Below, one piece after another: positions 1 to 64,000 of a DNA stretch of 64,000 nt. The stretch comes from Alphaproteobacteria bacterium (GTDB taxonomy: Bacteria; Pseudomonadota; Alphaproteobacteria; JANQMY01). Location of the stretch: the NCBI GenBank assembly GCA_028289425.1, contig JANQPL010000004.1, positions 1 through 64,000 on the forward strand, given 5' to 3'. Made by a program: the position numbers and the translations under genes. Position 1 is the stretch's first letter. Every line of letters starts with the position of its first letter. The notes below the pieces were generated by a model. That model had not been told where the DNA came from and ran no database searches. It saw only the letters and a program-made list of their open reading frames with translations.

Positions 1-228
1 GACGTTGTCGAGGTTGTCACCAATTACGGAAACTGGATGGCAGAAAACGATCTGCCCAAACTGTTCATCAACGCGGAACCGGGCGCGATCCTAACCGGAC
101 CGCAGCGGGAATTTTGCCGAGGCTGGAAAAACCAAAAAGAAGTGACCGTGAAGGGAAGCCACTTCATTCAAGAGGATTCACCAGACGAAATCGGTCAGGC
201 GGTTTCGGATTGGCTGCAAGGCATTTAG
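1..228 (+). CDS. Haloalkane dehalogenase, C-terminal part (5' end outside window)
   Basis: The frame is open at the left edge and ends at 228, giving the last 75 residues of an alpha/beta hydrolase. The segment reading LPKLFINAEPGAIL followed by GSHFIQEDSPDEIG matches the end of haloalkane dehalogenases (DhaA/LinB type), which split carbon-halogen bonds hydrolytically to give an alcohol and a halide. The His in GSHF is in the position of the catalytic base; the nucleophile Asp and halide-binding Trp lie upstream and cannot be checked. Other alpha/beta hydrolases are possible, but the end of the protein looks specific to dehalogenases. It converges on an epoxide hydrolase gene, a common next step for halohydrin products, although they are on opposite strands. 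Confidence 0.75.
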   Translation, partial: DVVEVVTNYGNWMAENDLPKLFINAEPGAILTGPQREFCRGWKNQKEVTVKGSHFIQEDSPDEIGQAVSDWLQGI

Positions 229-266
229 CCTTCCTAACTGGTCGACCTCAACCAACCCAATCGTCA

Positions 267-331
267 CACCGGACAAGGGCATGGCCCGCAGGTCCGGTGA
301 TCCTGGATTGCCGGGTCAAGCCCGGCAATGA
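267..331. repeat. Intergenic inverted repeats between convergent genes
   Basis: Two hairpins lie here: CACCGGAC (267-274) with GTCCGGTG (292-299), then ATTGCCGGG (307-315) with CCCGGCAAT (321-329) around TCAAG. The second, followed by GACGACG, resembles the short CCGGGTCAAGCCCGG element scattered through alphaproteobacterial genomes. It may also end transcription of both flanking genes, but no T-run follows. Confidence 0.6.
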
Positions 332-382
332 CGACGTTTGAAGCAGAACCAAAAACCGAACGATGAGATTAGTGAAACCGAT

Positions 383-1330
383 TCAGTACGTTTCTTTCAG
401 CCAGTTGAGGATCGCATCGTTCGTTTCCTGCGGCCGCTCTTGTTGAATCCAGTGGCCGCAGTCCAGTGTTTCGATGGTCACGTTCGGCACGCTTTCGGGC
501 AAGCTGTCCAATTTGGGCACAGCGTCATATGCGCCGTAGATCATCAGCGCCGGCAGGTCGATCACGCGCGGCGCATCGGCCATCGTCTCCCAATTGCGCG
601 TGAAATTCCGATACCAATTGGTGGGCCCGGTGAAGCCGCCGCGCCGGAATGCATCGACGAAGACCTGAAAATCGTCCTCCGGCATCATCAACTCGCCGCG
701 GTAGTCGCGATTGTCCACCGCTTCAATCATGCCCATGCGCGCTTCCGACCCGAATGAAAGCGCCTCGAACCCCGGTTCCTTCCACTGGTTCGTGCGGTAC
801 ATGTTGCGCAGGAAATTCTCAGGATCCCGCTCGAATTCGGCCGCCGCGACACCCGGCTGCCGGTTGAAATGGACAATGTAAAAATCCGGACCCCAGTTTT
901 CTTCCCAGAACAGAAGCGGGTCTTGTTCGGACCGGGGCATGAACGGCACGCTCAGCGCGACCAATCCTTTCATTCGGTCCGCGTGGAGTTGCGCCATGCC
1001 CCAGGTAACGATGGCCCCCCAATCGTGACCGACAATCACCGCATCGTCGTAGCCGTAATGATCCAACAGGCCGGTCAGGTCGCCGCACAAATGGTGCATG
1101 TCATAGGCGATCACGTCGTCCGGCTTGTCCGAGCCGCCATAGCCGCGCATGTCCGGCACGATTACATGGTAGCCGGCATCGGCGAGCGCGGGCACTTGAT
1201 GACGCCAGGAATAGGACAATTCCGGAAAGCCGTGGACAAGTACCAGCGGCGGCCCCTCGCCTGCTTCGTGCACGGCAAGCCGGATGCCGTTCGTGTCGAC
1301 GTATTTCGCTGGGGGAAACGGCGTGGCCAT
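383..1330 (-). CDS. Epoxide hydrolase-type alpha/beta hydrolase
   Basis: A 315-residue cytosolic alpha/beta hydrolase of the soluble epoxide hydrolase family. Visible are the oxyanion motif HGFPE (about 33-37), the strand reading VPDMRGYGGSDKP (about 59-70), the nucleophile elbow GHDWGA with Asp103, and a C-terminal CGHW with the catalytic His near 292. The HGFPE plus GHDWG pair is typical of epoxide hydrolases; related fluoroacetate dehalogenases share it, so the substrate is open. No signal peptide is present. The start lies only 3 bases after the stop of the upstream TauD-like gene, so it is likely the last gene of the leftward operon. Confidence 0.8.
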   Translation of the reverse strand: MATPFPPAKYVDTNGIRLAVHEAGEGPPLVLVHGFPELSYSWRHQVPALADAGYHVIVPDMRGYGGSDKPDDVIAYDMHHLCGDLTGLLDHYGYDDAVIVGHDWGAIVTWGMAQLHADRMKGLVALSVPFMPRSEQDPLLFWEENWGPDFYIVHFNRQPGVAAAEFERDPENFLRNMYRTNQWKEPGFEALSFGSEARMGMIEAVDNRDYRGELMMPEDDFQVFVDAFRRGGFTGPTNWYRNFTRNWETMADAPRVIDLPALMIYGAYDAVPKLDSLPESVPNVTIETLDCGHWIQQERPQETNDAILNWLKETY

Positions 1331-1333
1331 GAG

Positions 1334-2335
1334 CTAATGCTTAGCGTCGAGAGACAACCACAACCGCAAGAGATGGCGTTTGCGTTCAGGCTCCGGCCAA
1401 TCTTCGTAATCGGTCCGGGCGTGCAAGTTTGTGTGATTGGAAAGCAATTGGATGTCGCCCGGTGCCAGATCCATGTCGAAATAGAGGTTGGGGTCGGCCG
1501 CCACCTCTTCATACAGATCCATCAGGGCCTTCCGCTCTTCGGTGAACGCTGGAACGTCGTCGTGCCGCACGACGGAACGAAAGTAATCAGCATGGTAAAA
1601 TGTGCGCAGTTGGCCGTTCGCAAACCGGCAGGGTTCGATGGGCACATATCCGGGCATGCCGTCATCCCCCTCATTCCGCCGGTCGAGCATGAAACTGTCG
1701 AACAGTTGTGGGGTGAGGCCGGCGCGCCGCTTGAGCACCTCATTGAAGACCGAAACCGAACTGACAATGCGGCTCTTGCCGCCTGACTTCGCTTTCTGCA
1801 AGCAAAGCAATCCGACCACATCGGCCGCATCGCAGTGATATTCAATGTTCGCAGCCGTCCGATACAAGCGCACAAAGGGATCGTCCGCGCTGTCGCCGGT
1901 ATCGGTCACATGTCCCAACAGATCCCCTTGTGGATTCTGCGCGCCGGGACGGCCAAGGTGGAGGCCAAAACACCAAAAAAATCGTTCGGAGTCTTGTCGT
2001 TCCCATTCAAGAACCGGGACGCCCGAAATGACTTGAAAGCCACGGCCCTCCATGAGTTCCCGCCGCCACCCCTCGAATTTGCCCGACAGGGAAGGAAGCG
2101 GAAAATCGCTTACGGTTTGGTCGGCAAGGGGTTTGCCATTGGCTTTCGACGTTTCAATGGCCGCTTTAATCTCACCAATCTCGTCCGCGGTCAGCATATA
2201 GCGCCATTCATCCGACGCGCGCACTTGGTCACCCCGCCAGGCAGCCGGACTGTCCAGCGGTTTCGTCAAGACATCCGTATGAGGACGATCGAAATAATGC
2301 AGCGTTTGTTCGAGAAAGCTCAAATATTGGGCCAT
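1334..2335 (-). CDS. TauD/TfdA-like Fe(II)/2-oxoglutarate dioxygenase
   Basis: A 333-residue protein from the ATG giving MAQYLSFLEQ; an upstream extension of the frame is Arg-rich, overlaps the neighbouring gene and looks non-coding. The HxD of the iron site is seen in YHCDAADVVGL and the distal His in LLSNHTNLHART, followed by an Arg-rich stretch (ERKRHLLRLW) that would bind 2-oxoglutarate. Proteins of this type hydroxylate small molecules with loss of CO2 from 2-oxoglutarate; the substrate cannot be read from the sequence. It follows the chorismate mutase/PheC fusion by 20 bases and precedes the epoxide hydrolase by 3, so all three are probably co-transcribed. Confidence 0.75.
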   Translation of the reverse strand: MAQYLSFLEQTLHYFDRPHTDVLTKPLDSPAAWRGDQVRASDEWRYMLTADEIGEIKAAIETSKANGKPLADQTVSDFPLPSLSGKFEGWRRELMEGRGFQVISGVPVLEWERQDSERFFWCFGLHLGRPGAQNPQGDLLGHVTDTGDSADDPFVRLYRTAANIEYHCDAADVVGLLCLQKAKSGGKSRIVSSVSVFNEVLKRRAGLTPQLFDSFMLDRRNEGDDGMPGYVPIEPCRFANGQLRTFYHADYFRSVVRHDDVPAFTEERKALMDLYEEVAADPNLYFDMDLAPGDIQLLSNHTNLHARTDYEDWPEPERKRHLLRLWLSLDAKH

Positions 2336-2355
2336 CGCGCTTTTCCTGTTTGTGA

Positions 2356-3702
2356 TCAACCGCCGAAACCGGAGGAAACGCCTGCCAAATACTTCCGAAA
2401 GATGGCATCGCGCGTGCCATCGAGCGTCTTCTCCACAAGCCACGCATTTACGTAATGATGCCAGGCATCGTCTTGCGGCATCAAGAAACCTTTTTCCGAC
2501 ACGGTCAGTGTGCGCCCGGGCATGGCGCGGCACAGGGACGGATTTCGGCCCGCCTGGTACAGCACCTCGATCAAATCGGTCACCATCACGTCTGCGCGAT
2601 CGCGCACAATCTCCTGGAAGATCTTGGTGTTGTCGTCAAAGACCGAGATCTTGGCCGCATAAAGATTCTTGTCGGCGAATTTCTGGTTGGTACCGCCCGG
2701 ATTGACGACGACCCGCGTGGTCGGCCGATTAAGATCGCTCAGGGAGCGATATTTGGAAACATCGCCGCAACGCACGATGGGTGCTTTACCGCCGGAATGA
2801 TAGGCGTTCGAAAAATAAGCTGTGCGTGCCCGGTTGAGAGTACGCGAAATACCGCTCATGCCGATGTCAAACTTCCCCGCTTCAAAATCCGCCATCAGCG
2901 TCGGCCAAGTGGTGGGCACAAATTGCACCTCCACGCCCAAGGCGTCCGCAAGATCTTTGGCCAGGTCGATGTCGATGCCCGAAAACCCTTCGCCTGCGGT
3001 CATCGAAAAGGGCGGATAGTCCCCGGTGGTACCGACGCGCAATTGACCGGACGTCAAGATGGACGCCAGCACGCTGTCCGGCACGCCGGAGGTCCGATCC
3101 GTTGCATAGCCGATCTGAGACGCGGTGCGCACCAATGTGGCCGCCGTATCCGCTTCAAGCCCCAGCAGTGCCAACTGAGCCGTGAGGCGTTCGACAAGTG
3201 CCGCGTTCTGCACCTCGTTCGCCAACAGCGGCATGACCAGTAGAAGCTGGTCGACAATGCGCGCGGTGACGGCGGAAATGGCCGGGCGCAGGGTGTCATC
3301 CAGACTTGGGGCCGGCGGCGGCACATATTTGCCCGCCCGCCATTCTTTCGTGACCCGCCGTTGGATCGCTTTGGCCGCATCCATTTGCGCGACCACAAAG
3401 GGCGTGACGGTATCCGGATCGAGACCGCCCCGGGCGGCGTTCTTCTTAGAGGCTTCAATCACCTTAGCTTCGCGCGCCGCGTCGGTGATTTTGCCATAGC
3501 CTTGCCATTTCGCGGCCGCCACTTGCTCCATCAGGTACAGCCGATGGACCAGAAGATCACCGAACCGTTCAAGCTCGGGGGAAAGCGCAATCTGTTCAGC
3601 GCCACCATCGTCATCGTCGGCGAAGAGCGTACTGGGCAGCGCAATCCATACGAACGCCGTCAAACAGATGACCAGAAGGGATTTCTGCCTGATCCAGAAC
3701 AA
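2356..3702 (-). CDS. Secreted chorismate mutase (AroQ gamma) - cyclohexadienyl dehydratase (PheC) fusion
   Basis: A 448-residue two-domain protein. Residues 1-29 form a signal peptide (hydrophobic core, then LFADD). Residues about 40-200 match secreted AroQ-gamma chorismate mutase: HRLYLMEQVAAAKW, DAAREAKVIE and QMDAAKAIQRR carry the expected Arg, Lys, Arg and Gln residues. Residues about 218-445 match PheC, which has a periplasmic amino-acid-binding fold: LRVGTTGDYPPFS, GIDIDLAKDLA, VVNPGGTNQKFA and a C-terminal KGFLMP. Together the halves would turn chorismate to prephenate and then to phenylpyruvate in the periplasm (PheC can also act on arogenate to give phenylalanine). An ordinary ABC substrate-binding protein is the alternative for the C-terminal half, but the NPGGTN motif and the N-terminal mutase favour PheC. 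It starts 2 bases after glnS. Confidence 0.82.
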   Translation of the reverse strand: MFWIRQKSLLVICLTAFVWIALPSTLFADDDDGGAEQIALSPELERFGDLLVHRLYLMEQVAAAKWQGYGKITDAAREAKVIEASKKNAARGGLDPDTVTPFVVAQMDAAKAIQRRVTKEWRAGKYVPPPAPSLDDTLRPAISAVTARIVDQLLLVMPLLANEVQNAALVERLTAQLALLGLEADTAATLVRTASQIGYATDRTSGVPDSVLASILTSGQLRVGTTGDYPPFSMTAGEGFSGIDIDLAKDLADALGVEVQFVPTTWPTLMADFEAGKFDIGMSGISRTLNRARTAYFSNAYHSGGKAPIVRCGDVSKYRSLSDLNRPTTRVVVNPGGTNQKFADKNLYAAKISVFDDNTKIFQEIVRDRADVMVTDLIEVLYQAGRNPSLCRAMPGRTLTVSEKGFLMPQDDAWHHYVNAWLVEKTLDGTRDAIFRKYLAGVSSGFGG

Positions 3703-3704
3703 GA

Positions 3705-5411
3705 TCAGCCTCCTTTAGCTTTGACTTTGCTCCACGTGTCGCGCAAGCCGATGGTCCGGTTGTAAACAAGCCCATCTGACGAGCTGTCCGCATCCGGAAC
3801 AAAATAACCGAGCCGTTCGAACTGCACCGTACCGGGATCGTTGGCGCTGCCCAAGGACGGCTCCAATTTGCAGTTTCGTAGAATCTCGCGCGAATTCGGA
3901 TTGAGGTCTTCCATCACATCTTCTTTGCCCTCGCCCGGCACTTCCGCCGAGAACAGCCGGTCGTAGAGGCGCACTTCCGCCTCCACCGCGTGGCGCGCCG
4001 ATACCCAATGCATGGTCGATTTCACTTTCCGGCCATCTGGCGCATTACCACCCTTTGTTTCCGGGTCGTAAGTGCACCGGATCTCTATAATCTCGCCATT
4101 TTCATCTTTAATGACATCCGTACAGGTGACGAAATAGGCATAGCGCAGGCGCACTTCGCGCCCAGGCGCCAAGCGGAAGAATTTTTTCGGCGGGTCCTCC
4201 ATGAAATCGTCCCGCTCGATATAGAGCTCACGGGAAAACGGCACGGGCCGGCGGCCGGCACTGTCGTCTTCCGGATTGTTGATGGCTTGCATTTCTTCCA
4301 CTTGCTCTTCCGGATAGTTGTCGATCACCACCTTCAGCGGATTGAGAACCGCCATCCGGCGCGGCGCGTGCTTGTTCAGATACTCGCGGATACAGGCATC
4401 CAGCAGTTCGATTTCCACCGTTCCTTGATTTTTGTTGATATCCAGCCGGCCAACAAAATCGCGAATGGCTTCCGGCGGCACACCGCGGCGGCGCAGACCG
4501 GACACCGTGGGCATGCGCGGGTCGTCCCAGCCGTCCACATGGTTTTCCTGCACCAACTGAATGAGGCGCCGTTTGGACAACACCGTGTGCGTGATGCCCA
4601 GGCGCGCAAACTCATACTGACGCGGCACAGACGGCACCGGTAAATGTTCGATCAGCCAATCATAAAGCGGCCGGTGGTCGGCAAATTCGAGGGTACACAG
4701 GGAATGGGTGATATGTTCGATCGAATCCGATTGGCCGTGGGCAAAATCATAAGTGGGGTAGATATGCCAGGCATCACCGGTCCGCGGGTGTTCCGCATTG
4801 ACGATACGGTAGATCGTCGGATCCCGCATATTGATGTTGCCCGACGCCATGTCGATCTTGGCGCGCAAAACCCGTGCCCCGTCCGGAAACTCGCCCGCCT
4901 TCATGCGCCGGAACAGGTCCAGATTTTCGTCAACACTGCGGTCCCGATAGGGGCTGTTCTTACCCGGTTCTTTTAACGTGCCCCGGTATTCACGCATTTC
5001 ATCCGCTGTCAGATCATCCACATAGGCCAGGCCGTTTTGGATGAGATGCTCCGCCCATTCATAGAGCTGCGGAAAATAGTCTGATGCATAAAACAGATTG
5101 TCGCCCCAGTCGAAACCAAGCCAGCGCACGTCGCGCTGAATCGCGTCGATATATTCCTGCTCTTCCTTCTTGGGGTTCGTGTCATCGAAGCGCAGATGGC
5201 AGGTGCCGCCAAACTCTTCGGCAATGCCGAAATTGAGGCAAATCGACAACGCATGACCGATATGCAGATAGCCGTTCGGTTCCGGCGGAAACCGCGTCAC
5301 CACACTTTGATGGCGGCCCGCGGCCAGATCCTCGCGGATGATCGTGCGAATGAAATCGCGCTTTTCGCCGGCGGTGGTTTCCGGATCGGTGGTTGCTTTG
5401 GAGTGAGTCAT
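3705..5411 (-). CDS. glnS: Glutaminyl-tRNA synthetase
   Basis: Charges tRNA-Gln with glutamine in the cytoplasm. The protein has [15 protein letters not shown] with the class I HIGH motif, the GlnRS-type VLSKRRLI in place of KMSKS, and LRFDDTNP and [10 protein letters not shown] as in E. coli GlnRS. The ATG at 5411 gives about 568 residues, close to the 554 of E. coli, with [20 protein letters not shown] aligning to the enzyme's start. An ATG at 5519 would add 36 residues unlike any GlnRS and neither start has a strong ribosome site, so the start is not certain. Many alphaproteobacteria lack GlnRS and use Glu-tRNA amidation instead, so the gene may have been acquired. It sits between nitrile hydratase genes and the PheC fusion. 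Confidence 0.93.
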
Positions 5412-5545
5412 GTATTCGGCACAAGAAACGGACCGCGCGAACGCGTCGCGGTCCCAGATGTCAAATTTGTTGAACAGGGTGTCGTTTTCTCTGACCATGT
5501 GTGCCAGAAAATGCGACATCCGCCAAGTTGGCGTTTTGAAGTGAT

Positions 5546-5914
5546 TTAGCGCTTAAGCTCCACCGGGTTGCCGTGGGGTGTGGTCCGGTAGGCTTCGGCC
5601 CACGCTTCTTTCAAAGCAGTCAAGTTTTCGCCTACCGCCGCCCCTTTTGCCGTAACGATTGTTTCCAGCGCCTGGAGCCAAAAATCGTAATACCTGGTGC
5701 CCGCTTTATCGTCTTGATCGCGGGCGTTTGCGATCACGCCCCCCAGTGTTTCGGCCCATTCGTCCCAGGTGAAGAGGCCTTGCTCGAAGAGAGCGATCGT
5801 CATGGCGAAGGCCTGTGCTTGCCACGGTTCTTCGAAGACCGGCGCCCCTTCATCCTTCAGGGCCGACGGAATAAGTGTGGCGAATGACTTCTGCGGTCCT
5901 TCAAGCTCTTTCAA
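5546..5914 (-). CDS. Nitrile hydratase accessory (activator) protein
   Basis: A 122-residue protein resembling the small beta-subunit-like activators that help load metal into nitrile hydratase. Recognisable are [20 protein letters not shown] and [12 protein letters not shown], which parallel the N-terminal half of the beta subunit, and [11 protein letters not shown]. The start chosen is a TTG at 5914, placed 6 bases after GGGAGA and overlapping the beta-subunit stop by 14 bases, which implies translational coupling. Longer in-frame starts run through the beta gene and give unlikely sequence. In cobalt-type enzymes such proteins act as self-subunit-swapping chaperones for alpha; that role here is inferred from family and position. 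Confidence 0.8.
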
Positions 5915-6584
5915 GATATGTCTCCCATAGATCAATCGTGACCGTGTCTTTTGGATGTGCGGTCTCACCCCACAAACTGCGCGCCGCAAAACGGACAGAA
6001 TAAAGATGGGTCGGGTTTTCACCGGCCATCCGTGCATTGCTGTCGGGCAGCACATGAGCACCGTGATGAGCAACAATTATTCCCGTCTTATCACGGGCAT
6101 AGCGTGGCAGCCGGGTATGGCCGTCCGGCCGCATATTTTTGGTATGAACCACATCTCCGATTTCAAAGGCGGGCGCAGCTTCAATCTCGCGGCCGGCCGG
6201 GTTACCCGATTGGATGAAGGCGAGCACCAAATCGGGCGGTGCCGGCGGGTTTTTCGCCTCGATGTGAATATCAGGCGTATCACCGCGCTCGACCGCAGCC
6301 GCCCCCCTTTCATCTATCACCCCGTTGAGCTTGCACCGGGCGAGGATGCGGTCGAACCATCGCTCGTAATAGCTCATACGCAAATAATCCGCTGGCGGAA
6401 TATTCTCTATGATCGAGCGGCCGTAATCGAGATTTCCGGGGAGAAATGTGGTCACCGTCAAATTGAGTGCCAGCACGCGCCCTTCCCACGCGTGATGGAA
6501 TACCGGTTCATTCGTTTCAATGGGGATGGGACCAAACCCCGCCATGCCTCCCATATCGTGGATACCGTCCATGGAGTCCGTCAC
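5901..6584 (-). CDS. nthB: Nitrile hydratase subunit beta
   Basis: A 227-residue subunit that pairs with alpha to hydrate nitriles to amides. The start reads [19 protein letters not shown], close to the MDGIHDxGG start typical of the family, and the end reads [20 protein letters not shown], the standard C-terminal barrel. The ATG overlaps the alpha stop in an ATGA arrangement and the 3' end overlaps the accessory gene, so all three are coupled. Length matches known beta subunits (about 220-230). Confidence 0.93.
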
Positions 6585-7192
6585 CCTTTTCCGGGCGCTG
6601 AAACAACGCCGGTGCCGATCATCGAATCACGGGTGATGAGATCCGCCAGTTGTTCTTCGGACATGTCTTCGGTGCCGGATGGCCGCTCGGGCAAAACCAA
6701 ATACCGTATCTCCGCTGTGGAATCCCAAACACGCACTTCCTTGCCGTCTTCGACAGTCACACCAAATTCTTCCAGCACTTTTCGCGGTTCGCTGACGGCG
6801 CGGGCCCGATAGGCCGACGATTTGTACCAAGCGGGCGGCAGCCCCAAGACCGGCCAGGGATAACAAGAGCATAAGGTGCAGACCACCAGATTGTGAACAT
6901 CATCCGTGTTCTCGACCACCACCATGTCTTCGCCTTGCAGCGCGGGAAAACCGAACGCCGCGATGGCCGCTGTTCCGTCCGCTAACAATTTTTTCTTGAA
7001 GGTCGGATCGACCCAGGCTCTGGCAACGACTTTCGCGCCATTCTTCGGGCCCACTTTGTTCTCGTACAGATCAACGATGCCGTCGAGCGTTGCCGGATCG
7101 ACCAGCCCCTTGTCCACAAGCGCCGTTTCCAATGCCTTGACCCGCAACGTCATGTCCGATGGCGGGTGCTGATGATCGTGGCCTTTCCCCAT
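6581..7192 (-). CDS. nthA: Nitrile hydratase subunit alpha, cobalt type
   Basis: The catalytic subunit (203 residues from the ATG at 7192; AGGAG lies 11 bases upstream). The metal-binding motif VCTLCSC (Cys105, Cys108, Cys110) carries Thr rather than Ser after the first Cys, which by family rule marks the cobalt-type rather than the iron-type enzyme. It is followed by the expected [15 protein letters not shown] and [16 protein letters not shown]. In mature enzymes the last two Cys are oxidised to sulfinic and sulfenic acids. The N-terminus is His-rich (MGKGHDHQH), as in other cobalt-type alpha subunits. An in-frame TTG at 7237 is a weaker start. It diverges from a HupE/UreJ permease that may supply cobalt. 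Confidence 0.94.
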
Positions 7193-7276
7193 GTGGTGTG
7201 TTACTCCTGACACGTTCCGTGTTGCGTTGGGGAACAAGTCTAAAACGATAAGGCGCAGACCGGAAGGACCCCTTCG

Positions 7277-7885
7277 TTGAAGAAACTGTCATTGCCATTG
7301 GCGATGGCGGCTGCAACTTTGCCGCTGGAAGCGCATGCCCATCACGCAATTTACGGACGCACGCCGGAGACCTGGCTGGAAGGGTTTGTCTCCGGGCTCA
7401 TCCACCCGGTCATCGAGCCGCTGCACTTCATCGCCATCATTGCCGTGGGAATTCTTTGCGGCGTGCGCAACCGTCCGCTAGCGGGGGTTTCCGCGTTTGT
7501 TGCCGGCACCTTTTTGGCCACTTGGGCGACGGGCGCCGCCGCTTCGGGCTTGATGGTGGAACTTGCGGTTGCGGTTTCCGTTTTCGTCCTTGGCGTCAGT
7601 GTGTGGCTTCAATTCCCCACCCACAGATCGGCTTTCGTCTTCGGGTTATTTCTGATTGGGGTCGTGCATGGGGCAGCCTATGCGGAAGCCATTTTGGGCG
7701 CGGGCATGGAGCCGCTGGTCGCCTATTTGTTGGGGCTTACATTCGTTCAGGCGGCGTTCGCAATTCTGATCGCTTACAGCGCCATTGCCTTTAGGGACAG
7801 TCGGCCCTGGCGGCCTGTGGCCGGCGCCATCATCTCAAGCGCCGGCGCTTTCGCGGCGGTCGCGCTGCTGGTGGCGAGCGCCTAA
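7277..7885 (+). CDS. HupE/UreJ-family metal (Ni/Co) permease
   Basis: A 202-residue inner-membrane protein with a signal-like N-terminus ending in [10 protein letters not shown], then about six hydrophobic segments. [20 protein letters not shown] and [16 protein letters not shown] contain the His and Glu residues typical of HupE/UreJ nickel or cobalt carriers. The start is a TTG at 7277 with GGAAGG upstream. It is divergent from the cobalt-type nitrile hydratase with an 84-base gap, so cobalt uptake for that enzyme is the likely role, although nickel cannot be excluded from sequence. Confidence 0.8.
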
Positions 7886-7897
7886 TCGCGCAAACGA

Positions 7898-9451
7898 TCA
7901 CCCCACCTGAGAGTTGTAGTCTTTCCAGAACGGTTCCCGCAGCGTCCGTTTCAGGGTTTTGCCCGACCCGGTGCGCGGAATTTCGTCGATAAACGACACG
8001 GAGCGCGGCACTTTATAGCCCGCGAGATGTTCGCGGCCATAAGCCATAATGTCTGCATCGGTAAGGCTGCTGCCCGGTTTCTTCACCACCACCGCATGCA
8101 CCGCTTCGCCCCATTCTTCGTTGGGTACGCCGAACACGGCCACGTCCAGAACATCGTCGTGATGTTCCAGAACGTCTTCGATCTCGGCGGGATAGATGTT
8201 CACGCCGCCGGAAATGATCATGTCCTTCTTACGGTCGCAGATATAGTAGAAGCCTTCTTCGTCGAAATAAGCGATGTCGCCCACGGTTTGAAGGCCGTCG
8301 CGCCGATCCGCTTCGAATTTCTCCTGCGCCTTATGATAAGTCGTAAACACGCTGGCGCTTTGTACAAAGAGCTCGCCTTCCTTGCGCGGCTCCGTCACTT
8401 TGTTTCCTTGTTCATCGAACAATGTGATTTCCACACCCGGCGCTGCTTTGCCGCAAGAGCCGGGTTTGGTGAGCTGGAACTCGGGTGTCAAAACCGTGTT
8501 CACGCCCAGCTCCGTTGATCCGTACACCTCAAAAAGCGAATTGGCGGGAAACTTGGACAGGTAAAGCTTTTTGAGCGCAAACGACCAGGGCGCTGCATTC
8601 GCCACCATGAGCCGCATGGTGTCCACGTTGAATTTCTTGAAATGATCATCGGAAAGCTGACAGACCCGTCGGATCGTGGTTGGTGCCGAAAACGTGGACG
8701 ACACTTTGTACTTATCCACCAAGCGCAGCCAATCTGCCGCATCGAATTTACGCTGCAAGACCGCCGTGTTTCCCAACGCATAGGCCATGTTCAGGAACCC
8801 GCTGGGGCCGGAATGATAAAGCGGCCCGGTGGTCAAGTAGATGTCATCAGGCTCGGCCCCCATAAGCGCCAGAAGCTGCTCGATTTGTTCCGGATCGCCG
8901 GTATTGCCGCGGACCGCCCCCTTCGGCTTGCCGGTAGTGCCGGACGTGTAGATCATTGTACCGGCTTCGCCGGGCTCGATCCCAAGATCGAGTTCCGACG
9001 AATCGGCAGCCTCGATCAGCGGCAGGGCATCTTTCATCCCCTCACCCGGCGTGCCGTCGAATGTGAGAATTTCCCGAACCTGTGGCGTTTGTGATCGAAT
9101 TTCGGCAAACAGCGGCGCAAACTCCGCATCCGTGAAGATCACCTGGCTGTCCGAATTGTCGACCACATAGGCTGCCTCTTCGGGCGTGAGCCGGTAGTTG
9201 AGCGGAACGGCGACGGCGCCGATTTTCCGGCAGGCTTGCATGCAGGCAACGACCCATGGCGAGTTTTGCCCGCACCACATCACTTTGGTGCGTGGCGTTA
9301 CACCGTGATCGATCAAGACACAGCCGAGCTGGCTCGCCTTCGCCTCCAGGTCTTGGTAGCTCCATTGGATCACCGTCCCGTCGGGCCGGTCATCAATCAC
9401 CGCGAGCTTGTCGCCTTGCGCCTTTGCGTATTCCGTCAGGATGTCCGCCAC
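7898..9451 (-). CDS. AMP-dependent acyl-CoA synthetase/ligase
   Basis: A 517-residue adenylate-forming enzyme that activates a carboxylic acid to its CoA thioester through an acyl-AMP. The P-loop-like motif TMIYTSGTTGKPKGA, the A5 region FEVYGSTELG, the hinge region YYICDRKKDMIISGG and the A10 lysine motif PRTGSGKTLKR are all present, so it should be active. It resembles medium/long-chain fatty-acid and 4-coumarate-type ligases; the acid is not determined. It ends 12 bases from the convergent HupE gene and seems to be transcribed alone. Confidence 0.88.
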   Translation of the reverse strand: MADILTEYAKAQGDKLAVIDDRPDGTVIQWSYQDLEAKASQLGCVLIDHGVTPRTKVMWCGQNSPWVVACMQACRKIGAVAVPLNYRLTPEEAAYVVDNSDSQVIFTDAEFAPLFAEIRSQTPQVREILTFDGTPGEGMKDALPLIEAADSSELDLGIEPGEAGTMIYTSGTTGKPKGAVRGNTGDPEQIEQLLALMGAEPDDIYLTTGPLYHSGPSGFLNMAYALGNTAVLQRKFDAADWLRLVDKYKVSSTFSAPTTIRRVCQLSDDHFKKFNVDTMRLMVANAAPWSFALKKLYLSKFPANSLFEVYGSTELGVNTVLTPEFQLTKPGSCGKAAPGVEITLFDEQGNKVTEPRKEGELFVQSASVFTTYHKAQEKFEADRRDGLQTVGDIAYFDEEGFYYICDRKKDMIISGGVNIYPAEIEDVLEHHDDVLDVAVFGVPNEEWGEAVHAVVVKKPGSSLTDADIMAYGREHLAGYKVPRSVSFIDEIPRTGSGKTLKRTLREPFWKDYNSQVG

Positions 9452-9787
9452 GATCCATCACTCCCATTCTCGCCGTTCTTTTGTCGGCCTAGTGTCCTTA
9501 CGAATACGAAGCGCGTAAGGAGCAAGCCGTTTTAATGCAACGAACTTCGGATTCGGGGCACTAGGGACGATCTTAGATTCCCGGAACCGGCCTGTATATA
9601 TATTCACGACGATGCGACCGCTTAACGGCCGGTATGGGCAGCGCGACTGTCACACAGAATTGGCGTGCTTCCGGTCCATGCAACGATGCAAATGCCATCC
9701 ATCCAATTCCGATTTGGCCAATATCCTTTTGACAATCGCGGATGAACCGGTTCAATAAATGTCAATATTCATAAGGGCACGGGCGCG
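9452..9787. other. Intergenic region between divergent genes
   Basis: This 336-base gap separates the acyl-CoA ligase and pyruvyl transferase starts and must hold both promoters. A TTGACA at 9729-9734 could be a -35 box for the rightward gene, but the -10 region 17-18 bases on (TCAATAA) is weak. A 60-codon leftward frame (9573-9755) shows no recognisable protein features. Nothing else stands out. Confidence 0.4.
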
Positions 9788-10810
9788 TTGACACTCAACT
9801 ATTACAAAACGACTCACGGCAATTTCGGCGACGATTTGAATGAGTTTCTTTGGCACGACCTTCTTGGCAAAGAACTGGTCGACCAACCCGACATATCGTT
9901 CGTCGGGATCGGCACGCTGCTCAACCCGGACATCTATGAACGGAGCGGCAAGGCACGCTACTTCATGTGTCTTGGATCCGGCGCCGGTTACGGCCCGACG
10001 ATCGATGACATGCTTGACGACAAGTGGCTCTATCGCGTTGTTCGCGGCCCGTTGTCGGCGGACAGATTGGGACTGCCGTCCGAAGAAGCGTGCACCGATG
10101 GGGCCATGCTGCTCGCCTGCGAACCTTTTTACGCAGACCTTGCCGCACTGGATACAGACCACATTTCTTTCATGCCACACCACGAAGCGTTGATGTGGCC
10201 TCACTGGAGCCGCGCCTGCCAAGAGGCCGGTATCACTTTCTTAGACCCAACGACCGATCCGATGGAGATCCTCCGAAAGATCGCGTCGTCGAAGCTGGTT
10301 ATTGCCGATGCCATGCATGCCGCAATTTGCGCGGATGTTTTGCGCCGCCCTTGGGTCGCCGCGTCTTCTTCTAAGGACATCAACAGTTTCAAATGGCGGG
10401 ATTGGACGCAATCGATGGGCCTCGCCTATGATCCCGTGACTCTCGAGTACAGAACGCCCTTGTTCAATCTATTGCGGAAGACGAAAGAAATTGCCGATGG
10501 CAGCACGAATCAAACGGCCGCCAATTCCACTCGGCAAGTTTTCAAAAAGTCTCCCGCGCCACGGCCGACAAAAAAACGTCCGTCCATCGCCCGTAGTGCG
10601 TCTGACACTTTGCTGAAACAGGAAGCCCGCTTCGGCGCCGGAAAATCCATCTTTGACAATATCGTGCAGTCACTTACGAGATTGAAATCCGAACAGGGCG
10701 TGATGTCGGACGACCATACGTTTGAAAGTCGCCGCGACCAAATGGCTGAACACTTGAACAAAGTACGTGCGCTTTTGACCACGTACCGACAGGCACCTCG
10801 CGTCGCCTAA
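9788..10810 (+). CDS. Polysaccharide pyruvyl transferase (ExoV-like)
   Basis: A 340-residue protein whose N-terminal 230 residues match the ExoV/polysaccharide pyruvyl transferase family: YYKTTHGNFGDDLNEFLW, FVGIGTLLNP and SSKLVIADAMHAAICADVLRRPWV. These enzymes add ketal-linked pyruvate from phosphoenolpyruvate to sugars of exopolysaccharides. The start is a TTG at 9788; a nearby ATG at 9758 is out of frame and stops at once. The C-terminal 110 residues are polar, rich in Ser, Lys and Arg, and probably partly disordered. No other polysaccharide genes are nearby, so this is an orphan enzyme. Confidence 0.8.
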   Translation: MTLNYYKTTHGNFGDDLNEFLWHDLLGKELVDQPDISFVGIGTLLNPDIYERSGKARYFMCLGSGAGYGPTIDDMLDDKWLYRVVRGPLSADRLGLPSEEACTDGAMLLACEPFYADLAALDTDHISFMPHHEALMWPHWSRACQEAGITFLDPTTDPMEILRKIASSKLVIADAMHAAICADVLRRPWVAASSSKDINSFKWRDWTQSMGLAYDPVTLEYRTPLFNLLRKTKEIADGSTNQTAANSTRQVFKKSPAPRPTKKRPSIARSASDTLLKQEARFGAGKSIFDNIVQSLTRLKSEQGVMSDDHTFESRRDQMAEHLNKVRALLTTYRQAPRVA

Positions 10811-10850
10811 ACTCGTTCAAGGCGGACGGCAACCGGCCGGCGCAGCCCTT

Positions 10851-11936
10851 CTAGAATCCCAATTCGGACATGGACACGACACGACCGCCGTCCATGGAGA
10901 TATGCGCGGCAATGCCCATGGCGACCGACAGAACACCGTCATCGATCGTGACGGTCGGGGCCGTGCCCGACCGAATGGCCTCGATTAACTCTTTGTGCTG
11001 ATAATAGGTGGCGCCGTGATGCTGCCCCACCTCCAATATCTCCGGCGGCACTGGCACGTGAAACCGATCCTGTTCCCGCGAACGGGTGTTCACGGAAATA
11101 TGTCCGTCGGGAATGGCCACTTCCAGTTTGGCGCGGTCGCCCACCAGCGAAATTTCTTCCTGATTTTGCGACCCTTCGGCGAACATGCATAAGTCCAGAA
11201 CGGCACGGCCGCCAGTCTCAAAATCGACCACCACATATCCATTATCGAAGATATCCGGCGCACGCCCGCCGTACCGTTCATCCTTGTGATTGACGTTTTG
11301 CCCGCCGGAGCCGAACACGCGAACCGGCTTGTCGTCCATGATCAGGCACATCAGGTCGAAGAAATGGCAGCACTTCTCGACGAATGTGCCGCCGGTGTTT
11401 TCATTGAACCGATTCCAATCCTCAACCTTGTTTAAGAACGGAAATCGGTGCTCACGGATCGACAACATTTGCGGCACGCCCGCAACCCCCGCTTTCGCCA
11501 TTTCCAGAAACTTGGTGACCGGTGGCATATAGCGGTATTCAAGGCCCATCCAAAAGATGCCGGCATGGGCACGTGCCTTTTGCTGCACGGCCAAACAATC
11601 TTCCAGCGTGGTGCACAGGGGTTTTTCCATCAAGATATGCAGATCGGAGCCCAGCAAATCGTCCGTAATCGCACGATGGGTAAAATTCGGCGTGGCAACG
11701 ATCACCACATCCAGGTCGCACGCATTCAACATGGCCCGGTGATCGTTAAAATAGGCAACTTCGGTGCCTTTCTTAGGGCCCCCGTGGTATTCCAATGTGA
11801 ACTTGGCCCATTCGCGCGGCGTTTCATTGGGCTCGGCAATTGCCACCACTTCCGCCCCATCAATAAGATTGATGTTGCGGATGTGCTCCAGGCCCATCAT
11901 GCCGCTGCCGATGATGCCGTACCGAATTTGGCTCAT
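10851..11936 (-). CDS. Gfo/Idh/MocA-family NAD(P)-dependent oxidoreductase
   Basis: A 361-residue two-domain dehydrogenase. The Rossmann start MSQIRYGIIGSGMMGLEHIR binds NAD(P), and LMEKPLCTTLEDC holds the conserved EKP lysine. The second domain reads WMGLEYRYMPPV and ENTGGTFVEKCCHFFDL, with a His in the usual catalytic region. Members oxidise or reduce sugars and inositols; the substrate here is unknown. It converges on the pyruvyl transferase 40 bases away. Confidence 0.88.
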   Translation of the reverse strand: MSQIRYGIIGSGMMGLEHIRNINLIDGAEVVAIAEPNETPREWAKFTLEYHGGPKKGTEVAYFNDHRAMLNACDLDVVIVATPNFTHRAITDDLLGSDLHILMEKPLCTTLEDCLAVQQKARAHAGIFWMGLEYRYMPPVTKFLEMAKAGVAGVPQMLSIREHRFPFLNKVEDWNRFNENTGGTFVEKCCHFFDLMCLIMDDKPVRVFGSGGQNVNHKDERYGGRAPDIFDNGYVVVDFETGGRAVLDLCMFAEGSQNQEEISLVGDRAKLEVAIPDGHISVNTRSREQDRFHVPVPPEILEVGQHHGATYYQHKELIEAIRSGTAPTVTIDDGVLSVAMGIAAHISMDGGRVVSMSELGF

Positions 11937-12021
11937 TATGTTTGCTCACGAATAGTCTTGGCAGAAGGCCAACCGACACGCCAGATTACCGATTTGGGAA
12001 CCGATCACAACTGGAGACCAA

Positions 12022-12561
12022 ATGAACCATATGCCGGAAAACACGCAAATCCGCGAGGTCACCGACCGGGACATGGCGCGCATTACAGAAATCTATGCTC
12101 ACTACGTGCGCACCAGTGTCATCACCTTTGAGTATGACCCGCCATCCGTGGAAGAGATGTCGTTGCGCCGCACCCGGATCCAGGAAAAGGGCTTGCCCTA
12201 CTTGGTCGCGGAGGTGGACGGTGACATTGCCGGGTTTGCTTATGCTGCTCCCTTTCGCGCGCGCTATGCGTACCGGTTTTCGGTAGAAGATACGGTCTAT
12301 CTGGACCCGGCCCAGACGGGCCGCGGTCTCGGCAAGCAATTGCTGTCGGCGCTGATCGACACGTGTACCGAGAAAGGGTATCGGCAAATGATCGGCATCG
12401 TGGCCGGGCGAGAGAATCTAGCCTCAATCAACCTGCACAAGTCCTTGGGCTTCGAGTTCAAGGGCACCGCCGAAGCCGTAGGCTATAAGTTCGACCGCTG
12501 GATCGACACCCTTCATCTTCAGCGCCCTTTGGGTCCGGGCGACCAATCACCGCCCCACTAG
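12022..12561 (+). CDS. GNAT N-acetyltransferase, phosphinothricin-acetyltransferase-like
   Basis: A 179-residue acetyl-CoA-dependent acetyltransferase. IREVTDRDMARITEIYAHYV, TFEYDPPSVEEM and the acetyl-CoA loop QTGRGLGKQLLSAL match the Pat/MnaT subgroup, which acetylates phosphinothricin, methionine sulfoximine or related amino acids. ENLASINLHKSLGFEFKG is the standard end of the fold. GGAG lies upstream of the ATG at 12022. The true substrate is not known; housekeeping members detoxify methionine sulfone-like compounds. Confidence 0.82.
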   Translation: MNHMPENTQIREVTDRDMARITEIYAHYVRTSVITFEYDPPSVEEMSLRRTRIQEKGLPYLVAEVDGDIAGFAYAAPFRARYAYRFSVEDTVYLDPAQTGRGLGKQLLSALIDTCTEKGYRQMIGIVAGRENLASINLHKSLGFEFKGTAEAVGYKFDRWIDTLHLQRPLGPGDQSPPH

Positions 12562-12606
12562 AGCTTCATCGTCATATTGAATCGTTCTGACGGTGCGATT
12601 TTTGTG
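12560..12606. repeat. Short intergenic palindromic element, rhizobial-like (tentative)
   Basis: Right after the GNAT stop the sequence CTAGAGCTTCATCG, then ATTGAATCG and CTGACGG, resembles the start of TAGAGC-bounded intergenic elements common in rhizobia-like genomes. A fuller element bounded by TAGAGC and GCTCTA is present at 27841. Similarity is judged by eye. Confidence 0.3.
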
Positions 12607-12675
12607 CCTTGGACCCATTAGGCATGCTAGACCTTCGCCGGAATCCGTAGATATCGCGACACGAGGGGTAGAACG

Positions 12676-13608
12676 ATGCGGTCGGCAACACAAAATTTTG
12701 GCATTTTCATCTCCGTCCTTGGGCTTTTTGCGCTCGGGGCCTGCGGGCAGGATGAAGAAGCAGCGCAGGCGCCCGCAACGGAAACCGCGGCACCGGCAGC
12801 GGAAGACGCAGAGGCCCCCCGCGAGCCCACGCCGGAAGAGGCGGCCGCTGCAAAGCTCGATCAGGTCCTGGCGGGTGATTGGCGCGACGAAAAGAACGTG
12901 GCGCGCGACGTTTATCGTAATCCAAAGGAAACTCTGACCTTCTTCGGACTTCAACCGGACATGACCGTGGTCGAGGTCTGGCCCGGTGGTGGTTGGTACA
13001 CGGATATTATTGCGCCCTTCGTAAAGGACGATGGCAAATACTACGCGGCAGGGTTTGACCCGGAAACGGACAATGAACGCATCCGTGAGTCGATCGCGAA
13101 CTTCCAAAAGAGGTATATTGATGACCCCGAGAAATTCGGCACGGTAACCGCCACCGTATTCGGGCCGAATGTGGGCGATATCGCGCCGGCGGGCTCTGCC
13201 GACATGGTGCTCACCTTCAGGAATGTGCACAACTGGGTGCCGCGCGGCTATGCCCAAGAAGGCTTCGTGCAGATGTACAGAGCGCTCAAGCCGGGTGGCA
13301 TTTTAGGTGTGGTGGATCACCGCTTGCCGGCCGATGTGGAAGCCGACGAGAAGCTTGAAAGCGGCTATATCCACGAAGCCGCCGTGATCGAACTGGCGGA
13401 GAATGCCGGCTTTGTTTTGGATGGGTCGTCCGACATCAACAACAACGAAAATGACACAGCCGACCATCCCTTTGGCGTGTGGACGCTGCCGCCGGTCCTG
13501 AGAAGCGCATCGCGCGGCGAGCCGGCGGATGAAACGTTCGACCAGACCAAGTACCGGGAGATCGGCGAAAGCGACCGGTTCACCCTGCGCTTCAAAAAGC
13601 CGGAATAG
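12676..13608 (+). CDS. Lipoprotein with class I SAM-methyltransferase-like fold
   Basis: A 310-residue protein with a lipoprotein signal (FGIFISVLGLFALGACG, lipobox LGAC) and an acidic Ala/Pro/Glu-rich linker to about residue 55. The rest looks like a class I methyltransferase of the COG4798 type: NPKETLTFFGLQPDMTVVEV, WPGGGWYTDIIAPF in place of the SAM loop, and MVLTFRNVHNW in the acidic-residue region. SAM is not known to occur in the periplasm, so catalysis there is doubtful and the fold may bind something else. GAGGGG precedes the ATG. It seems monocistronic. Confidence 0.72.
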   Translation: MRSATQNFGIFISVLGLFALGACGQDEEAAQAPATETAAPAAEDAEAPREPTPEEAAAAKLDQVLAGDWRDEKNVARDVYRNPKETLTFFGLQPDMTVVEVWPGGGWYTDIIAPFVKDDGKYYAAGFDPETDNERIRESIANFQKRYIDDPEKFGTVTATVFGPNVGDIAPAGSADMVLTFRNVHNWVPRGYAQEGFVQMYRALKPGGILGVVDHRLPADVEADEKLESGYIHEAAVIELAENAGFVLDGSSDINNNENDTADHPFGVWTLPPVLRSASRGEPADETFDQTKYREIGESDRFTLRFKKPE

Positions 13609-13637
13609 GCGCGCCGGCCCGCCTTCAGTGTGCTCCC

Positions 13638-15947
13638 CTATTTCGGGTGGTCGATCTGCCGAAGGGCGCTGCAGATAAGGTCCGGCATTTCCTTCCGGTA
13701 GTAGGGCAAGATTTCGCCGATGAAGCCGAGTGTCTCATAAGGGGCAACTTCGAGGAGTTGTTTCTGCGCCTGTTTGGCGGCGTCTAGGTCGCCCAAATAA
13801 ACGGAACTTGCGGCCAGGATGCGCCAGCTTGCCGTAAATCTGGGATTCTCGGCGGCAGCGATGCGTGCCCATTTTGCTGCCCCTTCAAAGTCTTCCAATT
13901 GGAACAAGGCACAGGCGCGTCCCGAATGGACGATGTAACTTGAGGGATCCAGCGGGCTAAGCCGTTCGGCCTTGTCGAAATCTTCAAGAGCAGCGGCCCC
14001 ATCGCCGTAATACATGCGTATCCAACCGCTGGACGTCCACACAGTCAGATTGTTCGGATTGAGCTTGATGGCACGGTCGATCAGCGACAACGCCGCGGGC
14101 CAACTGCGCTCGAAATAGCCCACGACCGATGCGGCAATCGCTAAGACGAACGCGTCGTCACCGCCGTGCTCAACGGCCAAGTTGGCCAGCCGCCTCGTTT
14201 CCGCCATCCCTTCCGCCGAATGATAGTCCGCCGACTGAGTTCTAAGCCACGCCGCAAGACCCGCCGCCGGCGCGAAATGAGGGTCGAGCTCCAGAGACTT
14301 TTCGAGATATTTGATCGCTTCCGGAATGTTCGTTCCCCGCGCGCCGTAAGAAAACGGTAACGAGCGCAAGTAATAGTCATAAGCCTCCAATTCGGCAGGG
14401 GGCTTGCGCTGCGATCGTTCCAGTTCGATCAATCTGAGTTTCGGCTCCAAGATGGCGACCACTTGACCCGCCACATCGTCTTGCAGCTCAAAAACATCCG
14501 TTGGCGGACGGTCAAATCGTTGTGCCCAGATATAGCGGGCCGATTCCGCATCCACCAATTGGCAAGACACGCGCACCTTGTCCGGCGACCGGCTTACCGT
14601 GCCTTCCAGCAAATACCGCACACCCAGTTCCTGCGCCACTTTCTTGATGTCGATGGGCGCATTCTTGTACGTGAAGCTGGACGTGCGGGAGATGACGAAG
14701 ACCCAAGGCATGCAGGATAAGGCGGTGATGATGCCGTCTGTCATGCCATCGGCGAAATATTCCTCTTCGGCGATGCCGCTCATATTAGCGAAGGGCAACA
14801 CGGCGATGGACGGTTTGCCCGGATCGGACAAGGGAGAGGATTGAGACGGGCCCGGAACGGTTTGCGGCGGGGGACCTTCAACCCAATGATAGGCGCTGAC
14901 GGGGCGCGTAATGTTCTTGAGCGTCAGCCCGCCGTCCGAAACAAAAGCCGCGCCGTGCACTTCATCTAATTGGTCGAACATGTTTGACGAAATCAAAAGC
15001 CCGCCCGCCGCACAGGCCGATTTCAGTCGGGCTGCAATGTTGACCCCGTCGCCGAAGATATCGTCGCCCTCAATCAGAATGTCGCCGAGATTGATGCCGA
15101 CCCGCAATTCGATCTGCGGCATGAAATCCGTATCGGTCTCGATCTTCCGCATGCGCTCTTGCACAGATATGGCAGCGGCCACCGCCTGATTGGCGCTTGA
15201 GAACTCGACGATCATGCCGTCTAGGGACGACTTGATGATCCGGCCGCCTGTTTCGACAAAGGTGGGTTCCCACATTTCACTGCGCAACGTACGCAGCGCG
15301 TTTACGGCTTTGATCTCATCGGCGCCGATCAATCGGCTGTAATCGGCCACATCGGCCGACAGGATCGCCGACAGCCGTCTTTGTATGCCGGGCCGCTTGA
15401 CCTCGTCTTCGGGCTTGGCCGCACCTGTAGTCCCCTCAGACGCTCCGGCCCCGACCCGCGCGCGGACAAGCAAAGCTTCCGCTTTCGCCCGGGTTTCTTG
15501 GCGCTGGGCATTAAGCCATGTTTGAAAGTCGGGCAAATCGGGAAAGTCGATGCCTTCAAGAAACGCCGACTTGCCGTCGACAATGGCGCGGGCCACCGGC
15601 TCGAGGTCCCGCCGGCTTACTTCCGTTGACTGGGCAGCTCCGACCAGATCCAGATAGTCGATCCGCATATTATCGACATTTATCTGAACCGATTGCCGGT
15701 CGGCAACTACACGCTCCGTATCGGGTTCATTCAGGAGCGGGCGCAGCTTGCTCAAGCTCCAACGCAAGGCACCCCGTGGATCGTCCGGAATGTGCCATAG
15801 CAATGCGCAAAGATCTTCCCGCCTGAAACGCTTCCCCGAAAGGGCCAAATACGCCAATAAGGCACGCGTCTTTTTGGACGGCGGAAGCGCAAGTTCCTCG
15901 CCGTTTTTGGACAAACTCATCTTGCCAAGGAGGCGTAACTCAAGCAC
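13638..15947 (-). CDS. SARP-type regulator fused to class III adenylate cyclase and TPR sensor
   Basis: A 769-residue multidomain protein. Residues 1-170 form a winged helix plus BTAD-like region as in SARP regulators (LELRLLGKMSLSKNGEE, WSLSKLRPLL). Residues about 190-350 are a class III nucleotidyl cyclase with metal Asp199 and Asp243, adenine-site Lys239 and Asp300, and transition-state Asn303 and Arg307 (GDGVNIAARL), so cAMP synthesis is plausible; the usual Gly before Asp243 is Leu. Residues 378-510 hold the TolB/FlgO-like module (PSIAVLPFANMS, YLLEGTVSRS), then TPR helices follow to the end. No membrane segment is seen. It may both bind DNA and make cAMP; the signal is unknown. Confidence 0.85.
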   Translation of the reverse strand: MLELRLLGKMSLSKNGEELALPPSKKTRALLAYLALSGKRFRREDLCALLWHIPDDPRGALRWSLSKLRPLLNEPDTERVVADRQSVQINVDNMRIDYLDLVGAAQSTEVSRRDLEPVARAIVDGKSAFLEGIDFPDLPDFQTWLNAQRQETRAKAEALLVRARVGAGASEGTTGAAKPEDEVKRPGIQRRLSAILSADVADYSRLIGADEIKAVNALRTLRSEMWEPTFVETGGRIIKSSLDGMIVEFSSANQAVAAAISVQERMRKIETDTDFMPQIELRVGINLGDILIEGDDIFGDGVNIAARLKSACAAGGLLISSNMFDQLDEVHGAAFVSDGGLTLKNITRPVSAYHWVEGPPPQTVPGPSQSSPLSDPGKPSIAVLPFANMSGIAEEEYFADGMTDGIITALSCMPWVFVISRTSSFTYKNAPIDIKKVAQELGVRYLLEGTVSRSPDKVRVSCQLVDAESARYIWAQRFDRPPTDVFELQDDVAGQVVAILEPKLRLIELERSQRKPPAELEAYDYYLRSLPFSYGARGTNIPEAIKYLEKSLELDPHFAPAAGLAAWLRTQSADYHSAEGMAETRRLANLAVEHGGDDAFVLAIAASVVGYFERSWPAALSLIDRAIKLNPNNLTVWTSSGWIRMYYGDGAAALEDFDKAERLSPLDPSSYIVHSGRACALFQLEDFEGAAKWARIAAAENPRFTASWRILAASSVYLGDLDAAKQAQKQLLEVAPYETLGFIGEILPYYRKEMPDLICSALRQIDHPK

Positions 15948-16024
15948 GCGAACTCATCCTCTCGCTGACCCATAATCTAATGCACTTCCGGGCCATATGG
16001 GGCAATCGATTGTGGCAAAAAGTG

Positions 16025-18664
16025 TTAGCCGTCACAGGGCAGGCCGGCTTCCGCCAACAGGTCCAGAAATCGGTCAAAAGACGGCCCGTCGGCCGACAGA
16101 ATGCGGGCTTGGGACAGCAGGTGTTCCCGGGTAATGCCCGGCCAGGACGCCAGGCATTTAGCCAATTCGCCCTTGGCTTTTTTTGTCTCTCCCTTCGCCA
16201 CCAAGAGGGCGACTTGGGTCACATCGGGCCAATAGCCGGTTTCCGGGTATTGCCGCGCCTGGGCACACTCATATTCCGCGTTTTCATATTGCCCATCCAG
16301 CAAATAGGAAAAGGCGAGCCCCCAATGGGCGCTCCACAGAATTGGGTCTCTGGGCGAAAGGCGAATGACGCGCAAGAAATGTTCAGCCGCTTCGCCGGGC
16401 TGCCCCATACCCCGCAATGTAAGCGCCATGCCGAAATTTGCGTAGGCGAACCGGGGATTAAGATCGAGCGCCGTTTGAAACTCGAAAAGAGCGTCGGAAA
16501 GTTGGCGCCGGGACAGCAGAACCAGGCCCAACGCGTAGTGGCCAAGGGGATCGTAAAAGTCGAGCGATACCGCAAGGCGGCCGTGGCGCTCGCCCTCTTC
16601 AAGCCGGACGTCTGCATCGGTGGGATCGTTCACCAAAACGGATAGGTAGCGCAGGATGGCCAAATACGCATGTCCCCGATGGAACTTGGGATCCATTTGA
16701 ATGACTTGGCGGAAACAACTGTCGGCTTCGGCCAGGTCGTCCGGATTGAAGCGGGTCAGATGCCAAACCCCCTTCTGATAGATGTCCCACAATTCAAGGG
16801 AACCCGGCTTTTTGCTGACCGCCCGCTCTCGTTCCACATGGCTTAATTCCGGTTCGATGGCGCCAACGATTTTGTCGCTAATCTCGTCCTTAAAATCGAA
16901 GATGGCATCGAGAGAGCCATCGAATTGATCTGTCCAAACAAGCCGGCCGGTTTCGCCGTCGATAAGTTGCGCGCTCACCCGAATGCGCGGCCGCGCCAAG
17001 CGCACACTCCCTTCCAGAATGTAGTCCACATCCAGCTCGCTCGCGATGAGCTGTGTGTTGGCCGCACGGTCCTGATAGGCAAAGCTTGAGTCCCGGGCAA
17101 CCACATCGAACCAGCGAAACTTTGTCAGCTCCGTGATTAAATCATCGGCCATGCCCTGACCAATATAGTCCTGGGTCGGATCACCGGACAGGTTGGCGAA
17201 CGGCAAAACAGCGACACAGGGACGCTTGATCTCTTTAACGGTCTCCATCGACTCGACCGCGGGTAATTCGTGATCGGCAGGCGACCATCCATATGAGGTC
17301 ACGGAGGTGGCGAAATCGGAGAAATTCAACTCGCCGATCTTGCCGAACGCCGTTTTCAGAGTATCCCCAAGTTCGGCATGGACGTCCGACGAAATCACCA
17401 CACCGCCCACATGGCAGAGTTTCTGCAAGGCATCGGCAATCGCCAAAGGTGCTCCCAGCACGTCATTGTCGACAAAAAGCACGGGCCCCATATGGACACC
17501 AATGCGCTGCTTTATGGGCGCCTGCAAGCCAACACGGCCATCCTCCGTGAGCGCTTCCTGCATGGCCATGCCGGCTTTGACTGCCTTTTGCGGTTCCTCA
17601 AAACCGGCGATCACGCCGTCCCCCGCCGTGGAGAGGACTCTGCCGCCATGGTTTTGAATCTGCGGGTCCCAAACTTTTTCGCGTAACGTCCGAAGCGCGC
17701 CAATGGTGCCGGTTTCGTCGGCCCCCATCAGCTTGCTAAACCCGGCAACATCGGCCGCCAATACGGTCGTCGTCCTTCGCATGGGTTCGCGCGCGACCGC
17801 CTGTTCAACCGCGACAGCAAATTGCTCAACGTCGGCGCTGCCTTCTTCGTTGAAGCGCTCCCATTCGTTGAGCAGCCATTCTTCCGCATGCGGCCCTTCT
17901 TGGCGCAGCAAACCGCGCGCTACCGTCAAATGAGCCGAGGCCTCATCTTTCCGACTGCAGCGCAGGAGCAGATGCAGAAGATCGGCCTGGGCTCGACGAT
18001 TGTGAGGTTCCAGTTTTGCGCGCTTGCGGGCGTAAGGCAGCGCGTCATGGGGCGCAGCTTCCAGCCTGGTGACCAGGCTTTGGAGCAGCTTTCCGTAAAG
18101 TAGTTCAGCTTCGGCCAGTTCGGAAACGCGCCACGCTTCGAATTCCGGTTGATCGGGAAGCTCGAGGCCGCTGAACAAGGGACCTCTGAAGTCTCGTTCC
18201 GTTTCCACCAATTCTTCCAAGTCGCAGTCTTGAGGCCGGCGCAAGCGATTCTTGGCCAGCAAAATGTCAATGCGGCCCGTGCCGGTCTCGAGCTTGACGG
18301 ATTCGCGGTCCGCCACGACCCGCCAGGTTTCGTTTTCTGCGAGCCCGCCCTTTTCGAAGACATTTCGTAGCCGGCTTAGCGCCCACCGAAGTGAGCCCTT
18401 CGGATCATCTGAGTCCGCCCATAAGAGCGTGCATAAACGCGCGCGGCGGTGCTGCCGCCCCGTTACGGCGAGATAGGCCAACAGCGCGCGCACTTTGCGC
18501 GAAGGCGGCAGTTCGATTTCTTCGCCATTCTGCCGCAGGCGAAAATCCCCTAGCGTTTGGAGTTCCAGCACGGGTTGCACCTTAAAGTGAGCCTCCGGCC
18601 CTATGTCATCGCCGGTGTCTTCACCAGCGCTTATTTTGACCGATCGCCGAAGCGATGGAAACAT
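16025..18664 (-). CDS. SARP-type regulator with degenerate cyclase domain and TPR sensor
   Basis: An 879-residue relative of the neighbouring cyclase from the ATG at 18664; an in-frame ATG at 18748 would overlap the divergent hydratase start. A SARP winged helix and full BTAD helices are followed by a cyclase-like domain near 300-440, the TolB/FlgO-like module (CVAVLPFANLSGDPTQ, DYILEGSVRLA) and TPRs. The two metal Asp (305, 349) remain, but the adenine Lys is Ser345, the adenine Asp is Ala405, and the transition-state Asn and Arg are Ala408 and Ala412 (LGAPLAIADAL). The domain is therefore probably a non-catalytic nucleotide or partner sensor. It lies directly upstream of the active homologue on the same strand. 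Confidence 0.83.
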   Translation of the reverse strand: MFPSLRRSVKISAGEDTGDDIGPEAHFKVQPVLELQTLGDFRLRQNGEEIELPPSRKVRALLAYLAVTGRQHRRARLCTLLWADSDDPKGSLRWALSRLRNVFEKGGLAENETWRVVADRESVKLETGTGRIDILLAKNRLRRPQDCDLEELVETERDFRGPLFSGLELPDQPEFEAWRVSELAEAELLYGKLLQSLVTRLEAAPHDALPYARKRAKLEPHNRRAQADLLHLLLRCSRKDEASAHLTVARGLLRQEGPHAEEWLLNEWERFNEEGSADVEQFAVAVEQAVAREPMRRTTTVLAADVAGFSKLMGADETGTIGALRTLREKVWDPQIQNHGGRVLSTAGDGVIAGFEEPQKAVKAGMAMQEALTEDGRVGLQAPIKQRIGVHMGPVLFVDNDVLGAPLAIADALQKLCHVGGVVISSDVHAELGDTLKTAFGKIGELNFSDFATSVTSYGWSPADHELPAVESMETVKEIKRPCVAVLPFANLSGDPTQDYIGQGMADDLITELTKFRWFDVVARDSSFAYQDRAANTQLIASELDVDYILEGSVRLARPRIRVSAQLIDGETGRLVWTDQFDGSLDAIFDFKDEISDKIVGAIEPELSHVERERAVSKKPGSLELWDIYQKGVWHLTRFNPDDLAEADSCFRQVIQMDPKFHRGHAYLAILRYLSVLVNDPTDADVRLEEGERHGRLAVSLDFYDPLGHYALGLVLLSRRQLSDALFEFQTALDLNPRFAYANFGMALTLRGMGQPGEAAEHFLRVIRLSPRDPILWSAHWGLAFSYLLDGQYENAEYECAQARQYPETGYWPDVTQVALLVAKGETKKAKGELAKCLASWPGITREHLLSQARILSADGPSFDRFLDLLAEAGLPCDG

Positions 18665-18741
18665 AAGGGATCGTCTGGCCAACACATCTAAGTCGCCTAT
18701 ACTTAGCGCAAAATTGCAACAGATCGTACAGGGAGGTGGAC

Positions 18742-19557
18742 ATGTCATCGTCTTACAAGGAAATAATCTACGAAGTTGAAGACCCTGTGGCCGTAATTCG
18801 CCTGAATCGGCCGGACCGGTTGAATGCCATCACATACACAATGCTCGCGGAAATTCGCGATGCCATCGATAAGTCCGCCGAAGACAGCCAAGTCGTGGGA
18901 ATTGTCATAACAGGCGAAGGACGCGGGTTTTGTGCGGGGCTTGATGCTGAGGTGCTGGCGGCGACGGCCTCCGCCGGGAAGACCACGAGCAGCCAAGACA
19001 CCGCTCAACGGAACGATGTCCCCGGCATGTTCACCTATCTTCTGAAAGTGCCCAAACCCATTATCGCGGCCGTGAATGGCGTCGCCGCCGGTGGTGGCTT
19101 CGTTTTGCCCGCCATGTCCGATGTGCGCTTTGCCTCGACCGAGGCGGCCTTCACCACCGTTTTCTCCAAACGAGGGCTGATCGCGGAACACGGCTTGAGC
19201 TGGATCATGCCGCGCTTGATGGGGCCCGGCCGCGCCCTGGATCTGCTCTGGACGTCGCGGAAGATCGGGGCCGAAGAAGCACTGCGTTGGGGCCTTGTTG
19301 AATATGTGGTGCCGCACGACCAGCTGCTTCAGGCCGCAAAGGACTATGTGATCAATCTGGCGCAATCCGTGGCGCCATCGTCGTTGGCTGAAACGAAACG
19401 GCTGCTTTATCACCATATGGGCATCGAGTATCAGCCGGCGCTCGAAGAAACCCAGGTCGCGATGGAGGAAAGCCTCACTCGCGTCGATGCAACGGAAGGG
19501 GTTCAATCGTTCATTGAGCGGCGGCCTCCGGATTTTCCGCGGCTGGGAGGCAAGTAA
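18742..19557 (+). CDS. Enoyl-CoA hydratase/isomerase family protein
   Basis: A 271-residue crotonase-fold enzyme. ITGEGRGFCAGLDAEVLA gives one half of the oxyanion hole and NGVAAGGGFVLPAMSDVRFA the other; the catalytic region reads FTTVFSKRGLIAEHGLSW, where a Glu (in AEHG) sits in the usual acid/base area. The ATG at 18742 is 5 bases after GGGAGG; a GTG at 18736 lies inside that site and is rejected. It may act in fatty-acid or aromatic-acid beta-oxidation. It diverges from the degenerate cyclase gene across a short shared promoter region. Confidence 0.85.
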   Translation: MSSSYKEIIYEVEDPVAVIRLNRPDRLNAITYTMLAEIRDAIDKSAEDSQVVGIVITGEGRGFCAGLDAEVLAATASAGKTTSSQDTAQRNDVPGMFTYLLKVPKPIIAAVNGVAAGGGFVLPAMSDVRFASTEAAFTTVFSKRGLIAEHGLSWIMPRLMGPGRALDLLWTSRKIGAEEALRWGLVEYVVPHDQLLQAAKDYVINLAQSVAPSSLAETKRLLYHHMGIEYQPALEETQVAMEESLTRVDATEGVQSFIERRPPDFPRLGGK

Positions 19558-19566
19558 CCGATTGCC

Positions 19567-20151
19567 TCAAGGCAGGCCCAATTGCCAGATGAAATAGGCG
19601 GGCACGGCGAAGTAGGCAAAGAACGCCAGCATCAATGCCGCGCGTCGGACCCGGCGGGGAAATCTTTGCCACAACACCACAATTAGGATGATTGCCAACA
19701 CGAGTTCGGCACCGGCCACCCACAATCCGAAATGATCCGGGTCCCAATAAGAGAGCGGGCTCTCAAACCGCCAGGTCGTGAGGGGCCAGAAGTGGGCATG
19801 CGCATCGTCATGATGAAGCGGGAAATCGAACGCCAAATGAAGAAGCGCCGAAAGGGCGAGTGCCAGCACGATCGGCCAATGACGCCACCAGGCGACCAGA
19901 CCGATGAGTGCGTAAACCGGCGCCGAATTGGCAACCATGCCGATGCCTTGCCAGAACGGTGTGAAATAGATCTCGCGCCAGACAAGCTCTTCCGGCTGGC
20001 CCATAAGGATACGGCTCCAGAAGAACATTACGAATATGGACAGGTCCGGCAGAAGGGCACCGATGAGTATGGCGCCGTTGCGGGAACGATGTTGTTCACC
20101 GGGACGCGCAAGCACCGCCGCGCTGATCAGCAAATGGGTCGGCGTATTCAC
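19567..20151 (-). CDS. Integral membrane protein, YdjM/DUF457-like putative metal-dependent hydrolase
   Basis: A 194-residue protein with about five hydrophobic segments. MNTPTHLLISAAVL at the start, GALLPDLSIFVMFF, and ALLHLAFDFPLHHDDAHAHF in the middle give the His/Asp set of the YdjM-type inner-membrane proteins, some of which are predicted zinc hydrolases. A role cannot be stated. Its 3' end is 9 bases from the convergent hydratase stop. Confidence 0.6.
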   Translation of the reverse strand: MNTPTHLLISAAVLARPGEQHRSRNGAILIGALLPDLSIFVMFFWSRILMGQPEELVWREIYFTPFWQGIGMVANSAPVYALIGLVAWWRHWPIVLALALSALLHLAFDFPLHHDDAHAHFWPLTTWRFESPLSYWDPDHFGLWVAGAELVLAIILIVVLWQRFPRRVRRAALMLAFFAYFAVPAYFIWQLGLP

Positions 20152-20194
20152 TCGACACTCAATGCGAGGAAGTCGTCTGTTGGCTGACCGATCG

Positions 20195-20992
20195 TCAGCG
20201 GCCCTTGAATTCGGGCGTTCGTTTTTCCAGGAACGCCTTCATGCCCTCGGCGGCGTCCTCGCTCCGGAACAGCGGCAAAAGCTGCAAATAGACGTGATGC
20301 ACATGCTCGGTGAACGGTTCGTTCATGCCCATGCGCATCATGCGCTTTGACGCCTGCACGGCCAGGGGCGCATTGTCGGCGATCTCCTTGGCGACCATGC
20401 GCGCTTCGTTCATGAGTTCCTGGGTCGGGACCACTTTCGACGCAAGCCCTTCTGCCACGCATTCTTCTGCGCTGAGTGTGCGGCCTGTGAAGATGATTTC
20501 CGCCGCCTTGGACCAGCCCAGCATGCGGGGCAGATACCATGTGCCGCCGGATTCCGGCACCACGCCCCGTTTGGTAAACGCCGCGGCCATTTTTGCACTT
20601 TCGGCCATGATCCGGATATCGCAACCAAGCGCCGTATCCATGCCATAGCCGGCAGCCCCACCGTTCAGTGCACAGATGGTTGGCGTGTCCATGTTATGCA
20701 AAACGGTTGGCGGTGTGTTCCGCAGGTCTAGATTCTGAGCGCCCACACTGTTGCCCGAGATGCCCTGTCCTTTGGTTGCGGTTTCCAGATTGAGACCGGC
20801 GCAGAAGGCGCGGCCCTCGCCCGTCAAGATCACCGCGCGCACATCCGGGTCCGCGTCCGCCTTCAGCAAAAGCTCCGTAAGCCGATCCAACATGGGCCCG
20901 GAAATCGTGTTCATGCGTTCGGGCGCATTCAGTGTGATCGTTGCGATGTTGTCTTCCACCGCGTAGAGAACTTCGTTTTTTGCATCGGACAT
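20195..20992 (-). CDS. Enoyl-CoA hydratase/isomerase family protein
   Basis: A 265-residue crotonase-fold enzyme starting MSDAKNEVLYAVEDN, with GGGAGG 7 bases upstream of the ATG; the longer frame to 21052 lacks a site. TLNAPERMNTISGPML, LTGEGRAFCAGLNLET and NGGAAGYGMDTALGCDIRIM form the CoA and oxyanion sites, and FTKRGVVPESGGTWYLPR carries a Glu in the standard acid/base position. It likely acts in acyl-CoA degradation. It diverges from the aldehyde dehydrogenase gene. Confidence 0.87.
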   Translation of the reverse strand: MSDAKNEVLYAVEDNIATITLNAPERMNTISGPMLDRLTELLLKADADPDVRAVILTGEGRAFCAGLNLETATKGQGISGNSVGAQNLDLRNTPPTVLHNMDTPTICALNGGAAGYGMDTALGCDIRIMAESAKMAAAFTKRGVVPESGGTWYLPRMLGWSKAAEIIFTGRTLSAEECVAEGLASKVVPTQELMNEARMVAKEIADNAPLAVQASKRMMRMGMNEPFTEHVHHVYLQLLPLFRSEDAAEGMKAFLEKRTPEFKGR

Positions 20993-21099
20993 GTGCTGCC
21001 TCCCAATTCCTGGTGCCTGTTGGGGCGCAGCATAGCTTGGGTGACCGGCCATGGAAACACGTGATACATCTTGCCGGTCTGCCCCTACAAAACGAGCGC

Positions 21100-22494
21100 A
21101 TGATGGCGAATGAGCTAACGATCAAAAGCCCCGTCGACGGCAGTGTTTACGCCACGAGGCCGCCCGCCACCAAGAACGACATCAAGCACGTCTTTGCCGA
21201 CGCCGCCACGGCGCAACGCCAATGGGCCGCGACGTCAATTGACGAGCGGGCGCGGGTATGCACCGCCTTTGTCGATGCCTTTACCGCCATGAGCGACGAG
21301 ATTGTGCCGGAGCTTGCGTGGCAAATGGGGCGACCGGTTTCCGTTGGAGGGGGCGAAGTGCGCGGATTTGAAGAGCGCGCACGCCACATGATTTCCATCG
21401 CAGAAAGCGCTCTTGCCCCCGTCCGGCCGGCGCCCTTGAACGGCTTCGAGCGCTATATCGAACGGGTGCCCCTGGGCATCGTTTTTGTGATCGCCGCCTG
21501 GAACTACCCCTATCTGATCGCCGTGAATTCCGTTATCCCCGCTTTGATGGCCGGCAATAGCGTGGTGCTTAAACATTCGGGGCAAACGCTGCTCTGCGCG
21601 GAACGCTTTCAGCAAGCCTTCGCGCAAGCCGGATTGCCTACGGGCGTCTTCCAGGTCCTTCATCTGGATCATGCCCATACGGTGATGGCCATTCAGAACG
21701 ACCATTGCAACTTTGTTGCCTTCACCGGCTCCGTTGCCGGGGGACACGCGATCCAGCAGGCAGCGTCCGGACGCTTTGTCGGCGTCGGCCTCGAACTGGG
21801 CGGCAAGGACCCGGCTTATGTGCGTGCGGATGCAGATTTCGATACTGCTGTCGAAAACTTGGTGGACGGTGCTTTCTTCAATTCGGGCCAATCCTGTTGC
21901 GCCAAAGAGCGCCTTTATGTGCACACGGACATTTTCGACAAGTTCGTCGATGCCTTTGTGGCCACAACCTATCGCTATCGGCTGGGCAGTCCGCTCAATG
22001 AAGCGACCAATTTAGGCCCCATGGTCCGCACTTCTGCCGCCGATTTCGTGCGCCGGCAAATCGACCAAGCCGTTTCTCAGGGTGCCAAAGCCCTCATCGA
22101 TCCCAACCATTTCGAAAATGCGGTGACGAACTCACCCTATATGGCGCCCCAAGTTCTGATCGACGTTGACCACACAATGGATGTGATGCGGGAAGAGAGC
22201 TTTGGGCCCGTCATCGGCATCATGAAAGTTGCCTCGGACGACGAGGCAATGGCATTGATGAATGACAGCCCGTTCGGTCTTACCGCGTCGATTTGGAGCC
22301 AAGATTTGGACGCGGCCAAGTCGCTTGGCGCCCACATCGACACCGGCACGGTGTTTATGAACCGGTGCGATTATCTGGATCCGTCGCTGGCGTGGACAGG
22401 TGTCGGCGACTCCGGGCGCGGCTGCACCTTATCGCAAATCGGCTATGAACAGCTCACCCGGCCCAAGAGCTTTCACTTACGGCACGCCTTCTAG
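21100..22494 (+). CDS. NAD(P)-dependent aldehyde dehydrogenase
   Basis: A 464-residue ALDH-superfamily enzyme that oxidises an aldehyde to an acid. FVIAAWNYPYLIAV holds the catalytic Asn, VGLELGGKDPAYV the general-base Glu, and NSGQSCCAKERLYV the nucleophilic Cys. REESFGPVIGIM is the second conserved Glu region. The start is set at the ATG-ATG pair at 21100; the frame upstream overlaps the divergent hydratase and looks non-coding. The substrate is unknown. Confidence 0.87.
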   Translation: MMANELTIKSPVDGSVYATRPPATKNDIKHVFADAATAQRQWAATSIDERARVCTAFVDAFTAMSDEIVPELAWQMGRPVSVGGGEVRGFEERARHMISIAESALAPVRPAPLNGFERYIERVPLGIVFVIAAWNYPYLIAVNSVIPALMAGNSVVLKHSGQTLLCAERFQQAFAQAGLPTGVFQVLHLDHAHTVMAIQNDHCNFVAFTGSVAGGHAIQQAASGRFVGVGLELGGKDPAYVRADADFDTAVENLVDGAFFNSGQSCCAKERLYVHTDIFDKFVDAFVATTYRYRLGSPLNEATNLGPMVRTSAADFVRRQIDQAVSQGAKALIDPNHFENAVTNSPYMAPQVLIDVDHTMDVMREESFGPVIGIMKVASDDEAMALMNDSPFGLTASIWSQDLDAAKSLGAHIDTGTVFMNRCDYLDPSLAWTGVGDSGRGCTLSQIGYEQLTRPKSFHLRHAF

Positions 22495-22519
22495 AGCCAG
22501 TCTGACCCAGATTTGCTCT
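22493..22519. terminator. Possible bidirectional terminator or short palindromic element
   Basis: TAGAGC (starting in the stop codon of the aldehyde dehydrogenase) pairs with GCTCTA at 22514-22519 across 15 bases. It lies between convergent genes that end 31 bases apart. The stem is short and lacks a T-run, so it may be a small relative of the TAGAGC-bounded repeats rather than a true terminator. Confidence 0.35.
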
Positions 22520-22524
22520 AGCGG

Positions 22525-22830
22525 TCATGGTTCGACGGCGCGTTGGCTTTGCACCTCAAAGATCGAAATGTCGGGGTCGTCTGTCGCGAGCCGGCCTGCT
22601 TCTTCAATGAAATCCAAGCAATAAGACTGTTTGAAGTGAAAATCGATGGCCGCCTGATCCTTCCACTTCTCCAAAAACAGGAACAGCCCCGGCACCATGG
22701 CGTCTTCATAGAAGCTGTATTCCAGGCATCCTTCTTCGCGGCGGGACGCACGGGTTTGCGCTTCGGCAATTTCCAGAAACCGTTTGCGGTTTCCGTCTGA
22801 CACGGCGGCGCGGCCGGTGATGATGAACAT
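22525..22830 (-). CDS. Antibiotic biosynthesis monooxygenase (ABM/YgiN-like) domain protein
   Basis: A 101-residue single-domain protein with the dimeric ferredoxin-like fold of the ABM family: MFIITGRAAV, EGCLEYSFYED, FLFLEKWKDQAAIDFHFKQ. Members include quinol monooxygenases that need no cofactor and many of unknown role. It starts 16 bases after the LysR gene stop on the same strand, so the two may be co-transcribed. Confidence 0.8.
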   Translation of the reverse strand: MFIITGRAAVSDGNRKRFLEIAEAQTRASRREEGCLEYSFYEDAMVPGLFLFLEKWKDQAAIDFHFKQSYCLDFIEEAGRLATDDPDISIFEVQSQRAVEP

Positions 22831-22846
22831 GGTTTTCCCTTTCAGA

Positions 22847-23698
22847 TCAGTGCAGTTCCAATTTTCCGATTTCGGTTCTCAGCCGGGCCACAAAATCGCG
22901 GATTGCCGGTTTATTGTAGACGGTTTTCTGCCCGATGATCTTTACCGATCTGGTGAGCGGCGGATTGACCAGGTGAATTTTCTTCGGAGCGATCCGCATG
23001 GCGCGGGCAACCCCCAGCGGCACGAGCCCGACGCCGAACCCCACATTGGCCACCTGCGCCACGGCAAAGAACGTCTCCAGCGTTTGTGTCGGACGCAAGC
23101 CGAGCGTTGACGCCGTTCCGCCCATCGATCGCCAGGTGACCGATTGCGGCTCGATCGACAGAAGAACCGTCTTTTCGATGTTGGTCACATCCGAAGCGGA
23201 GCCAATCAGCACCATGGGTTCCCTAAAGACGGTTTCGCCCACCACGCCGGATGGCAGTTTTTCCAATCCGCTGCAAAGGCCCAGCATGTATTCGCCGGAG
23301 CGCACACGATCCAGCACAACGGGGCTTCGATGGGTGTGCGGCGCCAGGCGAACGCCGGGCGTTGCTTTCTCCGCCTGGTGCAACACATCCGCCCCCCAGG
23401 AACACAGCACAGATTCCGACACGCCCACCGTTATGTCCATGTGCTTGCTGGACTGTTGAGTTGCGAGGACACTTCTCAGCTCACTGATTAAAGGCTGGGC
23501 TTGCGCAACCAGCCTGCGCCCGGATTCCGTCAGCGCTACGCCGCGTCCTTTCTTTTCGATCACCGGTTCGCCCACAAGCGATTCCAGGGCCGCAAGCCGC
23601 TTGCTCACCGCCGATTGGGTGATCCGCAACCGGGTTGCCGTTTTGGTGATGGTGTCTTCGCGCGCCAGGACGATAAGCGCTTCTATGTTTTCAATCAT
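22847..23698 (-). CDS. LysR-family transcriptional regulator
   Basis: A 283-residue regulator with an N-terminal winged helix (NIEALIVLAREDTITKTATR, TQSAVSKRLAALE) and a C-terminal effector-binding domain of periplasmic-binding-protein type. It is divergent from the TauE/SafE permease over 95 bases, the classic arrangement in which a LysR protein controls its neighbour and itself. The likely effector is the permease substrate or a precursor. Confidence 0.9.
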   Translation of the reverse strand: MIENIEALIVLAREDTITKTATRLRITQSAVSKRLAALESLVGEPVIEKKGRGVALTESGRRLVAQAQPLISELRSVLATQQSSKHMDITVGVSESVLCSWGADVLHQAEKATPGVRLAPHTHRSPVVLDRVRSGEYMLGLCSGLEKLPSGVVGETVFREPMVLIGSASDVTNIEKTVLLSIEPQSVTWRSMGGTASTLGLRPTQTLETFFAVAQVANVGFGVGLVPLGVARAMRIAPKKIHLVNPPLTRSVKIIGQKTVYNKPAIRDFVARLRTEIGKLELH

Positions 23699-23712
23699 AA
23701 CCCAGTCTCTTC

Positions 23713-23740
23713 GCGAATGTATTTATTTCTTTCTATTCGC
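23713..23740. promoter_or_regulatory. Candidate LysR operator
   Basis: GCGAAT (23713-23718) and ATTCGC (23735-23740) form an inverted repeat around an AT-rich 16-base spacer, 14 bases from the lysR start and in the divergent interval with the permease. Position and symmetry fit a LysR-type site; binding is inferred. Confidence 0.45.
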
Positions 23741-23793
23741 TTTTTTCATGTGAAGTCGAGGCCTAATTTGAACCGGCTCAATGAAGAGGCCAT

Positions 23794-24537
23794 ATGCTCT
23801 ACGTCATCATCCTCATAGGCGTTGCCGTCACCAGCTTCATTTCCGCCGTGCTCGGTATGGCCGGCGGCATGATCCTGATGGGGCTGTATGCGTGGGTGTT
23901 GCCGGTTTCCGCCGCCATGATCTTGCATGGGGTCACACAAGCGGCATCGAACGGCTTTCGCGCTTATCTGTTGCGGGACCACATCAATTTCGACGTTTTA
24001 TACGTCTATGTCTTCGGCGCAGCCCTAGCGCTGGGCATATTCTCAATCATAGAGATCCTGCCGAGCAAGGGCGTCATCTTTACACTGATCGGTATCTTCC
24101 CCGTGGCGGCCTTGTTTCTTCGAAACGCACCGTTCCTGGAGATACAGCGGCCATCCACCGCATTCGCCAGCGGCATCATCGTCACCGCCGCGCAATTGCT
24201 CGCCGGTGCGTCGGGTCCCGTCTTGGACGTGTTCTATGTGAAGAGCACCATGGACAAAAACGCGGTGATCGCCACCAAGGCGGTCACCCAAACCTTGGGC
24301 CACGTCCTCAAGATTCTCTATTACGGCCTGATCTTGGGGATCGCCGCGGAGGAGGGATCTCTCCCAATTTGGATCTTTCCCGCGGTCATTTTGACGGCCA
24401 TGGCAGGCACGCGCACGGGCCGCGTTTTGTTTGACCGGTTGAGCGAAGGCCAGTTCAGAACCGCAAGCCGGATCGCCGTCGTCTCCATCGGCGTGATTTA
24501 CATATTCAAGGGCATTCAGGAATTCGCCGCCGCCTAG
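23794..24537 (+). CDS. TauE/SafE-family permease
   Basis: A 247-residue membrane protein with about eight hydrophobic segments. The two-fold repeat of the family is visible in FISAVLGMAGGMILMGLYAW and in the second half around ITQTLGH-like AVTQTLGHVLKILYYG. The family exports sulfite, sulfoacetate or other small organic anions. AAGAGG precedes the ATG. Control by the divergent LysR gene is likely. Its stop codon overlaps that of the convergent GST gene by 4 bases. Confidence 0.85.
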   Translation: MLYVIILIGVAVTSFISAVLGMAGGMILMGLYAWVLPVSAAMILHGVTQAASNGFRAYLLRDHINFDVLYVYVFGAALALGIFSIIEILPSKGVIFTLIGIFPVAALFLRNAPFLEIQRPSTAFASGIIVTAAQLLAGASGPVLDVFYVKSTMDKNAVIATKAVTQTLGHVLKILYYGLILGIAAEEGSLPIWIFPAVILTAMAGTRTGRVLFDRLSEGQFRTASRIAVVSIGVIYIFKGIQEFAAA

Positions 24538-25298
24538 TTCTTGGCGGACGAGGCGGGCCGGTGGTCGCGATAGATCTTGAGCACCCATTTCGTGCCCGGA
24601 TGTTTCGCCCATTCCGCGAGCTGGTCGCGAAACTTTTGAGGCATGGGTTCGGGACGGGTCATGGCGCAATCCGGCGGATTGACGGTGGGCGCCAAATGCG
24701 CGCAGGCGGTAAGGTCGGCCACCGAAAAGCTATCCCCGCACAAATAGCCGGTCGACTGGCTTTGGGCATGCACCAGATCCAAGGCTTCGTTGATGGCGTT
24801 CATGCCGTCTTCGATCGCCTCCGGCCCCGTTATGCCGTTGCCTTCCCGCACCCGGCCCAGAACCAGCGGCATCATATGCCGGTATGTAAACCGCATGAAC
24901 CAATTGCGCCCGGTCGAAAACATATTAGCCATGTAGGCAGGGTCATCCATCAAAGACGCCAACACGGCGCGCCTCGACCGGACCCCCAGATCTTCATCGA
25001 AACGCTGTTGAATGGCACGCGCCTCCTGGCACACCGCATCTTCCACCGGGAGGAGTGCGGGTGCGGCGCTCACTTCTTCAAGCGCGTCGATGATGGCGGC
25101 CGACCCGGCGATCACCCGGTCGCCAATCTTGAGCACCGGCGTTGCCGTCTGTCCGGTCAATTTCTTGATGAATCTTGCGTGCGGCCCGGGCATCAGATTG
25201 ACCCGCGAATGGGGGATCTTCTTGTAGTCCAACGTCCACCGGGCCTTCTCGTTAAACGTGGAATAGGGGAATTGGTAGAGCGTTATGTCTTCGCCCAT
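24534..25298 (-). CDS. Glutathione S-transferase family protein
   Basis: A 254-residue protein with an N-terminal thioredoxin-like domain (ITLYQFPYSTFNEKARWTLD, TPVLKIGDRVIAGSAAIIDAL) and a helical C-terminal domain (YLCGDSFSVADLTACAHLAP). The Ser/Tyr near the N-terminus (FPYST) could activate glutathione. Its role may be detoxification or electrophile handling. It diverges from a TetR gene with a palindromic site between them, so it may be that regulator's target. Confidence 0.85.
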   Translation of the reverse strand: MGEDITLYQFPYSTFNEKARWTLDYKKIPHSRVNLMPGPHARFIKKLTGQTATPVLKIGDRVIAGSAAIIDALEEVSAAPALLPVEDAVCQEARAIQQRFDEDLGVRSRRAVLASLMDDPAYMANMFSTGRNWFMRFTYRHMMPLVLGRVREGNGITGPEAIEDGMNAINEALDLVHAQSQSTGYLCGDSFSVADLTACAHLAPTVNPPDCAMTRPEPMPQKFRDQLAEWAKHPGTKWVLKIYRDHRPASSAKN

Positions 25299-25330
25299 CT
25301 TGACCTCCCGACCCTGGGATCTATGATTTT

Positions 25331-25354
25331 ATTGCATGTTGATCATCATGTAAT
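25331..25354. promoter_or_regulatory. Candidate TetR operator between GST and tetR
   Basis: A 24-base near-palindrome, ATTGCATGTTGA then TCATCATGTAAT, with 20 of 24 positions symmetric, lies in the 100-base divergent gap. Size and place fit a TetR-family operator that would control both genes. It is AT-rich relative to its surroundings. Confidence 0.5.
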
Positions 25355-25398
25355 GATATTACACCGACCAGGCTGACGGAAGTCAAGGGATACGCCCC

Positions 25399-25980
25399 AT
25401 GCGTTACGCACCGGAACACAAAGAAGAAACACGCCGCCGCATCGTCACCATGGCGGGACGCCTGTTTCGTAAGCACGGATATGATGGTGTGGGGATCGAT
25501 CAAATCATGGCGGCCGCCAATCTCACCCGTGGCGGGTTCTACGGATACTTCAAATCCAAGAAAGATCTGTTCACGGCGGTGGTGGACAGCGAGCACGACT
25601 TCAACATGAAAATGGCAACCCGCACAGGCGCGTCAAAAGAAGAGTTGGTCGACGAAGCCATGGAGATTGTGGGCGGCTATCTGGACATCAAAAACCGCAC
25701 GATTGTCGGACAAGGGTGCACCATGGCCGCCCTTTCGGTGGATGTGGCGCGAGCGGACCGATCGACCAAGAAGGCCTACACCGCTTTCATCAAGGATCTT
25801 ACCTCACAGTTCAACCGCACGATCAATGAAAGCGATCCCGTGGATGAACGGGGCCTTCTGTGCATCGCCACATGCGTCGGGGGACTGACCATTGCGCGCA
25901 GCATGAGCGATGATAAGCTCGCGGAGAAGGCGCTCAACACCTGCCGTGACCAAGTCATCAGGATTCTCGAAGAAGCGTGA
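25399..25980 (+). CDS. TetR/AcrR-family transcriptional regulator
   Basis: A 193-residue regulator. The N-terminal helix-turn-helix reads RRRIVTMAGRLFRKHGYDGVG, IDQIMAAANLTRGGFYGYFKSKKDLF, close to the subgroup of YcdC/AcrR repressors. GQGCTMAALSVDVARAD in the ligand-binding half contains a Cys. The next gene starts with GTG overlapping its stop (GTGA), so regulator and PLP enzyme are co-translated; the upstream palindrome suggests autoregulation and control of the GST. Confidence 0.9.
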   Translation: MRYAPEHKEETRRRIVTMAGRLFRKHGYDGVGIDQIMAAANLTRGGFYGYFKSKKDLFTAVVDSEHDFNMKMATRTGASKEELVDEAMEIVGGYLDIKNRTIVGQGCTMAALSVDVARADRSTKKAYTAFIKDLTSQFNRTINESDPVDERGLLCIATCVGGLTIARSMSDDKLAEKALNTCRDQVIRILEEA

Positions 25981-26969
25981 CCATCGATCTCAACCAGTTT
26001 CCCAAAGTGTCGCTGGGCCACCTGCCCACCCCCATCGAACGGCTGGACCGTTTGAGTGAGCATCTTGGTGGCCCCGAAATCTGGATCAAGCGGGACGATT
26101 GCACCGGGCTTGCCTTCGGCGGCAACAAGACGCGCAAGCTTGAATTTCTGCTGGGGGACGCGCGCAGCAAGGGCAGCACGGACATTGTGACTTTCGGCGC
26201 CTTGCAGTCCAATCACGTCAGGCAAACGATCGCCGCATGCGCCAAAACAGGTTTCACCTGTCATGCAATCCTGACCGACATCGTGCCCCATGAGGAAGCT
26301 GCCTACCGGCAGTCGGGCAATTTGCTTCTTGACCGGATGAGCACCGCCAGCGTCAACATTCTTCCCTCTGCAGATGCGGCGTCGGCTAAACTCAAAGAAA
26401 TCACCGCGTCATTGGACAACGACAAATCTGCTTACGTTATTCCTCCCGGTGGATCGTCGCCGATGGGCGTGTTGGGTTATATTGCGGCAGCGGTCGAAAT
26501 CGGTCAGCAGGCGAAAGAACTGGACCTGACATTTGATGCCATTGTGTCCGCGTCGGCAACAGGCGGCACCCAGGTCGGGCTGACCCTTGGGGGCCAACAG
26601 GGTGCACATTCCGCGCCTGTCTACGGTGCAAACGTCTACCATACGGATCCGGCTGCTTTTGAAGAACGCATTGAAAAACTTGCGGACGATGTGTGCGAAA
26701 GCTTTGGCGTAAGCAGACAGCCGCAGTTCCAACATGTGCATGGCTTTGTCGGCGAGGGATATGGCTTGCCAACGCCAGCAATGAAAAAAGCCGTATCGAC
26801 GACATTTCAATTGGAAGGGGTCCTGCTGGACCCGGTCTATACGGGCAAGGGGATGGCCGGTCTGTTCGATATGTGCCGAAAACGTGTGTTTACGGACAAA
26901 GATAAAATTTTATTCGTTCATACGGGCGGATCGCCGGGACTGTTCGCGTACCAGGAAGCGATGACCTGA
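25977..26969 (+). CDS. PLP-dependent D-cysteine desulfhydrase / L-cysteate sulfo-lyase family protein
   Basis: A 330-residue type II PLP enzyme related to D-cysteine desulfhydrase, ACC deaminase and L-cysteate sulfo-lyase (CuyA). IWIKRDDCTGLAFGGNKTRKLEFLL includes the PLP lysine (NKTRK), followed by ALQSNHVRQTIAACA, and the phosphate-binding region SATGGTQVGLTLGG. LFVHTGGSPGLFAY is the usual end. It starts at a GTG overlapping the TetR stop by 4 bases. Products would be pyruvate, ammonia and sulfide or sulfite; the substrate cannot be fixed. A TauE/SafE permease 1.4 kb upstream could be relevant if sulfite is formed. Confidence 0.82.
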   Translation: MTIDLNQFPKVSLGHLPTPIERLDRLSEHLGGPEIWIKRDDCTGLAFGGNKTRKLEFLLGDARSKGSTDIVTFGALQSNHVRQTIAACAKTGFTCHAILTDIVPHEEAAYRQSGNLLLDRMSTASVNILPSADAASAKLKEITASLDNDKSAYVIPPGGSSPMGVLGYIAAAVEIGQQAKELDLTFDAIVSASATGGTQVGLTLGGQQGAHSAPVYGANVYHTDPAAFEERIEKLADDVCESFGVSRQPQFQHVHGFVGEGYGLPTPAMKKAVSTTFQLEGVLLDPVYTGKGMAGLFDMCRKRVFTDKDKILFVHTGGSPGLFAYQEAMT

Positions 26970-27058
26970 GCGCAATCACCGCAATTTAGTCCGTATACTT
27001 TTCATCGCATTTAATGACATCTTTACGTTTTACCCGTCGTTAAAGCCTAATCGCGCAC

Positions 27059-27080
27059 CCTGCATTGGTAACGGTGCAGG
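27059..27080. repeat. Small inverted repeat in the 292-base intergenic region
   Basis: CCTGCA and TGCAGG flank about 10 bases (TTGGTAACGG). The rest of the interval between the PLP enzyme and the secreted protein (26970-27261) shows no gene; its right part should hold the promoter of the downstream gene. Confidence 0.35.
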
Positions 27081-27261
27081 CATGTCTTGCGCTGTGGGGC
27101 ATCGGGGCTTTTATCCGTCTGCAGAGTAAAAATACCGCAGACCGTTTTGCTGCCTTCCCCATGGTTGATCGGTTTTCTCGACTGCGCCGTCGAAGACAGG
27201 ATAGGCACGCGGCAACTCAAATCAAAATAGCCGGGTGTAAAAGTTTAGGAGGCGTATCGAC

Positions 27262-27843
27262 ATGACATTCTGGATTCACAAGGAGAAGAAAGGGGGGCTG
27301 CGGGGCTATCTGCGGGGCATCGTCGTCACCACGACGGCAGCAACATCGTGGATTTTGATGAGCGCATCGCCGACCCTGGCCGCGGATTGCATCACCAAGG
27401 CGGAAGAATCCGCCATCCAGACCCGCATCGTTCAGACGGAATTGATGGTGGCGGCCCTCACCTGCAATGAAGCCACACGCTACAATGCGTTCGTGAAGAC
27501 CTATCGGCCCCAATTGATGGAAAGCCATTCGAGCATCGCCGAATACTTCAAGCGCACGCGCACCCGCGGGGCGGAATCGGACCTCAACACGTTTATGACC
27601 GATCTCGCGAATGCGGCGTCGTTCCGCAGCGCTCAAGACAAGAAGAGATTCTGTGCCGACGCCAGCGACATTTTCGATGATACGCTGAAGTCTGGCGGCG
27701 TAACGCTGTCGTCTTATGTAAGGCGCGTTGACGCGGCGAAGGACCACGGCATGAAGAACTGCCAGCGCGAAGCAAAGGCACCGACACCGCGCGACAAGCC
27801 GGGGAAGTCCCGCTTCTCGCTGTTCCGCGGCAAAAGCGACTAG
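27262..27843 (+). CDS. Secreted protein of unknown function, paralogue A
   Basis: A 193-residue protein with a long N-terminal region (KKGGLRGYLRG), a hydrophobic stretch and cleavage near PTLAADC. The mature part is helical with three to four Cys and the block RIVQTELMVAALTCNEATRYNAF, which recurs almost unchanged in the gene at 28154. AGGAGG precedes the ATG by 9 bases. The C-terminus is basic (KPGKSRFSLFRGKSD). I do not recognise a named family. It is probably periplasmic. Confidence 0.8.
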   Translation: MTFWIHKEKKGGLRGYLRGIVVTTTAATSWILMSASPTLAADCITKAEESAIQTRIVQTELMVAALTCNEATRYNAFVKTYRPQLMESHSSIAEYFKRTRTRGAESDLNTFMTDLANAASFRSAQDKKRFCADASDIFDDTLKSGGVTLSSYVRRVDAAKDHGMKNCQREAKAPTPRDKPGKSRFSLFRGKSD

Positions 27844-27944
27844 AGCATCGGGCGATTCATCCAGATCGCTCGATGCTACGGCTTGTTTGGTGGTCGCGCC
27901 GGTCATGCGAAAAACCGGATTCCACTTTTTCGCCCGGCGCTCTA
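27841..27944. repeat. Rhizobial-type intergenic palindromic element
   Basis: Bounded by TAGAGCATCGGGCGA on the left and TCGCCCGGCGCTCTA on the right (13 of 15 bases pair), with an internal AGCATCG/CGATGCT hairpin and the segment CGAAAAACCGGATTCCACTT, which closely resembles a repeat common in intergenic DNA of Rhizobiales. The left boundary uses the stop codon of the upstream gene. The remaining part of the gap (27945-28153) shows no gene. Confidence 0.65.
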
Positions 27945-28153
27945 GTACAAGCATGGGGCGAGGCATCCGCCGTCAAAGCACGGCCGGGTGCCTCCCCGCT
28001 TCGTTACTCAATGCATTGACAGGCGATCCAATTTGGGCAATGGGGAGCCTCTCGAAATCGTGGCCCACATGACGCTTGCGTTCGCTTGGCCGCGCACTTC
28101 ATACTGAGTCCAAACCAAGAAAAATGGTTGCGTAAAAGACAAAGGGCAAAATC

Positions 28154-28879
28154 ATGTCAAAGGGGCTTCGAAATCTGTTCTTGGGGTCGGTCGCGCTCGG
28201 CTGTATGACCCTTCCCGCCGCTGCCGCAAATTGCGTGGCGCACAATGAGCGGGAAAATTTGGAGATGCGCGTTATCCAAACGGAATTGATGGTAGCAGCG
28301 CTCAATTGCGGCGAAAGCGACCGCTACAATCAGTTCGTGAGCGCCTTTAAGAGCGACCTCACCGGCGCCTATCAAGGTATCCGCCGCACTTTCGGCCGGA
28401 TTTATCGGGGCCGGGCGAAAAGCCAGCTCGACACGTTCGACACCCAGCTTGCCAACGCCTCATCCCAGCGCAGCAATAAGAACAAGACACGTTTTTGCGC
28501 CAATGCATCCTATCTGTTCGAAAACACGATCGGCCGCAGCAGCAGCGAGATGGTGGCTTTTGTGCGCGCGCAGCCGCTCGGGGACCTGCACGGCTATAGC
28601 GCCTGTGCGGCCAAGCCCCTGGTAAAGCTTGCCGCGGTTCAAGAGCGCGACGGCGCCACGACCCACCCGCTTTTGTTCGGAACCGAGGCCAGGCAGATGC
28701 AGGCGATGCCCGTTTTCGACGGAGAACCATCTGCCGAAGCGCCGGTAGCCACAGCGACCGATGACGGCGCCGGGGAAGAGGGAGATGGCATGGTTGGCCG
28801 TATCACCGGCATTTTCGGCGGCGGCGGCGATGACAAAGACGCGGTTGCCCGTCCGGTCAGGGGCGGCGGCGCCCCTTAA
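28154..28879 (+). CDS. Secreted protein of unknown function, paralogue B
   Basis: A 241-residue protein with a clear signal peptide (LFLGSVALGCMTLPAAAANC). Its block RVIQTELMVAALNCGESDRYNQF matches paralogue A upstream, as do the FDTQLANASSQRS and RFCANASYLFENT segments, so the Cys framework is shared. The C-terminal 90 residues are low in complexity, acidic then Gly-rich, and absent from A. No known domain is seen. It is followed by a strong terminator. Confidence 0.8.
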   Translation: MSKGLRNLFLGSVALGCMTLPAAAANCVAHNERENLEMRVIQTELMVAALNCGESDRYNQFVSAFKSDLTGAYQGIRRTFGRIYRGRAKSQLDTFDTQLANASSQRSNKNKTRFCANASYLFENTIGRSSSEMVAFVRAQPLGDLHGYSACAAKPLVKLAAVQERDGATTHPLLFGTEARQMQAMPVFDGEPSAEAPVATATDDGAGEEGDGMVGRITGIFGGGGDDKDAVARPVRGGGAP

Positions 28880-28924
28880 GGCTCGCGAGCCTTCCCCTGA
28901 AATCAACCCACGCCAACGATCCAA

Positions 28925-28964
28925 ATAAAAAAAGGCGCTGAGATTTCTCAGCGCCTTTTGTTTT
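28925..28964. terminator. Bidirectional rho-independent terminator
   Basis: A perfect 13-base stem, AAAGGCGCTGAGA (28931-28943) with TCTCAGCGCCTTT (28946-28958), and a 2-base loop. A-run on the left and TTTTGTTTT on the right make it work in both directions, serving the secreted protein gene and the convergent OmpA gene. Confidence 0.93.
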
Positions 28965-28981
28965 GTCGTGCTTCTTACGTC

Positions 28982-30019
28982 TTACGGAAGAATGATTTCC
29001 GCACGCCGGTTGTTCGGCTCGGCAACGCCTGGGCCTGTAGCAACCAAAGGATCGCTGAAGCCGCGTCCGGTGATCGCGATTTCATTCGCGGGAACACCAA
29101 GGCGGACGAGCTCGCCCTTAACAGCTTCGGCGCGGCGCAGTGACAGCGCATCGTTGTAAGCCGCAGAGCCAACCGTATCGGTGTGGCCAACCACGTTGAA
29201 GCGAAGCGGAATGTTCGCGTCTTGTGTTTGAGCAACAGCCGTTGAAATCGTGGAAGCCGCAGCCGCACTGATGTTGGACTTGTTGGTGTCGAAGAACACG
29301 TTCCAAGGACCAGGCTTTTCGGCAGGCGGAGGCGGAGGCGGTGCGGACGGTGCGTTGAAGAAGTAACGCAGGCCGATCACAGCCGAGTGAGAGTCGTAGT
29401 CAAGCTCCACTTCAGTCGTCGGAACGACGGAAGATGCTAGGTCAGACCCGGCGGTCGCAAAATAGCGATAATCGGCGAAAGCCTGCCAGCGTGGGAAGAG
29501 CTGATAGCTCAAGCCGGCCAACGCCTGATAAGCGAAGCCGTATTGGTCGTCATCCAGAGCCGTCACGCCAGCCGTGCGAATCGTCGCATCGACGAGGGCG
29601 CCACCAACACCGCCACCAACACTCAGGTCAACGCGCTCTGACATTGGAATGTCGAAAATGAAATTCACCAATTGGGAGAAAGCCGTGACATCGCTGCTGT
29701 TGAGAACAGTCGTCGGCCCAACGCCGAGATTGCTAACGCCTTGAATGTTGTTATCGCGATAGCCGAGTTCGACCTCGATCCGCAGCGTTTCGTCCAGCTT
29801 GTAGCCGAGACCACCGACACCCAACCAACCGGATTCGTAGTTGATGTTGTGGCCGCCAGCACCACCCAAAATGTTAGGGATCGAATCCCTGTCCAAGAAG
29901 TTGGCACCACCACCGCCATGCAGGTACCAACCCTGTGGCCGTTCGTAGTCGTCAGCGGCTGCCGTTCCAATCATCCCACCCGCAACAAGCGCCGCGAGGA
30001 AAACGCGTTTCAAAGTCAT
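28982..30019 (-). CDS. OmpA-family outer-membrane protein
   Basis: A 345-residue protein: signal peptide (FLAALVAGGMIGTAAADD), an eight-strand-like beta-barrel (GWYLHGGGGANFL through YRYF and AVIGLRYFF), a Pro-rich linker (SAPPPPPPAEKPG) and a C-terminal OmpA peptidoglycan-binding domain with FNVVGHTDTVGS, LSLRRAEAVKGELV and NNRRAEIIL. It anchors the outer membrane to peptidoglycan. The upstream gap has AT-rich DNA suited to a strong promoter. Confidence 0.92.
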   Translation of the reverse strand: MTLKRVFLAALVAGGMIGTAAADDYERPQGWYLHGGGGANFLDRDSIPNILGGAGGHNINYESGWLGVGGLGYKLDETLRIEVELGYRDNNIQGVSNLGVGPTTVLNSSDVTAFSQLVNFIFDIPMSERVDLSVGGGVGGALVDATIRTAGVTALDDDQYGFAYQALAGLSYQLFPRWQAFADYRYFATAGSDLASSVVPTTEVELDYDSHSAVIGLRYFFNAPSAPPPPPPAEKPGPWNVFFDTNKSNISAAAASTISTAVAQTQDANIPLRFNVVGHTDTVGSAAYNDALSLRRAEAVKGELVRLGVPANEIAITGRGFSDPLVATGPGVAEPNNRRAEIILP

Positions 30020-30382
30020 AGCTTTTGCCCTATTTCCCTAACTTTTTGAAATTTGAGAGCCGGCTGAAGTTGGGCCCTCCCTCATCCGTAGCCAGCCAAT
30101 CGGACAGGCTCACCCCTGATGTAACCTTAATAATAAGCGGAATGACCCGGCACATGAAAGCCCAAAGCTCACAGTTAAACCTAAGTGTTGCATTTTTGTT
30201 ACGAAATTCCAGGTGCGGAGCCGCAGTTTTCCCCCATTTTTGAGGCCGATCTACTGGTTAACGACGCCACTGGCGGAACGAGCGCCCCGTCAGACCATCC
30301 AGGCTTCCACCACTGGGTGCAACCTGTATGGTCGTACTGGTTTTTGCGCGAAACTCGTCCCGTCAGCGCCGACCGGCAGATT
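30020..30382. other. Intergenic region upstream of the OmpA gene
   Basis: This 363-base gap lies between the ompA-like start and the stop of the DUF4332 gene, both leftward. The ompA promoter must lie in its left part. Between about 30240 and 30380 no gene, hairpin with T-run or repeat was recognised. Confidence 0.4.
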
Positions 30383-30790
30383 TTAGTAGGTGATTTTCGG
30401 GTCCAGTGTTTTTGCCTGCTCGACCCACTTCTCGACCTGCGATTGAGACGGCACGGCCCGAGTGAGCTTTTTCTCCTCATTCACTTCGGCCATTTTCGCC
30501 GCAAGGTTCTCGGCGTTGCGATTGCGCAGCTCCTTCACCGTATCGACGCCCGCCGCTTCCAGAAGTTCCGAATACTCTTCCCCGACACCCGAAATACGCA
30601 TCAGATCGGCCATATTCGTCCATTTGAGGAGTTGCCCTTCGCTCACCCCGGTTTTTTCGGCCAGCGCCGCACGGCCTTTCTTGTCGCCGCAAGTGTCCAG
30701 TAAGTTGTCCGTCGTCTCAATGCCGGCAGCGTTCAGCTTTTCTTTGTAGGCGGGGCCGATACCTTCAATTTCGTCGATTTTGTATGCCAT
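30383..30790 (-). CDS. DUF4332 helix-hairpin-helix-like protein
   Basis: A 135-residue protein with two HhH-like repeats: IDEIEGIGPAYKEKLNAAGI and LMRISGVGEEYSELLEAAGV. This layout matches DUF4332. HhH repeats often bind DNA without sequence preference, but the role of this family is not established. No signal peptide or membrane segment is seen. Confidence 0.85.
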   Translation of the reverse strand: MAYKIDEIEGIGPAYKEKLNAAGIETTDNLLDTCGDKKGRAALAEKTGVSEGQLLKWTNMADLMRISGVGEEYSELLEAAGVDTVKELRNRNAENLAAKMAEVNEEKKLTRAVPSQSQVEKWVEQAKTLDPKITY

Positions 30791-30838
30791 GGGTTAGTCC
30801 TCTGATTGGAAGTGTTGGCGCGGAACATCCGTCACCGT

Positions 30839-31234
30839 TCATTTCATTGCGTTCAACGAATCGAGCACGACCGATACCAAATCGCCGCCGCCCTTCTCGC
30901 CAATGAAGCTGCCAAAAATCTCTGTGGCCTGACCAAATTGATCAACATTGAGCCCTGAGTCGGATATCGCGCCCAGACCGTCGATCGCCGCACCGATGTC
31001 CCCGCCCAGGCTTTTGCCCAAAGAGTCCGCAAGACCGCCCAGCAATCCGCCGCCTGATGTATCGGCGTCACCTTGAAGAAGAGCGGCCGCGCCGGGTATC
31101 AGACCCATCAGCTGTTCGAACTGGGTGGCATCGACATTGTCCTTGAGCAGATTAAGCACGGCCCCTAGAAACTGTTGAGCCATGCCATCGTCAATTCCCA
31201 ACCCGGACACCAATCGTTGAATCAACTCATCCAT
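30839..31234 (-). CDS. DUF2780-like small protein
   Basis: A 131-residue Gly-rich and amphipathic protein (QFLGAVLNLLKDNVDATQFE, LMGLIPGAAALLQ, GGGLLGGLADSLGKSLGG), resembling DUF2780 (VcgC/VcgE). Function unknown. It precedes the DUF4332 gene by 48 bases on the same strand and may be co-transcribed with it. Confidence 0.7.
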   Translation of the reverse strand: MDELIQRLVSGLGIDDGMAQQFLGAVLNLLKDNVDATQFEQLMGLIPGAAALLQGDADTSGGGLLGGLADSLGKSLGGDIGAAIDGLGAISDSGLNVDQFGQATEIFGSFIGEKGGGDLVSVVLDSLNAMK

Positions 31235-31333
31235 TTTTGCCTCATCTCTGACGTAAGCCTGTTATAACGGCGGATCGACTGCAACCAAAAAATCCCCGGC
31301 ATCACCACTTTATCGATCGATTGCGAGCCTCTC

Positions 31334-32812
31334 ATGACGGATCAGACCTCTATCTTCTTGGGCAAGGGCGACCTGCCGCAGCACCTGGCGCTGAAATATG
31401 CAAACAGACATGGTTTGGTGACGGGCGCCACCGGCACGGGCAAGACGGTCACGCTGCAGATCATGGCCCAGGGATTTTCCGACGCAGGCGTGCCGGTGTT
31501 TGCCGCCGACATCAAGGGGGACTTGTCGGGCATCAGTCAGGCGGGGGAGCCCAAAGACTTTTTGTTTGAACGTGCGCAAAAGATCGATCTGGACCCTTAC
31601 GAGTTTGAAGGCGCACCCACCGTCTTTTGGGATCTGTTCGGCAAGAAGGGGCATCCCATTCGAACGACGATCACCGAGATGGGACCGCTTCTGCTTTCAC
31701 GGCTGATGAACCTGAACGACACCCAGTCCGGTGTCCTCGACATAGCATTCCGAGTGGCCGATGACGAAGGCTTGCTCCTGCTCGACCTGAAAGATCTGCG
31801 CTCGATCCTGCGGTTTGTCGGTGAAAACGCCAAAGACATTTCTCTCGCCTACGGCAATGTGTCGACGGCCTCCGTCGGGGCGATCCAACGGCGATTGCTG
31901 TCGCTTGAAGATCAGGGAGGCAAGAAGTTCTTCGGCGAACCGGCCTTCGATCTCAGCGATCTTATGCGCACTGATTCAAAAGGCCGCGGCCACATAAACA
32001 TTCTGGCTGCGGACGATCTGATGATGAACCCGAAACTCTATGCCACGTTTCTTTTGTGGCTCTTGTCGGAGCTCTTCGAGCAACTGCCCGAAGTGGGCGA
32101 TTTGGACAAACCCAAGCTCGTCTTCTTTTTCGACGAAGCCCATTTGCTGTTCAAAGACGCGCCGCCTGCGTTGCTAGAAAAAATCGAACAGATGGTGCGC
32201 CTCATTCGCTCCAAGGCGGTGGGCATTTACTTCGTCACGCAAAGCCCGCTGGACGTGCCGGAAAGCGTGTTGGGACAGTTGGGCAATAAGGTTCAGCACG
32301 CCTTACGCGCCTTCACGCCGCGCGACAAAAAGGCGGCGAAGGCCGTGGGCGATACCTTCCGGCAGAATCCAAAATACGACGCCGCTGCGGTCATCCCGGA
32401 TTTGGGAATCGGGGAGGCCTTGGTTTCCACATTGGAGAAGAAGGGGCGGCCCTCCATGGTGGATCGCACGCTCATCCGCCCGCCCGCCTCGCGCATGGGG
32501 CCTGCAAAAGCCGCCGAACGAAAAGCCATCATCCAATCGAGCGCCGTCTACGGACAATACGAGGAGCGGATCGACCGGAAATCGGCACACGAGTTACTTC
32601 AGGCGCGGGCTCAGAAGGCCGAGGACGAGGTGGTCGAAGAATTGAAGAAGGCGAAGAAGCAGCCGAAAACGCGCGCCCGCTCGTCGCGCCGCCAATCGGT
32701 GGGCGAAACGCTGGCCAAACAAGTGGCCCGCACGCTGGGCTCCACCGTCACGCGCGAGTTGGTGCGCGGCGTGCTGGGCACATTATTCCGTGGAAAGACG
32801 AAAAGTAGATAA
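31334..32812 (+). CDS. HerA-like DUF853 ATPase (YjgR family)
   Basis: A 492-residue P-loop ATPase: Walker A GATGTGKT at residues 31-38, Walker B LVFFFDEAHLLF, and IRSKAVGIYFVTQSPLDVP as in the HerA/FtsK-type helicases. The C-terminus is basic and Ala/Arg rich and ends RGVLGTLFRGKTKSR, the typical tail. The family's cellular role is not settled; DNA translocation is inferred from the fold. A fragment matching its 3' end occurs at 36013. Confidence 0.88.
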   Translation: MTDQTSIFLGKGDLPQHLALKYANRHGLVTGATGTGKTVTLQIMAQGFSDAGVPVFAADIKGDLSGISQAGEPKDFLFERAQKIDLDPYEFEGAPTVFWDLFGKKGHPIRTTITEMGPLLLSRLMNLNDTQSGVLDIAFRVADDEGLLLLDLKDLRSILRFVGENAKDISLAYGNVSTASVGAIQRRLLSLEDQGGKKFFGEPAFDLSDLMRTDSKGRGHINILAADDLMMNPKLYATFLLWLLSELFEQLPEVGDLDKPKLVFFFDEAHLLFKDAPPALLEKIEQMVRLIRSKAVGIYFVTQSPLDVPESVLGQLGNKVQHALRAFTPRDKKAAKAVGDTFRQNPKYDAAAVIPDLGIGEALVSTLEKKGRPSMVDRTLIRPPASRMGPAKAAERKAIIQSSAVYGQYEERIDRKSAHELLQARAQKAEDEVVEELKKAKKQPKTRARSSRRQSVGETLAKQVARTLGSTVTRELVRGVLGTLFRGKTKSR

Positions 32813-32828
32813 TTGTTTATTGGCTTGA

Positions 32829-32898
32829 CCATCCCGCTCCCCCGGCCCAACAACCGACAGGATACACTTGGGGTGGTGGGGCCGGGGGAGCGGGATGG
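32829..32898. repeat. Long GC-rich palindromic repeat, copy 1
   Basis: A perfect 20-base inverted repeat (left arm 32829-32848, right arm 32879-32898; CCATCCCGCTCCCCCGGCCC and its complement) encloses a 30-base loop with GGATAC. It lies just after the HerA-like gene, between convergent genes. Copies 2 (49599) and 3 (61436) share the CTCCCCC core, CCCAACnACC and a GG(G)TAC(CC) centre. Confidence 0.8.
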
Positions 32899-32949
32899 CT
32901 TAGTGAATCACATTTAAGCCGCTTTGCTTTGGCGCTTAGCTTTGTTCGT

Positions 32950-33993
32950 TCAACTTGGTGGTTCGGCGTTAAGTCGTGCAACCTCTGCCATAAGACGCAA
33001 CGCTTCTTCATTGCCGTTCACAGTAAGCCCGGTGATGCCGCTGTCCTCCCAGTCTCTGAACCGCTTTTGAATCCGCGCCTTGTTACCCACAAGCGCGCCC
33101 TGATCGACGAATTCATCTGGCACCGCGTCTGCCGCCTCCTGCTTATGCTTGGCCAGATAGAGTTCCTGGATACGCTCTGCTGCATCGCCAAATCCGCGAC
33201 GGATCATCATTTCCTTATGAAAGTTTTTGTTCTTGTGCCCCATGCCGCCCACATATAGGGCGATGTTCGGTTTCAGGCGGTCTAAGGCCGACTTCACATC
33301 GTCGGTCACCATAACGGCGGCGCCCCCTTGCATCTCAAAGTCGCTTCGATCTTTCCCCGCCTTCTTGAGGCCTTGTTCGATCCACGGTTCATAGAGCGCG
33401 CAGGTTTCCGGCACCAATCCCAAGGGCAGCCACCCATCGGCGATTTCAGCGGTGAGCTTCACGGTCGCTTCCATACCCGTGCCTAGCCAGATCGGGATGT
33501 CGGGATTCATGTGCAAGATAGACTTGAGAGGCTTGCCCACACCCATCGCGCCTTCTCCGGTATAGGGCAGAGAAATTTCTTCTCCGTCGTGCACCACCGG
33601 TTCTTCGCGCCGGAAAATCTTTCTCATGATGGTGACGTAGTCTTTGATCCGATAGTACGGCCGGCCCCAGGGCTGCCCATACCATCCTTCGACAATTTGC
33701 GGGCCGGAAACCCCGATACCGCAAATGACGCGATTGCCTCCCGCAAGCGCATCGATCGTCGCAACGGTCATCGCGGCGTTCGCGGGGGTCCGCCCGGCCA
33801 GTTGAATGATACCGGTGCCGAGCTTGATCCGTTCTGTCTTGGCGGCAAGGTACGCCAAGGGCGACAGCGCATCTGAGCCGTAAGCCTCTGCCGTCCACAC
33901 ACTGTCATAGCCGAGCCGCTCTGCAAGTTGCACCTTCTCGACGGGGAGCTGCAGTTCACCCCCTGAATACCCCAGACTTAAGCCCAACTTCAT
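32950..33993 (-). CDS. LLM-class flavin/F420-dependent oxidoreductase
   Basis: A 347-residue luciferase-like TIM-barrel enzyme: KLGLSLGYSGGELQLPVE, AERLGYDSVWTAEAYGSD, IKLGTGIIQLAGRTPANAAM and GIGVSGPQIVEGWYGQPW. This pattern is close to the F420-dependent subgroup first annotated in mycobacteria; alphaproteobacterial members may use F420 or FMN. The substrate is unknown. It ends 52 bases from the right arm of palindrome copy 1. Confidence 0.87.
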   Translation of the reverse strand: MKLGLSLGYSGGELQLPVEKVQLAERLGYDSVWTAEAYGSDALSPLAYLAAKTERIKLGTGIIQLAGRTPANAAMTVATIDALAGGNRVICGIGVSGPQIVEGWYGQPWGRPYYRIKDYVTIMRKIFRREEPVVHDGEEISLPYTGEGAMGVGKPLKSILHMNPDIPIWLGTGMEATVKLTAEIADGWLPLGLVPETCALYEPWIEQGLKKAGKDRSDFEMQGGAAVMVTDDVKSALDRLKPNIALYVGGMGHKNKNFHKEMMIRRGFGDAAERIQELYLAKHKQEAADAVPDEFVDQGALVGNKARIQKRFRDWEDSGITGLTVNGNEEALRLMAEVARLNAEPPS

Positions 33994-34270
33994 AGCGATC
34001 TCCTTCGATGAACGCGATGGGATTTAGAAGTTTCCGCGGGGCGTTCTGGGACAGAGTCAACGACGACTAATTCTTACACCGCAAACTATCATGCACCACA
34101 CGGACTTCATCTAAAATCCCGCGCCATACGGTTTAAACGATTTTGTAGTCGCTCATTTGTCAAGAAGGGACAAAGTGGATCTTGCGAACAATTTTTTTTG
34201 GTGCCGATTGCCGACGTTCGAAGATTGAGCCGCTTTACTGATGGGCCGGATTCGAGCTTTTTTTGCTATG

Positions 34271-35884
34271 TCAACTTTGAGGTAACCCCAGAGCAGAAAA
34301 TGTCTCCAGCACCATCTCTAAGTATTGCGGATGAAGTGGTCCGAGGCTGGCTGTTACATAAGATGCTGTTAGATTGGGATTCAACAGCAGCGCTTCTTCG
34401 AATTGTTTATCAGCCTCGTCGCGCTTGCCGGTCCGAAAGAGAGCGAAGGCAAGCGACAGGTGCGGCCAAAATTGGTCCCCTTTTTGCTGTGTTGCCATTC
34501 GGGCATCTGCGATTCCGGATTCGAACTGACTCGTTACGTTGTACGCCCAACCTCGCATGTTGAGGAAGGACCACAATTGATCATCATGCGGACTAAGGAG
34601 GATAGCCATCGTGAACTGCGAGATCGACTCTTCTGCATAACCCGCCCAATAAAGAGCGGTGCCAAGACCGTAGTAGGCCGAAGCAGAACTAGGATTGAGC
34701 TCGATCGCTTTTCTAAAAGCCGCGATAGCACGACCGCTGTAAGCCCCGCCTAAAAGCATGCACACGCGGCCGAGGGCAAATTGGTTTAGGTCGTCGCGGT
34801 CGTCACACTCAAGCGCCTTCTCCGCATGACGCAACCCCTCTTTTATGGTTTCCGAGACATCCCCTGCTTGGCCCATTAACACTCTGCTATACGCAATCAG
34901 CGCCAGGGCCGCATAGGCGTTGCCAAACTCCGGCGCGCGGTCGATGGCGGATTGAAACAATTGTTCCCCTTCCGCCAGATCCTCTGTGGAATGCCTGTAA
35001 AGATGCCACATTCCACGCTGGTAAAGCTCCCAGGCGTCCAAGTTTGGAGACTGTTTTCGGTGTGCCTTTTGTCGTTCGCTACCGGCTAATTCGGCGCACG
35101 TTTCGGCAATAATCGCGGCCGATAGGTCGTCCTGCAAATCGAAGATATCGATGAGTTTCCGATCATAACGCTCGGCCCATATGTGGCTGTCCGTTTCGGC
35201 ATCGATCAATTGTGCGTTCACCCGGATGCGGTCGCCGGCCTTTCGAACGCTGCCCTCAAGCAGGTATTGCACGCCCAACTCTCGGCCGATTCGTGTCACG
35301 TTTCTGGATTGATGCTTATAGGCAAATGTGGAGTTTCGCGCGATCACGAACATCCAGCGAATGCGCGACAGCAAGGAGATGATGTCTTCAGTTAAACCGT
35401 CAGAGAAGAATTCCTGTGTTGGATCCTCCGACATATTTTCAAAGGGAAGAACGGCGATCGACGGCTTGTCGGGCAACACCAAAGCCTCCATCTTGGGCTC
35501 CGGATTTTGCTTTGGCGGAGCTGCACGCTGGCCGACGGCGGAGACCGGATTGTCATCAACGGGAAGTACTTTCACCTCGCCGATGAATCTGAAACCCTTT
35601 CCATGAATTGTGCGGATAAGCCGTTGCGAACGGCCGTCGTCGCCGATCGCTTTTCGGGCGGCCTTGATCTGACTACTGAGCGCCGAGTCCGACACCACGC
35701 GCCTCTGCCACACCTGCTCTATAATTTCGTCCTTGCTGACAAATCGATCATGGTTCTCCACCAGGAAGCACAGCAGGCTGAATACCAAGGGCTCGATCGA
35801 TTGGGCTTGACCATTGACGTGAAGCTCTAAGGTCTGGCGATCAAGTCGGCAGTTTCCAAACAGGTAAGCTCTCACACTTTCCAT
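34271..35884 (-). CDS. OmpR-type winged-helix regulator with TolB-like module and TPRs (CadC-like)
   Basis: A 537-residue protein. Residues 1-105 are an OmpR/CadC-type DNA-binding domain (AYLFGNCRLDRQTLEL, SLLCFLVENHDRFVSKDEII, SALSSQIKAARKAIGDDG, TIHGKGFRFIGEV). No membrane segment is seen, unlike CadC. Residues about 140-280 are the same TolB/FlgO-like module as in the two SARP-cyclases (SIAVLPFENMSEDPTQEFF, YLLEGSVRKAGDRIRV, WAERYDRKL), and TPR repeats follow. The signal is unknown. Base composition looks lower in GC than its neighbours, and it lies beside a relic of a HerA gene, hinting at insertion. Confidence 0.85.
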   Translation of the reverse strand: MESVRAYLFGNCRLDRQTLELHVNGQAQSIEPLVFSLLCFLVENHDRFVSKDEIIEQVWQRRVVSDSALSSQIKAARKAIGDDGRSQRLIRTIHGKGFRFIGEVKVLPVDDNPVSAVGQRAAPPKQNPEPKMEALVLPDKPSIAVLPFENMSEDPTQEFFSDGLTEDIISLLSRIRWMFVIARNSTFAYKHQSRNVTRIGRELGVQYLLEGSVRKAGDRIRVNAQLIDAETDSHIWAERYDRKLIDIFDLQDDLSAAIIAETCAELAGSERQKAHRKQSPNLDAWELYQRGMWHLYRHSTEDLAEGEQLFQSAIDRAPEFGNAYAALALIAYSRVLMGQAGDVSETIKEGLRHAEKALECDDRDDLNQFALGRVCMLLGGAYSGRAIAAFRKAIELNPSSASAYYGLGTALYWAGYAEESISQFTMAILLSPHDDQLWSFLNMRGWAYNVTSQFESGIADARMATQQKGDQFWPHLSLAFALFRTGKRDEADKQFEEALLLNPNLTASYVTASLGPLHPQYLEMVLETFSALGLPQS

Positions 35885-36012
35885 ACGCCCCTTTTATCGC
35901 AGTTTCCGGGAATGCTCCAGAAATCCACCGAAACGTGAGATTGACGGGGCTGAGCGGTACGATCCGCAGAGGCGGCTACTGGCTTGCCTAGAGCCCGCCA
36001 CAAGCAGCCGGA

Positions 36013-36059
36013 TTGGCGCGTGGCGTGCTTGGCAACTTGTTCCGTGGGAAGACGAAAAA
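36013..36059 (+). pseudogene. Relic of the 3' end of a HerA/DUF853 gene
   Basis: Translated in frame, LARGVLGNLFRGKTKKR matches the last residues of the intact ATPase ending at 32812 (LVRGVLGTLFRGKTKSR), with most DNA positions also the same. Nothing upstream or downstream continues the match, and the original stop codon is lost. It appears to be the remains of a second, diverged copy rather than a recent duplication, since the DNA differs at about a fifth of sites. Confidence 0.65.
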
Positions 36060-36120
36060 GCGTTGGCTCGAAACACTCGAATATGTGACCTTGGCATCGA
36101 AGCTAGCCGCAAACAAGGCC

Positions 36121-36284
36121 GTCATCCTTGGGCGGGCAAAGCGAAGCCCGAGAATCCAATGGCATCAGCCAAAGGCCAATCTGGCCTCAAATTGGTTGGG
36201 GACTATCGGAAGCCAATGCCATTAGATTCCCGGCGGAGTTCATTCTTGTGCCGGCCGAAGGCCAGGCACGGGGCCGGAAATGAC
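36121..36284. repeat. GTCAT-ATGAC bounded interspersed element
   Basis: Starts GTCATCCTTGGGC and ends GGGGCCGGAAATGAC, with internal complementary segments such as CCAATGGCATC/AAGCCAATGCCATT. Elements beginning with GTCATCC and ending with GGATGAC are widespread in alphaproteobacterial intergenic DNA; a related one lies at 57666. Confidence 0.5.
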
Positions 36285-36322
36285 CAATGATGTCGATTAT
36301 GGAGCCTTACGCCGGCGCCCAA

Positions 36323-37483
36323 TCATGCCGCTTCTGTTTGACGTTCGGCTTGCGTCTGTGCTTCGGCCGCATTCTTCTGCTTGGCAACTTCAAGCTGCTC
36401 CGCGACGATTTGCTCATGCACATCGATCGCGGGCCGCACATTGGACACGTCGATTTCCGGCGCCATAGGGCCCGTCGTGCGCGGACCGCGGATAGAAAGC
36501 CACATGGTCTTCAGCGGGTTGTTGAGCGCATCCATCGCGGCCGTGGGCTCATAGCCGCAATGGGCCATGCAATCGGAACACTTTTCGTAATTACCGGTGC
36601 CGTACTGATCCCACTCGGTCGTTTCCATCAATTCCTGGAAAGTGTCCGCATAGCCTTCACCCAGCAGATAGCACGGGCGCTGCCAGCCAAAAATGTTGCG
36701 GGTGGGCATGCCCCATGGCGTGCATTTGTAGTTTTGGTTTCCGGCCAAGAAATCCAGGTAATGAGTCGAATGGTTGAGCGGCCAATTGCGCTTTTTGCCG
36801 ATCGATAACACTTCGCGGAACAGCGTTTTGGTTTTTTTGCGGTTGAGGAAGTGTTCCGTATCCGGCGCGCGCTCATAAGCAAAGCCCGGGGCGATGGAAA
36901 TGCCGTCCACGCCCATGTCGCGGGCATAGTCCAGGAACTCAGCCAAGCGGCGCGGATCCGCCCCGTCAAAGATGGTGGCGTTCACATTGACCCGGAAGCC
37001 CTTCGAGCGCGCAAGTTTGATGGCGCTGACGGCCTTATCGAAAACGCCTTCCCGGCAGACCGCCTGATCATGCTCTTCCTTCAACCCGTCCAGATGCACG
37101 GAAAAGAATAAGAACGGCGACGGCTTAAACAGATGGAGTTTTTTCTCGAGCAAGATCGCATTGGTGCACAGGGAGACATATTTCTTCCGCGCCACAATGC
37201 CTTCGACAATCTCCCCGATTTCGTCGTGGATGAGCGGTTCGCCGCCAGGAATCGCCACCAGCGGCGCCCCACATTCATCCACGGCTTCCAAGCACTCCTT
37301 GGCCGACAGGCGGCGTTGCAAGATGGGCTTCGGATAGTCGATTTTGCCGCACCCGGCGCAGGCCAAATTGCACTGGAAAAGCGGCTCCAGCATAAGCACG
37401 AGGGGGAAACGCTTGCGGCCGGTCAGCTTCTGCTTCATCAAATAGGCGCCAACGCGCACGGCCTGCATGACTGGAATGCCCAT
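36323..37483 (-). CDS. hpnH: Radical SAM protein HpnH, adenosylhopane pathway
   Basis: A 386-residue radical SAM enzyme that joins the 5'-deoxyadenosyl radical to diploptene in the first step of C35 hopanoid side-chain synthesis. The cluster motif CNLACAGC (Cys38, Cys42, Cys45) is followed by GKIDYPKPILQRRLS and AIPGGEPLIHDEI, all highly characteristic of HpnH, as are CTPWGMPTRNIFGWQRPCY and CSDCMAHCGYEPTA. The last 35 residues are a polar Ala/Gln-rich tail beyond the family core. No other hopanoid genes are in this window. It diverges from a TetR gene. Confidence 0.95.
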   Translation of the reverse strand: MGIPVMQAVRVGAYLMKQKLTGRKRFPLVLMLEPLFQCNLACAGCGKIDYPKPILQRRLSAKECLEAVDECGAPLVAIPGGEPLIHDEIGEIVEGIVARKKYVSLCTNAILLEKKLHLFKPSPFLFFSVHLDGLKEEHDQAVCREGVFDKAVSAIKLARSKGFRVNVNATIFDGADPRRLAEFLDYARDMGVDGISIAPGFAYERAPDTEHFLNRKKTKTLFREVLSIGKKRNWPLNHSTHYLDFLAGNQNYKCTPWGMPTRNIFGWQRPCYLLGEGYADTFQELMETTEWDQYGTGNYEKCSDCMAHCGYEPTAAMDALNNPLKTMWLSIRGPRTTGPMAPEIDVSNVRPAIDVHEQIVAEQLEVAKQKNAAEAQTQAERQTEAA

Positions 37484-37557
37484 AAACTATCTCCTGGCCT
37501 CAACCTTTTTGGGGCGGATTGGAACGATCCGGTTGAGTTTTTTACGAATTGGTAATA

Positions 37558-37583
37558 AAAACGCGAGCTCGCGTTCGCGTTTT
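37558..37583. promoter_or_regulatory. Candidate operator between hpnH and tetR
   Basis: AAAACGCGA (37558-37566) and TCGCGTTTT (37575-37583) form an inverted repeat, and inside it ACGCGAGCTCGCGT (37561-37574) is a perfect 14-base palindrome. It lies in the 159-base divergent gap, 60 bases before the TetR start, and is a good candidate for its binding site. Confidence 0.5.
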
Positions 37584-37642
37584 ATCGCACCACTATATAC
37601 GAGTCAATTGGAGCGGCAAGCTCAACCCAGGTAACATTTTGT

Positions 37643-38326
37643 ATGGTCGACTCTTTAAAACCGATTGAGGCAACCGAGCCACAGCCCACCCCAAAACGGA
37701 AGGTGCCGCCGCCGGGCCGGCGCACGCCGCGCCAGGGCCGCAGCCAGGAGACCGTCGGCAAAATCATCGACGCCGCCTCTGCGCTGCTCGCCCAAGGCAC
37801 GGATATCAGGACATTGACCACCAACCGCGTCGCTGAAGCCGCTGGCGTTTCGGTGGGCGGGCTTTACCGCTTCTTTTCCGACAAGCAGGCGATCATCGAC
37901 GCCATCGCCGTGCAGCGCTTGGACGAATTCCAAGTACTGCTGTTGGAAAAGGTTGCGCTCGAACAGCCGCAAGGCGGCTCCGGCTATTTGGATGTGGTGG
38001 TGGATTCCTTCGTTGCGTTTTTGGAGAACCACCCGGAGTTCCGCCAAATCGCCTATGGCGGCAGCTATATCAGTGCGCGTGTGCGCCAAGAACAATCGGA
38101 CCCAGCGGAAGGCGGCTCGGGCTTCATGAAGCATTTCATGGTCAACGCGCTGGGCATGGACCCGTCCCACGACCTCGATCTCAAGCTGCGCATTGCCGCA
38201 GAAGTGGGCGACCGGCTGATTGCCCACGCTTTCGATCAACCCTCTGACGAAGCGCGCGCCGACGTCATCCGTGAGCTGAAGATCTTAATCGGCGGCTACT
38301 TGTTTGATGAGCGCGGCATGATCTAA
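37643..38326 (+). CDS. TetR-family transcriptional regulator
   Basis: A 227-residue regulator with a basic Pro-rich leader (PKRKVPPPGRRTPRQGRSQE) before the helix-turn-helix (IIDAASALLAQGTDIRTLTT, RVAEAAGVSVGGLYRFFSDKQAI). The ligand-binding half is ordinary. Divergence from hpnH and the palindrome between them suggest it may control hopanoid side-chain synthesis, though this is inference from position. Confidence 0.87.
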   Translation: MVDSLKPIEATEPQPTPKRKVPPPGRRTPRQGRSQETVGKIIDAASALLAQGTDIRTLTTNRVAEAAGVSVGGLYRFFSDKQAIIDAIAVQRLDEFQVLLLEKVALEQPQGGSGYLDVVVDSFVAFLENHPEFRQIAYGGSYISARVRQEQSDPAEGGSGFMKHFMVNALGMDPSHDLDLKLRIAAEVGDRLIAHAFDQPSDEARADVIRELKILIGGYLFDERGMI

Positions 38327-38357
38327 GCTCCACCTCGGGAAACGGGGAGCGCAGAAT

Positions 38358-38882
38358 ATGACTCTTGAGAGCATCTACTTCATCGCGCAGATCGTATCGG
38401 CAGCAGCCATCATCGTCTCGCTCGTCTTTGTGGGCATTCAGATCCGTCAGAATACCGAACAAACGCAAGATGCAAACCGAATTGCAAAAGCGCAAATGCA
38501 TCAGCAAATCGCGGACAGCCACAACAATTTCATGATGACCTATGGCACCTTCGTCGAGGGAGTCGGTGAAGCGATGCACAGCGCCGACGCCCTGCGAAAA
38601 CTCCCGCGCGCTCAACTGGAACAATTCACGGCGCTTCAGCTCGCATTCTGGAAACACCTTGAGAATGTATACTATCAACATAAGTCTGGCTTCGTGTCGG
38701 ATGAGTATTGGTCATCGACAGTCAAGTTTGCCACTGTCGTTCTCTATCGCGACGGTGTGCAGAGTTGGTGGAAATCGCGGCGCGATTTGTTCGCCGATGA
38801 GTTTATTTCTTTCATCGAAAGTCAGCCCAAGCCCGATGTGCCCCTCGATATCCGAGATGGGGTCCAGGGAGATCAGGCATGA
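38358..38882 (+). CDS. Single-pass membrane protein of unknown function
   Basis: A 174-residue protein with one N-terminal membrane segment (IYFIAQIVSAAAIIVSLVFVGIQI) then RQNTEQTQDANRIAKAQMHQ and a helical cytoplasmic or periplasmic part with FWKHLENVYYQHKSGFVSDEYW. Many proteobacteria carry this layout, often in several copies, but I know no function. GGGGAG precedes the ATG by 9 bases. Its stop overlaps the start of a truncated paralogue. Confidence 0.75.
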   Translation: MTLESIYFIAQIVSAAAIIVSLVFVGIQIRQNTEQTQDANRIAKAQMHQQIADSHNNFMMTYGTFVEGVGEAMHSADALRKLPRAQLEQFTALQLAFWKHLENVYYQHKSGFVSDEYWSSTVKFATVVLYRDGVQSWWKSRRDLFADEFISFIESQPKPDVPLDIRDGVQGDQA

Positions 38883-38959
38883 GCCTCGAAAATACTTACT
38901 TCGACGCGAGCATTGTGGCCGCCTTTAGTGTGATCGGTTCACTGATCTTTGTCAGATAA
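38879..38959 (+). pseudogene. Truncated paralogue of the upstream membrane protein
   Basis: A 26-codon frame starting in an ATGA overlap with the previous stop and reading MSLENTYFDASIVAAFSVIG, then SLIFVR and a stop. It mirrors the start of the upstream protein (MTLESIYFIAQIVSAAAIIV, SLVFVGIQIRQ) and breaks off at that point, where the convergent metallo-hydrolase gene ends. It looks like the 5' stump of a second copy whose rest was deleted. Confidence 0.6.
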
Positions 38960-39910
38960 CAGCTGTGGCACGGTCCAATCTTGAAGATATGGCGGCTCGG
39001 CCCACAGCTCGATCTTGTCGTTGACCCTATAGACGACGGGGAAGACGCCTTGCCCCTCAATTTCTCCTGCCTTGATCTCATCAAGCGCCGCGCGCAGATC
39101 TTTCACATCGTCCATGACGATTTCCGGCGCGCCGGGGGGCACGATGCGATGGGCGCCGAGAACGCGCGTGGTTTCCGGCGCTGAGGAAATCACCGTATCG
39201 GCGCCTGCCACATAATCTCCCATGCCGCTATTCCGCAGGAAAGCGAAAAGCGGACCGGGGTAGATAAAGTCCCCCGTGAACAGAAGGTTTGCTTGTGCAT
39301 CGAAAAGTGAAATCGAATCTTCCGTATGCCCCGGTGTATACAGTATACGGAGCGACCGGCCGCCAAGCGAAATATCGGACCCCGGCGCCACCCACTCATC
39401 CACTTTAAGGGTGATGTTTTCCACGCCTTCCACATAACCCAAATGCTCATCGCTGGTAAGCGCGAGTTCATTGTCGGGCGCCCGCTCCCGCAGATAGGGC
39501 AAATCGACAACCGCCACCCGGTCGAAAGTGATTTCATTGCCCGTATGGTCGAAGTGAAAATGGGACGGCAGGAAGGTGATCGGCTTGTCCGTCAAACTTT
39601 CCGCCACCGACCGGATATCGAAGTAACCGGGCCCGGCATCGAACAGCAACGCCCGTTCCGAACCGATGATGAGGTAGCTGTAACATTGCTGCACATAGCG
39701 CGGCTCGCCAATGGCATAGGTACGCGCGTCAATCGCTTGCACGGTGAAATAGTCATCCACCCAGCGCACGTTCTGCCCTTCGTCCTGCGCCTCCAATAAA
39801 GGCGGCATGCCGTCGGATGACAGTGCGTAGAAGACAAGCGAATGCCGCTGCCATACGGCCAGCGCACCGATCGCGACAACCAAAATGAGCCCTGCCGCTA
39901 CATATCTCAT
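38939..39910 (-). CDS. Metallo-beta-lactamase-fold hydrolase, membrane-anchored or secreted
   Basis: A 323-residue protein with an N-terminal hydrophobic segment (YVAAGLILVVAIGALAVW) and an MBL domain. The metal motif SHFHFDHTGN, the next His in YTPGHTEDS and Asp in FTGDFIYPG support a di-zinc hydrolase. Family members range over lactonases, glyoxalase II-like and other hydrolases; no substrate is indicated. Its 3' end overlaps the truncated relic on the other strand. Confidence 0.82.
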   Translation of the reverse strand: MRYVAAGLILVVAIGALAVWQRHSLVFYALSSDGMPPLLEAQDEGQNVRWVDDYFTVQAIDARTYAIGEPRYVQQCYSYLIIGSERALLFDAGPGYFDIRSVAESLTDKPITFLPSHFHFDHTGNEITFDRVAVVDLPYLRERAPDNELALTSDEHLGYVEGVENITLKVDEWVAPGSDISLGGRSLRILYTPGHTEDSISLFDAQANLLFTGDFIYPGPLFAFLRNSGMGDYVAGADTVISSAPETTRVLGAHRIVPPGAPEIVMDDVKDLRAALDEIKAGEIEGQGVFPVVYRVNDKIELWAEPPYLQDWTVPQLLSDKDQ

Positions 39911-39921
39911 GCCCCGCCCCC

Positions 39922-40473
39922 TTATGAGTCTTGTTGTGCCTTGCGCTTCAGATATTCCCGCGCTTTATGCCGCGAGCCGCAGGTCTTCATGGAACACCAC
40001 CGCCCCGACCGGTTCTTGGTGTGGTCATAATAGGCCCAGCCGCAGGTTTCCAGCTCGCAGCATTTGAAACGCTCCCATGTGCCATCCGCCACACTATTCT
40101 GGATAATACCGATCATCGTCCCGATTGCGTAATCCGCGCCGTCCGCTGTTGATTCAACGACCGGGCGGCCCTCATCGTCAAAAAACATTGTGAAGCCGGT
40201 GGCCGCAGCGACCTCGTTCATGGCGGCGATGTTTGCAGGAGATGTGCGGTCGAGCACATATTTCCGCAAGGTGTCTCGAAAGGTCTTCAGGCGCGCCACA
40301 TCGTCTTCGGTAGGCGATCTGCGCCCACGCCACAGGCCCGCTGCGCGCAGCCATCGGCCGGTCGACTGTGGCGTTTTGAAATCTTCAAGCCCCAGCTCCG
40401 CCGACCAGGTGTTGAGAAAGCCGTGCACGATCACCAGGCGTCCGGGTGCGGGCTTATCCTCTGTTCGAAACAT
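39922..40473 (-). CDS. CGNR zinc-finger (ABATE-domain) regulator
   Basis: A 183-residue protein with an N-terminal ABATE-like domain (GRLVIVHGFLNTWSAELGLE) and a C-terminal zinc finger: FKCCELETCGWAYYDHTKNRSG, then WCSMKTCGSRHKAREY. The Cys set and the CGxRxKAxxY signature mark the CGNR family, which bind DNA and regulate nearby genes. It diverges from the VOC gene, whose promoter carries repeated TTTGATAGT-type sites. Confidence 0.82.
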   Translation of the reverse strand: MFRTEDKPAPGRLVIVHGFLNTWSAELGLEDFKTPQSTGRWLRAAGLWRGRRSPTEDDVARLKTFRDTLRKYVLDRTSPANIAAMNEVAAATGFTMFFDDEGRPVVESTADGADYAIGTMIGIIQNSVADGTWERFKCCELETCGWAYYDHTKNRSGRWCSMKTCGSRHKAREYLKRKAQQDS

Positions 40474-40531
40474 TTGTCATCCAGACATCGATTCGGCGCG
40501 CGCCACAATGTCGAGCCGCGAATTTCTGTTT

Positions 40532-40593
40532 TACTATCAATTGACGTTTGATAGTAAATAAGCTACTTTACCATCTAACTTACTTTGATAGTT
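40532..40593 (+). promoter_or_regulatory. Promoter and operator of the VOC gene
   Basis: TACTATCAA (40532-40540) and TTGATAGTA (40548-40556) form an exact 9-base inverted repeat. A -35 box TTGACG (40541-40546) fills most of its spacer, and a -10-like TACTTT (40564-40569) follows at 17 bases. A further TTTGATAGT copy lies at 40584-40592. A repressor at the palindrome would block RNA polymerase. The CGNR protein encoded leftward is the obvious candidate. Confidence 0.65.
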
Positions 40594-40606
40594 AGGAGAA
40601 GGAGTT

Positions 40607-40978
40607 ATGTCTCAGATCTCGATTGCCATGGACGTTCCCAGCATTGACCAAGCGATGGCGTTCTATACTGAGGCGCTCGGATGCTCAGAGAAGAAACGCA
40701 CAAAGAAATCCGGCATCGTTTCCACCGGCAATGTGGATATCTATTTTCTTGAGAAGGAAAACGGCACCAATCCGCTTCCCGCAGGTTCGGACAAGCGTTC
40801 CTATGAGCGGCACTGGACGCCCGTGCATCTCGACTTCCTGGTGGACGACGTCAAAACGATGACGGCCAAGGTGATTGAACTAGGCGGCACCCGCGAAGGC
40901 GGCGATGAAGCCGACTGGGGCGAGATTGCCTATTGCGCCGATCCCTTCGGTAACGGGTTTTGCATTATTCGGGAGTGA
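40607..40978 (+). CDS. VOC (glyoxalase/bleomycin resistance) family protein
   Basis: A 123-residue single-module protein: QISIAMDVPSIDQAMAFYTE, HLDFLVDDVKTM and YCADPFGNGFCIIRE are the usual VOC strands. His and Glu at HLDF and CIIRE fit metal ligands. Role may be detoxification or dioxygenase-like. AGGAGAAGGAG precedes the ATG, a strong site. Its 3' end overlaps the convergent hydrolase gene by 14 bases. Confidence 0.85.
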   Translation: MSQISIAMDVPSIDQAMAFYTEALGCSEKKRTKKSGIVSTGNVDIYFLEKENGTNPLPAGSDKRSYERHWTPVHLDFLVDDVKTMTAKVIELGGTREGGDEADWGEIAYCADPFGNGFCIIRE

Positions 40979-41978
40979 CAAGGGACCGTTCGACTGAATT
41001 CTGTTGTATCTGTTCGAAGTGCGCGAGAATTTCCCCCGCCATCTGTTCCGGTTCCTCGGCCAGCATCCAATGGCCGAGCTCCGGAAAGATCTTCACATTC
41101 TCTTCCCCGAGAAAGTCCACGGACTTTTCCGCGCTGGCCAGCGACAGGAACGGGTCCTTGGCGCCGAACAAAAACAACACAGGCATGGACGTGCGGCCGT
41201 CTTCCGGAATGTTGATGATGGGTTCCACCGGCGCCCGGTACGCGCCGTACATGGTATCCATCGCATGGTCCCGATCCCACGCCGCGCGATAGACGTCCAG
41301 GTCCTGCTCCGAAAACGATCCGCCACGGCTGGTGTCACGCAGCATATTGGTCATCATCGTCGGTCCATAGGTCCGCGCCAAAAGCTCCGGCAAGATGGGC
41401 AGCTTTAAAAAATCTCTGTACCAACTAATCTGAGACTCGTTTCCTACGGCCGCAAACGCGAGCGGGTGCGCCACGCTGAAGATAACAGCCGTTTTGACCC
41501 GGTCTGCGTCTTCAAAGATCATCGGCCAAGCAACGCCCGCGCCGATGTCGTGGGCCACGATGTGCGCCTGCGACCAGCCCTGGTTGTCCATTAACCCCAA
41601 AATGTCGTTGGCATAGGCCCGGCGGGTATAGGCATTCCAGTCCTTGGGTTTGTCGGAGCGGTTGTAGCCACGCAAATCGGGGGCAGCGACCCGATAGCCT
41701 GCTTCCGCCAACATCTTCATTTGATGGCGCCAGGCAAACCAAAACTCGGGGAAGCCGTGCATGAAGATGACCGGCTCCCCCTCTTCCGGCCCGGCAAACA
41801 CCACATGGAGGGCAAGCTCGCCCACATCGACACGCTGGGAGTCGAGCTCCATCCCGATCTGTTTTTCCGCAATTGAGATCTCATCAATGCTGGAGGTGCC
41901 GCCGCTGAACCACAGAATCACCGCAAACATGGCGATGAGGAATAGAAATAGCGGTATCGCTTTGAGAAGATTCCACAT
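40965..41978 (-). CDS. Membrane-anchored epoxide hydrolase-like alpha/beta hydrolase
   Basis: A 337-residue protein with an N-terminal hydrophobic segment (AIPLFLFLIAMFAVILWFSG) and an alpha/beta hydrolase domain: MHGFPEFWFAWRHQMKML, APDLRGYNRSDKP, nucleophile elbow VAHDIGAGVAW and LGHWMLAEEPEQM with the catalytic His. The HGFPE and AHDIG motifs match epoxide hydrolases and haloacetate dehalogenases. It would be tethered to the inner membrane with the domain in the periplasm, or exported. Confidence 0.8.
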   Translation of the reverse strand: MWNLLKAIPLFLFLIAMFAVILWFSGGTSSIDEISIAEKQIGMELDSQRVDVGELALHVVFAGPEEGEPVIFMHGFPEFWFAWRHQMKMLAEAGYRVAAPDLRGYNRSDKPKDWNAYTRRAYANDILGLMDNQGWSQAHIVAHDIGAGVAWPMIFEDADRVKTAVIFSVAHPLAFAAVGNESQISWYRDFLKLPILPELLARTYGPTMMTNMLRDTSRGGSFSEQDLDVYRAAWDRDHAMDTMYGAYRAPVEPIINIPEDGRTSMPVLFLFGAKDPFLSLASAEKSVDFLGEENVKIFPELGHWMLAEEPEQMAGEILAHFEQIQQNSVERSLVTPE

Positions 41979-42067
41979 GCCTCACCCCCAGGCAGCACTG
42001 TTTCTCTCCGGTGGCCCCTGCCCCGTGGGGACCGCCCGTGATGCTTGCGCGACTACGCATCGCAAAA

Positions 42068-43006
42068 CTACCACGTCAAGATCGACGGGGACAGGGTGCG
42101 TGGCGATTTGATTCGAAAGCTGGGCGTTCGCACATCGACGGCAAAATCGGAGCGGCTGAACAGAATAGCATTCAAAATTAGAAACGGCGTATCCTGACGA
42201 TTAAGCTCTCTCAACGCGGGCGTGTCGATCACCAGCAACGATCCGCGCGACGTCAGCCGGCCGATTGCAATTTCCACATCTTTAATGATGGTCTTGGGTG
42301 CGAATTCACCTGTGGCGCCTTGAATGAGCCATTGTTCCTCCAAGCGCCGATACATCCGGTCAAAGCCGATCCGCCGGGCACCCGCCCAATTCATGATGGG
42401 TGTAGACGATCCAAGATCGATCAACCCGTCCAGCCGCTTGCCGTCCACCCTAATCGGCACAAACAGCAGCTTGTAAGGGCGTTTGAGTGTGGCGTCATGA
42501 TAGACCGGCAGTTCCCGCCACCCGGTCAGATAATTGCGCGGCATGTCGCCATGGCGAAAGAGCGTAAGCGTCTGTTCCCGGCGGCGGTTACGGAAAACGA
42601 AGACATACTCTTCCAAATAATCGAGGCCGATAATGCCGAGCCAAGTGCGCTGCACGGCCGGGGATTGCAAGACGATCGCTTCGACGCCGGACAATGTGGC
42701 TTCGCCGATCTGCAGGCTGTCGACAACAGAAACCGGGTGCTGGCCGCTTTCGACAATCCCGTGAACGATGGCATAGCGTTGCTTGGTTTGGCCAAGGCCT
42801 AGGCGCTCGGCCAACGGCGCAAAAATGACGGACGATGTTGCGCCCGTGTCCACAAGGAACGGAAACGGTCCTTGGCCGTTGATGTGTACATCCACAAGGA
42901 TCAGACCCCGTTCCGTTGTGGTGAAGGGAACCCTTGTTGTTTCCTCTGCCTGTGCCGCGCCAAGCATGACGACCAGGCTTAATATGAGTGTTATGGCAAT
43001 GCGCAC
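42068..43006 (-). CDS. Retropepsin-like aspartyl protease, secreted
   Basis: A 312-residue protein from a GTG at 43006, which has GGAGG 6 bases upstream; the longer frame to 43075 lacks such a site. Signal peptide VRIAITLILSLVVMLGAAQA. Two aspartyl-protease-like lobes are seen: FLVDTGATSSVIFAPLAERL and LDGLIDLGSSTPIMNWAGA. The first keeps the full DTGA active site; the second has Asp-Leu-Gly-Ser. Bacterial proteins of this family (clan AA) process or bind periplasmic proteins; the target is unknown. Confidence 0.75.
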   Translation of the reverse strand: MRIAITLILSLVVMLGAAQAEETTRVPFTTTERGLILVDVHINGQGPFPFLVDTGATSSVIFAPLAERLGLGQTKQRYAIVHGIVESGQHPVSVVDSLQIGEATLSGVEAIVLQSPAVQRTWLGIIGLDYLEEYVFVFRNRRREQTLTLFRHGDMPRNYLTGWRELPVYHDATLKRPYKLLFVPIRVDGKRLDGLIDLGSSTPIMNWAGARRIGFDRMYRRLEEQWLIQGATGEFAPKTIIKDVEIAIGRLTSRGSLLVIDTPALRELNRQDTPFLILNAILFSRSDFAVDVRTPSFRIKSPRTLSPSILTW

Positions 43007-43138
43007 CGTCGGCCTCCACCGCACCGCGGCGGGTTGATACGGCACCGGGGCGGGATAAAGGACATAGAACGTCACTCTACCCCGGCAAGACCTTTAACAA
43101 CGCTGCAATTTTGCAAGACGGTCGCGCACTCAGAGCTG

Positions 43139-43627
43139 CTAGGCCGCCGATTGCCTGAGTTTTTGCCAGGCGCCCCAAGCCAGTAGCGCGAATGTGATGT
43201 GAACCGCGATCACCGGCGGCCAGCCGGAAACGTAGATCACATTGTTAACCCATCCGCCGGGGAACGGTCCGCCGCCAAAAGCAAGCCCCCGCGTGCCGGC
43301 CAGGGCGTTGGCGAAAGCCGGCAAGGTAAAGAGCCAGGCGGTGATGAGCGCTGTCCAAAAGAACCAAAGGAATTGGCGTTGTGTCAGTGCCAGTAAGGGC
43401 GCGATGGCGGCAAAGCCGATCAGCATCAAGCCGTTGGTGATCCCTTCCAGATGGGCCATGTTCCAGGCGCGTGCTTCCCCAGGAACCTGCACGTCGATCG
43501 GCGGTATCACGGGCCAGAGAACAATCTGGCCGAGCAGCATGAACATGTAGAACCAACCGATAACGACAGAACTGATCAGCAATCCGGCGCCGTTGAGGAC
43601 CAAGAGAATACGGTGGCGTTCACTCAT
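43139..43627 (-). CDS. Styrene-oxide-isomerase-like membrane protein
   Basis: A 162-residue protein with four hydrophobic helices. VQVPGEARAWNMAHLEGITNGLML and GTRGLAFGGGPF recall styrene oxide isomerase (StyC), which has VPG, W, AH and NG at matching spacing and an NRGLTFG segment. StyC turns styrene oxide into phenylacetaldehyde and holds a haem through a His that would match His59 here. A Tyr thought important in StyC seems to be Ala in this protein, so activity is uncertain. It lies 13 bases after the PF10118 gene and is likely co-transcribed with it. Confidence 0.5.
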   Translation of the reverse strand: MSERHRILLVLNGAGLLISSVVIGWFYMFMLLGQIVLWPVIPPIDVQVPGEARAWNMAHLEGITNGLMLIGFAAIAPLLALTQRQFLWFFWTALITAWLFTLPAFANALAGTRGLAFGGGPFPGGWVNNVIYVSGWPPVIAVHITFALLAWGAWQKLRQSAA

Positions 43628-43640
43628 TGCTCGATCCTCC

Positions 43641-44522
43641 CTACGCCGCCAGCGCGGGGCTACGTCGAGTCAAATGGTCTGTGTCAAGACGGTTGAGCCG
43701 TTCGTCGCCCTGCTGGTGTAATGCCACCCAATCCTTCGCCCACTGTGGGTCCTTGACCTTTCCGGGGTGATAACCGGGCCAAAGTGGTTTTGCGATTTTG
43801 GGGCCGAGCCACCAATAGATCTTGGCAAGCTGGCGCCACATGGCCCATTTGGTTTTCAGGCTCGGCCACAAGCCGTCTTCCCGCAACAGCGCCCGATAGG
43901 CGCGGCCGGCATAGGCAAAGATGTGCAGCGTGGCATAGAGCAAACCGAAGATGCGGTAGAAGTAGCCGCCGTGCAGATGCTCATACACGCTAAACGCCAC
44001 ATTCTTGTGTTCGATCTCTTCAACGAAGTGCCACAAAATTAGCGATGAGACCGTCGGATCGGCACCGCCAAACAACTCTTCGCGCCGCTCGATCAACATG
44101 TGACCGATCGCCAGCGCCATGGACTCAAATCCTTCCGCATACGCAAGATTGAATTTCAGCGACCGCTTTTGTGAGAATTTCGTGTAATCGCGCTTGAGCT
44201 GTTCTTCCAACGCGTCAATGCATTTGTAGCCGCGCGCTTTTAGAATGTCGTTGAACCGGCGGTGTTGCTGGAAGTGCTCCGCTTCCTGGGCGATATAATC
44301 TTCTACCTCCGCCAACAGCACCGGATCTTTGATGTGCTTTTTAGCAATCCCCATGGAGCGGATCAGGTAGGGCTCCAAGAACGGCATCGCCAGTGAGCCC
44401 GCATTCACAATGTGGCTGAACTCAGGAGAGTTCCTTTTCCAATGGGGATGCATGTCCGCCGGATATTCGAACTTCATTACCCGCCGCTGCATGCCCGTTT
44501 CGATTTTCTGTGTCTGGGTCAC
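43641..44522 (-). CDS. PF10118 predicted metal-dependent hydrolase
   Basis: A 293-residue helical protein of COG3687. Conserved acidic/His pairs that could bind metals are seen at YIAQEAEHFQQHRRFN, YAEGFESMALAIGHM and WHFVEEIEHKNVAFSVYEH, a pattern like ferritin-type diiron proteins. Biochemistry is not established. It diverges from a TetR gene over a duplicated operator and is followed by the isomerase-like gene. Confidence 0.82.
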   Translation of the reverse strand: MTQTQKIETGMQRRVMKFEYPADMHPHWKRNSPEFSHIVNAGSLAMPFLEPYLIRSMGIAKKHIKDPVLLAEVEDYIAQEAEHFQQHRRFNDILKARGYKCIDALEEQLKRDYTKFSQKRSLKFNLAYAEGFESMALAIGHMLIERREELFGGADPTVSSLILWHFVEEIEHKNVAFSVYEHLHGGYFYRIFGLLYATLHIFAYAGRAYRALLREDGLWPSLKTKWAMWRQLAKIYWWLGPKIAKPLWPGYHPGKVKDPQWAKDWVALHQQGDERLNRLDTDHLTRRSPALAA

Positions 44523-44558
44523 CGCTCGCCTCCCGATGAGCTTTTTGGATTGCCAAGA

Positions 44559-44598
44559 TTAGAATGTTTCCTCTAATTTTTAGAATATATCCTCTAAT
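44559..44598. promoter_or_regulatory. Tandem operator between PF10118 gene and tetR
   Basis: Two 19-base copies, TTAGAATGTTTCCTCTAAT (44559-44577) and TTAGAATATATCCTCTAAT (44580-44598), differ at 2 positions and repeat every 21 bases, two helical turns. Each has TTAGA/TCTAA symmetry, as expected for a dimeric TetR protein. Confidence 0.65.
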
Positions 44599-44629
44599 CT
44601 GGTACAATTGTCAAGCCCGGCCCAATCGC

Positions 44630-45280
44630 GTGAGCACAAAAGACCGAATTCTGGCGAAAAGCCTGGAGTTGTTTAATGAAGGCGGCGCGCGGGCCGTCGG
44701 CACCACCCATATCGGCGAGGCGCTGGGGATGAGCCCCGGCAACCTCTACTATCACTACCGGAACCGGGAAGAGATTGTGTCGGCGCTGTTCGATCGGCTG
44801 GAGCCGGAGTTCCGCGCCACCCTCACGGCGGACCTGGACCCACCCCTCAGCCCGAAGCGTTTTGCGGCCTTCTACACCCAGAGCTTCGACGTGTTGTGGC
44901 GCTATCGGTTTTTCTTCGGCGCGCTGGTGGATTTGTTGCGGCGGGATCCGGAACTCGCCGAACGCTACACGGCATTTCAAACCTGGGCACTGAAATCGCT
45001 CGAGGCCATTGCCGGGCAATTGGTGTCGGACGGGTCCATGAAAGAACCGCCCCCGCCCGACGGCTTGAAAGCCGTCGCGACCAACACCTGGCTCATTTGG
45101 ATGAACTGGATTCAGTTCACTCAAACCACGAAGGCCGACGGGTCAATCACCCGAGGCGATCTTGCCCAAGGAGCCTTTCAAACGTTCGACATTCTGAAGC
45201 CTTACCTTGCGCCCAAGTTCCGCCAGGCGGCAATCGACATTCTTGCCGAAGCCGCCGGCGAACAAACGCCGTTGCCGTAA
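44630..45280 (+). CDS. TetR-family transcriptional regulator
   Basis: A 216-residue regulator from a GTG at 44630 (VSTKDRILAKSLELFNEGGA); the longer frame from 44564 runs through the tandem operator and has an unlikely start. Helix-turn-helix: THIGEALGMSPGNLYYHYRNREEI. The C-terminal half resembles regulators of lipid or hydrocarbon genes. Control of the divergent PF10118/isomerase-like pair is inferred from the operator. Confidence 0.85.
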   Translation: MSTKDRILAKSLELFNEGGARAVGTTHIGEALGMSPGNLYYHYRNREEIVSALFDRLEPEFRATLTADLDPPLSPKRFAAFYTQSFDVLWRYRFFFGALVDLLRRDPELAERYTAFQTWALKSLEAIAGQLVSDGSMKEPPPPDGLKAVATNTWLIWMNWIQFTQTTKADGSITRGDLAQGAFQTFDILKPYLAPKFRQAAIDILAEAAGEQTPLP

Positions 45281-45296
45281 CCTTACGAGAAAACCG

Positions 45297-45938
45297 CTAC
45301 TCAAAGTAGGGCACACGCGATGCATCCAGATGATGCGCGTGGACTTCTCTGATCTGCGCTTCAGTGATGCGCCCAAGCGAGAGCGGGGGCAAATTGTCGA
45401 GCGGAAAAAAATCCGCCCCTTGTGTTTCCATGCCCGGCGACGGCCGCCCCGACACCAGATCGCATAGGAAGAATAGCTTATAGATATGGCGGAACCGCTG
45501 GGTGGCCAGCGGCGTGTGCTGACGGCTGTCGTAAACGCCCACCAGCTTGGTGGCGCGCGCCGTGACGCCCGCTTCTTCTTCGATTTCTTTGACCACATTT
45601 TCCGCGGGCGTAATGTTCACGTCGGCGAATCCACCCGGCAACGTCCATTTCTGGTCCGACTTTTCCTGAACCATCAGCACCGTGTCACCGCGAAAGATGG
45701 CCCCGCGCACATCCACTTGCGGGGTCACGTATCCGCGCAGCTCTTTGACCGCGTCATGGGCGTCAACGGGCTCAATGGAAAAACCGTGTGCCATGATCTT
45801 GGACGCCACTACTTGCAGCGCCTCGTAACGTTCCACATCGTAAGGGTTTTCCGTGTAGGTCAGCCCGTTTTGCACCAGCGCCTGGATCTCACGCGCGATA
45901 GCGAACCAGGCGGGCTCTCGGTCGTTCACATCAGTCAT
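45297..45938 (-). CDS. Nudix hydrolase
   Basis: A 213-residue protein with an N-terminal helical domain and a Nudix domain. The Nudix box reads GGFADVNITPAENVVKEIEEEAGV: the usual Glu in the first half is Asp and the Arg before Glu is Lys, both mild changes. LPGGFADV and EEEAGV still fit metal binding. Members cleave nucleoside diphosphates such as ADP-ribose; this two-domain form occurs in ADP-ribose pyrophosphatases. Confidence 0.83.
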   Translation of the reverse strand: MTDVNDREPAWFAIAREIQALVQNGLTYTENPYDVERYEALQVVASKIMAHGFSIEPVDAHDAVKELRGYVTPQVDVRGAIFRGDTVLMVQEKSDQKWTLPGGFADVNITPAENVVKEIEEEAGVTARATKLVGVYDSRQHTPLATQRFRHIYKLFFLCDLVSGRPSPGMETQGADFFPLDNLPPLSLGRITEAQIREVHAHHLDASRVPYFE

Positions 45939-46015
45939 GGGTCACTTTCAAATTTTTAACGCAATTGGCGTGTCATATTGCGGACAACCAACCTGTACTC
46001 TAAACGTCGAGAACA

Positions 46016-46498
46016 ATGTCCAAAACGATACGGCGATTCTGTGTCCCCATTGCCACGGTGGCTATCATCTTTGCAGTGGTCCCTGACCCTGAAGCCGGAA
46101 CCGCCATTTCTTCGAGCACAACGGCCAACGGCACCGTCACCACCGCCGCATCCAACTCTGGCGGAAAACGGTCCGCGACGCTGCCTTGTTCGGACGGGTC
46201 GGTGCGCATGTGTCACAGCGAATGCACCGACGGGGCATGCGCCCTCACCGCCCGATGGACAGACGCTGCCAAGGCTGCCGGCTCCGCGGGGATTTTTACC
46301 TATGGCGCGGATGAGACCCCCGCGCCGTCCACGCTTGCGCACCAGTGGTGCCTCAATCTTCTTGGTTCTTTGGGCCCCAATGCCGATGAGACCGGCAGCA
46401 CCCGGTCCACCATTCGCACAACCACCATCAACGGCCGGTCTGCGATCAACGGCTTTACCTGCGGCACGGCGATGGAGACCGGCGTCTTCGCACCCTGA
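46016..46498 (+). CDS. Secreted Cys-rich protein of unknown function
   Basis: A 160-residue protein with a signal-like N-terminus (FCVPIATVAIIFAVVPDPEA). The mature part is Ser/Thr/Gly-rich with six or more Cys (LPCSDGSVRMCHSECTDGAC, HQWCLN, GFTCGT), which suggests disulfides outside the cytoplasm. No family is recognised. Two long overlapping frames on both strands lack any protein features, so this one is preferred, with some doubt. Confidence 0.5.
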   Translation: MSKTIRRFCVPIATVAIIFAVVPDPEAGTAISSSTTANGTVTTAASNSGGKRSATLPCSDGSVRMCHSECTDGACALTARWTDAAKAAGSAGIFTYGADETPAPSTLAHQWCLNLLGSLGPNADETGSTRSTIRTTTINGRSAINGFTCGTAMETGVFAP

Positions 46499-46666
46499 TC
46501 CAGGCCGCCACATTTCACGTCGTGTGATTTTTTACACGGCTGTGATAATTTCTGAAGTAAGTGGCGGAAAACGCCGCGTTTTTTCGATCTCTTCTTGTCG
46601 GCAAGTCGGTCTGCCTGCTAAGACACGGGCCCATAAAAAGGCCGCGTCGCAGCGAGGAGAATACCG

Positions 46667-48166
46667 ATGACCCGCCAGATCAATCATTTCATCAACGGCA
46701 AACATGTGGACGGCACCAGCGGCCGCACCGGTGACGTGTTCAACCCCAACACCGGCGAGGTGCAAGCGAAAGTCGCCCTGGCTTCGGCCGACGAGGTGCG
46801 CAACGCCGTCGCCGCGGCGCAGAATGCGTTTACGGAATGGTCGGCCGTCAATCCGCAGCGGCGGGCGCGGGTCCTGTTCGAATTCAAGCATCTGGTCGAA
46901 AAAGACATGGATCACTTGGCGGAGTTGCTGTCGAACGAGCACGGCAAGGTGCTTGCGGATTCAAAAGGCGACGTGCAACGCGGGCTGGAAGTGATCGAGT
47001 TTGCCTGCGGCGTTCCGCATCTCATGAAAGGCGAATACACCGAGGGCGCGGGACCCGGGATTGACGTCTATTCCATGCGTCAGCCACTGGGGGTCGTTGC
47101 CGGCATCACACCATTCAATTTCCCGGCCATGATCCCCATGTGGATGTTCGGTGTGGCGATTGCCTGCGGCAACACCTTCATCTGCAAGCCTTCCGAGAAA
47201 GATCCGTCCGTGCCGATGCGCCTCGCCGAACTGATGCTGGACGCCGGCGCGCCGGCGGGCGTTTTGAATGTAGTCAATGGCGATAAGGAAGCCGTCGATG
47301 CCATTCTTACGGATCCAAGAATCCATGCGGTTAGTTTCGTCGGCTCATCTGCCATCGCCGAATACATCTATTCGACAGGCACCGCGCATGGCAAACGCGT
47401 CCAAGCCATGGGCGGCGCCAAGAATCATGCGATCGTCATGCCGGACGCCGACATGGATCGGGTGGTCGACGATTTGATCGGCGCAGGCTACGGCTCCGCC
47501 GGTGAACGGTGCATGGCACTTCCGGTGGCCGTGCCGGTGGGCCAGGAAGTGGGCGACGAACTTGTGAGCCGCTTAAAGCCGCGCGTTGAATCGCTGACGG
47601 TTGGCGTGTCAACCGACCCGGACGCCAATTACGGCCCGCTGGTCACAAAGGAACACATGGCCAAGGTCAAGGGCTTCGTGGATCAGGGCGTCAAGGAAGG
47701 CGCCGAACTGGTGGTCGACGGCCGCGATTTCCAATTGCAAGGGTATGAGAACGGCAATTTCATGGGTGGCTGCTTGTTCGACAAAGTCACGCCGGACATG
47801 GAGTCGTACAAGGAAGAGATTTTCGGCCCGGTCGTACAGATCGTCCGTGCCGAGAGCTTTGATGAGGCCATGGCCCTGCCGAGCAACCATCAATACGGAA
47901 ACGGCGTGGCGATCTATACCCAAGACGGCGACGCGGCACGTGAATTTGCAAGCCGCGTGAATGTGGGCATGGTGGGTGTCAACGTGCCCATACCTGTACC
48001 ACTCGCCTATCACACCTTTGGCGGCTGGAAACGGTCGGCCTTCGGCGGCATCAATCAGCATGGGCCGGAAGGCGTGCGCTTCTTCACCAAGATCAAGACC
48101 GTCACCTCGCGCTGGCCCACCGGCGTACGGTCCGGTTCCGACTTTGTGATCCCCACCATGAAATAA
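46667..48166 (+). CDS. mmsA: Methylmalonate-semialdehyde dehydrogenase (CoA-acylating)
   Basis: A 499-residue ALDH that converts methylmalonate semialdehyde to propionyl-CoA in valine, thymine and inositol breakdown. NHFINGKHVDGTSGRTGDVF, ITPFNFPAMIPMWMFGVAIA and GAGYGSAGERCMALPVAV (catalytic Cys) are diagnostic for MmsA. The usual general-base Glu of ALDHs is absent at MGGAKNHAIVMPDA, as expected for CoA-acylating enzymes. An arsC-like gene follows after 13 bases. Confidence 0.94.
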   Translation: MTRQINHFINGKHVDGTSGRTGDVFNPNTGEVQAKVALASADEVRNAVAAAQNAFTEWSAVNPQRRARVLFEFKHLVEKDMDHLAELLSNEHGKVLADSKGDVQRGLEVIEFACGVPHLMKGEYTEGAGPGIDVYSMRQPLGVVAGITPFNFPAMIPMWMFGVAIACGNTFICKPSEKDPSVPMRLAELMLDAGAPAGVLNVVNGDKEAVDAILTDPRIHAVSFVGSSAIAEYIYSTGTAHGKRVQAMGGAKNHAIVMPDADMDRVVDDLIGAGYGSAGERCMALPVAVPVGQEVGDELVSRLKPRVESLTVGVSTDPDANYGPLVTKEHMAKVKGFVDQGVKEGAELVVDGRDFQLQGYENGNFMGGCLFDKVTPDMESYKEEIFGPVVQIVRAESFDEAMALPSNHQYGNGVAIYTQDGDAAREFASRVNVGMVGVNVPIPVPLAYHTFGGWKRSAFGGINQHGPEGVRFFTKIKTVTSRWPTGVRSGSDFVIPTMK

Positions 48167-48179
48167 GGATGGGCGTGCC

Positions 48180-48527
48180 ATGACCATTACGATCTTTCAT
48201 AATCCACGGTGCAGCAAATCCCGGCAGACATTGGGATTGATTGAGGAAAAGGGTCTCACGCCAACGATTGTGGAATACCTCAAAGACGCGCCCACCAAGG
48301 CCACACTCAAAACCTTGCTGAAAGAGCTTGGGCTTAAGCCCCGCGACCTGATGCGCAAGGGGGAAGCGGTTTACAAGGATCTCAATCTTGCCGATGGGAA
48401 CAAGACCGATGAAGAGCTGATCGAGGCCATGGTGAAAAACCCCATCCTCATCGAGCGGCCCATTGTCATGACGTCTAAAGGCGCTCGTCTCGGCCGCCCG
48501 CCGGAAAGCGTTCTCGAGATTCTGTAG
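48180..48527 (+). CDS. arsC: Glutaredoxin-type arsenate reductase
   Basis: A 115-residue thioredoxin-fold protein of the ArsC family. HNPRCSKSRQTLGLI has the catalytic Cys11, and the three Arg regions (LMRKGEAVYK, ILIERPIVM, GARLGRPPE) are present. It reduces arsenate to arsenite with glutathione and glutaredoxin. No other ars gene is near; it follows mmsA closely, so it may be a housekeeping member or have another role. Relatives such as YffB lack some of these Arg residues. Confidence 0.82.
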   Translation: MTITIFHNPRCSKSRQTLGLIEEKGLTPTIVEYLKDAPTKATLKTLLKELGLKPRDLMRKGEAVYKDLNLADGNKTDEELIEAMVKNPILIERPIVMTSKGARLGRPPESVLEIL

Positions 48528-48538
48528 GTGCTTTGGTA

Positions 48539-48563
48539 GAGTCTCTCTCAAAAAGGGAGACTC
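48539..48563 (+). promoter_or_regulatory. Hairpin covering the ribosome site of the MetE-like gene
   Basis: GAGTCTC (48539-48545) pairs with GAGACTC (48557-48563) around a loop with five A. The right arm and the loop edge include GGGAGA, the ribosome site for the ATG at 48567. It could hold back translation or act as a weak terminator of the mmsA-arsC transcript; no T-run follows. Confidence 0.45.
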
Positions 48564-48566
48564 ACC

Positions 48567-49583
48567 ATGAAGGGCAAACACCCGATCCATTTCGTCGGAA
48601 GCATCGGCTTGGAGGATGCGGAAACGGTCTTTCGCACTCTGAGCAAAACAGTCGGCGACAAAGCCTTCTTCTACCCGGACGGGGAAACCGGCGTGCGCCA
48701 CTATTGGGTAGTGTGGCAAGGCGCCGTCTTCGAGAAGCACCCCGATTTCGAAATGGCCCCTCCGTCGCCGCCCCGCGCCGACGGCACGCCGACGCCACCG
48801 AAATTCCGCCTTACGGGTGACGCGGCCACATTGACGTTCGACCCTGTGGGATATGCCGAAGAGGCAATCCGGTCTTACGGTCTTTTTTCGTCCTTAAAGA
48901 AGGACGGCACAATTCCGGAATCGGTGAGATTTCAGGTATCCTTACCCACACCCACCGCCGTGGTGGAATCTTTCGTTGCGCCGGATGATTGCGCTGAGGT
49001 GCAGCCGGCCTATGTGCGGGCCATGGCAGCCGAAGTGGATCAGATCTTGGGCACAATCCCCCATGACGATTTAGCCCTTCAATGGGATACCGCGTTGGAA
49101 GTCATCGCGTATGACGGCGGTCCGCCGATCCATCTGGCAGACGCGCTGGGGGACACGGTTAGCCTGATCGACGACCTGTCGCGCCCCATACCACCTGCGG
49201 TAAAACTGGGTGTCCATCTGTGCTACGGCGATCCCGGCCACAAACATATTGTGGAACCGAAAGATCTCGGTACGTCGGTCAAGTTTGCGAATGCTTTGTC
49301 TGCGGGCGTTAGCCGCCGGTTGGATTTCATCCATATGGCGGTGCCGCGCGAGCGCGACGACGATGCCTATTTCGCGCCCTTGAAAGATCTTGCCATCGGG
49401 CCGGCGCGGCTGGTGCTCGGGCTTATTCACTACACGGATGGCGTAGACGGCACCAAGCAGCGCTTGAGCGTCGCCGAAAAACATGCGTCCGAATTCAGCA
49501 TCGCCACCGAATGCGGCTTCGGCCGCCGCGATCCCGCGACCATCCCGGATCTCTTGCGGATCCACGCCCAAGCAGCGGGGTGA
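48567..49583 (+). CDS. MetE-like (UROD/MetE superfamily) protein
   Basis: A 338-residue TIM-barrel-like protein resembling the catalytic half of cobalamin-independent methionine synthase. HFVGSIGLEDAETVFRTL starts the barrel, and SEFSIATECGFGRRDPATIPD carries the Glu-Cys-Gly motif that in MetE binds zinc through its Cys. HLCYGDPGHKH may supply the His. A methyl or alkyl transfer is possible, but the family's function is not known. Ends before palindrome copy 2. Confidence 0.7.
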   Translation: MKGKHPIHFVGSIGLEDAETVFRTLSKTVGDKAFFYPDGETGVRHYWVVWQGAVFEKHPDFEMAPPSPPRADGTPTPPKFRLTGDAATLTFDPVGYAEEAIRSYGLFSSLKKDGTIPESVRFQVSLPTPTAVVESFVAPDDCAEVQPAYVRAMAAEVDQILGTIPHDDLALQWDTALEVIAYDGGPPIHLADALGDTVSLIDDLSRPIPPAVKLGVHLCYGDPGHKHIVEPKDLGTSVKFANALSAGVSRRLDFIHMAVPRERDDDAYFAPLKDLAIGPARLVLGLIHYTDGVDGTKQRLSVAEKHASEFSIATECGFGRRDPATIPDLLRIHAQAAG

Positions 49584-49598
49584 GTCTTTGTTGATGAG

Positions 49599-49680
49599 CC
49601 TGGCCGGCCCACTCCCCCGTCCCAACCACCCCTAGGGTACCCTTATCGGGTGGTTGGGACGGGGGAGTGGGCCGGCCAGG
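49599..49680. repeat. Long GC-rich palindromic repeat, copy 2
   Basis: A perfect 33-base inverted repeat (49599-49631 with 49648-49680) around a 16-base centre, CTAGGGTACCCTTATC. It lies between convergent genes, 15 bases after one stop and 8 before the other. It shares CACTCCCCC, CCCAACCACCC and GGGTACCCT with copy 3, and a looser version with copy 1. Such a stem could terminate both transcripts or protect their ends. Confidence 0.85.
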
Positions 49681-49688
49681 TCAGTCAA

Positions 49689-50552
49689 TCAACGAGACGC
49701 CATCATCTCCTTAATCTGTTCTTCGTCCATGCCGGTCGTCCGCCACAACACGCTGGCGGCTTCCGGGTCCCAGGAGCTGCGCGGCCCCACGGTAATGCCG
49801 CCGTCGACGGCGAGGAATTGGCCCGTGACAAAACTTGCTTCGTCGCTGGCGAAATAGGCCACCGCATGGCCGATATCTTCCGGCTTGCCGGCCCGGGGAA
49901 TCGGTTGGGCCTCATGCGCACGATCGGCGATCATGGCGGCGCGCTGGTCTGCTTCCGCAATCGTGTCCCCCAAAGCACGCCCGAAGATGGATGTGGGGAT
50001 GAGGCCGGGGCAAATGGCATTCACCCGAATCTTATGTTGCGCAAGCTGCGCCGCGGCCACGCGCGACAGATGCACCACCGACCCTTTCGCCAGGGAATAA
50101 GCAAGCCCGCCATACCCCGCCTGGAGGCCGGCAATGCTGGCCGTGTTGACGATCGCACCGCCCCCCTGTTCCGTCATGACGGGAACGGTGAACTTCATGC
50201 CAAGAATGACGCTCGTCACCAGAAGCTTTTGGGTGCGGTCGAGCGCCTCTATGTCGTAGGGGTCGGTGCCCATGCCCTCGGTGCCGCCCGCATTGTTGAA
50301 CAACACATCGATGCGGCCAAAACGGTCGACCACTTTGGAAAACGCCGCGCCCATTTCCTGTTCGCTGGTCACATCCGCGTGCAGGTAGATCAGGTTGTCG
50401 CCGAATTGGGCTTCCAGGGCGGCCCCTTTTTCATCTTGAATATCCAAACAAGCGACCTTGGCGCCCGCCTCCCTAAAAACGTCGATGGTACCCCGTCCGA
50501 TGCCGCTGCATCCGCCGGTGATCACCGCCACTTTGTTGCTTAAATCAAACAT
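49689..50552 (-). CDS. SDR-family oxidoreductase
   Basis: A 287-residue short-chain dehydrogenase: VAVITGGCSGIGRGTIDVF (NAD-binding glycines), LFNNAGGTEGMG, catalytic Ser in NTASIAG and Tyr/Lys in YSLAKGSVVH. FVTGQFLAVDGGITV closes the classical fold. Asp in ACLDIQD suggests NAD rather than NADP. The substrate is open. Confidence 0.88.
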   Translation of the reverse strand: MFDLSNKVAVITGGCSGIGRGTIDVFREAGAKVACLDIQDEKGAALEAQFGDNLIYLHADVTSEQEMGAAFSKVVDRFGRIDVLFNNAGGTEGMGTDPYDIEALDRTQKLLVTSVILGMKFTVPVMTEQGGGAIVNTASIAGLQAGYGGLAYSLAKGSVVHLSRVAAAQLAQHKIRVNAICPGLIPTSIFGRALGDTIAEADQRAAMIADRAHEAQPIPRAGKPEDIGHAVAYFASDEASFVTGQFLAVDGGITVGPRSSWDPEAASVLWRTTGMDEEQIKEMMASR

Positions 50553-50631
50553 GGTTCGTCCCGTTGTTGTTGCTCGCCCGCACTGTAAGTTGCGCGTTGT
50601 TCGCCGTCGAGGCTTCGGCTACAGTCCGCCC

Positions 50632-52026
50632 ATGTTGACGCGGGGGCTCCTTGGATTTTTGTTCGCAATTTTTTGTATTGAGACCGCTTGGGCATCGGTT
50701 GCGACTCTAGTTTTTTGGACGTCGCCGCCCGACAACGACCGCGCCGTTTGGGCAAAAGAAGGGTATGAGGTTGTCACGTTGGAGTGTGTGGCAACGGATG
50801 CGGCCTGCGCCAAACAGAAGCTCGACGCACTGTCATCGGCGAACAAAGTGTATCTTGTGGCGGGCAAAGAAAGTTCCGCGGCCGTGGCGAAGCTCTACAG
50901 CGATGGTTTGACGTCCGACCGGCTTTCGGGCGTTGCGCTCATGCGCGCCGCGCTGCCCGACACACTGGAAGTCGCGGCAGCGGCCAACGCCCCGAAGCTC
51001 TCGGTGTTCGTGGAAAAGTCGGACGCGGCAATAGAAGTGGTTGCCGCCCGCAAATATGTGTCCGCGTTTCGCCGCCAAGGGGTGCAAAGCGCGCTCAAAT
51101 TCTTCGATCCCCAGATGATGAGCACGACTCCCGTCCATCCGGGCATCGTCATGGCCATCTCCCATTTTATGGGCTACGCGCCGCCTTCCGAATTGTTGAT
51201 GAAGCTTCTGACCGCCAACGAGCTGTGGCCGAACCTCGGCCACAACAACCGGGCTTTCCTGGAACAGACCGACTTCCTTCAATCAAAACCCCTATCGGAC
51301 ACGGTGCGCGATCATCTAAAGACGCATTTCCGGCAAGGACCCCATGTGGGCAACCAATGGGCGTTCGAGACCTATGTGGCATTCGACCTGATTGCCTATC
51401 GGGATGCGGTAGCACCGGGTAAGCGGTATGTCTCCCTGAGCACACGGCTCGGGCAATTCATGGCATTCGATCTTGATCAGTATGCGCCCTATGAGCCGGA
51501 AATCGTGGTCTCGGTGGACGATGAAGACAATATGTTCCAGCTGGCCTGGTATTATTGGAACACGCTGATGTATAGCTGGGAAAGCGCAGTTCCCAACATT
51601 TCGGCAAAACCCCTGGGGCCAGTTCTTGTTTTCGGAAAACCGGTTCCGGAAGAGCTGCAGTTACCATATCGCCAGCGAACGGCGCTGCATCTCAAAGGCA
51701 TCTCGTTTTCCGACGAAGATCCACTCGCCAAGATGAAAGCCTATCCGCCGCGTATCCAAACGGTAATCACGCGCGCCAATGAGTGCATTTATTGCCATTC
51801 CATCGAAGGCATTGGCGGTCAGAACTATCACCTGAACGCCTACACCGCCCAACCCCAAGGCGGCATGGCGCTGCCGCTGGAGCAGTACAGCGACGAGGTC
51901 TTGCGGGAATTCCTGTTCAATCAAGAAGCGGTTGCCGCCAAGGTCGGCCTCTCCCCCAACCCCGTGGACGCAGATTACATTCAAGAATTCTACGGCTGGG
52001 TGACCACGCTGAAAAATAAAGAATAG
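50632..52026 (+). CDS. Secreted protein with a CxxCH haem motif
   Basis: A 464-residue protein from the ATG at 50632 (MLTRGLLGFLFAIFCIETAWA, a signal peptide); upstream frame overlaps the SDR gene. The first 150 residues form an alpha/beta-like domain of unknown type; the C-terminal part has the haem-attachment motif CIYCH (Cys385, Cys388, His389) and NYHLNAYTAQPQGGMALPL, with later Met residues that could be axial ligands. It is likely a periplasmic c-type cytochrome-like protein but with no recognised family. A membrane protein follows after 9 bases and molybdoenzyme genes are nearby. Confidence 0.65.
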   Translation: MLTRGLLGFLFAIFCIETAWASVATLVFWTSPPDNDRAVWAKEGYEVVTLECVATDAACAKQKLDALSSANKVYLVAGKESSAAVAKLYSDGLTSDRLSGVALMRAALPDTLEVAAAANAPKLSVFVEKSDAAIEVVAARKYVSAFRRQGVQSALKFFDPQMMSTTPVHPGIVMAISHFMGYAPPSELLMKLLTANELWPNLGHNNRAFLEQTDFLQSKPLSDTVRDHLKTHFRQGPHVGNQWAFETYVAFDLIAYRDAVAPGKRYVSLSTRLGQFMAFDLDQYAPYEPEIVVSVDDEDNMFQLAWYYWNTLMYSWESAVPNISAKPLGPVLVFGKPVPEELQLPYRQRTALHLKGISFSDEDPLAKMKAYPPRIQTVITRANECIYCHSIEGIGGQNYHLNAYTAQPQGGMALPLEQYSDEVLREFLFNQEAVAAKVGLSPNPVDADYIQEFYGWVTTLKNKE

Positions 52027-52035
52027 AGAGCACCC

Positions 52036-52704
52036 ATGTTCATCGGCCATTACGGACCTGCCTTCGCCGGCGCGGCCCTCGAACCCAAAGTCAAGCTGTG
52101 GCACATGTTCGCCGCTGTACAGTTGGTAGACATTTTTTGGGCGATATTCATTCTCACCGGCATCGAACAGATGCGCGTTATCCCCGGCTATACGGCGGCA
52201 AACCCGTTCGACCTGTACCATATGCCGTACACGCACAGTCTGGTGATGTCGTTCGTGTGGGCCGGGTTTGGGGCTGGCGCCTATTATTTGGTGCGCCGGG
52301 GCGCCGGGCGCATGGCAGCAATCGTCGTCGGCGCCGGCATTCTGTCCCATTGGTTTGCCGATTTGATCGTGCACACCCATGATCTGGAACTGTGGATCGG
52401 CGGACCGAAGGTGGGCTTTGGTTTGTGGCACTATCGTGAGTTGTCGCTGCTGGTGGAAATCGGTGTGCTGGTCGCCGGGGCATATCTCTATCAGCAGTAC
52501 ACGGAGCCATCCCATCCCTTAGGCGAGTACTCTCCCGGACTGTTCTTGGGCTTCATGATTGCTCTGCAAGCGTTCAGCACGTTCGGCGCGCCGCCACCGA
52601 CACCCAATGCCGCCGCCATCACCGCGCTGTTCGCCTATTTCGCTTTGATCGGCGGGGCGGCGCTGCTGGATTACACACGAAAATCGAAAGTGCCTTCGCC
52701 TTAG
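52036..52704 (+). CDS. Integral membrane protein, probable partner of the CxxCH protein
   Basis: A 222-residue protein with about six membrane helices. Several His are near helices: GHYGPAFAG, LYHMPYTHSLVMSFVW, LSHWFADLIVHTHDLELW. This is a His pattern that could bind haem or a metal. No family is recognised. It starts 9 bases after the CxxCH gene, so the two form an operon. Its stop overlaps that of the convergent mobA by 4 bases. Confidence 0.7.
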   Translation: MFIGHYGPAFAGAALEPKVKLWHMFAAVQLVDIFWAIFILTGIEQMRVIPGYTAANPFDLYHMPYTHSLVMSFVWAGFGAGAYYLVRRGAGRMAAIVVGAGILSHWFADLIVHTHDLELWIGGPKVGFGLWHYRELSLLVEIGVLVAGAYLYQQYTEPSHPLGEYSPGLFLGFMIALQAFSTFGAPPPTPNAAAITALFAYFALIGGAALLDYTRKSKVPSP

Positions 52705-53306
52705 GACGATAGCTTTCGTTCTGCAGCGGCAAGTTCCGCCGGCTCATTAATATTGACGAATGGATCCTCGGGGGAGGTGGAAAAATCGGCGGCCGCCGCT
52801 CCGATTTCATCCACAAAACCCATCAGCATACGGCCTTCTTTCCGGAGCCATTGTTCAACAACCGCCAAAAGGTCTTTGTGCCAGAGCCCGATGGTGGGGT
52901 GGCGCTTGTCTTTCCACTGAGCAATGGCCGCTTCGCTGCCGATGGCCACTTTCTCCAACTGCTCAACGCAATCATCGGGAATGAGCGGTGTATCGCAGGC
53001 AAATGTGGCAAGCCAATCGGCTTTCGTCTCGCTTCGAACCCAGCTCAGCCCTGCATGCAGACCGGCCAGAGGCCCCTGAAAGCCATCGAACACATCTCTC
53101 ACGACTGGGACGCCCAGCGCCGGATAGCGCGGGTCATCGCTGTTGGTGTTGATGGCGAGTTCTGCGACCTGGGGCACGGCCCGGTCGATCACGTGCGAAA
53201 TCAAAGGCTTCCCAGCCAGCTCGACGAAGCTTTTGTCTTGTCCTCCCATGCGCCGCGACCGCCCGCCCGCGAGGATGAGGCCTGCGATTCTCACCAAGTG
53301 GCTCAT
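52701..53306 (-). CDS. mobA: Molybdenum cofactor guanylyltransferase
   Basis: A 201-residue nucleotidyltransferase that joins GMP to molybdopterin. GLILAGGRSRRMGGQDKSFVELAGK is the signature, and VRDVFDGFQGPLAGLHAGL and FACDTPLIPDD complete the active site. It supplies the bis-MGD cofactor needed by the adjacent formate dehydrogenase-like enzyme. The two genes are split only by a repeat. Confidence 0.92.
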   Translation of the reverse strand: MSHLVRIAGLILAGGRSRRMGGQDKSFVELAGKPLISHVIDRAVPQVAELAINTNSDDPRYPALGVPVVRDVFDGFQGPLAGLHAGLSWVRSETKADWLATFACDTPLIPDDCVEQLEKVAIGSEAAIAQWKDKRHPTIGLWHKDLLAVVEQWLRKEGRMLMGFVDEIGAAAADFSTSPEDPFVNINEPAELAAAERKLSS

Positions 53307-53421
53307 CCCCCTCCTGACCTCCCCCCATCAAGGGGGGAGGAATCGCGATGTGCCGGCTGCAAGCTCATAACCCTCCCTCGATGGGGGAGGGTGGCGCGAA
53401 GCGCCGGGTGGGGGTGACCGG
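53305..53421. repeat. CCTCCCCC-type interspersed palindromic element
   Basis: Two hairpins, CCTCCCCCCATCAAGGGGGGAGG and CCCTCCCTCGATGGGGGAGGG, are followed by GGCGCGAAGCGCC and GGGTGGGGGTGA. Copies of this element with the same order are common in intergenic DNA of Rhizobiales and relatives. It lies between mobA and the YdeP-like gene. Confidence 0.7.
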
Positions 53422-53427
53422 AACCTC

Positions 53428-55695
53428 TCATGTCTCACTCAAAAGCAGCGTGACGGGAATGTTCTTGGAGGTGGGCGTGCGGCTGCCGATGGCATAGGAA
53501 TCGACCGGCACCAAGCCGTTGGTTTCCGGGAAATAAGCCGCTGCGCACCCTTCGGGAATATCGTACGGTACGATCTTGAAACGTTTCGCCTGGCGCGTTT
53601 GACCCTTTTGATCCGTACTGTGAAGATCGACCCATTGCCCTTCCGACAGCCCGCGCGCCGTCATGTCTTTCTTGTTGAGGAAAATCACGCGGCGCTGGCC
53701 GAACACCCCCCGGTAGCGGTCGTTCAGTCCATAGACGGTTGTGTTGTACTGGTCATGGGCGCGCACGGTCATCAGCGTCAGCGTGTCCTGCGACAGGCGT
53801 GACTCGGGAATGGGCGCCGTGACAAAGTTTGCTTTGCCGGTTGCCGTCTTCCACTCGCGCGCGCCGGCACTGTTGCCCAAATAGAACCCGCCAGGCTCGC
53901 GGATCCGCTGGTTAAACGCTGCAAAGCCCTCAATGGTGTCGGCGATCCGGTCGCGAATGCGGTCGTAATTGTTCGCAAAATCGAGCCAATCGATGGTGCT
54001 TTTCTCAAGGCTTGCCAGCGCCAAGCGCGCCACGATCATCGGCTCCGACAACAAATGTTCCGACGCCGGCGGGTTCGAGCCCGACGAGGCATGCACCATA
54101 CTCATGGAATCTTCCACGGTCACCGCCTGGGCGCCGGCGGCCTGCACATCCAATTCGGTGCGCCCCAAGCAGGGCAATATGTACGCCTTCTCCCCATGCA
54201 CCAAATGGCTGCGATTGAGCTTGGTGCTCACATGAGCAGTCAGCCGGCATTTGGATAGCGCCTCCTCCGTGTACGCTGTATCCGGCGTTGCCGCGGCAAA
54301 GTTCCCGCCCATGGCAAAAAAGATCTTCACGTCGCCCCGCGCCATGGCTTCGATGGTTCCCACTGTATCAAGCCCTTCGGTACGCGGCGGCATCAGATCG
54401 AAATTCTGTGCCAGGCGGTTGAGGAATTCCTGATCGGGCTTTTCGGTAATGCCCATGGTGCGGTCGCCCTGCACATTGCTGTGGCCACGCACGGGGCACG
54501 CGCCGGCGCCTGGCTTCCCCATATTGCCGCGTAACAGCAGCAAATTGGTGATCTGCTGGATCGTCGCCACCGCATGGGTGTGCTGGGTGAGGCCCATGGC
54601 CCAGGTGCAGATGACGCGGCTGGCGTCGCAATAGACCGATGCCGCTTCGCGCAATTGTTCCTCTGACAGACCGGAAGCGCGCTCAATCTGCGCCCAATCC
54701 GTATTGCGTAAATCATAGGCCAGCGCCGCGAAACCATCCGTGTGATCGCGGATGAAATCATGATCGAGGATGTAAGCATTGGCGCCGTGACCACCCGCGT
54801 CGTCCCATTCGATCATGGCCTTCATCAAGCCCTTCAGCGCCGCCAGATCACCGCCGATCCGCAGCTGAAAATAATGCGAGGAAATGGTCGTGCCCCCGCC
54901 GGGCATCATGTCGCGCGGATCTTTCGGGTTGGCGAATTTCTCAAGCCCACGCTCCCGAATGGGGTTGAAGGTGACAATCCGCGCGCCGCGCTTCGCCGCC
55001 TTGCGCAGGCTTGTCAACATGCGCGGATGATTGGTGCCCGGATTTTGGCCGAAGATGAAGATGGCATCGGCCTCATCGAAATCGTCCAGTGTCACCGTGC
55101 CTTTACCCGTGCCCAAAGTTTCCTTCAGCGCCAGGCCGCTTGATTCATGGCACATGTTGGAACAGTCGGGCAGATTGTTGGTGCCAAAGGCGCGCACGAA
55201 AAGCTGATAGAGGAACGCTGCTTCGTTGCTGGTGCGGCCGGAGGTGTAGAAGGCCGCTTGGTCAGGGGTGCCAAGCGCCCTCAACGCGGCGCCGATTTCA
55301 TCGAACAGGCGGTCCCAGGTCACCGGTTCGTAATGATCCGTTTCCGGATTATAGCGCATGGGGTGGGTGAGCCGCCCTTGGGACTCCAGGAAATGATCCG
55401 TTTTCTGGCGAAGTTCGCTCACCGTATGCTTGGCGAAGAACTCCGGTGTTACCCGCCGGGACGTGGCCTCCCACGCCACGGCCTTGACCCCGTTTTCGCA
55501 GAATTCGAAAGACGAGGTGTGTTTCGGGTCCGGCCAAGCGCAGCCAGGGCAATCAAAGCCCTCCGGCTGATTGGCATTGAGCAAGGTGGCCGCGCCTTTT
55601 GCGGGGATTCCCTGCTGCACCAGCTGTTCCGCCGTCGCTTTGACGGAACCCCAGCCGCCGGCCGCCGGTTTGCTTTTTTCCGATTTTTGGCTCAT
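53428..55695 (-). CDS. FdhF/YdeP-family molybdopterin oxidoreductase
   Basis: A 755-residue bis-MGD enzyme of the YdeP branch (TIGR01701-like) from the ATG at 55695; a GTG at 55737 is also possible. FDCPGCAWPDP near the start may bind an iron-sulfur cluster, and NMCHESSGLALKETLG has Cys182 in the place where formate dehydrogenases ligate molybdenum. DAIFIFGQNPGTNHPRML and CPVRGHSNVQGDRTMGI follow. The family is linked to formate dehydrogenases and acid resistance, but its reaction is not established. Flanked by mobA and divergent fdhD. Confidence 0.88.
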   Translation of the reverse strand: MSQKSEKSKPAAGGWGSVKATAEQLVQQGIPAKGAATLLNANQPEGFDCPGCAWPDPKHTSSFEFCENGVKAVAWEATSRRVTPEFFAKHTVSELRQKTDHFLESQGRLTHPMRYNPETDHYEPVTWDRLFDEIGAALRALGTPDQAAFYTSGRTSNEAAFLYQLFVRAFGTNNLPDCSNMCHESSGLALKETLGTGKGTVTLDDFDEADAIFIFGQNPGTNHPRMLTSLRKAAKRGARIVTFNPIRERGLEKFANPKDPRDMMPGGGTTISSHYFQLRIGGDLAALKGLMKAMIEWDDAGGHGANAYILDHDFIRDHTDGFAALAYDLRNTDWAQIERASGLSEEQLREAASVYCDASRVICTWAMGLTQHTHAVATIQQITNLLLLRGNMGKPGAGACPVRGHSNVQGDRTMGITEKPDQEFLNRLAQNFDLMPPRTEGLDTVGTIEAMARGDVKIFFAMGGNFAAATPDTAYTEEALSKCRLTAHVSTKLNRSHLVHGEKAYILPCLGRTELDVQAAGAQAVTVEDSMSMVHASSGSNPPASEHLLSEPMIVARLALASLEKSTIDWLDFANNYDRIRDRIADTIEGFAAFNQRIREPGGFYLGNSAGAREWKTATGKANFVTAPIPESRLSQDTLTLMTVRAHDQYNTTVYGLNDRYRGVFGQRRVIFLNKKDMTARGLSEGQWVDLHSTDQKGQTRQAKRFKIVPYDIPEGCAAAYFPETNGLVPVDSYAIGSRTPTSKNIPVTLLLSET

Positions 55696-55740
55696 GTGAC
55701 AAGTGTAAATTTTGGAGGGTTTCTTGTCGACGGGCACCCC

Positions 55741-56562
55741 ATGACCGCTTCAAACGACCGCCACAGGCAATTTGAGGCCATTACCATCGCCGACACCGGC
55801 CAAACGGCGCAAAACTGGCCCGTGGCCGAAGAGGTGCCGGTGGCGCTGATCTATAATGGCACGCCCCACGCCGTCATGATGGCAACGCCGGAAGATCTGG
55901 AGGATTTTGCCGTCGGCTTCAGCCTGAGCGAAGGCATCGTCAACCGCGCCGATGAGATTGAAGAAATCGCCGTCTCGGAAGTGGATGCGGGCATCACGGT
56001 CAATATGTGGATTGCCGATGAACAGCATACCAAGCTTGCCGATCAAAAACGCACCATGGCGGGACGCTCGGGCTGCGGACTGTGCGGCATTGAAAGTTTA
56101 GAGCAGGCCGTGCGGCCCCTCACGCCGATCACGTCTCGAAACACGTTCAGTATCGATCAGATACGGCGAGGACTCGACGTCTTGTCGGGGAAACAAGTGA
56201 TCAACGCGGAAACCAAATCGGTGCACGCCGCGGCCTGGTCGACACACGCCGTCGACATTGACGTTGTGCGCGAGGATATTGGCCGCCACAACGCCCTGGA
56301 CAAAGTCGTGGGCGCCGTGGCGCGGGCCGGCAAAGACGGCGCCCAAGGGTTTCTATATCTCACCAGCCGATGCTCCTATGAAATGGTGCAGAAGGCGAAC
56401 GTTCTGGGCGTGCCCCTGATCGTCGCCATCTCGGCACCCACCGCGTTGGCCCTCGATCTTGCGGAAACGAACGGCATGACGATCATTGGCATTGCCCGGG
56501 ATGACGCCATGACCATATTCACGTGCCCCGAACGGATCACCGGCGTACCGCAAAGGGAATAA
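55741..56562 (+). CDS. fdhD: Formate dehydrogenase sulfurtransferase FdhD
   Basis: A 273-residue protein from the ATG at 55741; a longer open frame upstream is antisense to the YdeP-like gene. Moves sulfur from IscS to the molybdenum cofactor of formate dehydrogenases. The CxxC (GCGLCGIESL, Cys112, Cys115) and DIGRHNALDKVVGA are typical. Its place beside the YdeP-like gene suggests that this enzyme too needs sulfuration. A gene of unknown function follows after 6 bases. Confidence 0.93.
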   Translation: MTASNDRHRQFEAITIADTGQTAQNWPVAEEVPVALIYNGTPHAVMMATPEDLEDFAVGFSLSEGIVNRADEIEEIAVSEVDAGITVNMWIADEQHTKLADQKRTMAGRSGCGLCGIESLEQAVRPLTPITSRNTFSIDQIRRGLDVLSGKQVINAETKSVHAAAWSTHAVDIDVVREDIGRHNALDKVVGAVARAGKDGAQGFLYLTSRCSYEMVQKANVLGVPLIVAISAPTALALDLAETNGMTIIGIARDDAMTIFTCPERITGVPQRE

Positions 56563-56568
56563 GATTAA

Positions 56569-57639
56569 ATGGCAGAGGTCCTTCCTCTTAAACAAAAAAC
56601 CGAAGCGATGGCGTCCCCCTATCGAGCCATCGCCGAGATCTATCACGCCTACCTCACCGGATTGATCCTGTCGGTCGCGCTGCACAAAGGGGCAAGTGCG
56701 GCGGGTGAGGCGGTGTTTCGCGTCTATCGTCAGCACCATGAGAACAAGTTCTTGTCGAGTTTCGAAAAGCTGGGCGTGAAAGGCCTTCCGGACGCGGTTG
56801 CGTCTGCCCAGTATCATTATCTGTCGAACAGCATTGGCGGCGTGCGCGTGGAGTACATGCCGGAAAGCGACAAGAAGGCGTGGGTGCGCTTCGTCCATCC
56901 GCGTTGGATCTATGAAGGGGCTGCCATTTGCGGCATGCCCATCGATGTATCCCGCGGCATGCTGCGCGGCTGGTACGCCCAAAATGGCGTGAGCCTGGGC
57001 AATCCGCGGCTTGGTTTTGTCTGCACCTCCGAAGACATGGACGGGCAATATGGTCTGGCCGGCTACTTCCTGGAGCATGACCATGATCTAGCGCCAGAAG
57101 AGCGGCTGAAGTTCGCCCCCGGTGAAGCGCCGCCACCCTTCGATGCCGCCAAGGCCCCACCCCTCGACGTGGATACCTGGCCCGAAGAACGGCTGGCCAA
57201 AGCCAACCGCAACTACGCCATGGAGCCACCTCGCCTGATGCTGCCCGTGCTGATCGATCTGTTCGGCCGGGACGATGGGGTGCATCTGGGGCGCAAGGCA
57301 GGCAAGCTGATCGGTCTGCAGCTTTATGAACAGACAGCACGGGCCTTGGCTGTCAGCAACACATCTCCCGCCGCCTTCGGTCGGTTGTTTCAGGCGCTGG
57401 CGGAAAGCCAAGGCGACGCCTGCACCGTTGAAGAAGCAAGCGACGGTATCCACATTCACCAGAAAGGCTGGCGGTTCGCGAGGGAGATCCCCTCTCTTTC
57501 CACCGGGGTTTTCGAAATGTGGAACGGCCTTTGGGAAGGCCTGCTGATCGCTCATAACCGCTTCTTAGTGATGGAGGTGTTACAGCGCCAAGACTATGGC
57601 GATGACAGATTCGAATGGCGCATTCGCGAAAGGAACTAG
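56569..57639 (+). CDS. Conserved protein of unknown function
   Basis: A 356-residue cytosolic protein with no signal peptide or membrane helix. Notable segments are IAEIYHAYLTGLILSVALHK, RVEYMPESDKKAWVRFVHPRW and GVFEMWNGLWEGLLIAHNRF. No family is recognised; the middle is rich in Pro and charged residues. Starts 6 bases after fdhD with AGGGAA upstream, so a role connected to molybdoenzyme assembly is possible but unproven. Confidence 0.7.
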   Translation: MAEVLPLKQKTEAMASPYRAIAEIYHAYLTGLILSVALHKGASAAGEAVFRVYRQHHENKFLSSFEKLGVKGLPDAVASAQYHYLSNSIGGVRVEYMPESDKKAWVRFVHPRWIYEGAAICGMPIDVSRGMLRGWYAQNGVSLGNPRLGFVCTSEDMDGQYGLAGYFLEHDHDLAPEERLKFAPGEAPPPFDAAKAPPLDVDTWPEERLAKANRNYAMEPPRLMLPVLIDLFGRDDGVHLGRKAGKLIGLQLYEQTARALAVSNTSPAAFGRLFQALAESQGDACTVEEASDGIHIHQKGWRFAREIPSLSTGVFEMWNGLWEGLLIAHNRFLVMEVLQRQDYGDDRFEWRIRERN

Positions 57640-57665
57640 ATGGGTGGGTGGCCTCTGAAAGGAAC

Positions 57666-57836
57666 CGTCATCCCGGGCACACCGCAGCATGGAATGGTGC
57701 GGTGTAGACCCGGAATCCAAGTGCAGCGTCAGAGGTACAACAAGATAGATCCCGGATCAGCGCAGCGGCGCCTGCCTTCGCCGAAGCGAAGCATCGGCTT
57801 CGCGCAGGCAGGCGCCGCAGCGCATCCGGGATGACG
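57666..57836. repeat. CGTCATCC-GGATGACG bounded interspersed element
   Basis: Begins CGTCATCCCGG and ends CCGGGATGACG. It encloses a second hairpin, CGGCGCCTGCC with GGCAGGCGCCG, around GCCGAAGCGAAGCATCGGCTTCG. Same type as the element at 36121. It fills the gap before queC. Confidence 0.6.
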
Positions 57837-57860
57837 ACTTGAGAAAACCGAAAAACCAAT

Positions 57861-58574
57861 ATGGCTGATAACAATCAACGCGCACTTGTACTTTTTTCTG
57901 GCGGGCAGGATTCCGCCACCTGTTTGGCCTGGGCGCTGGACCGCTTCGCCCATGTGGAAACGATCGGTTTCGATTACGGGCAACGCCATCGGATCGAGCT
58001 GGCGTGCCGCAAGAATGTGCTCCACGCCTTTGGCAAGGACTTCCCCGCTTGGCGCGGGAAACTGGGTGAGGACCATGTGGTGTCCCTGCCCTTCTTCCGC
58101 GACTTGGGTCATACGGCCATGACCAGCGACATGGAAATCGTCTTCGAAGAGAACGGTCTGCCCAACACATTCGTCCCTGGGCGGAACATCTTTTTCCTTA
58201 CCACCGCGGCCGTTATCGCTTACCGCCGTTCCCTCAAGCACATCATTGGCGGCATGTGCGAGACGGATTATTCCGGCTATCCCGATTGCCGGGACGACAC
58301 CATCAAGGCGCTGCAAACTGCTCTCAATCTGGGTCTCGACACCAGGCTGGTGCTGCATACGCCGCTCATGTGGATCGGCAAGGCAGATACCTGGGCGATG
58401 GCGGAGCGACTGGGCGGACCAGCGCTTGTCGAGCTCATCCGCGAAGAAACCCACACCTGCTATTTGGGGGACCGCGGCCAGAAACACCCCTGGGGCTATG
58501 GCTGCGGCTCATGCCCGGCGTGCGAGTTGCGCGCCAAGGGCTACGGGGCGTTTGTCGCCCGAGCGGGACAATGA
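57861..58574 (+). CDS. queC: 7-cyano-7-deazaguanine synthase
   Basis: A 237-residue enzyme of queuosine synthesis that turns 7-carboxy-7-deazaguanine into preQ0 with ATP and ammonia. The PP-loop [19 protein letters not shown] and the zinc motif [13 protein letters not shown] are present. [24 protein letters not shown] and [16 protein letters not shown] are standard. Its stop overlaps the queE start (ATGA), so the two are co-translated. Confidence 0.95.
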
Positions 58575-59206
58575 CTTACACGGTCAAAGAAATCTTTTTC
58601 ACCTTGCAAGGGGAAGGCGCGCAAACCGGGCGGCCCGCTGTCTTTTGCCGGTTTGCCGGCTGCAATTTGTGGACGGGCCGGGAACAAGATCGCGCCAAGG
58701 CAGTTTGCCAATTCTGCGACACGGATTTCGTGGGCACGGACGGGCCCGGCGGCGGACAGTTCGCAACCGCCGACGCGCTGGCACGCGCCGTTGAAGCCCA
58801 ATGGCCCGGTGACAACCGATCGGCGCGCTTTGTGGTCTGCACCGGCGGCGAACCCCTGCTGCAGCTTGATCCGGCGGCCATCGACGCCCTCCACCAACGT
58901 GGCTTTTCCATCGCTGTGGAGACCAACGGCACCGTTGAAGCGCCCGCCGGGATTGACTGGCTGTGCGTCAGCCCGAAAGCGGATGCAGAGATCGTCCAGC
59001 GCAGTGGCGATGAGTTAAAGCTTGTCTATCCCCAAGACCTTGCACGGCCGGAAGATTTCGCCCATCTCGACTTTAAGCGGTTTTCGCTGCAGCCCCTTGA
59101 CGGTCCGCAGACGGAGGAAAACACACAGGCAGCCGTTGCTTACTGCTTGGAACACCCGCAATGGCAGCTCAGCCTGCAGACCCACAAACTGCTAGGTCTG
59201 CCGTAA
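58571..59206 (+). CDS. queE: 7-carboxy-7-deazaguanine synthase
   Basis: A 211-residue radical SAM enzyme that makes 7-carboxy-7-deazaguanine, the QueC substrate. [20 protein letters not shown] leads to CRFAGCNLW and then CQFCDTDF: the cluster cysteines are spread with a longer gap than the classical CxxxCxxC, as in one known QueE subtype. [11 protein letters not shown] follows. The start at 58571 overlaps queC by 4 bases; a longer frame is antisense-like inside queC. Confidence 0.94.
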
Positions 59207-59218
59207 CAGCGGTGTTGG

Positions 59219-60229
59219 TTACCGCCGCCGGCGCCGTCTGCTGGTCCTTTTCTTGGGTTCCGGATCAGGCTCTGGTTCGGGTTCCGGCTCCGGTTCGGCC
59301 GCCCTTCGCCGCCGCCGGGGTGCAACGTCTCCGGCCACTGACTCGTAAGCAAAGTTGAAAGCACCGATAAGATGGGCGTAAACGACCAAATAGCCGACGG
59401 TGATTACGGCCACCGCCGCAGCCCCCATGGGCGTCGTCAACATCGCCATATCGAACGTGCCGTCACCAATACTTTGTGCGATTTCGGCAAAGAAGGCCGC
59501 CAGCGGAGAGTAGCCGGCGGCGGTAAGAATAGCACCACCGACGATCGATGACACAATGCCGATCAGGATCGTCAGACCGATCAAACGCCACACATTGCCG
59601 CGGGTCAACGTCCACGATCTTCCCACGCCAATCCGTTTTTCCTTAACGATCACCGGAAGAACGAGGCTAAAGCGCACAAGCAAAAAAAAGGCCAGCAGCA
59701 CGACCACGATGATGCCGACGGCCATCAGAGGACCGTCAAACAGCATCTCCGGTGAGACGCTGTTCTTATCACTGCCATCCTCTGGATACTGATCAAGTGA
59801 GCCCGACCCGGAAAACCCTTGTGTCGCCGCCACCAAAGCAATGATGGGAATCAAACACACGAGAATAGTGATGATGCCGACAATGATAGACGCAACAAAC
59901 AGGCGCAATTCGCCGGCGCCCGGCCAAAAATACAGGGGACCGATCGGTTCGCGGAAATAGGCCTTCGTAAGACCAACCATCAACATAAGGCCGGCCAAAA
60001 CTGTCACCAAATTGAATATTATTGCTGTACGGAGAATTCTCGGGTCCGCGTGGTCGGCCTGCTCCGGGTCGAAGGCAGCGTCGCCGAGAACCGAGTAATA
60101 CACAACAAACGCAATCGCCGAGATCACGGTCGGAATCAGTCCACCGCGCACGACGGCAATGATTCGAACCAACGCAAAATACGTCCCCGCACCCACGCTG
60201 CGGAATACCGGAATTTTTCCCGATGCCAT
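59219..60229 (-). CDS. Multi-pass membrane protein, tandem paralogue 1
   Basis: A 336-residue protein with about six membrane helices, starting MASGKIPVFRSVGAGTYFAL. The segment RIGVGRSWTLTRGNVWRLIGL recurs in the gene at 60343 and in many unrelated multi-helix proteins. The C-terminus is a run of Glu-Pro pairs (EPEPEPEPEPDPEP) then KKRTSRRRRRR. No function known. Located after the que genes in convergent direction. Confidence 0.75.
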   Translation of the reverse strand: MASGKIPVFRSVGAGTYFALVRIIAVVRGGLIPTVISAIAFVVYYSVLGDAAFDPEQADHADPRILRTAIIFNLVTVLAGLMLMVGLTKAYFREPIGPLYFWPGAGELRLFVASIIVGIITILVCLIPIIALVAATQGFSGSGSLDQYPEDGSDKNSVSPEMLFDGPLMAVGIIVVVLLAFFLLVRFSLVLPVIVKEKRIGVGRSWTLTRGNVWRLIGLTILIGIVSSIVGGAILTAAGYSPLAAFFAEIAQSIGDGTFDMAMLTTPMGAAAVAVITVGYLVVYAHLIGAFNFAYESVAGDVAPRRRRRAAEPEPEPEPEPDPEPKKRTSRRRRRR

Positions 60230-60342
60230 TGTCGCCCCCTGAGGAATCGGCGCTCTGTTGTCGCCTTTGAATATTCTAAAGGGAAATTCGCAAATCTATC
60301 AATCTGTGATTGGATTGGATTCGCCTAATTTCCACCTCCTGC

Positions 60343-61272
60343 TTAAGCAGCCGCGGCCTCATCCTCCGTCAGTTTCTCATAGGCAAACCCAAGCGCCCCC
60401 ACATACAGGCTCATAAAAAGGAGATAAGTAAAGGCGTTTGCCAAAAGCAGTATGAAGCCCGGCAACGTCAAAAACGAGTCGATGGTCACGCGCCCATCAA
60501 GGGAAACTTTGTCCAAGTCGCCCCCGGAAACAGCGCCCAACAGGACAAATGTGCCTAATAAGACGGGAAATAAAATCACCGCAAACGCAACGGCCAGAAA
60601 CAAGATAACAAAGATGAGGCGCCACACATTGCCGCGCATGAGGGTCCACGAGCGGCGAATCCCGAGCCTGCGTTCTTGAATAATGACCGGGAGAAACAGG
60701 CTCAGCCGGAATGCGACGAACACATAGAAGATCGCCAGCGCCATCCCCGCAAGAACAGTCACAATGATCATCGACATGTCCTGTTCGTGTATCCCGGTGA
60801 CCACCTCCACGTGACGTATCATCTGTTGCGGCACGGAGCTGAAATCCACGTAGTTAAACAGAACCCAAGCGAGACCGACCACCGGCAAAAAATAAATGAA
60901 CACTGTCAGCACGGCCACGGCGGTCGTTGCCCCGATAAAGCGCCACTCCGGCGCACCAAAGCTTGCATAGAGCCCGCCGATCGGCTTGTCGAAATAGGCT
61001 TTCGCCAATCCGATGGTGAACATGGCCACCGCGCCCACGTAAAGAGCGGCCAGTGGCAACCCGTAATAAGGATTGCGCAATCCGTCGCCGCCCAAACTCT
61101 GCAAGCCCGATCCGGGAATGGCCGGTAAAATAAACCAGTGCAGGGCGAACATGACGGCCCCCGCGATCAATGCCGGAACAATGGACACACGCAAGATGCG
61201 GAAGAAGCGTACAAACAGGAATTGGATGCCCGAACCGACGCTGCGAAAAACAGGTATTTTTCCTGCCGCCAT
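60343..61272 (-). CDS. Multi-pass membrane protein, tandem paralogue 2
   Basis: A 309-residue protein with about six membrane helices. Its start (MAAGKIPVFRSVGSGIQFLFVRF) and the segment RLGIRRSWTLMRGNVWRLIFV match paralogue 1, while the Glu-Pro/Arg tail is missing. The two are 113 bases apart in the same direction, indicating an old tandem duplication. Function unknown. Confidence 0.75.
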   Translation of the reverse strand: MAAGKIPVFRSVGSGIQFLFVRFFRILRVSIVPALIAGAVMFALHWFILPAIPGSGLQSLGGDGLRNPYYGLPLAALYVGAVAMFTIGLAKAYFDKPIGGLYASFGAPEWRFIGATTAVAVLTVFIYFLPVVGLAWVLFNYVDFSSVPQQMIRHVEVVTGIHEQDMSMIIVTVLAGMALAIFYVFVAFRLSLFLPVIIQERRLGIRRSWTLMRGNVWRLIFVILFLAVAFAVILFPVLLGTFVLLGAVSGGDLDKVSLDGRVTIDSFLTLPGFILLLANAFTYLLFMSLYVGALGFAYEKLTEDEAAAA

Positions 61273-61435
61273 ACTCCCCCCGGAATTGGCCGTGATGATC
61301 TAGTGTCGATTTCGGGTTCAGAACGTCGCTTCCGGACTCGCTGAGATTGTACGGCGAACTTCTGAACCACGACACTAGCCTGGCATCATCTTATGTGCGA
61401 ATGGGAGCAGGGCGCAACTTGCTGACAATGATCTA

Positions 61436-61557
61436 CCTGACCGGCCCACTCCCCCTTCCCAACCACCCGAGCCAGGGTACCCTTGGGGTGCCCCCGGGTC
61501 CGCGCTTCGCGCGGCCCGAGGACAAGGTTCACGGGAAGGGGGAGTGGGCAGGCTAGG
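61436..61557. repeat. Long GC-rich palindromic repeat, copy 3
   Basis: Arms 61436-61460 and 61533-61557 pair over 25 bases with three mismatches. They share CCCACTCCCCCTTCCC and, inside, AACCACCC and AGGGTACCCT with copy 2. This copy has a longer loop with a second hairpin, CCGCGC-TTC-GCGCGG. It lies 7 bases after the S8 protease stop. Confidence 0.75.
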
Positions 61558-61564
61558 CACTCAT

Positions 61565-64000
61565 TCAAAAACGATGGGCAAATTTCGCACCGACCCCGAT
61601 GTCGGGGGCTGCATTGGGATTGTGATCGGGATGAAGACGCCCAAACAGTCCAAGCGAAACAGTCGATTCTTCTGCGACAGGCGTTGTGTACACGGCCTCA
61701 AGGGCGATTTCGCGCGCCTCCGCTGACAAATCTATGTCGGCGGATTCGAAATGCACGTCCGTGCCGTTTTCAAGCGAAACAGGCACGGTCACCGTCGCTC
61801 GCGAGGATGAGACACGAAGCGGCTGGCCGGCGCTGAAGGATAAGCGGTCATCGTCCCAAACCACATCCCTTGCCGCCAAACCGACACCGAAAGCATTTGC
61901 CCGCGCCCCGGATATGCCGGAGATCAGCCCGCTGGTGTTGCTTTGAGTCGAGTTACCTTCCGTGTACGATGCAAAAACGCTTACGCTATCGGTGAGCGGC
62001 GCGGTTACCGACACATTCACAAAGTTGGACGACCCGGTTTGACCTGCATCGAAGGCACCTTCCGCGGTCGATCCCAGCACGCCGCCCCGTTCTGAGATAT
62101 GGCCGACCCCGACCCGCAGGTCGATGCCGCTCAGCCGATAGCCGATTTCCATGCGTGCCAGGCTTGCGTCTTGGTCTTGGGCGAGCGACTGAGAACTTTG
62201 GAACCCGGCAATCTTAAGCGTCGTCCGATCGTTCAGGGCATAGCGCATGCCGCCGCCATTTGCGGGACCCGTCAGCGCATCGTAGGGCGCGAAGAAAGCG
62301 GTCCCCGACATGAATTCCGCCCCGCCACCCCTGAAGGGCTGCAGTACGCCCATGGCATCGGACGGCGAGGTGTTGATACCCGCAAAATAACCAAGACGTT
62401 TCGTCATCACGCCGCTCATGCGGCCCATCACCGGCGTTTCCTGGAGCGCCCGGCCGCGCGGATCAGGCCCCAATGCCGACCAGAACGGCAACACACTGTC
62501 CGCAACATTCTGATCGATGAAGAATGCGGCCTCAAACCCGGATCCCGCCGCGCCATGAACCACCGTGTACGGATCGCTTGAGACGAAACTCTCAAGACCT
62601 GTTTGGCGTCCTTCACTGGAGATCTGTTGGTTTAGGTCAAAGAAGAAAGGAAACCCTTGTTCGTCCAACGCCATCACGCTTGCGAAAATGGCGTGTTCGG
62701 AACTGTGGACCCCGAATGCGGATCCCAGCGTGGTTATCGTCGCTTCGGCGACGGGCCCGACACCACCGCCTCCGCCGCCGCCTCCGGCACCCCCTCCACC
62801 GCCACCGGGCGGCACGCTGACAATGCCCACGGGCTGGATGGCCGCTTCCAGGTCGAGCAGGCCTTGGCCGACGACACTGGCGGCATAAGGTAAAGGCGCT
62901 GCCGTATCCAAAATGCGCTGCACAAGTGCCGCGTGCGTCACGCCCGGGAACGCTGCTTTCAGCACCGCCAAGGCACCCGCCACTTGCGGTGCCGCCATGG
63001 AGGTGCCCGTGCCGAAGCCGTAAGTTGCGCCGGGCAAGGTGGAATAAATCGACGTCCCCGGCGCCATCAGGCAGTAGGTCGCCGTGCTGCCGCAATCATT
63101 GCTGCTTGGCCGGGGCGTGCCGTCCAATTGAAGATTGCCGACCACGACCGCATAGCCCGCCACCAGCCCATCGGTGGCGTAGCGCGCGGGATAGGACGGT
63201 TCCGTATCAGAGTCATTGCCCGACGAAATCACCATAATGCGCTCTTGAGCGGCGGCATCACGCATCGCTTCCAACACAATGGAAACCGCGGACGGGCCGC
63301 CCAAGCTCATATTGATGATGTGGGAAGAAAAAGTGGGATTGCTGGTGTATTCGGCCGCTGAAGCACCGCTGCATTGCACGCCCGTGCCATAACATTTTGA
63401 GATGCCGGCTGCGGAGCCGATGGCAACCGCCAGATCGAGCGAATCGAACTTGGCGTTTTCAAAATCGCCCCCGTAGAGGGAGGGCCGTGTGCCCTGAATA
63501 TTGACCAGCTTGGCGCGGTAAGCGACGCCATGGCGCCCAATATTGTCGCGCGCCGCCGCGACAATGCCTGCCACATGGGTGCCATGCGACGAGGGGGCGG
63601 GGCTTGCTTCCGTCGAAAACAAGAAAGTGGGCTCGCCGGACAGGGCGGTCTGTAGATCGGGGTGGTTCAGGTCGATGCCCTGATCAATGATCGCCACGCG
63701 AACGCCGCTGCCAGCGGGCTGGCCGCCTGTGCGGTCCGCATAGGCTTCGGCCGCATTGATCATGGCGAGACCTGTGCTGGCATTGTATTCCGCACCGAAC
63801 CATCCGGCGGCCCCAAGGGCAGGATCGGGCTCGGGCAAGTTTTGATCGGTCACGGTGAGGAGAAAGCTGGAGCCACCCGCCCCACCGGTACTTGCTCCCG
63901 CCGGCGCCGATGCGTCGCCCCCACTGGACCCACACCCGGTAAGTCCCAGAAACAGCGGCGCGGCCGCCACCCCCATTTTCAAGAAAGCGCGAAATGACGA
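61565..64000 (-). CDS. S8 (subtilisin) serine protease with autotransporter barrel, lipoprotein-like start
   Basis: At least 800 residues; the frame is open to the right edge, and possible starts at 63982 (TTG) and 63976 (ATG) lack the basic n-region, so the start is probably outside. A signal with lipobox LTGC is followed by a Gly/Ser-rich linker. The catalytic triad is seen as Asp in AIIDQGIDLNHPDL, His in SSHGTHVAGIV and Ser in GTGTSMAAPQVAGA, with the oxyanion Asn in SSGNDSD. A Gly-rich linker (GGGGGGAGGGGGGGGV) leads to a C-terminal beta-barrel ending in FAHRF, typical of autotransporters. It should be displayed on or released from the cell surface. Confidence 0.85.
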   Translation of the reverse strand, partial: SSFRAFLKMGVAAAPLFLGLTGCGSSGGDASAPAGASTGGAGGSSFLLTVTDQNLPEPDPALGAAGWFGAEYNASTGLAMINAAEAYADRTGGQPAGSGVRVAIIDQGIDLNHPDLQTALSGEPTFLFSTEASPAPSSHGTHVAGIVAAARDNIGRHGVAYRAKLVNIQGTRPSLYGGDFENAKFDSLDLAVAIGSAAGISKCYGTGVQCSGASAAEYTSNPTFSSHIINMSLGGPSAVSIVLEAMRDAAAQERIMVISSGNDSDTEPSYPARYATDGLVAGYAVVVGNLQLDGTPRPSSNDCGSTATYCLMAPGTSIYSTLPGATYGFGTGTSMAAPQVAGALAVLKAAFPGVTHAALVQRILDTAAPLPYAASVVGQGLLDLEAAIQPVGIVSVPPGGGGGGAGGGGGGGGVGPVAEATITTLGSAFGVHSSEHAIFASVMALDEQGFPFFFDLNQQISSEGRQTGLESFVSSDPYTVVHGAAGSGFEAAFFIDQNVADSVLPFWSALGPDPRGRALQETPVMGRMSGVMTKRLGYFAGINTSPSDAMGVLQPFRGGGAEFMSGTAFFAPYDALTGPANGGGMRYALNDRTTLKIAGFQSSQSLAQDQDASLARMEIGYRLSGIDLRVGVGHISERGGVLGSTAEGAFDAGQTGSSNFVNVSVTAPLTDSVSVFASYTEGNSTQSNTSGLISGISGARANAFGVGLAARDVVWDDDRLSFSAGQPLRVSSSRATVTVPVSLENGTDVHFESADIDLSAEAREIALEAVYTTPVAEESTVSLGLFGRLHPDHNPNAAPDIGVGAKFAHRF

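Follow-up and report, generated by a model that had tools for sequence, protein, structure and literature searches.

Two adjacent, putatively SARP-type proteins of an alphaproteobacterium carry class III cyclase domains with complementary changes in the active site

In mammalian transmembrane adenylyl cyclases, the catalytic residues are divided between two domains: C1 carries the metal-binding Asp residues and the R-V-G motif with its Arg, and C2 carries Lys, Asp, Asn, Arg and a loop Lys. Split-site heterodimers of animals and fungi are thought to have descended from bacterial homodimers. In soluble guanylate cyclase (sGC), key residues are split between the alpha and beta subunits, and for this reason the homodimers are inactive (PMC3591389, which also covers the C1/C2 arrangement). 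In the fungal rhodopsin guanylyl cyclase NeoR/RGC1, there is one active site, to which one subunit contributes the metal Asp residues and the other the base-recognizing residues (PMC12264004). Cyclase pairs with complementary defects are known from animal and fungal enzymes, and a search of the literature found no report of such a pair in bacteria. If such a pair occurs naturally in a bacterium, it would show the intermediate state and lend itself to a direct test with two small domains.

The DNA analyzed here (the window, 64,000 nucleotides, i.e. positions 1 to 64,000 of contig JANQPL010000004.1 of an alphaproteobacterium) encodes two paralogous proteins with a putative SARP wHTH region, a class III cyclase homology domain (CHD), a TolB/FlgO-like domain and a TPR region, in this order. 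P0002 (16025..18748, minus strand; 907 aa from the ATG at 18748) has a SARP-type winged helix and BTAD-like region at about residues 60–300 (17849..18571), a degenerate cyclase domain (17285..17791), a TolB/FlgO/CsgG-like domain (16799..17236) and a TPR region (16028..16798). P0001 (13638..15947; 769 aa, GTG start), with a shortened BTAD region and a cyclase domain at 14877..15395, lies 77 bases downstream on the same strand. The Pfam scan gave no SARP/BTAD match in either protein; the SARP assignment is based on relatives found by tblastn, on home-made profiles and on the way in which similar proteins encoded on plasmids are annotated ('BTAD domain-containing putative transcriptional regulator'), and DNA binding is a prediction. 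The N-termini are homologous to those of many SARP-TolB-TPR proteins, and relatives of the SARP region of P0002 were recovered, with the home-made profile and tblastn, in 20 of the 385 genomes searched. Two other proteins touch on this architecture: a third relative in the window (34271-35884, minus strand) combines an OmpR-type winged helix with TolB-like and TPR regions and has no cyclase domain, and elsewhere in the same genome (L033, 2360-4015) a SARP domain is joined to a C-terminal region that, judged from its sequence, resembles an alpha/beta hydrolase.

Matches to profiles and to PDB entries give good support for placing both domains in the cyclase fold family, with P0002 alone below the Pfam cut-off. 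Against PF00211 (curated cut-off 21.9 bits), P0001 scored 28 bits and P0002 18.2 bits as the 907-aa protein or 22 bits in the genome scan; a home-made profile matched both domains clearly. The closest solved domain to both is PDB 3mr7, an adenylate/guanylate cyclase/hydrolase (E = 3.6e-37 for P0001 and 2.1e-22 for P0002), which, unlike either of them, lacks none of the residues of the set. The PDB-based alignments of both domains to this structure leave the residue slots unambiguous. AlphaFold models of the two full-length proteins, built from a 4-row alignment, reached mean pLDDT values of 55 and 57, which is insufficient for a fold search; the predicted secondary structure agrees only loosely with the cyclase fold.

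In the 907-aa numbering, P0002 keeps both metal-binding Asp residues (Asp333 and Asp377), Gly336, Gly376, Arg415 and the adenine-recognizing Asp429, and has lost Lys (Ser373), the transition-state residues Asn and Arg (Ala436 and Ala440; codons 17429..17443) and the conserved phosphate-loop Lys (Ser477). With Lys, Asn and Arg absent, and Asp429, Asp333 and Asp377 present, P0002 falls outside the residue definition of an active homodimeric class III cyclase. P0001 fits this definition, keeping all six canonical catalytic residues (Lys239, Asp296, Asn303, Arg307 and the metal-binding Asp199 and Asp243) as well as Arg282 and Lys344, and has lost two glycines of the metal half, namely that of the D-x-x-G motif (Asp202) and the one preceding the second metal Asp (Leu242, codon 15222..15224; Met in the ortholog). 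In class III cyclases, the base-selecting Asp lies seven residues before Asn (e.g. Asp365, Asn372 and Arg376 of Rv1625c), a position occupied by Asp296 of P0001 and Asp429 of P0002. The Lys344 slot presumably corresponds, by position, to Lys1065 of mammalian C2.

The original prediction, in which P0002 began at the ATG at 18664, set Ser345, Ala405, Ala408 and Ala412 against Lys239, Asp300, Asn303 and Arg307 of an 'intact' paralogue. The letters are right in every case (373, 433, 436 and 440 in the longer frame), and both metal Asp residues are present in P0002 as stated. Alignment with class III cyclases placed the Lys, Asn and Arg slots as named, but the base-selecting Asp lies elsewhere and is kept in both proteins: Asp300/Ala405, named among the key residues, is the Asp of G-D-x-V-N, three residues before Asn. 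Nor can P0001 be called intact, given Leu242 and Asp202; these glycine losses, and Ser477 of P0002 at the Lys344 slot, had been overlooked. The heterodimer suggested in the same prediction is strengthened because P0001 has a reciprocal defect of its own, and the interpretation as a whole is partly supported.

To gauge how rare these losses are, cyclase domains were gathered from the 385 genomes of the class and from the 30 best Pfam matches in a phylum-wide draw, and the key slots were read from one profile alignment, yielding 201 distinct class III domains, 197 of them outside the pair and its orthologs. Conservation across the 201 domains was 196 for the first metal Asp, 198 for the second, 158 for Lys, 166 for the base Asp, 190 for Asn, 195 for Arg and 195 for the Gly preceding the second metal Asp. 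Loss of Lys, which is missing from 43 of the 201 domains, is thus common and was rejected as key evidence. Loss of Gly202 was likewise rejected as strong evidence, the residue not being Gly in 28 of the 201 domains, otherwise complete ones included, so that only Gly242 counts as such in P0001. What is rare is that Asn and Arg are lost together while the two metal Asp residues remain, a combination found in P0002 and its ortholog and in none of the 197 background domains (0/197). Gly242 is present in all 185 background domains in which both metal Asp residues, Asn and Arg are intact (185/185); the only four other domains without it are SARP-fused and have lost other catalytic residues too.

The comparison was also made over all 18 columns conserved in at least 90% of 166 background domains, which avoids hand-picked sites. 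In P0001 as in its ortholog, deviations are confined to two of the 18 columns, namely the glycines next to the metal Asp residues (G202, replaced by Asp, and G242, replaced by Leu or Met). P0002 shares with its ortholog deviations at only four columns, V302, N303, R307 and K344, the ortholog having one further private change. The half-sites thus appear to be damaged in a complementary fashion, P0001 in the metal half at the glycines (both metal Asp residues stay) and P0002 in the substrate/transition-state half. Because this reciprocity was noticed post hoc and the two orthologous pairs represent one evolutionary event, no p-value is given; the pair is carried by two species only, so that each pattern amounts to one evolutionary observation.

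The second species is represented by the only same-genus relative in the searched set (G001), with the matching contig belonging to the MAG 'Alphaproteobacteria bacterium isolate PL25b_bin.64'; a scan of the whole collection gave this sister-species MAG as the sole match. It keeps both genes, their order, the flanking genes and both residue patterns, with protein identities of 71% and 79% for the pair. The cyclase domain is 78% identical between species in P0001 vs. 63% in P0002, in which every other folded domain is better conserved (66% to 91%, with 91% for the TolB-like domain and 77% for the TPR region). The NG86 dN/dS ratio is about 0.12 for the cyclase domain of P0002 and about 0.075 for that of P0001, values which, with dS near saturation, are to be read only as well below 1. 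The replaced positions of P0002 vary between the species (Ser/Ala, Ala/Thr and Ala/Glu), and the loop Lys slot is Ser in both. In P0002, the fold and the metal half are conserved, and the substrate half has escaped the constraint that is usual for it.

The hypothesis that best fits this pattern, unproven and somewhat short of probable, is that P0002 and P0001 form one heterodimeric class III nucleotidyl cyclase with a single composite site. Its basis is the residue pattern, the near-unique half-losses, the fact that another species has the same pattern and the same order of genes, the shared strand and the 77-base gap; from these we infer co-transcription, heterodimerization and activity of the two proteins. 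P0002 would supply the metal half, with Asp333 and Asp377 for two metal ions, intact flanking glycines and Arg415. P0001 would supply base recognition, Lys239 and Asp296 holding ATP, and would contribute Asn303, Arg307 and Lys344 for the phosphates and the transition state; the Lys/Asp combination would point to ATP rather than GTP as the substrate. The second, pseudo-symmetric site, composed of the altered metal half of P0001 and the dead substrate half of P0002, would be non-catalytic or allosteric and, conjecturally, the state of the cyclase could be coupled to how the SARP domains at the N-termini bind DNA. The fuller proposal of an obligate heterodimeric bacterial cyclase made of two adjacent SARP-type factors, with both cyclase output and promoter binding dependent on pairing, is one that we consider somewhat unlikely.

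One of the closest described systems is mammalian transmembrane adenylyl cyclase, with P0002 in the C1 role and P0001 in the C2 role, whereby one composite site would result. The differences are that P0002 and P0001 are encoded by two separate bacterial genes, are soluble and are fused to SARP, TolB-like and TPR regions, and that P0001 still keeps both metal Asp residues. Like P0001 and P0002, the sGC alpha and beta subunits are products of two genes; each sGC subunit lacks one half-site, as is proposed for this pair, and sGC homodimers are inactive (PMC3591389); unlike sGC, P0001 and P0002 have no haem domain, and Lys/Asp would favor ATP. NeoR/RGC1 is an asymmetric heterodimer with one working site, as proposed for P0002/P0001 (PMC12264004), but NeoR keeps all essential residues, and NeoR/RGC1 is a membrane photoreceptor of a eukaryote. 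The alphaproteobacterial CHD-TolB-TPR cyclases, annotated as 'adenylate/guanylate cyclase domain-containing protein', e.g. on Microvirga and Bradyrhizobium plasmids, share the cyclase-TolB-TPR core with P0001/P0002 at 30–36% identity; in contrast to this pair, those without SARP have the complete D1/G/D2/N/R set (113/113), i.e. none is degenerate (0/113).

One point against the heterodimer is the frequent degeneracy of SARP-fused cyclase domains for which no partner is obvious. Defining degeneracy as a change in any of D1/G242/D2/N/R, 10 of the 14 SARP-fused domains are degenerate vs. 6 of the 187 others, a contrast biased upward because the SARP proteins had been selected for their SARP domain, whereas similarity to cyclases was the basis for collecting the others; with the window pair and its orthologs set aside, the count is 6 of 10. 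Fully degenerate domains, with the Asp, Lys, Asn and Arg slots changed, occur in SARP proteins of about 1320 aa from other families in two other genomes (L223, 2038-7093, and L224, 2883-6863), in L223 with an intact stand-alone cyclase gene immediately upstream. Given this frequent degeneracy, regulation without catalysis has to be taken seriously as an alternative: neither domain would make cyclic nucleotide, the cyclase domain would be a dimerization or nucleotide-sensing module controlling DNA binding, and the defects would be independent steps of the same decay, as is also suggested by the interspecies drift of the replaced P0002 positions. However, P0001 keeps every directly catalytic side chain and is under stronger constraint than P0002, and independent decay does not predict complementary damage; we judge this explanation somewhat unlikely, although it ranks next after the heterodimer. 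Degenerate cyclase domains in SARP-type regulators represent a wider pattern, for which no description was found in the literature searched; a search for SARP, TolB and cyclase in combination likewise returned nothing. Another neighboring cyclase/SARP pair was observed in L234 (2021-4894), where the gene directly after a stand-alone cyclase gene encodes a SARP-TolB protein that has no cyclase domain.

Since P0001 keeps both metal Asp residues, its homodimer could still be active. Conceivably, P0001 tolerates Leu242 and Asp202 and works as an active homodimeric adenylate cyclase, with P0002 as a regulatory pseudo-cyclase, the first option of the original prediction, that modulates it or competes for dimerization. 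All six canonical catalytic residues are in place, and unusual residues are sometimes tolerated: Ma1120, with Ala at the Asn slot, is active (PMC4215837), which shows that lack of Asn need not by itself abolish activity. This possibility nonetheless looks unlikely, because no complete domain (0/185) has anything other than Gly at position 242 and the four other exceptions are all broken elsewhere. For the Gly preceding the second metal Asp, we know of no substitution with a tested effect and of no experiment. That the P0002 cyclase domain is a decaying relic without a function of its own in a working SARP-TolB-TPR regulator, as its lowest conservation among the folded parts of the protein and the commonness of SARP-TolB-TPR regulators without a cyclase domain (which shows the module to be dispensable) might suggest, is very improbable given the dN/dS value, albeit with saturated dS, and the exact retention in both species of the metal-half residues and other structural invariants, a selective keeping unlike a relic.

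Both domains fall inside a large clade of canonical CHD-TolB-TPR cyclases, so that the losses are derived. Within it, the P0001 and P0002 cyclase domains are weakly sister, on long branches (SH-aLRT 88 in a large quick tree and 73/59 in a smaller, more careful one), and neither the SARP tree nor the TolB tree brings the two proteins together. A single tandem duplication of whole genes, although possible as the origin of the pair, is not supported by this combination of trees. A tandem array of four intact CHD-TolB-TPR genes was seen in one genome (L094, 1836-9151, genome G208).

The start of P0002 is uncertain. The longest frame begins at 18748, whereas the alignment to the sister species begins only near residues 54–60, and a start-capable codon is found at the first residue of V-L-E-L in both species and in P0001, being GTG in P0001, P0002 and the P0002 ortholog. 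The GTG at 18571 (residue 60) is the best-conserved candidate and may be the start; a start there would leave a 165-base divergent intergenic region up to the enoyl-CoA hydratase gene at 18736. In the promoter/terminator scan, no signal rose above that of shuffled sequences. The window contains two enoyl-CoA hydratase/isomerase genes, at 18736-19557 (plus strand) and 20195-21052 (minus strand). The former is divergent from P0002, an arrangement also present in the sister species, and is a possible target of the P0002 regulator.
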